A stretch of 34,548 nucleotides of DNA from Acidimicrobiia bacterium (GTDB lineage: Bacteria > Actinomycetota > Acidimicrobiia > Spongiisociales > ZC4RG35). How positions within the stretch are numbered: position 1 is the first letter of the stretch; every line of letters starts with the position of its first letter. Below the pieces are notes generated by a model. It saw nothing but the letters and a program-made list of their open reading frames with translations, was not told the DNA's origin and searched no databases. Below are positions 1 to 34,548 of the stretch, piece by piece. The stretch spans positions 1 through 34,548 of the forward strand of contig JAICNB010000030.1 of NCBI GenBank assembly GCA_025928935.1, in the 5' to 3' direction. The translations under genes were made by a program, and so were the position numbers.

Positions 1-231
1 TACGTCCTGATCAAGGGCGAGAAGCACTACGAGAAGGAGGTCTCCGAAGAGGACCGCTACTTCCGTGAGAGGAGTTATGGCAAGTTCCAGCGGCGATTCC
101 GGCTCCCCGAAGGGACCAGCGCCGACAAGATGAACGCGTCGTACGACAAGGGTCTGTTGACCCTGCACATAACACTCCCGGAAGAGAGGGCCCCCGAGCC
201 CCGCCAGATCCCGATCGAAACCAAGATCTGA
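1..231 (+). CDS. Hsp20/alpha-crystallin small heat-shock protein, C-terminal part
   Basis: The 5' end lies outside the window; 76 residues remain, read in frame from base 1 to a TGA at 229-231. The fragment carries the second half of an alpha-crystallin domain: a charged stretch around KGEKHYEKEVSEED, the FQRRFRLPEG strand, and the hallmark G-L-L-T-L-H-I-T-L-P segment near the end, followed by a short tail ending ETKI. Small heat-shock proteins are ATP-independent holdases that bind unfolding proteins as oligomers in the cytoplasm. The C-terminal IPI motif, which resembles the I-x-I anchor used in oligomer assembly, is visible in RQIPIETKI. A strong hairpin follows directly, so this gene probably ends its transcript. 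The family call is firm; the specific paralogue cannot be named. Confidence 0.88.
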   Translation, partial: YVLIKGEKHYEKEVSEEDRYFRERSYGKFQRRFRLPEGTSADKMNASYDKGLLTLHITLPEERAPEPRQIPIETKI

Positions 232-246
232 CGTCTTCGATCCCGA

Positions 247-278
247 GCGAGGAGGTGAGCCACGGCTCGCCTCCTCGC
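247..278 (+). terminator. Hairpin terminator after the Hsp20 gene
   Basis: Near-perfect inverted repeat: GCGAGGAGGTGAGCC at 247-261 pairs with GGCTCGCCTCCTCGC at 264-278, with one T-G wobble and a very tight loop. It starts 15 bases after the Hsp20 stop and is followed by a short ATTTCC run rather than a long T tract. It is best read as a GC-rich intrinsic terminator. Confidence 0.7.
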
Positions 279-367
279 ATTTCCGTAATGGCAACGTGGG
301 TTTTGGGCCTTTTGGCTCTAGGGACCGAAAGTCACGGGGATGGATACTCGAGCAGAGACGAGTTCTC

Positions 368-1528
368 ATGGCCGACCGGACTCCGAGCCCAGGGTTGCTC
401 TTCGTGAGCACCTATCCGCCCACGCGGTGCGGGATTGCGACCTTCACCCAATCGTTGGTGGGTTCGTTACGGGAGCTCAGGGGAGGGAACTCGGAAGACG
501 GGGTGGTACGCCTCCTCACCGAATGGGAGGTTGGGGGCGATGCAGCCGGAGACGTGGTCGCCGAGCCCCGGGTCGATTCCCCGGGCTGGGCGCGGCGCAT
601 CGCCACCTGGTGCAATGGATTCGATCTGCTCTGGGTTCAGCACGAGTTCGGCATCTTCGGGCCAGACGACGGGCTGGCCGTCGTCGAGCTGTGCTCGGCG
701 GCACCACTGCCCATTGCGACCACCCTCCACACGGTTGCGCCGGCGCCGACTCCGCGCCAGCGGCAGATAGTCGAGAGCCTGGGGACAGCCTCCGAGTTGC
801 TGGTGGTGATGTCGGAGCAAGCGGCGCATCGTCTCCTCGAGGTGTACGACATCCCCGCCGAGAAGGTGCATGTCGTGCCCCACGGGGCCAGGGTGATGCC
901 TCCCCGCCTCAGTGCGGTGGACCCCGGACGAAGGCCGACCGTGGTGAACTGGGGGTTGATAGGCCCGGGGAAGGGCCTGGAATGGGGAATCCGGGCGATG
1001 GCTCGTCTCCAGCATCTCGAACCGCCACCACAGTTGATCATCAGGGGCAGCACCCACCCCAACGTGAAGCGACGAGAGGGTGAGCAATACAGGGACCAGC
1101 TGAGCGATCTGGTCCGCTCGCTGGACCTGGAGGGCACGGTCACCATCGTGGACGGCTACATGTCCCCCTCGGAGCTGGAGCGGCTCGTACGCGACGCCGA
1201 CCTCGCCCTGCTCCCCTACGACAACTCCGAACAGGTCACCTCGGGAGTGCTGGTGGACGTCGTCGCGGCGGGTCTCCCTGTGGTGGCGACCAGGTTCCCG
1301 CACGCAGTCGAGTTGCTCGCCACCGGCGCCGGCCTGGTGGTGCCGCAGCGGGACGACGTGGCGATGGCTTCCGCCATGGAGCGGCTACTCACCCGGCCGG
1401 TCGAGTTGGCAGCGGCGGCAGAAGAGGCCCGTCGCGTCGGGCAGCGTCATGCCTGGCCTCGGGTGGCCGCTGCCTACGAGGGTCTGGCCCGGTTGGTCGT
1501 CATGTCGGACAAGACCAGCGTCGCCTGA
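368..1528 (+). CDS. GT4-family glycosyltransferase
   Basis: A retaining, GT-B fold glycosyltransferase of 386 residues. The N-terminal Rossmann half opens with FVSTYPPTRCGIATFT, typical of GT4 enzymes whose genes often sit beside GH130 genes. The middle has WVQHEFGIFG and TLHTVAP. The C-terminal nucleotide-sugar half shows VVNWGLIGPGKGLEWGI and DGYMSPSELERLVRDADLALLPY, then SEQVTSGVLVDVVAAGLPVVAT, the region of the donor-binding EX7E motif, where the second acid is Asp. ATG 368 is preferred: an in-frame GTG at 296 would add 24 residues with no family resemblance. The donor and acceptor are not readable; a mannosyl or glucosyl donor is a guess from the GH130 neighbour, whose start lies 143 bases downstream on the same strand. 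Confidence 0.82.
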   Translation: MADRTPSPGLLFVSTYPPTRCGIATFTQSLVGSLRELRGGNSEDGVVRLLTEWEVGGDAAGDVVAEPRVDSPGWARRIATWCNGFDLLWVQHEFGIFGPDDGLAVVELCSAAPLPIATTLHTVAPAPTPRQRQIVESLGTASELLVVMSEQAAHRLLEVYDIPAEKVHVVPHGARVMPPRLSAVDPGRRPTVVNWGLIGPGKGLEWGIRAMARLQHLEPPPQLIIRGSTHPNVKRREGEQYRDQLSDLVRSLDLEGTVTIVDGYMSPSELERLVRDADLALLPYDNSEQVTSGVLVDVVAAGLPVVATRFPHAVELLATGAGLVVPQRDDVAMASAMERLLTRPVELAAAAEEARRVGQRHAWPRVAAAYEGLARLVVMSDKTSVA

Positions 1529-1671
1529 CGTGGACAGCCGGTTGCCGGCTCCGAAGATCGATCGTCTCGGCCCTCTCGGCGTTGCGGTGTGGCAGACTCA
1601 TCGAGCGATACGGGCTCCAGGCCCGGCCACTAACCGCCCCGCCGGACTCCGCCGGTCACCCGAGAGGAAAC

Positions 1672-2616
1672 ATGACCCCGGCCCTCAGCCAACAACTCTT
1701 CACCCGACACCAAGCCAACCCCATCCTCACGGCGCACCACTGGCCCTACACCGTGAACTCGGTGTTCAACCCGGGAGCGACGCTGGGGCCGGAGGGGGAG
1801 ACCATCCTCCTGGTCCGAGTCGAGGACCGTTCGGGGTTGTCCCATCTGACCGTGGCCCGGAGCAGCGACGGCCTGGGCAACTGGGAGATCGACACCAAGC
1901 CCTCCCTCGAGCCGGAGACCTCGACGTATGCCGAGCGGTGGGGCATCGAGGACCCACGCATCACCAGGATCGGTGATGACTACCTGATCGCCCACACCTC
2001 GGTTTCGAGGAGTGGCCCTCTGGTGTGCCTCGTGGAAACCACCGACTTCGTCGACTTCCGGCGGATCTCGGTGGTGTCGCCACCGGAGAACAAGGACGCG
2101 GCCCTGTTCCCGGTCAAGTTCGACGATCGGTACGCCATCATCCACCGGCCGGTGTACACCTCGGATGGGGGGGCGGCGCACATGTGGATCTCGTTCAGCC
2201 CGGACCTCAGACACTGGGGTGACCACCGGATCCTCATGGAAAGACGAAGGACCGGGTACTGGGACCGCGAGAAGGTGGGTCTGGGCCCACCCCCCCTGAA
2301 GACAGACCGGGGATGGCTGATCATGTTCCACGGGGTCAGGGACACGGCTGCCGGCTCGCTCTACCGGGCCGGCTTGGCGATCCTCGACCTCGAAGACCCG
2401 ACCGAGGTACTGGCTCGTGCGGATGAATGGGTCTTCGGCCCGGAGATGGAGTACGAGCGCACCGGCGACGTTCCCGGTGTCGTGTTCCCCACCGGGTGGG
2501 TCGCAGACGAGGACGGGACCCTTCGTCTCTACTACGGGGCCGCCGACACCTGCGTAGCCCTGGCTACGGCCAGGGTCGACGATCTCGTCGACTTCGTCTT
2601 CTCCCACCAGGCCTAG
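1672..2616 (+). CDS. GH130 family beta-mannoside phosphorylase/hydrolase
   Basis: 314 residues with the five-bladed beta-propeller signatures of GH130: FNPGATLGPEGETILLVRVED near residue 25, WGIEDPRIT with the EDPR acid (Asp94, equivalent to the catalytic acid of the family), KDAALFP, and GPPPLKTDRGWLIMFHG further on. Family members split beta-1,4- or beta-1,2-mannosides, by phosphate in phosphorylases or by water in the hydrolytic branch. Which reaction applies cannot be decided here, because the phosphate-binding Arg/His set would need an alignment. The protein has no signal peptide, so it is probably cytoplasmic. ATG 1672 is chosen because GAGAGG (1662-1667) sits four bases upstream; a longer reading from 1582 lacks support. 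Together with the preceding glycosyltransferase it suggests synthesis and recycling of a mannose-containing glycan or storage oligosaccharide (inference). Confidence 0.88.
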   Translation: MTPALSQQLFTRHQANPILTAHHWPYTVNSVFNPGATLGPEGETILLVRVEDRSGLSHLTVARSSDGLGNWEIDTKPSLEPETSTYAERWGIEDPRITRIGDDYLIAHTSVSRSGPLVCLVETTDFVDFRRISVVSPPENKDAALFPVKFDDRYAIIHRPVYTSDGGAAHMWISFSPDLRHWGDHRILMERRRTGYWDREKVGLGPPPLKTDRGWLIMFHGVRDTAAGSLYRAGLAILDLEDPTEVLARADEWVFGPEMEYERTGDVPGVVFPTGWVADEDGTLRLYYGAADTCVALATARVDDLVDFVFSHQA

Positions 2617-2636
2617 CGGACCCACGAGCTCTGGAT

Positions 2637-3227
2637 CTATCCATCGGCGATGGGCCGGCCGATGGTCAAGGCTTCACGTAGATCCGTGTCCATCTCGCCG
2701 TACACGGCATCGGCCAGGGTGCCGGTGGCGTCGAGGACCTTGGAGAAGAAGCTGCGTGCGGCGGCGGCCAGCACAACGTCGAGGATGTCGCGATCGGACA
2801 GACCCGCAGCCCGGAGTCGGTGGATGTCGTCTTCGGTGACTTCGGTGGCATCGCCGACGACCTTGGCGGCGAATTCCACGACGAGCGCCTCGGTGGGGTC
2901 GAGGACGCTTGGACCCTCGCCCCGTGCGATCTGAGCGACCTCATCAGGCTCGAAGAACTTCTCCTCCAGGATCGAGCCGTGTGCCAGAGCGCAGGCAGAG
3001 GACCGAAGGCGGGCAGCTGCCGCCAGGGTCGCCAGTTCGTAGCGACGCTCGTCCATGGCCTTCGCTATCGACGCGATCAGGTCTCGCCAGGCTCGGTATG
3101 CCTGCGGATGCAGGGAGAACGTTCGCGAGTAGTTGGGAAGGTAGCCCACACGTTCGATTTCCCGCCGATACAGATCCGCCACGTCTCCATTGGCTTCCTC
3201 CTCTGCAACGGACTTCAGGAACGACAT
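2637..3227 (-). CDS. AhpD/carboxymuconolactone decarboxylase-like protein with incomplete CxxC
   Basis: 196 residues, all-helical AhpD-like fold. The N-terminal section (VADLYRREIERVGYLPNYSRTFSLHP) is typical of the peroxidase-related subgroup. The active-site helix reads RLRSSACALAHGS: the second Cys and the His of the AhpD pattern CxxCxxxH are present, but the first Cys is Ser. A classic disulfide-relay peroxidase cycle is therefore doubtful, although single-Cys members exist. ATG 3227 is preferred over a GTG at 3251 because GGAGGAG lies just upstream of it. The gene starts 10 bases after the stop of the large synthetase gene on the same strand, so the two are probably co-transcribed. It converges on the GH130 gene with 20 bases between the stops. 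Substrate unknown. Confidence 0.75.
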   Translation of the reverse strand: MSFLKSVAEEEANGDVADLYRREIERVGYLPNYSRTFSLHPQAYRAWRDLIASIAKAMDERRYELATLAAAARLRSSACALAHGSILEEKFFEPDEVAQIARGEGPSVLDPTEALVVEFAAKVVGDATEVTEDDIHRLRAAGLSDRDILDVVLAAAARSFFSKVLDATGTLADAVYGEMDTDLREALTIGRPIADG

Positions 3228-3237
3228 ATCTCCTCCA

Positions 3238-5964
3238 TCATGACGTGACACCCGGCAGGTCCCGCATCCGAGGATGCCTCCACGGCTCGACCCGTCGTAT
3301 CTTCATCCGGGCGTCGACCACGACTGTGCCCTGGCCCGGGGCCAGCACCTTGACCGGGTTCAAGTCCATCTCCTCGAGCTCGGGCACCGAGCTGACCAGG
3401 CCCGAGACCCGCAACAGCGCCTGCTCCAACGCGGGGATGTCGCCGGCCGGCTCGTTCCGGTAACCCTCGAGGAGACGAAAGCCCTTGATCTCCCGAATCA
3501 TCTCCCTGGCATCCACATCGCTGAGAGGGTGGATGCGGAAGGCAACGTCCTGGAGGAGCTCGACATAGATGCCACCCAGGCCGAATACGACAAGAGGCCC
3601 GAAGTTGGGGTCCTGGGTCATCCCGATCAGAGCCTCGTGCCCGCCGGGGGCGAACTCCTGGACGAGGACCCCATCGACGTCCGCCACAGCTCCAGTCACC
3701 TGCCGGAAGGCACGGCTCACCTGCTCATCTCCCTGCACCCCGAGGACCACCCCGCCCACATCGGACTTGTGCAAGGCGGATTCGGAGATGACCTTCAACA
3801 CGGCAGGCCCTTCCAGGGCTGCCGCAGCCTCGATCGCCTCGTCCTCGGTGGCCACGACCGTGGAACGGGGGACCCGCAGGCCGATGGCTCCCAGGATCTC
3901 GTCGACCGCACCCGGTTCGAGCCATCCTCCTTCGGGGGGGAGATCTACGAGGGCTGTGTCGATGATGTGCCTGACCTTCTCCTCCGGCCCGGCGCCGAGC
4001 TTGGACTCCACACCCGGCTCGCGACGCCGCCACTCTCCGTGTCTGACCGCTCGGGCCAGGGCAAGGGCAGCCGACTCGGGGAAGAGGAAGGTGGGCACCG
4101 CCCGGCTTCCATTCGTCCCCCCGATGTGCTGCGCGGTCTCGCCGGTCTGCATGAAGACGGAGAGCATGGTGACTTCGCCCTCATGCGCCATTTGTGAGCG
4201 GGCGATGGCCTCGGCCACATCGGCGGCGCCCTCGGGCGACACCGGCACGTATATCACCATGACCGCGTCCACCTCCCCGGACTCGAGGAGGAGCGAGGTG
4301 GCGTGCTCGAACTCCGCCGGGCCCCCGGAGGCGATCAGGTCCACCGGGTTGCGGGTGGAGGCCTCCATGGGGAGCCGGGTGCCGATCTGCTCCTGGAGCG
4401 AGGCGGAGAGCTCGGGGAGGGTCAGCCCGTTGCCCTCCAATGCGTCGGCGGCCAGGATCCCCGGACCCCCGGCATTGGTCACGATGCCCACGCGGCCCCC
4501 GGCAGGGATCGGCTGGCGGGCCAGGATGTTGGCCGCGTCGAACAGCTCTTCGATGGTGTCCACCCTGATGACCCCGGCCTGCCGGAACAGGGCCTGGACC
4601 GCCACGTCGGACGAAGCCAGGGCGCCGGTATGGGATGAGGCGGCTCGACTCCCCGACTCCGAACGACCCGCCTTCACCGCGATGATCGGTTTGCGGCGCC
4701 CGATGCGTCGGGCGATCCGGGAGAACTTCTGCGGGTTGCCGAAAGACTCCAGATAGAGGGTGATGACATCCGTTTGGGGGTCGTCCTCCCAGGACAGGAT
4801 GAGATCGTTGCTGCTGACGTCCGCCTTGTTTCCGACCGACACGAATTGGGAGATCCCGATGTTGTTACGGGTGGCGTAATCGAGGATGGCGATCCCGAGC
4901 GCCCCGGACTGGCTCGACATGGCCACATTCCCCGATGGCGGGTAGACCGGGGCGAATGTGCCGTTGAGCTGCACCGACGGCGCGGTGTTGAGGAGACCCA
5001 TGCAGTTCGGGCCCACCATCCGGATCCCGGAGTCACGTACGACGCCGAGCAACTCGGCCTCCAGCTTGGCCCCTTCCTCCCCCGTCTCGGAGAAACCGGC
5101 CGAGATGACGACTATGCCCCGGACGCCCGCCAAGGCGCACTGGCGGGTGACATCGATGACCAGGGACTGAGGCACCACGATGTAGGCCAGGTCGACCTCG
5201 TCCGGCACATCCCCGATCGCCGGATAGGTCCGGACCGAGCCGATCACCTTGGTCTTGGGGTTGACCGGGTAGAGGGGCCCGGTGAAACCTCCATTGAGGA
5301 TGTTGCGGAACAGGCGGCCACCGATCGACGTGGGGTCGGTCGATGCTCCGATCACCGCGATCGAGCGAGGAAAGAACAGCGGGAGGATCGACGCCGCCAC
5401 CGAGCGCTTCTCCCGCTCCCATTCCGCTTGTAGAGCGCCTTCGCTCGCTGCCACCGGAAAGTCCACAGTGAACACTCCTTCGTCGATTGTCCGGGTGAGC
5501 TCGTACCCGGAGTTGCGGAACAGCCGCATCATTTGCCTGTTCTCAGGAAGGACGAAAGCCTCGAACCGCTCCACCCCACGTGCCCGGGCGTGGTTGGTGA
5601 GCAGTTGGAGAAGCTGGGTGCCGATGCCCCGCCCCTGGTGCTCATCGGCCACTGCGAAGGCAACCTCGGCAGTGCTGTTCGCATCCCCCTCCCGGTCGTA
5701 GCTGGCCAGACCGATCATCTTCCCATCGAGCAAGGCGATCAGCGCCATCCGATCGGAATAGTCGACATGGGTGAAGAACTCGACTTCCTTCGGCTCCAGT
5801 GTCTCCTTGATCCTGAAGAAGCGGAAATAGCGAGACTCGGGCCCGAGACGCTCGAAGAACTCGACCAGGAGGGGGCCGTCGTCGGGTTTGATCGGTCGGA
5901 CGCGCGCCCCGCCCCCATCGCGCAGGGCCACGTCCAGTTCGTACTCCGATGGGTATGCGGCCAC
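3238..5964 (-). CDS. GNAT acetyltransferase fused to NDP-forming acyl-CoA synthetase (Pat-like)
   Basis: 908 residues. Residues about 15-170 form a GNAT domain with acetyl-CoA loop DEHQGRGIGTQLLQLL. After a linker, residues about 190-650 carry the CoA-binding and CoA-ligase domains of an ADP-forming acyl-CoA synthetase (FFPRSIAVIGAS, PVNPKT, GPNCMGLLN, SSQSGALG). The conserved histidine, which is phosphorylated in active enzymes, is His445 in SSHTGALAS. The final 220 residues are the ATP-grasp part (GPAVLKVISESALHKSDVGG, LVQEFAPGGHEALIG). Such fusions include the Pat/AcuA-class lysine acetyltransferases that silence acetyl-CoA synthetase; here the GNAT is N-terminal, the arrangement of actinobacterial types. 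The start is GTG 5964 with a weak ribosome site. The retained histidine leaves acyl-CoA synthetase activity possible, so it may be a bifunctional enzyme, an acyltransferase only, or a ligase with a sensor domain. Confidence 0.87.
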   Translation of the reverse strand: MAAYPSEYELDVALRDGGGARVRPIKPDDGPLLVEFFERLGPESRYFRFFRIKETLEPKEVEFFTHVDYSDRMALIALLDGKMIGLASYDREGDANSTAEVAFAVADEHQGRGIGTQLLQLLTNHARARGVERFEAFVLPENRQMMRLFRNSGYELTRTIDEGVFTVDFPVAASEGALQAEWEREKRSVAASILPLFFPRSIAVIGASTDPTSIGGRLFRNILNGGFTGPLYPVNPKTKVIGSVRTYPAIGDVPDEVDLAYIVVPQSLVIDVTRQCALAGVRGIVVISAGFSETGEEGAKLEAELLGVVRDSGIRMVGPNCMGLLNTAPSVQLNGTFAPVYPPSGNVAMSSQSGALGIAILDYATRNNIGISQFVSVGNKADVSSNDLILSWEDDPQTDVITLYLESFGNPQKFSRIARRIGRRKPIIAVKAGRSESGSRAASSHTGALASSDVAVQALFRQAGVIRVDTIEELFDAANILARQPIPAGGRVGIVTNAGGPGILAADALEGNGLTLPELSASLQEQIGTRLPMEASTRNPVDLIASGGPAEFEHATSLLLESGEVDAVMVIYVPVSPEGAADVAEAIARSQMAHEGEVTMLSVFMQTGETAQHIGGTNGSRAVPTFLFPESAALALARAVRHGEWRRREPGVESKLGAGPEEKVRHIIDTALVDLPPEGGWLEPGAVDEILGAIGLRVPRSTVVATEDEAIEAAAALEGPAVLKVISESALHKSDVGGVVLGVQGDEQVSRAFRQVTGAVADVDGVLVQEFAPGGHEALIGMTQDPNFGPLVVFGLGGIYVELLQDVAFRIHPLSDVDAREMIREIKGFRLLEGYRNEPAGDIPALEQALLRVSGLVSSVPELEEMDLNPVKVLAPGQGTVVVDARMKIRRVEPWRHPRMRDLPGVTS

Positions 5965-6009
5965 GTCAGAACGCTACTGCGGTGACCCCTGGGTACCCCG
6001 CCCGGTCTG

Positions 6010-6039
6010 GTTACACTTTGTCGAACGGGGGTAGATCAA
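6010..6039 (-). promoter_or_regulatory. Candidate promoter of the GNAT-synthetase gene
   Basis: Reading the minus strand, TTGATC (6034-6039) and TGTAAC (6010-6015) are separated by 18 bases and placed so that transcription would start near 6003, about 40 bases before the GTG. Both hexamers are close to the vegetative sigma-70 consensus. Position and spacing are seen; promoter activity is inferred. Confidence 0.4.
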
Positions 6040-6086
6040 TGTGGGAAAGGTGAAACCACAAGGGAGATAGATCTGCCCACGCGCGT

Positions 6087-6143
6087 CGTGGGGCCCGGGC
6101 CCGGTTCCTCTCCCCTCCCCCACCCACCGGCCCGGGTCCCACG
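6087..6143 (-). terminator. Long GC hairpin closing the 16 kb leftward gene train
   Basis: Bases 6087-6101 pair with 6129-6143 over 15 positions (one G-T wobble), and two more pairs follow after a single-base bulge, leaving a C-rich loop. It stands about 50 bases after the DUF1801 stop and before the promoter of the next leftward gene. That is where a transcription terminator is expected. No T tract follows on either strand, so it would be a U-poor terminator. Confidence 0.55.
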
Positions 6144-6189
6144 ATCTCCACATCCATCGAGGCAAGCCGCTGAAGACCGCCGACGCGAG

Positions 6190-6546
6190 TCAGGAGCCGT
6201 CCTTCCAGCGGCACCAGGCCTCCAACACCTCGGTCAGCTCACCGCCTCGCCGCCTCACGTCTTCGACGTCGGTGAACCTCATCACCCGTGCCGTGTCACC
6301 GTCACCCTCGAGGCCGGGGTGATCGCCCGGGATCTTGGCTCCGCTGTGGAAGAGAAGACTGACGAACTTCTTCGCAGGGTTGAAGCTGAAGATGTTCCCC
6401 TCGTACGAAAAAGTGGGCGTGGACCATTTGATCGACTCGGTGATCCGGGGGTCGGCAGCGAGCGTCGTCTCGCGCACAGCCTGCATCGCATCCTCCATGG
6501 GATGCTGCTTCTTCTCGAACCAGACGTCGACTTCGGGATGCCTCAT
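6190..6546 (-). CDS. DUF1801 (YdhG/Fra-like) domain protein
   Basis: 118 residues forming one DUF1801 domain: the start VDVWFEKKQHPMEDAMQAVRE, the middle ITESIKWSTPTFSYEGNIFSF, then PAKKFVSLLFHSGAKIPGDHP and a C-terminal helix with VLEAWCRW. The family fold resembles frataxin-like iron chaperones (B. subtilis YdhG/Fra), but most members are uncharacterised, so the function is left open. ATG 6546 is chosen since GAGGAGGG sits five bases upstream; an in-frame GTG at 6591 would run into the tRNA-Leu gene. It is the last gene of the long leftward series, 18 bases after the tRNA, and is followed by a long GC hairpin. Confidence 0.72.
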   Translation of the reverse strand: MRHPEVDVWFEKKQHPMEDAMQAVRETTLAADPRITESIKWSTPTFSYEGNIFSFNPAKKFVSLLFHSGAKIPGDHPGLEGDGDTARVMRFTDVEDVRRRGGELTEVLEAWCRWKDGS

Positions 6547-6564
6547 CCCAGCCCTCCTCTCTCG

Positions 6565-6649
6565 TGCCCGGGGTGGGATTCGAACCCACACGAGCCTGTT
6601 CGGCTCAAGGGGGTTTAAGCCCCTCGCGTCTGCATTCCGCCACCCGGGC
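6565..6649 (-). tRNA. tRNA-Leu(UAA)
   Basis: An 85-base class II tRNA. The 7-bp acceptor stem (6643-6649 with 6566-6572) leaves discriminator A at 6565. U8 and G9 follow, then a D arm, and an anticodon stem AGGGG/CCCCT around loop CTTAAAC, which gives anticodon UAA. The long variable arm GAGCC-GAACA-GGCTC is the leucine type, and the T arm is GTGGG-TTCGAAT-CCCAC. No CCA is encoded. It reads UUA (and UUG by wobble), codons that are rare in DNA of this GC content. It lies between ppx and the DUF1801 gene on their strand and may be processed from the same transcript. Confidence 0.96.
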
Positions 6650-6660
6650 CGGGTTTCGGC

Positions 6661-7536
6661 TCAGGGTAAAGCGAGCAACTCCATGGCGAGACCATCGAGG
6701 GTGTCATGCTCCGACACCGTGGCCTCCTCCACCCCCAAGGCTGCCATCACCGCCTCGGCCACGAGGGCGCCACCCAGGATCACCGGTGCCCTCTTCGGGT
6801 CCAGGGCCGGGATTGCCGCCGTGTCCTCCACCGTCATAGAAGCCAGCAATTCGATCAGCGATGTGAGATCGGCCTTGGTCACGGTGTAGCCGAGCACCGA
6901 CTCTCGCCCATGCCAAGGCTGGTCCTGACCCATTGCCGCCAGGCTGGTCCAGGTGCCTGCGACCCCGATCAGGGCTCTCACCGGGAGATCCACCTCGGCG
7001 AAGACGCCTGCGGCCAGTGCGCGGGCCGCAGACAGCTCGGCCGGCGGGGCCGGTCGGCTGGGGATGACCCGCTCGGTGAGCCGGACCGAACCGATCAGGT
7101 AGGACGTCCCGCTACCGGAGGTCACCAGCTCGGTGCTACCCCCGCCGATGTCCGACACGACAAGGGGTCCCGGCAACCGTGCTTCGGCTGTGGCTCCGAC
7201 AAAGGCGAGGCGGGCTTCCTCCTCGCCCGTGATCAGCCTCGGTCTCACCCCCAGTGCAGACTCGGCCAGATCGAAGAATTCCTCGCGGTTGGCTGCATCG
7301 CGGGAAGCCGAGGTGGCCATGGCGACCCGTCGCCCCACCCCGGCGCCATCCATCTCGGCGCCAAACCGGCGTAGAGCCGCCATCGAATCCTCGATCCCGG
7401 CCGTGGAGAGGATGCCGGTCCGGTCGACGCCCCGACCCAGCCCGGTCACCTCGACCCAACGGCCGACTTCTGCGGCGCCGTCTGTGATGAGGAGTCGCAT
7501 CGAGTTGGTCCCGATGTCGACGACCCCCACCTTCAC
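6661..7536 (-). CDS. ppx: Ppx/GppA exopolyphosphatase / pppGpp phosphatase
   Basis: 291 residues, ASKHA fold. The phosphate-1 loop is VGVVDIGTNSMRLLI at the N-terminus, the next conserved block is ATSASRDAANREEFF, and the second phosphate loop is VVSDIGGGSTELV. The third is VAGTWTSLAAM. The enzyme hydrolyses terminal phosphate from polyphosphate and, in the GppA branch, from pppGpp; the short single-module form matches the actinobacterial Ppx proteins encoded after eno-ftsB-DUF501. The GTG start at 7536 overlaps the TGA of the DUF501 gene (GTGA), which signals translational coupling. The second-last sense codon is TTA, 18 bases from the tRNA-Leu(UAA) gene that decodes it. Choice between polyphosphate and pppGpp as main substrate is open. 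Confidence 0.9.
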   Translation of the reverse strand: MKVGVVDIGTNSMRLLITDGAAEVGRWVEVTGLGRGVDRTGILSTAGIEDSMAALRRFGAEMDGAGVGRRVAMATSASRDAANREEFFDLAESALGVRPRLITGEEEARLAFVGATAEARLPGPLVVSDIGGGSTELVTSGSGTSYLIGSVRLTERVIPSRPAPPAELSAARALAAGVFAEVDLPVRALIGVAGTWTSLAAMGQDQPWHGRESVLGYTVTKADLTSLIELLASMTVEDTAAIPALDPKRAPVILGGALVAEAVMAALGVEEATVSEHDTLDGLAMELLALP

Positions 7537-8059
7537 GGAGCCGGCACCCAGTCCGGGTTCATCTCGCCCCCGACCACACAAGGGACCACGCAGTCCAGCG
7601 GCTCGACCCAGTCCTGCACCAGGTGACCCACAGGGTTCTCACCACCGGCCCGGGTATGGGCATAGTGCGCATGGAGGCACTTGATCCCGGCCCTGGTCCC
7701 GCCGATGCCTCCCGATGGCGCCGGTGACGCCCCGGGAGGGACCAGGGCGTCCCGCTCCGCCTGGTAGGCGGCACCCGCCTCGGCGAGAGCCAGCCCGAAA
7801 CCGGCATCGGCCTCGGCTTTCTGCTCGAGGCGCCTTATCCCGCCGCTGCCCTCGAGACGGGCGATGCGACCCACCGCGAGCGGGCAGGTCAGCCAGTAGA
7901 CGGTGGGAAACGGTGTGCCGTCGTCGAGGAAGGGAGGCACCCGCACCACGACCGGGAGCCCGAGGTGACAGCGGGAGACCGGCGTGGAATCTGCCCTGAG
8001 TGGCCGGCCGATCTGGGTCTCGATGACCTGACGATCATCTGAAGTGTGATCGGACCGGG

Positions 8060-8063
<4 letters not shown>
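7533..8063 (-). CDS. DUF501 domain protein
   Basis: 176 residues. DUF501 marks are clear: QIGRPLRAD near the start, a VVRVPPFLDDGTPFPTVYWL strand pair, LTCPLAVGRIARLE, and the diagnostic C-terminal block GIGGTRAGIKCLHAHYAH followed by ENPVGHLV. The conserved Cys and His residues in that block suggest metal or substrate binding, but no activity is established. The gene sits between ftsB and ppx, exactly as in mycobacteria and many other actinobacteria. Start ATG 8063 overlaps the ftsB stop (ATGA), and its own stop overlaps the ppx start. The conserved position hints at a role linked to cell envelope, division or polyphosphate, which is inference only. Confidence 0.88.
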
Positions 8064-9756
<1,693 letters not shown>

Positions 9757-9780
9757 CTACCAGCAGTGGGGATTCACCTC

Positions 9781-9831
9781 CGTAATTGGGTGCCACAGGT
9801 GCGCAGACCGCACCTCTTCGTCCCAATTACG
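9781..9831. repeat. Nested inverted repeat between mazG and eno
   Basis: Outer arms CGTAATTGGG (9781-9790) and CCCAATTACG (9822-9831) match perfectly over 10 bases. Inside, after 6-base unpaired segments, AGGTGCG (9797-9803) pairs with CGCACCT (9809-9815) around loop CAGAC. The outer arm covers the TAA of mazG (9827-9829), and no T tract follows. It could act as an attenuator, an RNase processing site, or an mRNA-end stabiliser that sets eno expression apart from upstream genes. The structure is seen; the role is inferred. Confidence 0.75.
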
Positions 9832-11251
9832 TGTGGGGCTTCGCCTCTTCCCAGCGCTGGTTGAGCTCGTCGAGGGAAAGCCCCTCCAGCGGGCCGGCGC
9901 CCTCCATGTGACGGAACCTGGACTCGAACCGCTCGATCGCCCGACGCAACGCGATCTCACCGTCGACCCCGAGATGGCGGGCGAGATTGACCACCGAGAA
10001 GAGGACATCCCCGAGCTCGGACTCGGCCTCGGTCGGATCGTCGAGCACGGCCTCGAGCTCGTCCAGCTCCTCACGGACCTGGGGAACCACTTCGGCGGCC
10101 CTCGCCCAGTCGAATCCCGCCTTGGCCGCCCGATTCTGGACTTTGGACGCTCTCTGCAGCGCCGGCATGCCCGGTGGCACCCCGTCCATGTGCGACTCCC
10201 GGGTGGCGCCTCGCTCCTCGTCCTTGATCAGGTCCCAGTTCCGCTTGACATCGGCGGCCGAATCGACGTCGAGGTCTCCGAAGACGTGCGGGTGACGGCG
10301 GACCAGCTTCTGACGCATGACCTCCGCCACGTCGTCGATGTCGAAGGCGCCGTTCTCCCGGGCGATGGCGGCATGGAACAGCACCGAGAGGAGAACGTCA
10401 CCCAGCTCGTCCTCGACTTCGGCGTACGTGACCCAATCAGGCTCGTCAGCTCCGGCAAGATCTCCGAGTTTCGCCACCGCGTCGATCAACTCATAGGCCT
10501 CCTCGACCAGGTACTTGACGAGGCTCTGGTGGGTCTGCTCCCGGTCCCAGGGGCATTCCACCCGGAGGATCGACATGGTCCGAACCGCCCCGATGAGACC
10601 TCCCGGCGCGGAGTCGACGAACAACGACGTCCGATATCCGGCCAGGGACGAATCGATCGCATGCGGAGGGGCCTCCACCCTCACCGCGTCCGATGAGCCG
10701 GCCCCGATCAGGACCGTGACGACTGCGTCTTCGGGTAGGACACGGGCGATGCGTGCCGCCACGTCGGCCATGACCTCCGGTCGGTCGAGTTGAGCGACGA
10801 TGGTCGGCTTGTCCAACACCAAGGGATCGGGCAGGTCGTGCCCATTGAGGAGCTGGAGCCCCCGATCGAGCGGGTCGTACCCCATCTCGGCGAGCACCGA
10901 GTCCACGAATGACTCGGCCGGGATGACCTCGACCTGCACCTCTGCCTCCAGCAGGCGCCGGACCGCGAACTCACCGACCATCGGGCTCCCCGGGACCGCA
11001 TAGACGACGGGCGTCGTCGCTGAGGCTTCGAGGACGCGATCAGCGATTGCCCCGTAGACCTCGTCGAAGGTGTGGTGAACGTGGTAGAGGTCGTCACAGC
11101 TCACGACCTCTCTCATCTGGGCCAGCTCCCTGGCCGCGGGATGCTCGATGGTTCGCACCACCACCGTTGCCTGCGGATCGAGCAGGACGTGTCTGATCCA
11201 GACGGGGATCCGGTCGAAGTCGCCGGGACCCAGGCCGGTAACGGTTATCAC
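9827..11251 (-). CDS. mazG: MazG nucleoside triphosphate pyrophosphohydrolase with N-terminal methylase-like domain
   Basis: 474 residues in the YabN-type architecture. Residues about 1-210 resemble a tetrapyrrole (SAM-dependent) methylase fold: ITVTGLGPGDFDRIP at the start and VVYAVPGSPMVGE near residue 90. Residues about 225-474 hold two MazG repeats, the first with ECPWDREQTH, LVEEAYELIDAV and EDELGDVLLSVLFH, the second with the metal-binding helix ESELGDVLFSVVNLARH. MazG removes pyrophosphate from aberrant or surplus NTPs. The methylase-like half is thought to be regulatory or vestigial in such fusions. The start is GTG 11251, overlapping the TGA of the PpiC-like gene (GTGA); a longer upstream reading is just the antisense of that gene's end. 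Confidence 0.9.
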   Translation of the reverse strand: MITVTGLGPGDFDRIPVWIRHVLLDPQATVVVRTIEHPAARELAQMREVVSCDDLYHVHHTFDEVYGAIADRVLEASATTPVVYAVPGSPMVGEFAVRRLLEAEVQVEVIPAESFVDSVLAEMGYDPLDRGLQLLNGHDLPDPLVLDKPTIVAQLDRPEVMADVAARIARVLPEDAVVTVLIGAGSSDAVRVEAPPHAIDSSLAGYRTSLFVDSAPGGLIGAVRTMSILRVECPWDREQTHQSLVKYLVEEAYELIDAVAKLGDLAGADEPDWVTYAEVEDELGDVLLSVLFHAAIARENGAFDIDDVAEVMRQKLVRRHPHVFGDLDVDSAADVKRNWDLIKDEERGATRESHMDGVPPGMPALQRASKVQNRAAKAGFDWARAAEVVPQVREELDELEAVLDDPTEAESELGDVLFSVVNLARHLGVDGEIALRRAIERFESRFRHMEGAGPLEGLSLDELNQRWEEAKPHT

Positions 11252-12153
11252 TCGGCCGGCGGGACCACCTGGGGTGTCGGAGTCGCCTGCCAGGTGCCGT
11301 ACTCCGAGTCGACGCTCACCTCGGCCTTCTCGAACTGATCGGTGAACCAAGTGTTGGCGGCCTCGTTGACGGCTTCCGAGGTGAGGGTGGCCCTGGCCTC
11401 ATCCGCAGTGGGCACCTCATCCTCTCGCAGCAGGATGATGTGCCAACCGAATTGGCTCTCGACCGGGTCCGTGGGCACGTCGACCTCGGCGGCGGTCAGC
11501 GCCGCGGCGAATGCGGGGTCGTAGACATCGGGCGCGGAGCAGCCGATGTCCCCTCCCTGGGCCCCACTCCCGGTGTCCGTCGAGAGCTCGCCCGCCAACG
11601 CGGCGAACTCCTCGCCTGCCTCGAGCCGGGCGGCCACGTCGGTGGCCTCCTGCTCGGTGGCGACCAGGATGTGTGAGGCGCAGTAGAGGGCTTCGGCCTC
11701 GCTGATCACACCGTCGATCTCCTGCTGGGTCGGCTCTTCGACGTCAGCCTCGAGGAGCTCGCTGATCTCGCCGACCAGGAGCTGGCTGTGGGCGAAGCGA
11801 CGCAGGAGATCCTCGGTGATTCCCTGCGCCTCGAGGAACTCTTCCTTCGTCTGACCCTCACCCTGGGCCTCCTCGAAGATCGTGTTGGCCTCGGCGTCGA
11901 TCTCACTGTCCTCGATCACGATCCCGAAATCGGCCTCGGCCGCCTCGGACACGATCTCTTGCTGGACGAGGAAGCCGAGGGCACCGGCGAACTCCTCTTT
12001 CGGGATCGTCGCTCCTTCGGCCGGATTCAGGAGCCCTTCGACATCGGAGACTCTGATATCGACACCGTTCACGGTGGCGGCGACGCCGCCACCACTGCCA
12101 CAAGCGGCAAGGCCGAGCGCGGCCAATACGAGGAGGATGGATAGTTTCTTCAA
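11248..12153 (-). CDS. PpiC/SurA-type peptidyl-prolyl isomerase lipoprotein
   Basis: 301 residues. The N-terminus is a lipoprotein signal: KK, a hydrophobic stretch, then lipobox L-A-A-C with Cys18 as the lipidated residue. A SurA_N-like helical segment follows (VNGVDIRVSDVEGLL to about residue 140), and then a parvulin domain from about 155 to 255 (SHILVATEQEATDVAARL, GGDIGCSAPDVYDPAF, ESQFGWHIILLRE). Two Cys residues in the parvulin domain (YCASHIL and DIGCSA) are close enough in sequence terms to form a surface disulfide, which is a guess. It probably assists folding of exported proteins outside the membrane. The TTG start at 12153 is supported by AAGGA seven bases upstream. It lies 54 bases after mfd and overlaps mazG. 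Confidence 0.86.
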   Translation of the reverse strand: MKKLSILLVLAALGLAACGSGGGVAATVNGVDIRVSDVEGLLNPAEGATIPKEEFAGALGFLVQQEIVSEAAEADFGIVIEDSEIDAEANTIFEEAQGEGQTKEEFLEAQGITEDLLRRFAHSQLLVGEISELLEADVEEPTQQEIDGVISEAEALYCASHILVATEQEATDVAARLEAGEEFAALAGELSTDTGSGAQGGDIGCSAPDVYDPAFAAALTAAEVDVPTDPVESQFGWHIILLREDEVPTADEARATLTSEAVNEAANTWFTDQFEKAEVSVDSEYGTWQATPTPQVVPPAE

Positions 12154-12207
12154 GACGAAGTCCTTGCTGGAAAGGGGAACGGCTGAAGGGTACTAGCTAC
12201 CGGGCGA

Positions 12208-15200
12208 TTAGTCCGTGGGTGAGGGGTCCTCGGCCCACATCTCACGGAGGAACCCGATGAGACCGGGAACGAGGTCCCGGGGAGCGGGAATGAAGATGAT
12301 TCCCTCCTGCGCGTTCAGCACCGACCGTGGTTGGAGCCGCTTGAGTCGTACCTCCTGTGAGGTCTTCAGATCGACCGGACCCATCCGCACCTCGTGTCTG
12401 AGTTGCACCAGCTCCTCGAGGCCGACCCGGAGCGCCTCGACCCGGAGGCGGGCCAGTGAGATCAGAGCCTCGGCCTCGGGGGGCAGCGGACCGTATCGAT
12501 CGACCCACTCGGCTGCCACGTCGTCGACTTCCGCGCCGGTGGCCGTCGTCGCCAGCCGGCGATAGGCCTCGAGGCGGAGCTCCTGGTCGGCCACGTAGGA
12601 GTCGGGGAGATGGGCATCCACCGGGAGGTCGATCCGCACCTCACGGGGTGGCTCGGTGGCAGGCTCTCTCCCCTCCAGCTCGGAGACGGCCTCCGCCACC
12701 AGCTCGGCATACAGGTCGAACCCGACCGCGGCGATGTGGCCGCTCTGGACTTCACCCAGGATCGAACCGGCACCTCTTATCTCCAGGTCGCGCAGGGCGA
12801 GCTGGAAGCCCGATCCCAGGTCGGTGGCCTCACCGATCGCCTCGAGGCGCCGGTGGGCGTCTTCGGTCAGGGATTGCTCGGAGGGATGGAACAGATAGGC
12901 ATAGGCCCGCTGGTCCGACCGGCCCACCCGGCCGCGAAGCTGATAGAGCTGGGCCAGCCCGAGGAGGTCGGCCCGCTCCACGATCAGCGTGTTCACCTTG
13001 GGGAGGTCGAGACCGGACTCGATGATGGTCGTGGCCACCATCACGTCGTGCTCACCGTTCCAGAAGTCGATCATCACCTGTTCCAGCTGCCCTTCGGACA
13101 TCTGCCCGTGCGCCACCACGTAGCTCGCGTCGGGGACGAGTTCCTGGAGGCGTGCCACGGCCCGGTCGATCGACTGCACCCGATTGTGCACGTAGAAGAC
13201 CTGGCCCTCTCGGAGCATCTCGCGCCTGATCGCCGCTGACACCGACTGCTCGTCGTAGGGGCCGACATAGGTGAGGATCGGGTGCCGGTCCTCTGGCGGG
13301 GTCCGTATGTGGGAGACATCCCGGATCCCGGTCAGAGCCATCTCCAGGGTCCTCGGGATCGGCGTGGCGGTGAGAGTGAGCACGTCCACACCGACCTTGA
13401 GCCTCTTGATCGCGTCCTTGGCGGACACCCCGAACCGCTGCTCCTCGTCGACCACCAGCAAGCCGAGGTCCTTGAACCGGACATCCTCGGAGAGAAGTCG
13501 GTGGGTCCCGATCACCACGTCGACCTCGCCTGTCCCCAACCCTGCGACGACGGCCCGCTGCTGCTTTGAAGTGAGGAAACGTGACAGTGCCTCGACCCTC
13601 ACCGGATAGCCCTGGAATCGCTCGGCGAAGGTCTGGTGGTGCTGTTGGACGAGAAGGGTCGTCGGGGCGAGCACGGCAACCTGCTTATTCGATTGCACCG
13701 CTTTGAACGCGGCCCGAATCGCCACCTCTGTCTTGCCGTAGCCGACATCCCCGAAGACGAGGCGGTCCATCGGCTGTGTTGCCTCCATGTCCTCCTTGAC
13801 GTCCACGATCGCCTGCAACTGGTCGTGGGTCTCCTCGTAAGGAAAAGCGCTCTCCATCTCCCGCTGCCAGGGCGTGTCGCCGTCGTACGAGTGGCCCGTT
13901 GCTGCGGCCCGCCGCCTGTGAAGCTCGACCACTTGTTGGGCCACCGCGGCGACGGCCTTGCGGACCTTCGTCTTCTGCTCGGACCAGTCCTTGCCCCCCA
14001 TGCGGGACACGCGAGGCGTCTCACCACCGGTGTAACGACGCACCGCAGCCAACTGGTCCACCGGCACGTAGAGACGGTCCGCTCCGGCGTAGGCGATGAC
14101 CAGGTAGTCCCGCTCGATTCCGGCCATCGTCCTGGTGACGAGACCCTCGAAGCGGCCGATGCCGTGCTGGTGATGCACCACATAGTCGCCCTCGGTGAGG
14201 TCCCGATACTGCTGGGCTGCATCGGTCCGCGCCCTGCCGGCCCGGCGATGGGCGCGCCGGCGACCGGCGATCTCCTGCTCACCGAGGACAGCAACCCCGA
14301 CCGTCGGGGCGACGAAGCCTCGGTGGATGCCCACTGGGATCACCGCAGAACGTGGGGTCTCGAGCCGGGTGAGGCGGTCGATCGACAGACCCTGCTCGGC
14401 CAACGCCGATGCCACCCGATCGGCGGCGCCGTCGCCGTCCATGGCCACCACGGTGTCGATCCGCCGGCCCAGGAGGCGGGTCAGCCCCGCGGCGACCGAC
14501 CCCGGGTCACCGGGGACCGCGTCGAGGGCTCGGATCTCGAGGACCTGGTCGCCGGGCCCGGTGGGGCTCGAGGGCATACGGAGATGGGGTCGAGCTGAGA
14601 GGCTCGTCTCGAGGTCAAGAAAGAGGGCGGGGTGCTCGCCGGCTATCGGAGCCTGCTCACCCCACGTCGGCGCCAGCGCGGCGGCCAGCTCCGCCTCCTC
14701 CTTGACCAGCTCACGCGCCCGATCCAGGGCGCGGCTCGGCTCCACGACGATCAGCCCGACGCCGTGCGGGAGAGCGTCGATGATCGATACCGGATCTGCC
14801 AGCCACGGCAGCCACGATTCGATGCCGGGGAAGATCTGTCCCTCGGCGATCCGGTCCCAGGTCGAGGCACTCCACGACTCGGTGCTCACCAATCTCGCCG
14901 CCCGGTCCCTGGTCCCGGGATCGGGGCGCACCTCCCGGGCCGGGAATGCGACCAATCTCGGGACCGCCTCCTCCGATCTCTGGGACCCCACCGAGAAGGC
15001 GCGGATCTCGTCGAGCTGGTCCCCCCAGAAGTCCAGCCTCACCGGATGCTCCATCTGGGCCGGGAACACGTCGACGATCCCGCCACGGACTGCGAACTCA
15101 CCGCGGGCCTCTACCCGGTCGGTTCGGCCGTAACCGAGGTCTGCCAGCGACCGCGCCAGGCGGTCGATGCTCATCTCGTCGCCCGGTGCCAGGTTCAATG

Positions 15201-15579
15201 GGTGATACGGAGAGGGGCTAACTCGCTGGATGGCACTGCGAACGCTGGCCACTACCACCACCGGGCCCTCGAGACCCAGGGCGTGTCGCGCCTCGGCGCG
15301 GTGGGCCATGGTTCCCAGGTTGGGTGAGACGTGCTCGAAAGGCAGCGTTTCCCAAGCTGGGGCGAGCAGCACCCCTTCGTAGAAGAGGGATATGTCGTCG
15401 ACGAGCTCCTCGGCGTCTCGCTCCCCGGGCACCACCACCAGCAGCGGCTTCTCGATCTGGTCGGTCAGGCCGGCCACAGCGAAAGCACGGCCTCCCGGAG
15501 CAACCGACCAGGTGCCATGCAGGTCGGGCAAGGGAGCCGAGCGCCAGCCCGACAGGAGGGGGGCGAGGGGGGCAGCCAT
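12208..15579 (-). CDS. mfd: Transcription-repair coupling factor Mfd
   Basis: 1123 residues, the usual length. The N-terminal UvrB-like module (HGTWSVAPGGRAFAVAGLTD onward) recruits UvrA. A CarD-like RNA polymerase interaction domain begins near residue 463 (LTEGDYVVHHQHGIGRFEG). The RecG-like translocase has Walker A GDVGYGKTEVAIRAAFKAV near 610 and the DEEQ box (LLVVDEEQRFG) near 713. Further helicase motifs include TLTATPIPRTLEMAL, HNRVQSIDRAV and QLRGRVGRS. The C-terminal TRCF domain ends the protein. Mfd removes stalled RNA polymerase at lesions and brings in UvrA. ATG 15579 is chosen; the frame stays open to 15942, but that extension is only the antisense of the epimerase gene and has no Mfd likeness. 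No clear ribosome site precedes the ATG. Confidence 0.96.
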   Translation of the reverse strand: MAAPLAPLLSGWRSAPLPDLHGTWSVAPGGRAFAVAGLTDQIEKPLLVVVPGERDAEELVDDISLFYEGVLLAPAWETLPFEHVSPNLGTMAHRAEARHALGLEGPVVVVASVRSAIQRVSPSPYHPLNLAPGDEMSIDRLARSLADLGYGRTDRVEARGEFAVRGGIVDVFPAQMEHPVRLDFWGDQLDEIRAFSVGSQRSEEAVPRLVAFPAREVRPDPGTRDRAARLVSTESWSASTWDRIAEGQIFPGIESWLPWLADPVSIIDALPHGVGLIVVEPSRALDRARELVKEEAELAAALAPTWGEQAPIAGEHPALFLDLETSLSARPHLRMPSSPTGPGDQVLEIRALDAVPGDPGSVAAGLTRLLGRRIDTVVAMDGDGAADRVASALAEQGLSIDRLTRLETPRSAVIPVGIHRGFVAPTVGVAVLGEQEIAGRRRAHRRAGRARTDAAQQYRDLTEGDYVVHHQHGIGRFEGLVTRTMAGIERDYLVIAYAGADRLYVPVDQLAAVRRYTGGETPRVSRMGGKDWSEQKTKVRKAVAAVAQQVVELHRRRAAATGHSYDGDTPWQREMESAFPYEETHDQLQAIVDVKEDMEATQPMDRLVFGDVGYGKTEVAIRAAFKAVQSNKQVAVLAPTTLLVQQHHQTFAERFQGYPVRVEALSRFLTSKQQRAVVAGLGTGEVDVVIGTHRLLSEDVRFKDLGLLVVDEEQRFGVSAKDAIKRLKVGVDVLTLTATPIPRTLEMALTGIRDVSHIRTPPEDRHPILTYVGPYDEQSVSAAIRREMLREGQVFYVHNRVQSIDRAVARLQELVPDASYVVAHGQMSEGQLEQVMIDFWNGEHDVMVATTIIESGLDLPKVNTLIVERADLLGLAQLYQLRGRVGRSDQRAYAYLFHPSEQSLTEDAHRRLEAIGEATDLGSGFQLALRDLEIRGAGSILGEVQSGHIAAVGFDLYAELVAEAVSELEGREPATEPPREVRIDLPVDAHLPDSYVADQELRLEAYRRLATTATGAEVDDVAAEWVDRYGPLPPEAEALISLARLRVEALRVGLEELVQLRHEVRMGPVDLKTSQEVRLKRLQPRSVLNAQEGIIFIPAPRDLVPGLIGFLREMWAEDPSPTD

Positions 15580-15640
15580 CGGGGAGCCGATGGTACCCGC
15601 AGTTCTGTGAACCCAATCGGGGCCTATGGCCCGAATCGGT

Positions 15641-16612
15641 TCACAGAAGCATCCCTTCTCCCTTGAACCAATCCACAGTTCGCTGGATGGTCGTCTCCAG
15701 CGGGGTATAGGCCAGACCCAGGTCCCTGGTGGCCCGGCTGCCGTCGTAGACATGGCCCGCCCGGAGCACCCTGACCATCTCCCGGCACACCGGGGGACGG
15801 CGCCCGAGAAGGCGCGCGCCCGCCTCCAGGAGGCCTGCGCCTCCGATGGCCACCCAGCCCGGTGCGAACCTCGGCGCCACGGTGCGGCCCGTCGCCGCCC
15901 GGAAGAGGTCGAGCGCCCTGCCGACCGGAAGACTGGCTCCACTGAGGATGTAACGCTGACCGTCGACTCCCCGCTCCGCGGCCAGCACGTGCCCGGCGGA
16001 GCAGTCGTCGATGTCGACGATGGATATCGTCGTGTCCACCAAGATCGGCAACCTCCCGTTCAGCACGTCGAGCAACAGCTTCCCGGTTCCGGTGGCCCGA
16101 CCCGGGCCCTGCACCGAAGACGGGTTCACCACCACTACGTCGAGACCTTCTGCCTCTTCGCGGACGACGCGCTCGGAGAGGTGCTTCGATCGCTCGTAGC
16201 GGGACAGATACGACCCACGATGAGGGCTGGACTCCGACGCGACCGTGCCGTGTGGCTCGCCGATGGCCGCCGCGGAGGAGGTGTGGATGAGACGGCCTAC
16301 TTCGACGGAGCGACACGCCTCGAGCACGTTTCTGGTCCCCTGGATGTTGACGAGGTCCATGTAGTCGGGGTCCGGAGAGCACATCTCGTTGACTCCAGCC
16401 ACATGGAACACCCAGTCCAGACCCGAGAAGACAGGCCCGAGCCCGGCTCGATCGAGCACGTCACCCTCCACAGGCGACGCACCGAGACTCTCCAGTGCCC
16501 GGGCCGAGTCTTCCGATCGGGCCAGAGCCGAGACCTCGTGCCCACGCTCGACCAGATGCGAGACGAGGGCGCGGCCGACCACCCCGGTCCCACCGGTGAC
16601 CGCCGCCCTCAC
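15641..16612 (-). CDS. NAD-dependent epimerase/dehydratase (extended SDR)
   Basis: 323 residues. The Rossmann glycine motif is AVTGGTGVVGRALV at the N-terminus, and the catalytic Tyr-Lys pair is Y-E-R-S-K with the upstream serines in LIHTSSAAAIGE. Sequence style (VEGDVLDRAGL, VFHVAGVNEMCSPDPDYMD, VNPSSVQGPG) is close to the dihydroflavonol reductase/HpnA-like group that acts on sugar nucleotides or hopanoid-linked sugars. Substrate not determinable. The start is GTG 16612, overlapping the pgsA stop (GTGA), so the two are translationally coupled and may act on the same lipid pathway (inference). Mfd starts 61 bases downstream. A longer in-frame reading to 16729 is the antisense of pgsA. Confidence 0.82.
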   Translation of the reverse strand: MRAAVTGGTGVVGRALVSHLVERGHEVSALARSEDSARALESLGASPVEGDVLDRAGLGPVFSGLDWVFHVAGVNEMCSPDPDYMDLVNIQGTRNVLEACRSVEVGRLIHTSSAAAIGEPHGTVASESSPHRGSYLSRYERSKHLSERVVREEAEGLDVVVVNPSSVQGPGRATGTGKLLLDVLNGRLPILVDTTISIVDIDDCSAGHVLAAERGVDGQRYILSGASLPVGRALDLFRAATGRTVAPRFAPGWVAIGGAGLLEAGARLLGRRPPVCREMVRVLRAGHVYDGSRATRDLGLAYTPLETTIQRTVDWFKGEGMLL

Positions 16613-17166
16613 GTGCTGGTTCGGGTTGGCTCCGACCGGACGGTGTGCCAGAAGGCCGAGATGTAGCCCCAGGCGGACCCCACCGTGGCGATCACCGCGA
16701 TCAGCATCACCCACTGGTCGAGATACCACCAGCCCCAGCGGTCGGGAAGCCGGAAGAAGGCGAGGAAGATGGCGAGGAACTGCGTCCCGAACTTGATCTT
16801 GCCCCAGGTCGAGGGCCGGATCAGGCCACCCTGTGTAGCCACGATCCCGCGCAGGGCCATGACCAGGAACTCGCGGAAGATGATGATCGCTGCCGGCCAG
16901 ATCGACACGTGATCGATCGACACAAGGGCGAGCAGCGTCCCGGTGATGAGGATCTTGTCGGCGGTGGTGTCGAGGAAGGCGCCGAGAAGCGTCCCCCCAC
17001 TCGTCTTGCGTGCCAGATACCCGTCGAGGAAATCCGTGAAGGCGGCGATGGCGAAGAGGGCGGCCGCGATGACGAGGGCGTTGTCGACCTGCTCGGCGCG
17101 GGTGAAGGCCATGATGAATGGCACCAGAAGGATCCTGGACAGCGCGAGGATGTCAGGCGTTGATAT
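16609..17166 (-). CDS. pgsA: CDP-alcohol phosphatidyltransferase (PgsA-type), apparent ATA start
   Basis: About 185 residues. The CDP-alcohol phosphotransferase motif DGx2ARx8Gx3Dx3D is complete in DGYLARKTSGG through GAFLDTTAD. Several hydrophobic helices fit an integral membrane enzyme that makes phosphatidylglycerophosphate from CDP-diacylglycerol and glycerol-3-phosphate. Usual starts are missing: the frame is open upstream of a GTG at 17124, but that start would remove the conserved first helix, here STPDILALSRILLVPFIM, which matches the NIPT..LTL.R..L.P pattern of PgsA. The only well-placed start is ATA at 17164-17166, seven bases after GAGGAGG. Glycerol kinase two genes upstream supplies glycerol-3-phosphate. 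Alternatives are a GTG-start shorter protein or a base error changing ATG to ATA. Confidence 0.85.
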   Translation of the reverse strand: MSTPDILALSRILLVPFIMAFTRAEQVDNALVIAAALFAIAAFTDFLDGYLARKTSGGTLLGAFLDTTADKILITGTLLALVSIDHVSIWPAAIIIFREFLVMALRGIVATQGGLIRPSTWGKIKFGTQFLAIFLAFFRLPDRWGWWYLDQWVMLIAVIATVGSAWGYISAFWHTVRSEPTRTST

Positions 17167-17173
17167 CGGGGGT

Positions 17174-17180
17174 CCTCCTC
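17174..17180 (-). promoter_or_regulatory. Ribosome binding site deciding the pgsA start
   Basis: GAGGAGG on the minus strand, a full anti-Shine-Dalgarno match, is followed after ACCCCCG by ATA. No ATG, GTG or TTG occurs in this frame between the preceding stop and the site, so the ribosome site points to the ATA codon. Confidence 0.65.
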
Positions 17181-17209
17181 GGCAATGTCAACCAGGCTCT
17201 GGGATCCGA

Positions 17210-18103
17210 TCATATCGGTGGCGCGCCTCCAGCGAAGAAGGTCAGGAGGGCGTCCGCCGTTTCCTCGGGTGCCTCTTCCGGTAGGTAGTGACCACAGGGC
17301 AGCGTCCCACCTTCCACATCTTCGGCCCACTCCCGCCAGACCGACAACACGTCGTACCAGCGGTCGATGGCCCCACGCCCGGCCCAGAGCGCCAGCACCG
17401 GGCACTGGATCCTCCGCCCGGCCTGCTTGTCCGCCCGGTCGTGGTCGTAGTCGATCGTGGCCCCCGCCCGATAGTCCTCGCATATGCCTCGGACGGTCTC
17501 GGTGTCGGCGAAGCAATCGAGGTAGTCCTCGATGGCGTCGTCGAAAAAGCTGGTATCGGGCCCTCTCGTCGTGTGCCATCTCCAGTACCACTCCGGGTCG
17601 GTGCCGATCAGCTTCTCGGGCAACGGCGCCGGTTGGGCGAGGAAGAACCAGTGGTAGTGGCTCAGCCCGAACTCGCGCCCGCCCCGGTCGAACATCTCAC
17701 CCGTCGGGATGATGTCGAGAACGGCCAGTCTCTCAACCGAGGCGGGATGGTCCAGGGCCAGGCGGTAGCCGACCCGTGCTCCCCGATCGTGACCGGCAAC
17801 CGAGAAGCGCTGGTGCCCGAGCCGCGCCATAAGGTCGATCTGGTCCTTCGCCATCGTCCGCTTCGAATAGGGGCCATGATCGGGCGCCGACTCCGGCTTG
17901 GAAGTCTTCCCGTAGCCACGGAGATCTGGCGTCACGACCGTGAACCGCTCGGCCAGGCTCGGGGCGACCTTTCGCCACATGAGATGAGTCTGCGGATTGC
18001 CATGGAGCAGGAGCAGCGGCGGCCCCTCGCCACCGATCCTCACCCTGACCGCCAGATCGTCGGTCTCGATCGTCTCCAGACTGAAGCCTTCGAACATGGT
18101 CAC
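17210..18103 (-). CDS. Fluoroacetate dehalogenase-like alpha/beta hydrolase
   Basis: 297 residues from GTG 18103 (or 295 from ATG 18097). Numbering from the ATG, the HGNP oxyanion motif is at 32-35, and the nucleophile Asp104 lies in [11 protein letters not shown] together with Arg105 and Arg108, which hold the carboxylate in fluoroacetate dehalogenases. Asp128 (VLDIIPT) is the triad acid, His149-Trp150 ([16 protein letters not shown]) match the fluoride-binding pair, and His270 ([15 protein letters not shown]) is the triad base. The block [15 protein letters not shown] carries the Tyr region of the halide pocket. These residues are the set seen in the characterised Rhodopseudomonas enzyme, which hydrolyses fluoroacetate to glycolate. 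A GTGA overlap with glpK favours the GTG. Whether haloacetates or other alpha-substituted acids are the substrate is untested. Confidence 0.85.
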
Positions 18104-19590
18104 ACCCAATCGAGGGACCGCTGCAGGGCCATCTGCCACCGGCGGTGGAGCCGCTCCCTGTCGGCTACATCCATCCGGGGGGACCAGCGGGCGTCTTCGG
18201 CCCACAAGTCTCGGATCTCACCCAGGTCGGACCACAAGCCAACTGCGAGCCCGGCTGCGTAGGCGGCGCCGAGGGCGGTGGTCTCCGTCACCCGCGGCCG
18301 CACGACCTCCACCCCCAGGATGTCCGCCTGAAACTGCATGAGAAGATCGTTGCGGGTCATCCCCCCGTCGACTCGCAGCTCGACCAGGTCGACCCCGGAG
18401 TCGGCCGTCATCGCATCGAGGACGTCGCGTGTCTGGAAGGCGGTCGACTCGAGGGCGGCCCTGGCCACGTGGCCCGAAGTGGCGTAACGGGTGAGCCCGG
18501 TGATCACCCCCCGGGCATCCGGGCGCCAGTGCGGGGCGAACAGCCCGGAGAACGCCGGGACGAAGTAGACGTCGCCGTTGTCATCCACGGACCTCGCCAA
18601 TTTCTCGACGTCGGCGGCACTCTCGATGAGGCCGAGATTGTCCCTGAGCCATTGGATCAGCGACCCGGTCACCGCCACCGAGCCCTCCAGCGCATAGACA
18701 GGGGGCTCGCCCGACCTGCGGTAGGCCAACGTCGAGAGAAGGCCGGACTGTGACGGGACGGGGCTGGGGCCTGTGTTGAGCAACATGAAGTTGCCCGTCC
18801 CGTAGGTGTTCTTGGCCTCACCAGGCTCGAAGCATGCCTGCCCGAAGAGAGCTGCCTGCTGGTCGCCGAGGATGGCGGTGAGGGCGACGCCGGCAAGTGG
18901 GGCGGCACATTCCATCTCGATGCCGATCGACGGCACGATCTCGGGGAGCATGGCGGTCGGCACACCGATGGCCAGGCTCAGGTCGGCGTCCCAGCTGATA
19001 GTCGCCAGGTCCATCAGCAGGGTGCGTGAAGCGTTGGTCACGTCGGTGATATGGCGACCACCGGTCGCCCCACCGGTGAGATTCCAGGCCAGCCAACTGT
19101 CGATCGTTCCAAAGGCCAGCTCCCCTCGCTCGGCACGCTCGCCCAAACCCAGCTCGTCGAGGATGTGACGAGCCTTGGGACCTGAGAAGTAGGTGGCCAG
19201 GGGAAGGCCGGTCTTGGGGCGGAAGCGATCCGGGCCCTCCTGGCCCGCGAGATCGGCGCAGAGAGAGGCGGTCCGGGTGTCCTGCCACACGATCGCGTTG
19301 TGCACCGGCTGACCGGTACGGCGCTCCCACACCACCGTTGTCTCCCTCTGGTTGGTGAGCCCGATCGCCGCCAGATCGGCCGCCTTCAAACCGGCGCCGG
19401 CCAGAGCGCCCTCGATCACCGAAGTCGTCTTGGACCAGATCTCCAGCGGATCGTGCTCGACCCACCCCGGCTTCGGGAAGATCTGCTCGTGCTCTCTCTG
19501 GTCGACCGAGATCACGGTCCCCGCCTGATCGAAAACCATGAATCGGGTCGAAGTGGTCCCCTGGTCCAGGGCACCGACGAGCTCGGGCAT
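18100..19590 (-). CDS. glpK: Glycerol kinase
   Basis: 496 residues, FGGY family, full length. It opens with the ATP-binding sequence [36 protein letters not shown], the glycerol-site Trp-Glu region, and DTRTASLC follow. The C-terminal FGGY signatures include [33 protein letters not shown] and [20 protein letters not shown]. It phosphorylates glycerol to sn-glycerol-3-phosphate in the cytoplasm. ATG 19590 follows GGGAGG by four bases; a longer frame to 19731 has no likeness to the family. No glycerol facilitator or glycerol-3-phosphate dehydrogenase is adjacent. Instead pgsA, which consumes glycerol-3-phosphate, lies two genes downstream, so this copy may serve phospholipid synthesis (inference). 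Confidence 0.96.
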
Positions 19591-19600
19591 GCCTCCTCCC

Positions 19601-20455
19601 TTACCCGTCGAACGCGGCCCGGCGGTCGTCGCGAGACAGGGCGCGCGCGGCGTATGTGGAGGTGCCCTCGCTGGCCAGTTCCCTTGCTGCCTCTGCCATC
19701 GCCCCGTACGCGGCGAAGGTGAGTGCACCACCGGTGGACACCCGGCGCACCCCGGCCTCGGCGAGCTCCCCCACGGCGGGCCCGGTGGGCAGGGCCAGGA
19801 CGTTGACCGGTGCCCGGGTGGATTCGACCACTCGTCGGATCTGACCCAGGTCGGTCAGACCCGGGGCGTAGACGACGTCGGCGCCGGCATCTCGGTAGGT
19901 CACGAGCCGGTCGATGGTGTCGTCGATGTCGTCGACTCCGTAGAGATGGTTCTCGGCCCGTGCGGTGAGGACCATCCCCGCCGCTCGTGCTGCCCCAGCG
20001 GCGGCTTCCACCCGCTGCACGGCCACTTCGAGCGAGTCCATGCCCGAGCGCGTGTCGTAGTCCTCGATCGAGATTCCGGCGGCACCGGTTGCGGCGATCT
20101 CCTCCACGGTGGTGGCCACACCATCGGCGTCGTCCGCGAAGCAACGCTCGGCGTCGACGCTTACTGGCACCTCCACGGCCCGGACGAGGGCGTTGACATG
20201 ACTCAATAGCTCCTCCAACGTCACCCGTTGGTCCATGCGCCCCAGGGAGGCCGCATGGCCAGAGCTGGTGGTAGCGATCGCCTCGAAGCCCATGGAGGCG
20301 AGGATCCGGGCCGACCCGACGTCCCAGGCGTTGGGCATCAAGAAGCAGCCGGACAGATGAAGGGCGGCGAAACGGGAACGGGTTTGGGCGGGCGTGGGCG
20401 TGCGCCGGAGGCTAACTGCGCTCCCGACCCCGGAGAGCCGCCATCTCCTGAGCAC
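19601..20455 (-). CDS. Isocitrate lyase/PEP mutase superfamily protein
   Basis: 284 residues with the superfamily barrel: [31 protein letters not shown], the Mg-binding acids in [11 protein letters not shown] and GISIEDYDT, and [11 protein letters not shown]. The KKCGH-type loop of isocitrate lyase is absent, and the sequence matches the small oxaloacetate-decarboxylase/2-methylisocitrate-lyase/PEP-mutase-like group that cleaves or forms C-C or C-P bonds in 2-oxo or hydroxy acids. The exact reaction is unknown. Start is uncertain: GTG 20455 gives a 44-base overlap with pth, and no ATG, GTG or TTG occurs later before the conserved part. It ends 10 bases before glpK and is probably co-transcribed with it. 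Confidence 0.78.
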
Positions 20456-21053
20456 GGTCGGGGTCGATCGGCCAGACCTCGATCACGTCCGCGGCGTCCT
20501 CGATCATCAGCTCCACCTCGGATCGCTCTGCTTTGGTGAAGGGGCGGAGCACGAAGTCCGCCGGGTCCATCTGCCCGGGCGGCCTGCCCACCCCGATCTT
20601 GAGACGGCTGAAATCCCGGGTCCCGAGGGCCGTCTCGATCGAACGCACCCCGTTGTTCCCACCGGTGCCCCCGCCAACCTGGAGCCGGAGACGCCCGAAG
20701 GGAAGGTCGATGTCGTCATGGACCACGAGAATCGATTGAGGCGACAACCCGAAGTAGTCGAGCAAGGCCCGCACCGCCCGACCGGACTCGTTCATGTACG
20801 TCATGGGAACGGCGTACAGGAGCCGGCTGTCGCCGGATCCCACCTGGGTGATCTGGGCTCGCACCCGGGATGGGCCACGACCCAGCTTCTCGCCAGCCCG
20901 CTCCAGGACACGAGCCAGCACCTCGTATCCCGAGTTGTGACGTGTCCCCTCGTAGTCGGGGCCCGGGTTGCGCAGGCCGATGACGACCCGGTTCGGGTTA
21001 CTCCCCCGATCCGTCCCCGGCTTCGTCTGAAGCAGCTTCTTCAGGCTGGCCAT
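20412..21053 (-). CDS. pth: Peptidyl-tRNA hydrolase
   Basis: 213 residues. Conserved blocks: VVIGLRNPGPDYEGTRHN with the catalytic His, PMTYMNESG with the substrate-positioning Asn, VVHDDIDLPFGRLRL with the Asp, and GGNNGVRSIETALG. It releases peptides from prematurely dropped peptidyl-tRNAs. ATG 21053 lies inside the end of rplY, 56 bases before the rplY stop, with GAGGAG four bases upstream; this gives an N-terminal extension of about 20 residues (ASLKKLLQTKPG) before the conserved core, as some actinobacterial Pth proteins have. No normal start codon exists closer to the core. Pairing with rplY is conserved across actinobacteria. Confidence 0.93.
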   Translation of the reverse strand: MASLKKLLQTKPGTDRGSNPNRVVIGLRNPGPDYEGTRHNSGYEVLARVLERAGEKLGRGPSRVRAQITQVGSGDSRLLYAVPMTYMNESGRAVRALLDYFGLSPQSILVVHDDIDLPFGRLRLQVGGGTGGNNGVRSIETALGTRDFSRLKIGVGRPPGQMDPADFVLRPFTKAERSEVELMIEDAADVIEVWPIDPDRAQEMAALRGRERS

Positions 21054-21687
21054 CCGGCTCCTCGCCCTCGATCTCCTCGCCCTCGATCCCCTCGCCCTCG
21101 ACCTCTTCGGGCTCTTCCTCGATCTCGGCGGCAGGAGCGGTCACACTCATGAGGACCGTCTCGGGGTCCTCGGTGTACGTCACGCCTTCGAGCTCGGGAA
21201 GATCGGCAATGCGAAGCGCGTCTCCCATGGCCACCCCCGAGATGTCCAGCTCGATCCCCGACGGGATGGAGGTGGCCAGGGTCTCCACCACGACGTGGGT
21301 CTTGCTCGGCGAGAGCACGCCACCTTCGATGACACCAACCGGGGTGCCCAGGAAATGGATCTGGACCTCGGCGTGCACCGTCTCGTCCAGAGACACGGTC
21401 ACGAAGTCGATGTGCCGGTATTCGTTGCGGAAAGGGTGGCGCTCGATCACGCGGGCCATGGTGAGGACCAGGTCCTGGCCTTCGATCTCGAGGTTGATCA
21501 GGGCGTTGGCCCCGGCCTCGGTGTGAAGGGCCATGTGGAGGTCGTGTGCGTCCACGGCGACGTTGATCGGATCGCTGCTCTTCCCGTACACGATGGCGGG
21601 AACACGTCCTGTGCGACGGAGACGGCGCGACTCACGGGAGCCGGTTGCCCGGCCCGTCTCGGCGCGCAGAGTGACTTGCGAAGACAT
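20998..21687 (-). CDS. rplY: 50S ribosomal protein L25 (CTC form)
   Basis: 229 residues, the long CTC type. The N-terminal 5S rRNA-binding barrel is RAETGRATGSRESRRLRRTG, VPAIVYGKSSDPINVAVD, with HPFRNEYRHIDFVTVSLDE at its end. The C-terminal beta domain follows (FLGTPVGVIEGGVLSPSKTH, ISGVAMGDALRIADLP). The last 40 residues are an acidic low-complexity tail built of IEGEE-like units. It binds 5S rRNA in the large subunit. ATG 21687 has AAGGAG nine bases upstream. The tail DNA is a tandem repeat that also provides the ribosome site of pth. Confidence 0.95.
   Translation of the reverse strand: MSSQVTLRAETGRATGSRESRRLRRTGRVPAIVYGKSSDPINVAVDAHDLHMALHTEAGANALINLEIEGQDLVLTMARVIERHPFRNEYRHIDFVTVSLDETVHAEVQIHFLGTPVGVIEGGVLSPSKTHVVVETLATSIPSGIELDISGVAMGDALRIADLPELEGVTYTEDPETVLMSVTAPAAEIEEEPEEVEGEGIEGEEIEGEEPDGQPEEAASDEAGDGSGE
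21058..21102. repeat. Three 15-base tandem repeats in the rplY tail
   Basis: Units CTCCTCGCCCTCGAT at 21058-21072 and 21073-21087 are identical; the third at 21088-21102 differs at two bases. In rplY they encode the five-residue acidic repeat (I/V)EGE(E/G). On the minus strand the first unit contains GAGGAG (21058-21063), four bases before the pth ATG at 21053. Confidence 0.85.
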
Positions 21688-21724
21688 CTCAGGGAACTCC
21701 TTGAGGAGGTGGGTGAGGCCTCAA

Positions 21725-22387
21725 TTATGGCCCGCCGCCCGACCTTGTGCCAGATTGGATCGACTCGATCCATCGGGTCGTGCCTGTCACCAGGCGATCC
21801 AGCATCGCCTCCTCCGTCCAGGCCTTCCCACGGAACGAATGGCTCGCACCTTCGAGGAGCTCGACCGTGGCATTGGGCAGGGCCCGGATGTGACGGTCGA
21901 AGAGCTCCATTCGGCTCAGGGCGTCACTGGTCCCCTGGAAGAAGAGAAGAGGCACTTTCACATCGGCGAAATGGTCGATCCGCAATTTGTCCTCCCGCCC
22001 TGCCGGGTGGAGCGGATAGGCATAGAGGATGACCCCGTCGGCCGGATATCCCTCTGCCACCAGATAGGTGGCCATACGGCCACCCATCGAACGGCCGGCG
22101 AGGAACAGATGGTCCACACGGCCGGCGAGACGATCGGCGGCGGCCCGATGACATCGCACCAAGATCTCGGTCCGGTCGGGCCGTTTCGCGCCCCTCTCTG
22201 TGTAGGGGTAGTTGAAGGTCATCACGGTCGAGCCCGCCCCGACCAACCCATCACGGAGTGCCACCAAGAACGGATGGTCCTGATTGGTGCCCGCACCGTG
22301 GGCGAGGAGGATCCCGGTCGGGCTCGAGCCGGCGATGCGGCCCGACACCTTCCCGTCGGGCCAGGTGATCGTTGTCCTGGCGGCCAT
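21725..22387 (-). CDS. KANL3/Tex30-like alpha/beta hydrolase
   Basis: 220 residues, a compact alpha/beta hydrolase. The oxyanion region is GILLAHGAGTNQDHPF, and the nucleophile elbow is FLAGRSMGGRMAT. The acid is likely Asp in LFFQGTSDALS and the base His in LEGASHSFRGK. These features match the KANL3/Tex30 and dienelactone-hydrolase-like group. The substrate is not predictable, though carboxylic esters or thioesters are usual. ATG 22387 is six bases after a TACATT hexamer, so the transcript is probably leaderless. It is the first gene of the long leftward train, with rplY starting 37 bases after its stop, so this promoter may feed rplY and beyond. Confidence 0.8.
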   Translation of the reverse strand: MAARTTITWPDGKVSGRIAGSSPTGILLAHGAGTNQDHPFLVALRDGLVGAGSTVMTFNYPYTERGAKRPDRTEILVRCHRAAADRLAGRVDHLFLAGRSMGGRMATYLVAEGYPADGVILYAYPLHPAGREDKLRIDHFADVKVPLLFFQGTSDALSRMELFDRHIRALPNATVELLEGASHSFRGKAWTEEAMLDRLVTGTTRWIESIQSGTRSGGGP

Positions 22388-22393
22388 CCGGCC

Positions 22394-22399
22394 AATGTA
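22394..22399 (-). promoter_or_regulatory. -10 hexamer of a leaderless promoter (leftward)
   Basis: TACATT on the minus strand fits TAnnnT and ends six bases before the ATG of the hydrolase at 22387. That spacing puts the transcription start at or next to the A of the start codon. No convincing -35 element is visible, which is common for leaderless actinobacterial promoters. Confidence 0.5.
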
Positions 22400-22406
22400 G
22401 GGCGGT

Positions 22407-22412
22407 TACCGT
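22407..22412 (+). promoter_or_regulatory. -10 hexamer of a leaderless promoter (rightward)
   Basis: TACCGT fits TAnnnT and ends six bases before the pgl ATG at 22419, the same geometry as the divergent hexamer at 22394-22399. The whole intergenic space is 31 bases, so the two promoters must exclude each other in part. Confidence 0.5.
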
Positions 22413-22418
22413 GCCCGG

Positions 22419-23096
22419 ATGGAGGTGATCGTCCATGACAGGCCTGAAGATGTCGCCGATGCGGCCTCCCGCCGGGTGGTGGGTCTGATTGCCGGGTCGC
22501 ACGATCGCTTCTCGCTCGGGCTGGCCGGGGGATCGACGCCTGAAGCCACCTACAAGGAGCTGAGGGGCCTCGGCACCGATTGGGACAGGGTCGTTGCCTG
22601 GCTGTCAGATGAGAGATGGGTCCCGCCGGATCACGAGCGTTCCAACGGCCGCATGGCGGCGTCGGCGCTGCTCGACCACGTCGATGCCGTCTTCCACCGG
22701 CCCAGGTGGAGCGACCTGCTCGAGCCGTCGGATTCGGCCGCGTACTACGACGCCACCCTGCGGTCGATCCATGGCGCCGGTCCACCCGATGTGGTCCTGC
22801 TCGGGGTGGGAGAGGATGGCCACACGGCCTCGCTTTTCCCCGGCACACAGGCCCTGAACGTGACCGGCCGGTGGTTCGTCTCCAACCACGTCCCCTCCCT
22901 GGACGAGGACCGTCTGACCGCGACCTATGAGCTGCTGTCGCGGGCCCGATTGCTCATGGTCCTGGCAGTGGGACAGACCAAGGCGGCGGCAGTGAAGGCG
23001 AGCTTCGAAGGCATCACGCCGGCCGGCCGGCTCGACGAAGGTGAGGGGGAGGTCGAGTGGCACCTCGACCGCGACGCGGCGTCCCTCCTCGTCTGA
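22419..23096 (+). CDS. pgl: 6-phosphogluconolactonase
   Basis: 225 residues of the DevB/SOL family. Conserved blocks: FSLGLAGGSTPEATYKEL near residue 30 (sugar-phosphate isomerase-like loop), WLSDERWVPPDHERSN with the phosphate- and substrate-binding residues, LLGVGEDGHTASLFPGT with the catalytic His, and a late segment with AVGQTKAAAV. It hydrolyses 6-phosphogluconolactone in the oxidative pentose phosphate pathway. The usual partners zwf and opcA are not in the window. ATG 22419 has no ribosome site and follows a -10-like hexamer, so the message is probably leaderless. The next gene starts inside its 3' end. Confidence 0.93.
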   Translation: MEVIVHDRPEDVADAASRRVVGLIAGSHDRFSLGLAGGSTPEATYKELRGLGTDWDRVVAWLSDERWVPPDHERSNGRMAASALLDHVDAVFHRPRWSDLLEPSDSAAYYDATLRSIHGAGPPDVVLLGVGEDGHTASLFPGTQALNVTGRWFVSNHVPSLDEDRLTATYELLSRARLLMVLAVGQTKAAAVKASFEGITPAGRLDEGEGEVEWHLDRDAASLLV

Positions 23097-23944
23097 TCGC
23101 GTTCGTGGCCCTGGCGGTGGCGGCTGCGGGATGCGGTCCACCGTCGACACCCCCGAACGAGGCATCACCGACGACGAGCACAGCCGGCCCGTCCACCATC
23201 GCGTCATCGATCCCATCCCCGACGACGTCCATCACCACCCTTTCGGACCCCGAGATGCAGGTCCTGGTGCCCGATGGTGACGGCCCTTTCCCGGCCGTGG
23301 TTCTGGTACATGGCGGTGGCTGGGTGGCGGGCACGCCATCCCTGATGAATGACCTGGCCACATACCTGACTGAAGCCGGCTTCCTGACAGTCAACACGGC
23401 GTACACCCTCGCCAACGGGGTGGCAGGCTTCCCCGGAGCGGTCGACGACGTCGCCTGCGCGATCCGCCACGCGGCCGCCCACACGGACTCGGATGGCAGT
23501 GTGGCAGTGGTCGGCTTCTCTGCCGGGGCACATATCGGGGCGTTGGCTGCCCTCGACGAGGGCATCTACGGAAGATCGTGCTCATTGCCAGAACCCGTCA
23601 TCCCGGATCGGTTCGTCGGCATGGCCGGGCCATACGATGTCTCCAGGCTGGGTCTGCTCATCCTCCCTTTCTTCGGGGTCCCGTTCGCCGAGGACCCGGA
23701 GCTGTGGGCATCCGGCGACCCGCTGCGCCAGGCGGGGAGGAACCCGGGGCTGACGGCGCTTCTCCTCCATGGCGAGAACGACGGCCTCCTCGACCTCGAG
23801 TTCGCCACGGATTTCGCGACCGCACTCGCCGATGCCGGGGCCGATGCTCTGGTCGAGGTGGTGGAAGGGGCACGCCACGGCGACCTGCAGGACCCGGATG
23901 TAGTCGGCGATCTGGTGGCCGCCTGGCTGGCCCGGGACAGCTAG
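23057..23944 (+). CDS. Secreted or lipid-anchored alpha/beta hydrolase (esterase-like)
   Basis: 295 residues from GTG 23057, overlapping the end of pgl by 40 bases. Residues 1-26 form a signal peptide (Arg-rich start, then LIAFVALAVAAAG) ending at Cys26 in A-A-A-G-C, a weak lipobox since the -3 residue is Ala. A Ser/Thr/Pro-rich linker runs to about residue 60. The catalytic domain has HGGGWVAGTP (oxyanion hole), VVGFSAGAHIGAL (Ser nucleophile), LLHGENDGLLDLE (Asp) and VEGARHGDLQD (His). This is the BD-FAE/hormone-sensitive-lipase-like carboxylesterase type. It is probably exported and tethered to the membrane surface. Its stop overlaps that of the converging GNAT gene. Confidence 0.78.
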   Translation: MAPRPRRGVPPRLIAFVALAVAAAGCGPPSTPPNEASPTTSTAGPSTIASSIPSPTTSITTLSDPEMQVLVPDGDGPFPAVVLVHGGGWVAGTPSLMNDLATYLTEAGFLTVNTAYTLANGVAGFPGAVDDVACAIRHAAAHTDSDGSVAVVGFSAGAHIGALAALDEGIYGRSCSLPEPVIPDRFVGMAGPYDVSRLGLLILPFFGVPFAEDPELWASGDPLRQAGRNPGLTALLLHGENDGLLDLEFATDFATALADAGADALVEVVEGARHGDLQDPDVVGDLVAAWLARDS

Positions 23945-24348
23945 ACCGGTTCCTCCCCCGACCGGAGGATCCAGGCGCTCTCATGACGGGTCATCCCGAT
24001 CTTCGGGTAGTAGTCGACGGCCTTCGGTGCGGCGAGGAGGATGACCATCGCCTCGGGGGTCGCCGCCCGGGTCCTCCGGACCAACTCCTTGCCGATCCCC
24101 TTTCCCTGATAGTCGGCCCGCACGGCCAGATCGGAGAGATAGGTGCAGTAGACCCAGTCGGTGACCGAGCGGGAGATACCGACCATGAGGGAGTCATCCC
24201 AGGCGGTGATGACCAGATCGGCCTCCTCGAGCATGCGCCCCATGCGCTCCCGCTCGCCGACCGGGCGTCGCTCGCCCAGGGTCGAGTCGACGTACAGCTC
24301 GATCATCTCGTCGAGGTCGATGTCGTTGCCGGTCCGATAGGAGATCAT
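23941..24348 (-). CDS. GNAT family N-acetyltransferase
   Basis: 135 residues, a single GNAT domain. The strand-4/acetyl-CoA motif is LSDLAVRADYQGKGIGKELVRRT, with Q-G-K-G-I-G the pyrophosphate loop; a later segment AAPKAVDYYPKIGMTRHESAW is the usual end. Substrate unknown. ATG 24348 begins 32 bases after the stop of the AlkA-like gene, so it is likely the last gene of the HxlR-led leftward operon. Its TAG and the stop of the converging esterase gene share bases 23942-23943. Confidence 0.8.
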   Translation of the reverse strand: MISYRTGNDIDLDEMIELYVDSTLGERRPVGERERMGRMLEEADLVITAWDDSLMVGISRSVTDWVYCTYLSDLAVRADYQGKGIGKELVRRTRAATPEAMVILLAAPKAVDYYPKIGMTRHESAWILRSGEEPV

Positions 24349-24380
24349 CGAGCGGATCGTAGGATGAAGGCCGCCGCCGA

Positions 24381-25268
24381 TTAGATCCGGGTGTAGTCCT
24401 TCGTCGCCAGACGTGGCCCGAAGCTCGGCTCGTGGCCCAAAGTGTGGAGCAGCCGCGTGACCCGACCCCGATGAGGGCGGAAGGGCTCCAACAGCTCCAG
24501 CATCTCCTCGTCACTACCCCTCGGCCGGCCGGTGAGATGATGCACCACCATGTGCTTGAGGTGAAAGTCGCCGACTTCGACCTGGTCCGGGTCACCATGA
24601 GATACCGAGAGAGTCTTGGCCACCGTCCATACTCCGACTCCGGGGATCGCCTCGAGCCGGGCGGCGGCGGTGCCGGTGTCGACCCCGACCAGTGCATCGA
24701 TGTCGGTCGCCGATGCCGCCACCTGACGCAGGACGTCGGCCCTCCGCTTCTCGAGATGGAGCTCGTGATAGACCCAGTACGGGGCGGAGGCCATCTGCCT
24801 CGGATCCGCGGGAAGACGCAGCCCCCTGGGGCCGGGAGCGGGGGCGCCGAACCGCTCACGGAGACCGCGAACGGAGGCCATGGCCTGCTGACCGGTCACC
24901 TTCTGACCGCAGATGGCATAGGTCAGCGCCCGGAACACCTGCGAGCTCCTGCCGAACCTCCAACCGGGGCTACGACGATGGAGATCCGCCACCAGCGGAT
25001 GGTCGGTCTCGAACCGGGCCGGGTCGTCTTCGAGCCCGGCTATAGATCCCAGCCGATCCAGCATCCAGCTCCCCCCCTCACCCCACGCATCCCCGACCAC
25101 CTCATCGGTGGTGCGGGTGATCCGAAGCGATGCGGGACCCAGCGGGGTATCCGCCGTCATCCACCAACCGTCGTCGGCGAACAGCCCGTGGAGTGGGCGC
25201 AGCGTCGCCTTCAGATCGAGAGCGCCTTCGATGCCGATCTTGTGTCTGGCCGCTCCTTCCACTGCCAC
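24381..25268 (-). CDS. AlkA-type DNA-3-methyladenine glycosylase (HhH-GPD)
   Basis: 295 residues. Residues about 20-105 resemble the AlkA N-terminal domain; the HhH-GPD fold follows (FRALTYAICGQKVTGQQAMA near 112, LEAIPGVGVWTVAKTLSV near 210). The catalytic Asp is in VEVGDFHLKHM, 18 residues after the hairpin, as the family requires. It removes alkylated purines from DNA. There is no FeS cluster. The start is GTG 25268 with GGTGAG five bases upstream, six bases after the nitroreductase stop. The C-terminus (HTLGHEPSFGPRLATKDYTRI) is longer than in E. coli AlkA. Substrate range is not predictable. Confidence 0.85.
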   Translation of the reverse strand: MAVEGAARHKIGIEGALDLKATLRPLHGLFADDGWWMTADTPLGPASLRITRTTDEVVGDAWGEGGSWMLDRLGSIAGLEDDPARFETDHPLVADLHRRSPGWRFGRSSQVFRALTYAICGQKVTGQQAMASVRGLRERFGAPAPGPRGLRLPADPRQMASAPYWVYHELHLEKRRADVLRQVAASATDIDALVGVDTGTAAARLEAIPGVGVWTVAKTLSVSHGDPDQVEVGDFHLKHMVVHHLTGRPRGSDEEMLELLEPFRPHRGRVTRLLHTLGHEPSFGPRLATKDYTRI

Positions 25269-25274
25269 ATCATC

Positions 25275-25808
25275 TCACCAGCGATCGTGATGGACGATCT
25301 CCTCCAGCGGTTTTCTCGCCGGGTTCTTGATCGGCTTCAAGGCTCGGTCCCCGGGATAGCCGAGACCGAGCAGCCAGGTCAGCCTGCGATCGTCGGGAAG
25401 CCCGAGCACCTCGGCGGCCAGGGCGTATTCCTGCACGGACGCGGTCCGGCTCCCTATCCCGAGGTCGGCAGCGGCGATCATCATCGACATCGCAGCCTGG
25501 CCCAGGTCGTAGTTGATCGAAGCGGTGAGCCGAAGGTCGTCGCTGAATGGGGCAACCAGGCCAACTGCGGCGGCCGCGTTGGCGATGTGGGCCGCCCCGG
25601 GCCATACCTTGGAGATCCGCTCGAGCTGGCCCCGATCCCTGATCAGGACGAAGTCCCACCGCTGGTTGTTGCCGGACGACGGGGCGCGCCGGCCCGCCTC
25701 CAGGATCCTCTCCAGATCGGTGTCGGCCAGGGGCCGGGTGTCGTACTCCTTCGTGGCGCGACGCGCCGTGATGGCATCCCATGTCTCCATGAGGGCCAAC
25801 CTAGCCAT
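25275..25808 (-). CDS. Nitroreductase family flavoprotein
   Basis: 177 residues, FMN-dependent nitroreductase fold. The N-terminus has the FMN-binding pattern ARRATKEYDTRPLADTDLER followed by GRRAPSSGNNQRWDFVLIRD, where the SSGNNQ segment binds flavin. The middle has DLGQAAMSMMIAAADLGIGS and the end has LGLGYPGD, both typical. Such enzymes reduce nitro groups, quinones or related electrophiles with NAD(P)H. ATG 25808 is 13 bases after the molybdenum enzyme stop; ATG 25790 is an alternative that gives 171 residues. The gene is part of the leftward operon headed by the HxlR regulator. Confidence 0.85.
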   Translation of the reverse strand: MARLALMETWDAITARRATKEYDTRPLADTDLERILEAGRRAPSSGNNQRWDFVLIRDRGQLERISKVWPGAAHIANAAAAVGLVAPFSDDLRLTASINYDLGQAAMSMMIAAADLGIGSRTASVQEYALAAEVLGLPDDRRLTWLLGLGYPGDRALKPIKNPARKPLEEIVHHDRW

Positions 25809-25821
25809 TCGTTCTTGGCCT

Positions 25822-28038
25822 TCAGGCGGGGACGACCTCCACCGCGATCCCGTTGAGGATGGCGTTGCCCGAGACGGGATCCACGGCGCCGGTAGAGAGA
25901 CGGTTGGTGTTGACCCCGGGCCGTTCCGAGGCCACGGACAAGGCCGACCCTTCGAGGTCGTGGCCCCAGCCGTGGGGAAGGCTGACCACTCCGGGCATGA
26001 TGTCGTCGCTGATCTCGATCGGGACGACGAGAGCCCCGACCTCCGATGACACCTTGGCCCGACCTGTGGGCTCCAGCCCGATGCGCTCCGCGTCCGCGGC
26101 GCTGATCTGGAGGGTGCATCGCTGCTTGCCTTTGACCAGCACATCGATGTTGTGCATCCACGAGTTGTTGGAGCGGACGTCACGCCGACCGATGAGGAGG
26201 AAGCCGCCGTTGGAGATGCGCCCTGCCGAAGCCAGCAGCCTCGGCACGTCCGAGACGAGATGCTCCGGCGCCAGTTCGATCACGCCCGACGGGGTGCACA
26301 GCGCATCCGGAAGACGAGGGCGGAGCGGCCCCAAATCGATGCCGTGGGGCGACTCGCTCAGACGCTGCAGGCTGAGACCGTCGGGCGTCGCCCCGTACCC
26401 ATCTCCATACGGCCCGGTGCGGACCAGGAAGTCCAGCATTCGCTCCGGTCCCCGACCTCCGGCGGTGGCGGTGAAGATCTCCTCGGGATCCCGGCCGTGG
26501 ATCGAAGAGGCCGGGCTCGCCGTTGCAGACCCGACCATCATCCCGAAGACCCCGTCGTCGAGGATGTCGAGGTCGGCGTCGCGACCCTGCCCGGACAGGG
26601 TGGCGCCGAGACGGAGAAGCACCTGCCACTCGTCCGGGGTCCCGTCAGGTAGCGGAAACAACGCAGGGGAGTAGTTGGCGACATTCCGCACCGCCAGCTG
26701 GTTGAAGGCGAAGTCGTAATGGGGCCGTCGCAGCGGGGAGGCGCCGGGGAGGATCACGTCGGCGTGCCTCGTGGTCTCGTTGAGATAGATGTCGACCGAG
26801 ACCATGAAATCGAGGCCGGCCAGGGCGGCGTCGAGCCGATCACTCGAGGGGGTGGACAGGACAGGGTTCCCGGCGATGGTGATCAGGGCACGGACGCGAT
26901 CATCGCCGGGCTCGAGGATCTCCTCCGCCATTGCCGAGACGGGTAGCTCGCCCCTCACCTCGGGGTGCCCGCTGACTCGGGTCTGCCATCTCCCCACCCG
27001 GAACCCTCGCCGCTCGCGGGGCTGCTCGTGGGCGGCCTCGGGGAACATGGCCCCGCCGGGCCGGTCCAGGTTCCCGGTCAACACGTTCAGTGCGTCGACC
27101 ATCCAGGACGCCATGGCCCCGAACTCGGCGGTGTGAGTTCCGATGCGGCCGTACACGGCGGCCGACTCGGACCCGGCGAGCGCCCGGGCGATCTCGCGGG
27201 TCCGCTCCGCAGCCACGCCGGTCGCATCCGCCACCTGCTCCGGTGTGAACGGTTCGACCGCGACGGCCATGATGTCGAGACCAGAGACGTTGTCGGTGAG
27301 CGATCCCAGATCGACCAGGTTCTCGGCGAAGAGGACGTTTGCGATAGCGAACAGGAAGAGGGCATCGGCGCCGGGCCGGATGAAGACATGCTCGTCGGCC
27401 GCCGCCGCGGTCCTGGTCCGTCTCGGGTCGATCACCACGACTTTCCCCCCACGGTCCCGGATGGCTTGCAGACGACCCGGCCAGTCCGGGGCCGTGGCCA
27501 GGCTGCCATTGGACTCGTAGGGGTTGGCGCCCAGCATCAGCAGGAAGGAGGTCCGGTCGATGTCCGGTACCGGGATCAGATCGGGGTGGCCGAACATGAG
27601 GCCTGACGAGACGTGCTTGGGCATCTGGTCGACCGTCGCCGCGGTGAAGATGCTCTTGGTCCCAAGCATCTTGAGCAGGACCCGGGGATAGAGAGTCCCC
27701 GACATCGAGTGGACGTTCGGGTTGCCGAGGTACACAGCCACCGAATTGGGCCCGTGCTCGGCGATGATCGGGCGCAGCCGGGCCTCGATGAGCTCGAAGG
27801 CATCGTCCCAGGTGGCCGGGACGTGGGCGCCTTCTCTCTTGATCAGGGGCGTTCGAATGCGGTCCGGGTCTTCGTCGAGCTTCCCCAACGTCGAGCCCTT
27901 GGGGCAGATGTAACCGTGGCTGAAGACATCCTCCCGGTCCCCCCTGATCCGCACCACCTTCTCATCCTCGTGGGTCACCTCCAGACCACAGGTCGCCTCG
28001 CACAGGGGGCACGTCCTGTAGTCGATCGAGACGGTCAT
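25822..28038 (-). CDS. Molybdopterin oxidoreductase (DMSO reductase family), Asp at the Mo-ligand position
   Basis: 738 residues. The N-terminal 4Fe-4S site is Cys10-x2-Cys13-x3-Cys17-x27-Cys45. The two molybdopterin guanine dinucleotide domains follow (LMLGANPYESNG, VVVIDPRRTRTAAAADEHV, LNVLTGNLDRPGGAMFPEA), with the molydop-binding C-terminal domain at about 610-738 (NNSWMHNIDVL). In formate dehydrogenases a V-U/C-H-x-P stretch near residue 140 supplies the Mo ligand; here the aligned stretch is V-D-Q-M-P with Asp137. No Cys or Sec is near, so standard formate oxidation is doubtful. No signal peptide and no electron-transfer or membrane subunit gene is adjacent. Its ATG overlaps the stop of the HxlR gene. 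Substrate unknown. Confidence 0.9.
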   Translation of the reverse strand: MTVSIDYRTCPLCEATCGLEVTHEDEKVVRIRGDREDVFSHGYICPKGSTLGKLDEDPDRIRTPLIKREGAHVPATWDDAFELIEARLRPIIAEHGPNSVAVYLGNPNVHSMSGTLYPRVLLKMLGTKSIFTAATVDQMPKHVSSGLMFGHPDLIPVPDIDRTSFLLMLGANPYESNGSLATAPDWPGRLQAIRDRGGKVVVIDPRRTRTAAAADEHVFIRPGADALFLFAIANVLFAENLVDLGSLTDNVSGLDIMAVAVEPFTPEQVADATGVAAERTREIARALAGSESAAVYGRIGTHTAEFGAMASWMVDALNVLTGNLDRPGGAMFPEAAHEQPRERRGFRVGRWQTRVSGHPEVRGELPVSAMAEEILEPGDDRVRALITIAGNPVLSTPSSDRLDAALAGLDFMVSVDIYLNETTRHADVILPGASPLRRPHYDFAFNQLAVRNVANYSPALFPLPDGTPDEWQVLLRLGATLSGQGRDADLDILDDGVFGMMVGSATASPASSIHGRDPEEIFTATAGGRGPERMLDFLVRTGPYGDGYGATPDGLSLQRLSESPHGIDLGPLRPRLPDALCTPSGVIELAPEHLVSDVPRLLASAGRISNGGFLLIGRRDVRSNNSWMHNIDVLVKGKQRCTLQISAADAERIGLEPTGRAKVSSEVGALVVPIEISDDIMPGVVSLPHGWGHDLEGSALSVASERPGVNTNRLSTGAVDPVSGNAILNGIAVEVVPA

Positions 28039-28520
28039 GTCCGGGCCAGCGCCTCTTCGGCCCGCTCCCTCACCACCGGAAGCTCGGGCTCCACTCTCAC
28101 TTCCCGTCGGGTGAGCCTCTCACCGCAATGGGCGCAGTGGGCCACCGCCTGGGCCTCCTGGCCGCAGGTGACATGGATCACCCTCTGGCGGAGCTTGGGC
28201 GAGGGCGGCTTCCAGCGCTCCCCGTAGCTCCACAGGGTCATCAGCAGGTCGAACAGGTCCTTGCCCTGCTCGGTGAGCCGGTACTCGTGGCGGGGTGGCC
28301 GGTCCTGATAGGGCCGGGTCTCCAGCATCCCGTCGGCAACCAGACGCTCGAGACGATCGGTGAGGACGTTGCGGGCAATCCCCAGGTCCTTGACGAAGTC
28401 GTCGAAGCGACGGACACCGAGAAACGCATCACGGAGGATGAGGATGGTCCATGAGTCGTTGACCATCTCCACGGTGTTGGCCACGGCGCATTCGAGGTGT
28501 TGAAGCGACTTTCGGGGCAT
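28035..28520 (-). CDS. HxlR family transcriptional regulator with a Cys/His-rich tail
   Basis: 161 residues. Residues about 5-105 form the HxlR winged helix: CAVANTVEMVNDSWTILILR, then RRFDDFVKDLGIARNVLTDR, LERLVADGMLETRPYQ, and the wing YRLTEQGKDLFDLLMTLW. The C-terminal 50 residues are extra and hold a HxxC-x9-CxxC pattern (HVTCGQEAQAVAHCAHC), a plausible zinc or redox site. ATG 28520 is six to seven bases after a TAGGCT hexamer, which implies a leaderless message; an upstream frame to 28565 is rejected. It leads the operon with the molybdenum enzyme, nitroreductase and AlkA genes (ATGA overlap). It is divergent from a 39-residue small protein gene and may control both. Confidence 0.87.
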   Translation of the reverse strand: MPRKSLQHLECAVANTVEMVNDSWTILILRDAFLGVRRFDDFVKDLGIARNVLTDRLERLVADGMLETRPYQDRPPRHEYRLTEQGKDLFDLLMTLWSYGERWKPPSPKLRQRVIHVTCGQEAQAVAHCAHCGERLTRREVRVEPELPVVRERAEEALART

Positions 28521-28527
28521 GGCTCGC

Positions 28528-28533
28528 AGCCTA
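28528..28533 (-). promoter_or_regulatory. -10 hexamer of the HxlR operon promoter
   Basis: TAGGCT on the minus strand (TAnnnT) stands seven bases before ATG 28520. A leaderless transcript starting at the ATG is implied. A weak -35-like GTGCAT is at 28551-28556. Confidence 0.4.
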
Positions 28534-28545
28534 GCGAGTTTCGAG

Positions 28546-28575
28546 TTGCAATGCACTACCCGCACTCAGTAGAGT
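28546..28575 (+). promoter_or_regulatory. Promoter of the 39-residue gene with an inverted repeat operator candidate
   Basis: TTGCAA (28546-28551) and TAGAGT (28570-28575) are separated by 18 bases. The inverted repeat CTAC-N9-GTAG (28556-28559 and 28569-28572) falls between and onto the -10, and GAGTTG occurs as a direct repeat at 28543 and 28572. This placement suits an HxlR-type operator acting on both directions. All of it is inferred from sequence. Confidence 0.35.
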
Positions 28576-28634
28576 TGTCAGTAGCGATCCGAAACCGACT
28601 GCCCTCGCGTCGAGCCCGCCAAGGAGGCCTATCG

Positions 28635-28754
28635 ATGAGATTCTTCAGGAACCTGCGACGACGACGACGCCAGCCCACGCCCCCGTTCTATCTGCTGGAG
28701 CTGGATCTCGCCTTCGACGACATCATGGGGGATCTGGCCTACCCGTCCATCTGA
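28635..28754 (+). CDS. Unrecognised 39-residue basic/acidic small protein
   Basis: ATG 28635 with AAGGAGG seven bases upstream (28621-28627), one of the best ribosome sites in the window, and TGA at 28752-28754. The N-terminal half is strongly basic, with five consecutive Arg after FFRNL, then PTPP; the C-terminal half is acidic and hydrophobic (FYLLELDLAFDDIMGDLAY). It has no Cys and no signal peptide. I do not recognise the family. It fills the gap between the HxlR gene (divergent) and the glutamine amidotransferase gene (convergent; the stops overlap by 16 bases). It could be a regulatory small protein, a peptide precursor, or a protein-binding adaptor; no peptide-modifying enzyme is adjacent. 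An 85-codon frame from 28497 is open but unsupported. Confidence 0.6.
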   Translation: MRFFRNLRRRRRQPTPPFYLLELDLAFDDIMGDLAYPSI

Positions 28755-29485
28755 GTGGAATCCTGAGGTGTGCCCGCCCTGGCGGAAACGCCATTGCCGG
28801 CCACCTCGTCGAGAAACCAGTCGAGCATCGCCTCGAGGGCGGGCTGGGATTCGATCTCCCTGGCCCTGCTCTCCTCGATCAGCAGGGCGGGATCGTGGCC
28901 TGCGTCGACGAGCTCCGTCGCCCCGTCCTCTATCTCGCACCATGAGGCCAGCAGGTCACCGGTCATCTCGGGATGGAACTGAGTGGCGAGCGCCCGGCCG
29001 ATCCGAAAGGCCTGGACTCCGGATTCGTTACGGGCGAGCTCGATGGCCTGTGGCGGCAGGGTGAACTCGTCGTGATGGAACTGGAACCAGGGGCCCGCTG
29101 CGATGTGATCGGTGCTCGGCGCGATCTCGGTCCACCCGTACTCGGGCCGGGACGAGTGCCGCACCGACCCCCCCAGCGACGCGGAGATCGCTTGGGCGCC
29201 GAAGCAGATCCCGAGCAGGGGCCTCCCGGCCTCGACCCGCCTTTGGATGAATGCGAGCTCGGGCTGGACCCAGCCCTGGACCCTGTCTTCGTAGACCGAC
29301 CAAGGCGACCCCATGAGTACCACCAGGTCGTAGACATCATCGGGGAAGATGTTGCCCACCGAGGGGTCACCGATGTCCTCCACCACCACGAACGACTCCA
29401 ACCTCGCCCCACGCTTCTCCAAGTGGGCACCGACCCGTTCCGAGGTGGAGAGCGGATCGTGTTCGACGACGAGGGTTCGCACCAT
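28739..29485 (-). CDS. Class I (type 1) glutamine amidotransferase
   Basis: 248 residues, GMP-synthase-like GATase-1 fold. The nucleophile elbow is PLLGICFGAQAISASLGG with catalytic Cys, and the His-Glu pair is in ATQFHPEMTGDLL. The front half has VVLMGSPWSVYED. Homologues act alone or as the glutaminase part of amidotransferases, or as gamma-glutamyl hydrolases. No synthetase domain is attached. ATG 29485 is divergent from the glutamine-synthetase-like gene, 70 bases away. Such pairs occur in gamma-glutamylation pathways (for example PuuA/PuuD), so hydrolysis of a gamma-glutamyl intermediate is a reasonable but unproven idea. Confidence 0.83.
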   Translation of the reverse strand: MVRTLVVEHDPLSTSERVGAHLEKRGARLESFVVVEDIGDPSVGNIFPDDVYDLVVLMGSPWSVYEDRVQGWVQPELAFIQRRVEAGRPLLGICFGAQAISASLGGSVRHSSRPEYGWTEIAPSTDHIAAGPWFQFHHDEFTLPPQAIELARNESGVQAFRIGRALATQFHPEMTGDLLASWCEIEDGATELVDAGHDPALLIEESRAREIESQPALEAMLDWFLDEVAGNGVSARAGTPQDSTQMDG

Positions 29486-29537
29486 CGGGAGGGTATCAGT
29501 GGGCCCGGCTACCCCCTGTCGCAGCCCTGGTGCGCTT

Positions 29538-29545
29538 GATACTGT
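29538..29545 (+). promoter_or_regulatory. -10 region of the glutamine synthetase-like gene
   Basis: GATACTGT contains TACTGT (29540-29545), ten bases before ATG 29556, so the leader would be only a few bases. The leftward gene has TGATAC in similar position at 29493-29498. No clear -35 elements. Confidence 0.3.
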
Positions 29546-29555
29546 GTCACGGCGA

Positions 29556-30842
29556 ATGAGCGAGGTCCCTTACAGCCGCGTTCGCTTCCTCTGGCCCGAT
29601 CATCTCGGGCTGGCTCGGGGCAAGTACCTATCTGCGGCCCGGGCCGCCGAAGGATCGAATCACTGTGTCGCCCTCTTCTCCCTCCAGCTGAATCGGGAGA
29701 TGATTGCCTTCCCCGGGGCCCATCACGAGAGCTTCCCCGATGTCGAGGCCCATTTCGACCTGGACATGATCCGCCCGGGATGGGAGCGGGACACCGGCGT
29801 GGTCGTCGCCTCTATCGTCAAAGACGGGGTGCCCATCGAGCTGGCGCCCCGCTCCATCCTGGAGCGAGTGGTGGCCGACTGGAATGCAGCCGGTTACAAC
29901 CCAATGGTCGGGTTCGAGCTGGAGGCGTTCCTGTTCGAGCCCGACGAGAACCGGGGATGGCAGCCGATTCACACTCCCGGCTCTTATGTCTATGGCACCG
30001 GGACCGCCGTCGACCCGAGCGGGACAATCGAAGAGATCATGGACACCGCGCATGCCATGGGCATCGAGCTGGAGTCGGTCAACTCCGAGTACGAGGACGG
30101 GCAGTTCGAGCTGACCCTGCGCTACGACGAGGCACTCCGGGCCGCCGACGACGCCTTCCTCTTCAAGGTCATGGCGCGCGAGGTCGCAGCGAAGCGCGGC
30201 TATCTCCTGGCTTTCATGGGCAAGCCGATCACGGAGCGCGGCGGCAGCGGGATCCACGTCAATTTCTCCCTCCTCGACGAGCACGGGGAGAACGCCCTGG
30301 CCGATGCGACGGCTCCGGATGGACTCAGCTCATTGGCGAGAAGGTGCCTTGCCGGCCTCGTCAACGACCACGTGTCGATGACCGCGATCGTCGCCCCTAC
30401 CGTCAACGCCTACAAGCGCCTCAAACCCGGCTCCCTCAACGGGTACTACGCCAACTGGGGATATGACCATCGCGGGGTGGCGGTGCGGGTCCCTCCGGCC
30501 CGAGGTGAGGGAACACGTCTGGAGCACCGACTGGCCGACGGCGCCACAGCGGTGCACACGGCCGCGGCGGCGACCCTGCTCGCTGCGCTGCGTGGCGTCA
30601 CCCAGGAATTGGAGTGCCCACCGGCGGAGACCAAAGACTGCATCACGGACGTGGACGCAGATGTGACGGTGCCACCAGACCTCGGGGCGGCGCTCGACGC
30701 CCTGGAACGAGACAAGGAGTTCGTCGAGGCGTTCTCCCCCGCCTATGTCGAGGGCTTACTGGCGGTGAAGCGAGCCGAGTGGGAGCGGTTCCGCCGTCAC
30801 ACGACGGACTGGGAGATCGACGAGTACCTCGAGTACTACTGA
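29556..30842 (+). CDS. Glutamine synthetase-like gamma-glutamyl ligase
   Basis: 428 residues. Active-site blocks of the glutamine synthetase family are present: GFELEAFLFE (metal-binding Glu), NSEYEDGQFELTLRY (metal Glu), GSGIHVNFSL (nucleotide-binding His), NAYKRLKPGS, and the metal/Arg block LEHRLADG. The N-terminal beta-grasp is short (FLWPDHLGLARGKYLS). The end WEIDEYLEYY is shared with the GlnA-like proteins that glutamylate amines instead of ammonia. The adenylylation Tyr motif was not found. It is therefore probably a gamma-glutamylamide or polyamine ligase, ATP-dependent and cytoplasmic; genuine glutamine synthesis is less likely. ATG 29556 is used; an upstream frame to 29349 is antisense of the divergent amidotransferase gene. 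Confidence 0.85.
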   Translation: MSEVPYSRVRFLWPDHLGLARGKYLSAARAAEGSNHCVALFSLQLNREMIAFPGAHHESFPDVEAHFDLDMIRPGWERDTGVVVASIVKDGVPIELAPRSILERVVADWNAAGYNPMVGFELEAFLFEPDENRGWQPIHTPGSYVYGTGTAVDPSGTIEEIMDTAHAMGIELESVNSEYEDGQFELTLRYDEALRAADDAFLFKVMAREVAAKRGYLLAFMGKPITERGGSGIHVNFSLLDEHGENALADATAPDGLSSLARRCLAGLVNDHVSMTAIVAPTVNAYKRLKPGSLNGYYANWGYDHRGVAVRVPPARGEGTRLEHRLADGATAVHTAAAATLLAALRGVTQELECPPAETKDCITDVDADVTVPPDLGAALDALERDKEFVEAFSPAYVEGLLAVKRAEWERFRRHTTDWEIDEYLEYY

Positions 30843-31095
30843 GCAGTCTCCGCTCCGGTTGGGGGGAGGTTCAAGAACCGGGACGGACCGGGCGGGGTGG
30901 GGCTATATGCTCGCCGAGGGAGGCGGGAGCGATTCCAGGCCCGTCCCATGTTCTTGACTTCAGCAAGGCTCCGGTACCCCGCCTCACGATTTCCTAAACC
31001 GCTTTGTCCGATTTTCTTCCGGGACCCGAGAAGATGCCTTCGCGACGGGCGCGACGATGCCCGGCCACCAAGACCGGGCATCGAAACGGGTGGGA
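30843..31095. other. Gene-free gap between converging genes
   Basis: 253 bases between the glutamine synthetase-like gene and the SHOCT gene. It contains CCGGTT (30855-30860) pairing with AACCGG (30876-30881), a weak terminator candidate for the rightward gene, and the stronger hairpin at 31055-31083. A rightward open frame from a GTG at 30897 has no ribosome site and is mostly antisense; no gene is called. Confidence 0.6.
31055..31083 (-). terminator. Hairpin after the SHOCT protein gene
   Basis: Perfect 10-bp inverted repeat CGATGCCCGG (31055-31064) and CCGGGCATCG (31074-31083) with a 9-base loop, 12 bases past the SHOCT stop on the minus strand. No T run follows, so it may work as a GC-type terminator, possibly in both directions. 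Confidence 0.6.
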
Positions 31096-31479
31096 TCAGG
31101 CGAGCAGCTTGGCCTTCTGGGCGTTGAACTCATCGGGGCTGAGCACGCCCTGGTCGCGCAGCTTGCCCAGCTTCTCCAGCTCATCGGCGGTCGATGCGCC
31201 GGAAGCGCTCGACACTTCCTGGATGTACTGCCTGGTTGCCTTCTCGCGGGCAGCCATCTCGGCAACGGCGCGCTCCTGCATGCTCCCGCCGCGGGCGATG
31301 AGGTACACCAGGACGCCGAGGAGAGGCAGGACCACCACGAAGATCGTCCAGAACGCCTTCGCCCAACCGCTGAGGTCGTCACTGCGGAAGATGTCCGAGA
31401 AGATCGAGATCAGCAGCCAGATCCAGGCAAAGAACAAGAAGAACCACAACATAGCCCAGAACAGATCCAATAGAGGCAT
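31096..31479 (-). CDS. PLDc_N-like membrane protein with SHOCT tail
   Basis: 127 residues. Two membrane helices at about 4-27 (LFWAMLWFFLFFAWIWLL) and 42-62 (FWTIFVVVLPLLGVLVYLIAR), matching the phospholipase-D-nuclease N-terminal type domain, are followed by a basic amphipathic region (ARGGSMQERAVAEMAAREKA) and a C-terminal SHOCT motif (LEKLGKLRDQGVLSPDEFNAQKAKLLA). SHOCT segments are thought to mediate protein contacts or oligomerisation. The function is unknown. ATG 31479 has AAGGTG upstream. It is divergent from the DUF7144 gene over 128 bases and has its own hairpin terminator. Confidence 0.8.
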   Translation of the reverse strand: MPLLDLFWAMLWFFLFFAWIWLLISIFSDIFRSDDLSGWAKAFWTIFVVVLPLLGVLVYLIARGGSMQERAVAEMAAREKATRQYIQEVSSASGASTADELEKLGKLRDQGVLSPDEFNAQKAKLLA

Positions 31480-31607
31480 ACGTCACCTTTCTCGATATGT
31501 GCGACAAATGGATGCTAACGCCCGCATTTGACCCGAATCACCCATTTCGGGCGAATACTCTTTGAGGTTGCACACCGAATATCGGCGTTTGCCGAAGAGG
31601 AGGAGCA

Positions 31608-32009
31608 ATGACACAGCGGACCACGAGTGGCTGGGCTGTCGGATGGACCACCTTTGCCGCTCTGATGATGATCATGATCGGCTTCTGGCACGCCATCGCC
31701 GGGCTGGTGGCTCTTTTCGAGGACACGTTCTACGTGGTCGGGCAGGAGTACTTGTTCCAGTTGGACGTCACTACCTGGGGATGGATCCATCTGATCCTCG
31801 GCGTCGTGGTCGGTCTGGCCGGGGTCGCCCTGTTCGGCGGAGCGACATGGGCCCGCACCATCGGGGTGATCCTGGCTGTGGTGAGCGCCGTGGCCGCTTT
31901 CGCCTGGCTGCCCTACTACCCGATCTGGGGCGGCCTGATCGCAGCGTCGGCCATATTTGTGATCTGGGCCCTCACCGCCCACGGCCGCGACATAGTGGAC
32001 GGCGTCTGA
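31608..32009 (+). CDS. DUF7144-type four-helix membrane protein
   Basis: 133 residues with four predicted membrane helices. The opening (GWAVGWTTFAALMMIMIGFWH), the middle (TTWGWIHLILGVVVGLAGVALF) and the end (WLPYYPIWGGLIAASAIFVIW) follow the DUF7144 pattern seen widely in actinobacteria. No role is established. ATG 31608 follows GAGGAG by two bases, with further AG-rich sequence upstream. The next gene starts seven bases after its stop, so the two are likely one operon. Confidence 0.82.
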   Translation: MTQRTTSGWAVGWTTFAALMMIMIGFWHAIAGLVALFEDTFYVVGQEYLFQLDVTTWGWIHLILGVVVGLAGVALFGGATWARTIGVILAVVSAVAAFAWLPYYPIWGGLIAASAIFVIWALTAHGRDIVDGV

Positions 32010-32016
32010 CCGTCAG

Positions 32017-33381
32017 TTGACACCCGAGATCGAAACGACGTCGGGCAGGTTGCGGCAGCGGAAGTGGACCGCCGCCCTGCTCGTCGTCGTCTCCTCGATC
32101 TCGATCATGGCCTCGATGATGGCGGTCTGGGTCCACCAGACGGTCTTCGACACCGATGCCTTCATGGAGACCATCGAGCCGGTGCTCCAGGACCCGGCTT
32201 TGAACGCGGCCCTTGGCGACTACGTAACCGACCAGGTGACAGGCGCCCTCGATCTCGAGCAGAGACTCCAGGAGCCACTGGCCAACCTCGACGCATTCCT
32301 GTCCGCCGCGCTTCTCGGCCTACTCGGAATCGATCAACAGGGTCAGGACTTCCTCGAGCGGTTCGACAGGCCGACACTTGGGGCGTTGGCGGGGCCGATC
32401 GCCGATCGTTTCAACGAGAGGATCGCCAACACCGTCGACGAAGTGATGGCCTCGCCCGAGGTCACCACCTTGATCCCGCAGATCGTCCGGCGTGGGCATG
32501 AGGCAGCGATAGCCCTGGCCCGGGGGGACATGGAGTCCCTCCCCAACCTTTCGATCGAGGATGGTGAGGTACGGCTGAACACGCTGCCGATCATCGCCAG
32601 GGTGCTCTCGGTCGTGATCGGGGAGCTGCGCGAGCTGCTGCCCGACCTGAGCCTCCCCGACTCCCTCTCGGACCGCGCCGACGAGGCGATCGCCCAGTTC
32701 AAGGAGTCGTTGGGCGAGCGGGTGCCCGACGACTTCGGTCAGCTGACCCTCATGTCCGAAGACCAGCTGGTGGAGGTCCAGGACACCGTGACGACCATCG
32801 ACCGATTGACCTGGGGGCTGGTCATCCTCTCCGTGGTCCTGGTGGTGATCACCATCCTGGTCTCGCCAACCAGACGTCGCACCGTGATCCAGCTGGGTAT
32901 CGGGGTCATCATCGCCTTGGTCGTAGGCGTCCTCGTCTTGCGCCGGGTCGAGGCCGCAGTCATCGGAGAGATTTCCAGCCCTGCCCGCACCGAGACCGCT
33001 GTTGGGATCCTGGGGCATCTCTTGGCCGGGCTCCGCCAGGGCATCGTCGCCGTCGTCGTCGTCTCCGCCCTCGTTGCCCTTGGCTTCCATGTCGCCGGGC
33101 GTCCCAAATGGGTCTCGGCAACGGGTGAGCGGCTTGATGACCTCATGCCGGCTGAGCCTGGGGCCGGGGGCCTCGAGCGATGGGTGGCACTCAACTACGA
33201 CTTCATTCGCATCGGGCTGGCCGGTCTCGCCCTGCTCGTGCTCTTCATCACCGGCATCGGCTGGATCCCCGTGCTCGTCATCGGCTTGATCCTCGCTGCA
33301 GCTTTCTGGTGGTTGTCGCGGCTCAGGGACAGGGGCTCGACTGCGCCACCCCCGACAGTGGTATCGGCCCCCGGGCCCTAA
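32017..33381 (+). CDS. Actinobacterial integral membrane protein, extracytoplasmic helical domain
   Basis: 454 residues from TTG 32017. One N-terminal membrane helix (about 19-42, LLVVVSSISIMASMMAVWVH) is followed by the family sequence VFDTDAFMETIEPVLQDPALNAAL, then a long soluble helical region to about residue 262. Further membrane helices lie at about 265-285, 290-308, 340-358 and 395-430. This layout is common in actinobacterial proteins of unknown function. TTG is taken because no ATG or GTG precedes the first helix in frame; a later ATG would cut it. It follows the DUF7144 gene by seven bases. Its stop and that of the converging BMC-P gene overlap by 3 bases. Confidence 0.8.
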   Translation: MTPEIETTSGRLRQRKWTAALLVVVSSISIMASMMAVWVHQTVFDTDAFMETIEPVLQDPALNAALGDYVTDQVTGALDLEQRLQEPLANLDAFLSAALLGLLGIDQQGQDFLERFDRPTLGALAGPIADRFNERIANTVDEVMASPEVTTLIPQIVRRGHEAAIALARGDMESLPNLSIEDGEVRLNTLPIIARVLSVVIGELRELLPDLSLPDSLSDRADEAIAQFKESLGERVPDDFGQLTLMSEDQLVEVQDTVTTIDRLTWGLVILSVVLVVITILVSPTRRRTVIQLGIGVIIALVVGVLVLRRVEAAVIGEISSPARTETAVGILGHLLAGLRQGIVAVVVVSALVALGFHVAGRPKWVSATGERLDDLMPAEPGAGGLERWVALNYDFIRIGLAGLALLVLFITGIGWIPVLVIGLILAAAFWWLSRLRDRGSTAPPPTVVSAPGP

Positions 33382-33665
33382 GTGAGCGGGCGGCTGTGGC
33401 CGTCGACGACCAACTCGTCCACGATGCCGACGACCACGGCGCGGATGGCTCCGTGATCGAGGCCGAGGATCTGCCGGGCGGAGCTCCCCTCGTCGAGGAT
33501 GAGCACAGTGTCGCCCACCCCGGCGTCCACCACATCGACGGCGATCGTGTATCCGGAGGCGTTCCCGTCCACATCCTGGAGATCGCAGAGAAGCAGACGG
33601 TGCTCGTCGAGAAGCGGGATGTTGATGGTCGAGATCACGGTCCCGGCGACGGTCCCGACTTTCAT
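33378..33665 (-). CDS. BMC-P (EutN/CcmL) microcompartment vertex protein 1
   Basis: 95 residues. The EutN/CcmL fold is recognisable: start MKVGTVAGTVISTINIP, then LLLCDLQD, a beta strand GYTIAVDVVDAGVGDTVLILDEG, and the C-terminal VVGIVDELVVDG. Such pentamers cap the vertices of bacterial microcompartment shells. ATG 33665 is chosen because GAGGA is six bases upstream; a GTG at 33668 would also overlap the previous stop. It follows the second BMC-P gene with overlapping start and stop, so both are made from one message. Confidence 0.93.
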   Translation of the reverse strand: MKVGTVAGTVISTINIPLLDEHRLLLCDLQDVDGNASGYTIAVDVVDAGVGDTVLILDEGSSARQILGLDHGAIRAVVVGIVDELVVDGHSRPLT

Positions 33666-33955
33666 CACTCTTCCTCGTCGTGGAGAGGGCGCACGTGGAC
33701 GTCGTCGACTATCCCAACGATGGCGTGATCAACGGGGACGAATCTCTCGGGGAGGGCCTCGGCCGCCTCACGGGACGCCACGAAGTAGACCAGCTCACCG
33801 GGCCCGGCCATCGACACCCCGTCGGCGGCGACCAGAGTGTCACCTTCCGGTCGGCTGGCCCGGTCCAGGGGCTGGACGATGAGGAAGCGCACCCCATCCA
33901 GGCCCGGGACCCGCTCGGTGGCGACGACGCTGCCCATCACACGGCCCAAGTGCAT
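33665..33955 (-). CDS. BMC-P (EutN/CcmL) microcompartment vertex protein 2
   Basis: 96 residues, the same fold but diverged from its neighbour: MHLGRVMGSVVATERVPGLD, FLIVQPLD, a longer loop DRASRPEGDTLVAADGVSMAGPG, VYFVASREAAEAL, and the end IVGIVDDVHV. Two non-identical pentamer proteins imply different vertices or mixed assembly. ATG 33955 lies two bases after the BMC-T stop. The order BMC-T, BMC-P, BMC-P is a compact shell cassette. Confidence 0.93.
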   Translation of the reverse strand: MHLGRVMGSVVATERVPGLDGVRFLIVQPLDRASRPEGDTLVAADGVSMAGPGELVYFVASREAAEALPERFVPVDHAIVGIVDDVHVRPLHDEEE

Positions 33956-33956
33956 G

Positions 33957-34548
33957 TCACTCGCCTCCAGAAACACGACTCAGGAAATGGAGGTCTTCCC
34001 GCAGGTTGTCCGCCATCTCACCGTGCAATTGGGCAATGAGATCGGAGCGGACCAGGGTGCCGTGGCCCTCCGCCCTGGCCGCGGCGGCGTCGAGGGCTGC
34101 CTCGACCTCGGCCACCACCCCGGAGAAGAGCACATAACCCTTGCCGCCGAGGCCATCGGCCAACCGGATAGCGCCGAGGTCGACTTCTGCCGCCTTCACG
34201 CCCGCATCGGCGGCATCGATCGCCGCCGCCACCGTCGTCGTCTCCACGATCCCCAACGCCTCATCACCCATGGTCGCGGCCAGCGCGTTCCCGGTGACGG
34301 CGCCGATCACGGTCGGATCGATGTCGGGCAAGAAGACCATGTCGGTCAGGCCGTCCGCGGATCTGCCGACCCGGACCGCCTCATCGACGCTGGCGGTGTC
34401 CCCGCTCACCAGGACCAGATAGTTACCGGGGTGCACGGTCCCGGCGTAGATGGCATCGAGGGGGGCCACCTTGACCATGGCGTCACCGGCGACGATCCCG
34501 GCGCTGATCGAGCGGAATTCGAACAATGCGATCGCCGGGCCCCGCTCA
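33957..34548 (-). CDS. BMC-T tandem-domain shell trimer protein, N-terminus outside the window
   Basis: At least 197 residues in an open frame up to the right edge; the start is off-window. Two BMC domains occur in tandem: the first around IALFEFRSISAGIVAGD and IYAGTVHPGNYLVLVSGD, the second around ALGIVETTTVAAAIDAADAGVKAAEV and GGKGYVLFSGVVAEVEAALD. Tandem-domain (BMC-T) proteins form pseudohexameric trimers, often with gated pores for larger substrates. A TTG at 34526 is possible as a start, but the frame continues with ERGPAIA, the normal lead-in to the first strand, so the protein begins further right. Sequence style resembles the single-layer type (Haliangium BMC-T1-like). Confidence 0.93.
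   Translation of the reverse strand, partial: ERGPAIALFEFRSISAGIVAGDAMVKVAPLDAIYAGTVHPGNYLVLVSGDTASVDEAVRVGRSADGLTDMVFLPDIDPTVIGAVTGNALAATMGDEALGIVETTTVAAAIDAADAGVKAAEVDLGAIRLADGLGGKGYVLFSGVVAEVEAALDAAAARAEGHGTLVRSDLIAQLHGEMADNLREDLHFLSRVSGGE

What the first reader, a model, noticed from the sequence alone, without database searches (positions are those of the whole stretch)
33378..34548. Edge of a bacterial microcompartment locus with two distinct BMC-P proteins beside BMC-T
Two diverged pentamer genes and a tandem-domain trimer gene are packed with overlapping starts. The signature enzymes lie outside the right edge. Microcompartments in this actinobacterial branch are little described, and the neighbours inside the window (a membrane protein pair) do not identify the cargo.
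Basis: partly seen in the sequence, partly recalled or inferred. Interest (0 to 1): 0.6.

Follow-up and report, generated by a model that had tools for sequence, protein, structure and literature searches.

The report
Sugar-phosphate microcompartment with altered RpiB enzyme
The window ends inside a nine-gene operon for a protein-shelled bacterial organelle of a known type (SPU, thought to break down the deoxyribose of DNA), and one of its three enzymes, always annotated as a ribose-5-phosphate isomerase, lacks the residues that carry out that reaction in every copy examined across about ten phyla, so its textbook role is probably wrong.

Summary
Window 34548-33378 (- strand) encodes a tandem-domain BMC-T and two diverged BMC-P proteins, and the contig ends there. 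The missing part lies on contig C90 of the same genome, a 45-46 nt gap away by synteny with two congeners. The full operon is RpiB, DeoC aldolase, CcmP-like BMC-T, BMC-H, BMC-P, acylating aldehyde dehydrogenase, BMC-T, BMC-P, BMC-P. It is therefore not an undescribed type: it has both signature enzymes and the BMC-P triplet of SPU (sugar phosphate utilization) microcompartments. It is conserved through the order (Acidimicrobiia), and the same operon occurs in about ten phyla.

New here: every SPU-linked RpiB I could read (110) has Asp for the catalytic Cys, with Ala for the Thr/Ser proton shuttle. Nine other active-site residues are invariant. Housekeeping RpiBs of the same class keep Cys (24 of 25). 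Twelve SPU loci fetched by shell protein alone agree. DeoC and ALDH keep their catalytic residues. No phosphotransacylase PduL was found in 60 relatives, and in only 2 of 49 SPU genomes.

[quoted passage not shown] RpiB may open the sugar ring for DeoC (inference).

The parts
33957..34548 (-). BMC-T (single trimer, tandem BMC domain), 5' end cut by the contig end (about 2 codons missing)
   Evidence: PF00936 with two stretches; orthologue 89% identical in G001; frame open at the edge
33665..33955 (-). BMC-P (P2 of the triplet); ATG start at 33955 likelier than the GTG at 33976
   Evidence: PF03319 domain starts at residue 8 of the longer ORF; lengths of orthologues
33378..33668 (-). BMC-P (P3 of the triplet), overlaps P2 by 4 nt; last gene of the operon
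   Evidence: PF03319; 40% identical to P2 and 38% to P1

Best explanation
The three window genes are the 3' end of a nine-gene SPU (sugar phosphate utilization) microcompartment operon. The rest lies on contig C90 of the same genome: RpiB 4236-3559, DeoC with N-terminal tag about 3563-2732, CcmP-like BMC-T 2748-2113, BMC-H 2063-1761, BMC-P 1724-1413, acylating ALDH 1416-1, and a divergent HTH regulator. Shown by sequence: gene content, order, intact catalytic residues of DeoC and ALDH, N-terminal tags on the enzymes, and an RpiB without the Cys base and Thr/Ser shuttle of isomerases. Inferred: 2-deoxyribose-5-phosphate enters through the CcmP-like pore; [quoted passage not shown] ALDH turns acetaldehyde into acetyl-CoA; the shell holds back the acetaldehyde. 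CoA and NAD are not recycled by any known enzyme of the operon.
For: BMC-H and a second BMC-T gene found on C90. Genes of C90 identified as DeoC (TIGR00126, E 8.8e-85, over cut-off), EutE-type ALDH (NF011927, 592.7 bits against cut-off 403), CcmP-like BMC-T (NF053796, 341.8 against 340), BMC-H and BMC-P. RpiB PF02502 at C90:3628-4041. C93 and C90 map to G001 and G002 with a gap of 45-46 nt. Same gene order across the order and in about ten phyla. DeoC Lys/Asp motifs present in 89-90 of 93 and ALDH Cys motif in 63 of 64 (residues aligned to solved structures). N-terminal tag of RpiB: motif in 78 of 86; AlphaFold shows a helix 13-30 (block pLDDT 87-93), a disordered linker, then the RpiB fold. 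The three BMC-Ps fall into three paralogue groups. SPU definition and function proposal: PMC8217296, PMC4207490.
Against: The C93-C90 join rests on synteny and bin membership, not on overlapping sequence. No deoxyribose kinase, nucleoside phosphorylase or dedicated sugar transporter lies consistently beside the operon in relatives. No PduL in the order, and the only PF01515 match in this genome is in a 764-aa frame, probably a malic enzyme-type fusion, so the standard metabolosome core is incomplete. The helical moment of the tags taken alone is not significant. No experiment on any SPU microcompartment was found in the paper library.
Confidence: 0.85

Rival explanations
1. The SPU RpiB is still a sugar-phosphate isomerase, with Asp as general base in place of Cys, on another (perhaps shorter) substrate such as glyceraldehyde-3-phosphate, the product of DeoC.
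For: Carboxylates serve as the base in other aldose-ketose isomerases (own knowledge), and M. tuberculosis RpiB uses Glu75 (PMC4783025). The usual phosphate-binding Arg113 is Gly in 81 of 99 SPU copies, which suggests a differently placed phosphate. A triosephosphate isomerase gene sits in one Atribacteria SPU locus (PMC4207490).
Against: The Thr/Ser that moves the proton between O2 and O1 is also lost, as Ala, in the same copies. Housekeeping TIM and RpiB should already do these reactions in the cytosol.
Confidence: 0.35
2. The SPU RpiB is a pseudoenzyme with a structural or cargo-scaffolding role.
For: Both isomerisation residues are gone in all copies; it carries an encapsulation-type tag and is fused to DeoC in some phyla (a fusion is also reported in PMC4207490).
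Against: Nine other active-site positions (D10, H11, D45, Y46, H102, N103, R137, H138, R141) are invariant in 99 copies, which is not expected of a dead enzyme.
Confidence: 0.12
3. The locus is an HO-type (Haliangium) rather than an SPU-type microcompartment.
For: HO shares the BMC-P triplet, related ALDH and similar BMC-T double-trimer proteins, and some HO genomes carry a tagged DeoC (PMC8217296).
Against: RpiB (PF02502) is in the main operon here and in syntenic loci; that is one of the two enzymes shared by all SPU subtypes.
Confidence: 0.06
4. It is a new microcompartment type.
For: No PduL or alcohol dehydrogenase in the operon.
Against: All SPU signature genes are present and syntenic with loci across phyla; Axen 2014 already calls SPU a metabolosome with an incomplete core.
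Confidence: 0.03

Closest known systems
SPU (sugar phosphate utilization) microcompartments, Axen 2014 / Sutter 2021
   Same: PF01791 DeoC-type aldolase, PF02502 RpiB, N-terminally tagged ALDH, BMC-P triplet, CcmP-like double-trimer BMC-T, all in one operon
   Different: No PduL, whereas Axen reports PduL in all but one of the SPU phyla of 2014. The subtype (SPU1-7) could not be assigned because the supplementary locus diagrams were not available. RpiB is described in the literature as a ribose-5-phosphate isomerase, but its catalytic Cys and Thr/Ser are Asp and Ala.
Ribose-5-phosphate isomerase B of Clostridium thermocellum (3he8/3ph3) and E. coli (2vvr)
   Same: Same fold (Foldseek E 4.9e-19, 49% identity to 3he8); same ring-opening His, Asp, Tyr and two phosphate Arg
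   Different: Cys to Asp, Thr/Ser to Ala, mostly Arg113 to Gly; plus an N-terminal tag and linker
HO microcompartment of Haliangium ochraceum
   Same: BMC-P triplet, related ALDH, similar double-trimer proteins (from PMC8217296)
   Different: RpiB is not described as a component there; here it is the first gene of the operon
RMM microcompartments of Rhodococcus and Mycobacterium
   Same: Same phylum; both have BMC-T double trimers
   Different: No aminotransferase, short-chain dehydrogenase, phosphotransferase or permease in the operon here

Membership tests
SPU microcompartment | PF01791 DeoC-type aldolase in the locus | tested here: met
   C90:2732-3793 (-), TIGR00126 E 8.8e-85 over cut-off; Schiff-base and proton-relay Lys conserved
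SPU microcompartment | PF02502 RpiB-family protein in the locus | tested here: met
   C90:3628-4041 (-), E 8.2e-52; tagged at the N-terminus
SPU microcompartment | ALDH with N-terminal encapsulation peptide (type II) | tested here: met
   EutE-type subfamily hit; N-terminal MLSDAEIQDIIERVRGRVA tag before the domain; catalytic Cys aligned to 5jfl. That the tag directs encapsulation is inferred.
SPU microcompartment | BMC-P triplet | tested here: met
   One BMC-P on C90 and two in the window; three paralogue groups on a tree with 14 other loci, 4 changes against a minimum of 2
SPU microcompartment | CcmP- or CsoS1D-like BMC-T double trimer | tested here: met
   NF053796 CcmP 341.8 bits, cut-off 340
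SPU microcompartment | RpiB is an active ribose-5-phosphate isomerase (stated function, not a naming criterion) | tested here: inconclusive
   Catalytic Cys and Thr/Ser replaced in all copies; activity not measurable here
SPU microcompartment | PduL phosphotransacylase (present in most SPU loci of 2014; not among the enzymes named as shared in 2021) | tested here: not met
   0 of 60 relatives, 2 of 49 other SPU genomes
RMM microcompartment | Aminotransferase, short-chain dehydrogenase, phosphotransferase around the shell genes | tested here: not met
   Not among the genes of C90; the operon in congeners has the same nine genes
PDU / EUT / GRM microcompartments | Diol dehydratase, EutBC or glycyl-radical signature enzyme | tested here: not met
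   None among the operon genes
HO microcompartment | Main locus without RpiB | tested here: not met
   RpiB is the first gene of the operon in this clade
Ribose-5-phosphate isomerase B (as an enzyme) | Catalytic Cys (Glu75 in M. tuberculosis) and Thr/Ser two residues on | tested here: not met
   DGAG(I/V/L)GS instead of CG(T/S)GxG in SPU copies

The most novel reading that the evidence does not exclude
In SPU microcompartments the RpiB homologue is not an isomerase. It keeps the sugar-phosphate site and the ring-opening His but has lost precisely the two groups that act on C2 and O2, the position that is deoxygenated in 2-deoxyribose. It would open the furanose ring of 2-deoxyribose-5-phosphate inside the shell, giving DeoC the rare free aldehyde form: a lumen ring-opening enzyme and a new function in the RpiB family, shared by SPU organelles across about ten phyla.
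Probability: 0.3. Interest if true: 0.7.

Novelty: new member of a known kind. Interest (0 to 1): 0.5.

Why it matters
SPU is one of the most widespread microcompartment types (more than 280 loci in 26 phyla in PMC8217296), yet I found no experiment on one, and its isomerase has had no clear role: ribulose-5-phosphate is not a DeoC substrate, and deoxyribose-5-phosphate cannot be isomerised through an enediol. The invariant Cys-to-Asp and Thr-to-Ala change shows that the standard annotation is probably wrong and turns the puzzle into a simple enzyme assay. The near absence of any phosphotransacylase in these genomes makes CoA recycling in this organelle a second concrete question.

Tried and rejected
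Looking for PduL or Pta in the operon or genome gave none, apart from a 764-aa PF01515 frame. Genes flanking the operon in relatives (ABC transporter, MurJ, polyphosphate kinase, gluconolactonase, MFS, methionyl-tRNA synthetase and others) vary between families and were rejected as cargo; flanking genes shared across phyla that I checked were regulators, ABC ATPases, a histidine kinase, a signal peptidase and others, none an obvious cargo enzyme. Hydrophobic-moment tests of the tags were not significant on their own (P 0.11, 0.64 and 0.38 singly; 0.06-0.20 on column means), so the tags rest on conservation and the AlphaFold helix-linker pattern. The scan could favour Asp-type copies because it ranks by similarity; this was checked with loci fetched by BMC-P alone. 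The tree has housekeeping RpiBs of one class only, so a single origin of the Asp type is not shown against all RpiBs.

Full report
Observation. The window is the whole of contig C93 (34,548 bases) of a 3.08 Mb genome in 144 contigs. At its right end, on the minus strand, Pfam finds a tandem-BMC-domain protein and two EutN/CcmL pentamer proteins. The genes are packed head to tail, and the first is cut by the contig end.

Finding the rest. A PF00936 search of the same genome gave a BMC-H and a weaker double-trimer hit on the 5.35 kb contig C90. The two contigs do not overlap, but both align to one contig of congener G001 and one of congener G002 with a gap of 45-46 nt between them. Gene order agrees in both congeners. 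The operon, 5' to 3', is RpiB, DeoC, CcmP-like BMC-T, BMC-H, BMC-P, acylating ALDH, BMC-T, BMC-P, BMC-P, with a divergent HTH regulator upstream.

Type. Sutter et al. 2021 (PMC8217296) state that all seven SPU subtypes share PF01791 and PF02502 enzymes, that their ALDHs lie near acetaldehyde-processing ones, and that loci with three BMC-Ps show a fixed triplet pattern. The two enzymes and three BMC-Ps are present here. Axen et al. 2014 (PMC4207490) named SPU as metabolosomes with an incomplete core and linked them to deoxyribose-5-phosphate degradation. The locus is therefore a new member of a known kind. No SPU locus in Acidimicrobiia was found in the paper library, but absence from an open-access library is weak evidence. 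In 60 relatives of the order the operon is common: 37 have some match to the window BMC-T and about 30 have its orthologue. A scan of 84,980 species genomes gave 80 loci with the same operon or parts of it in Actinomycetota, Acidobacteriota, Chloroflexota, Gemmatimonadota, Eiseniibacteriota, Fermentibacterota, Pseudomonadota, Planctomycetota and others. The nearest named ones are Acidimicrobiia MAGs, which places the window in or near that class.

The RpiB. The RpiB of this operon has a tag of the form SEQEVRSLVERVLDGV, a linker, and then the RpiB domain. Aligned to solved RpiBs, the catalytic cysteine (VICGTGLG in C. thermocellum) is aspartate and the following Thr is alanine (VVDGAGIG; Asp128 and Ala130 of the ORF). 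Mutation papers assign Cys as the base that takes the C2 proton and Thr as the shuttle between O2 and O1; C69A and C69S enzymes are dead (PMC4783025; for LacAB, PMC3755991). In 99 aligned Asp-type copies the pair is always Asp-Ala, while D10, H11, D45, Y46, H102 (ring opening), N103, R137, H138 and R141 are invariant, and Arg113 is Gly in 81. Adding more loci gives 110 SPU copies: 107 matched Asp-Ala by script, and three that the script's pattern missed read DGAG (two) and DAAG (one). Of 25 housekeeping RpiBs from the same class, 24 have Cys-Ser. The genome's own second RpiB has Cys. On a tree, SPU and housekeeping copies are separated by a branch with 100/97 support; the housekeeping sample is one class only.

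Controls for bias. Because the scan ranks by similarity to an Asp-type query, 20 BMC stretches of a Chloroflexota class were fetched by their BMC-P genes alone; all 12 that include an RpiB have the Asp type (the L215 copy was read by eye). A DNA pattern for the Asp-type motif in the 60 relatives hits 30 genomes, once each, each time at the RpiB position of an SPU locus or fragment, and none of the 28 genomes without an SPU operon. DeoC keeps its Lys/Asp motifs in 89-90 of 93 copies and ALDH its Cys in 63 of 64, so the change is specific to RpiB.

Structure. AlphaFold of an orthologous SPU RpiB from L104 (alignment A4) gives a confident N-terminal helix (13-30), a low-confidence linker (about 31-55) and an RpiB fold closest to 3he8. 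This is the usual shape of an encapsulation peptide. The helical moment of the tags is weak as a statistic.

Mechanism. Shown: gene content, tags, intact DeoC and ALDH sites, altered RpiB site. [quoted passage not shown] The lost RpiB residues act on C2/O2, which 2-deoxyribose lacks, while the ring-opening His stays. A ring-opening role that feeds DeoC with the free aldehyde is therefore a natural hypothesis (about 0.3), beside an isomerase with an Asp base on another substrate (0.35) and a non-catalytic role (0.12). Cofactor recycling is open: PduL is absent from 60 relatives and from 47 of 49 SPU genomes; the PF01515 match in this genome lies in a 764-aa frame, probably a malic-enzyme-type fusion, and three SPU relatives (G034, G040, G041) have no PF01515 match at all.

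Verdict. The finding is real, but the locus is an ordinary member of a known microcompartment type. The part worth attention is the universal active-site change in its RpiB, which I did not find described in the paper library.

Noticed in passing
G063, G078, G104, G125, G147, G158, G188, G208, G246 (family f21, same phylum); L093-L099: Small genomes (1.6-2.1 Mb) with 6-11 BMC-P genes each, including satellites of five BMC-P genes in a row (with a BMC-H in G104, L094:5504-7193). Their main locus (L093) has a class II aldolase, PduL, a PduS-like protein and a DeoR regulator, beside FTHFS and FolD. The catalogue paper knows mostly one or three BMC-Ps per locus.
   Followed up: partly
L061:8860-13689 (G005); also G017:C37 (L254) and G030:C10 (L255): A BMC-H and BMC-P operon with a glutamine-synthetase-like protein, a glutamate-synthase-domain protein and an octopine/nopaline dehydrogenase, and no ALDH among the genes examined; GS-like and opine-dehydrogenase-like genes recur in two more genera of the same family that have BMC-H hits. 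Type not recognised.
   Followed up: partly
L059 (G051) and L060 (G058), family f6: BMC-H and double-trimer BMC-T beside a phosphotriesterase-family protein, a cucumopine-synthase C-terminal domain protein, a Gfo/Idh/MocA oxidoreductase and an ALDH. Type not recognised.
   Followed up: partly
L100 (G034:C23:184000-203900): A second microcompartment locus in an SPU-bearing genome: BMC-P, BMC-H, ALDH and double-trimer BMC-T genes.
   Followed up: no
G053:C1, G034:C63, G040:C16, G046:C196, G041:C87, G048:C42, G047:C68, G049:C56, G054:C36: In many relatives the housekeeping rpiB lies within about 4-16 kb of the SPU operon rpiB, for example G053:C1 1999305 and 2009255.
   Followed up: no
window 29349-30842: Glutamine-synthetase-like gene 3 kb from the shell genes; only 33% identical to the GS-like protein of the unusual BMC locus in G005.
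   Followed up: partly
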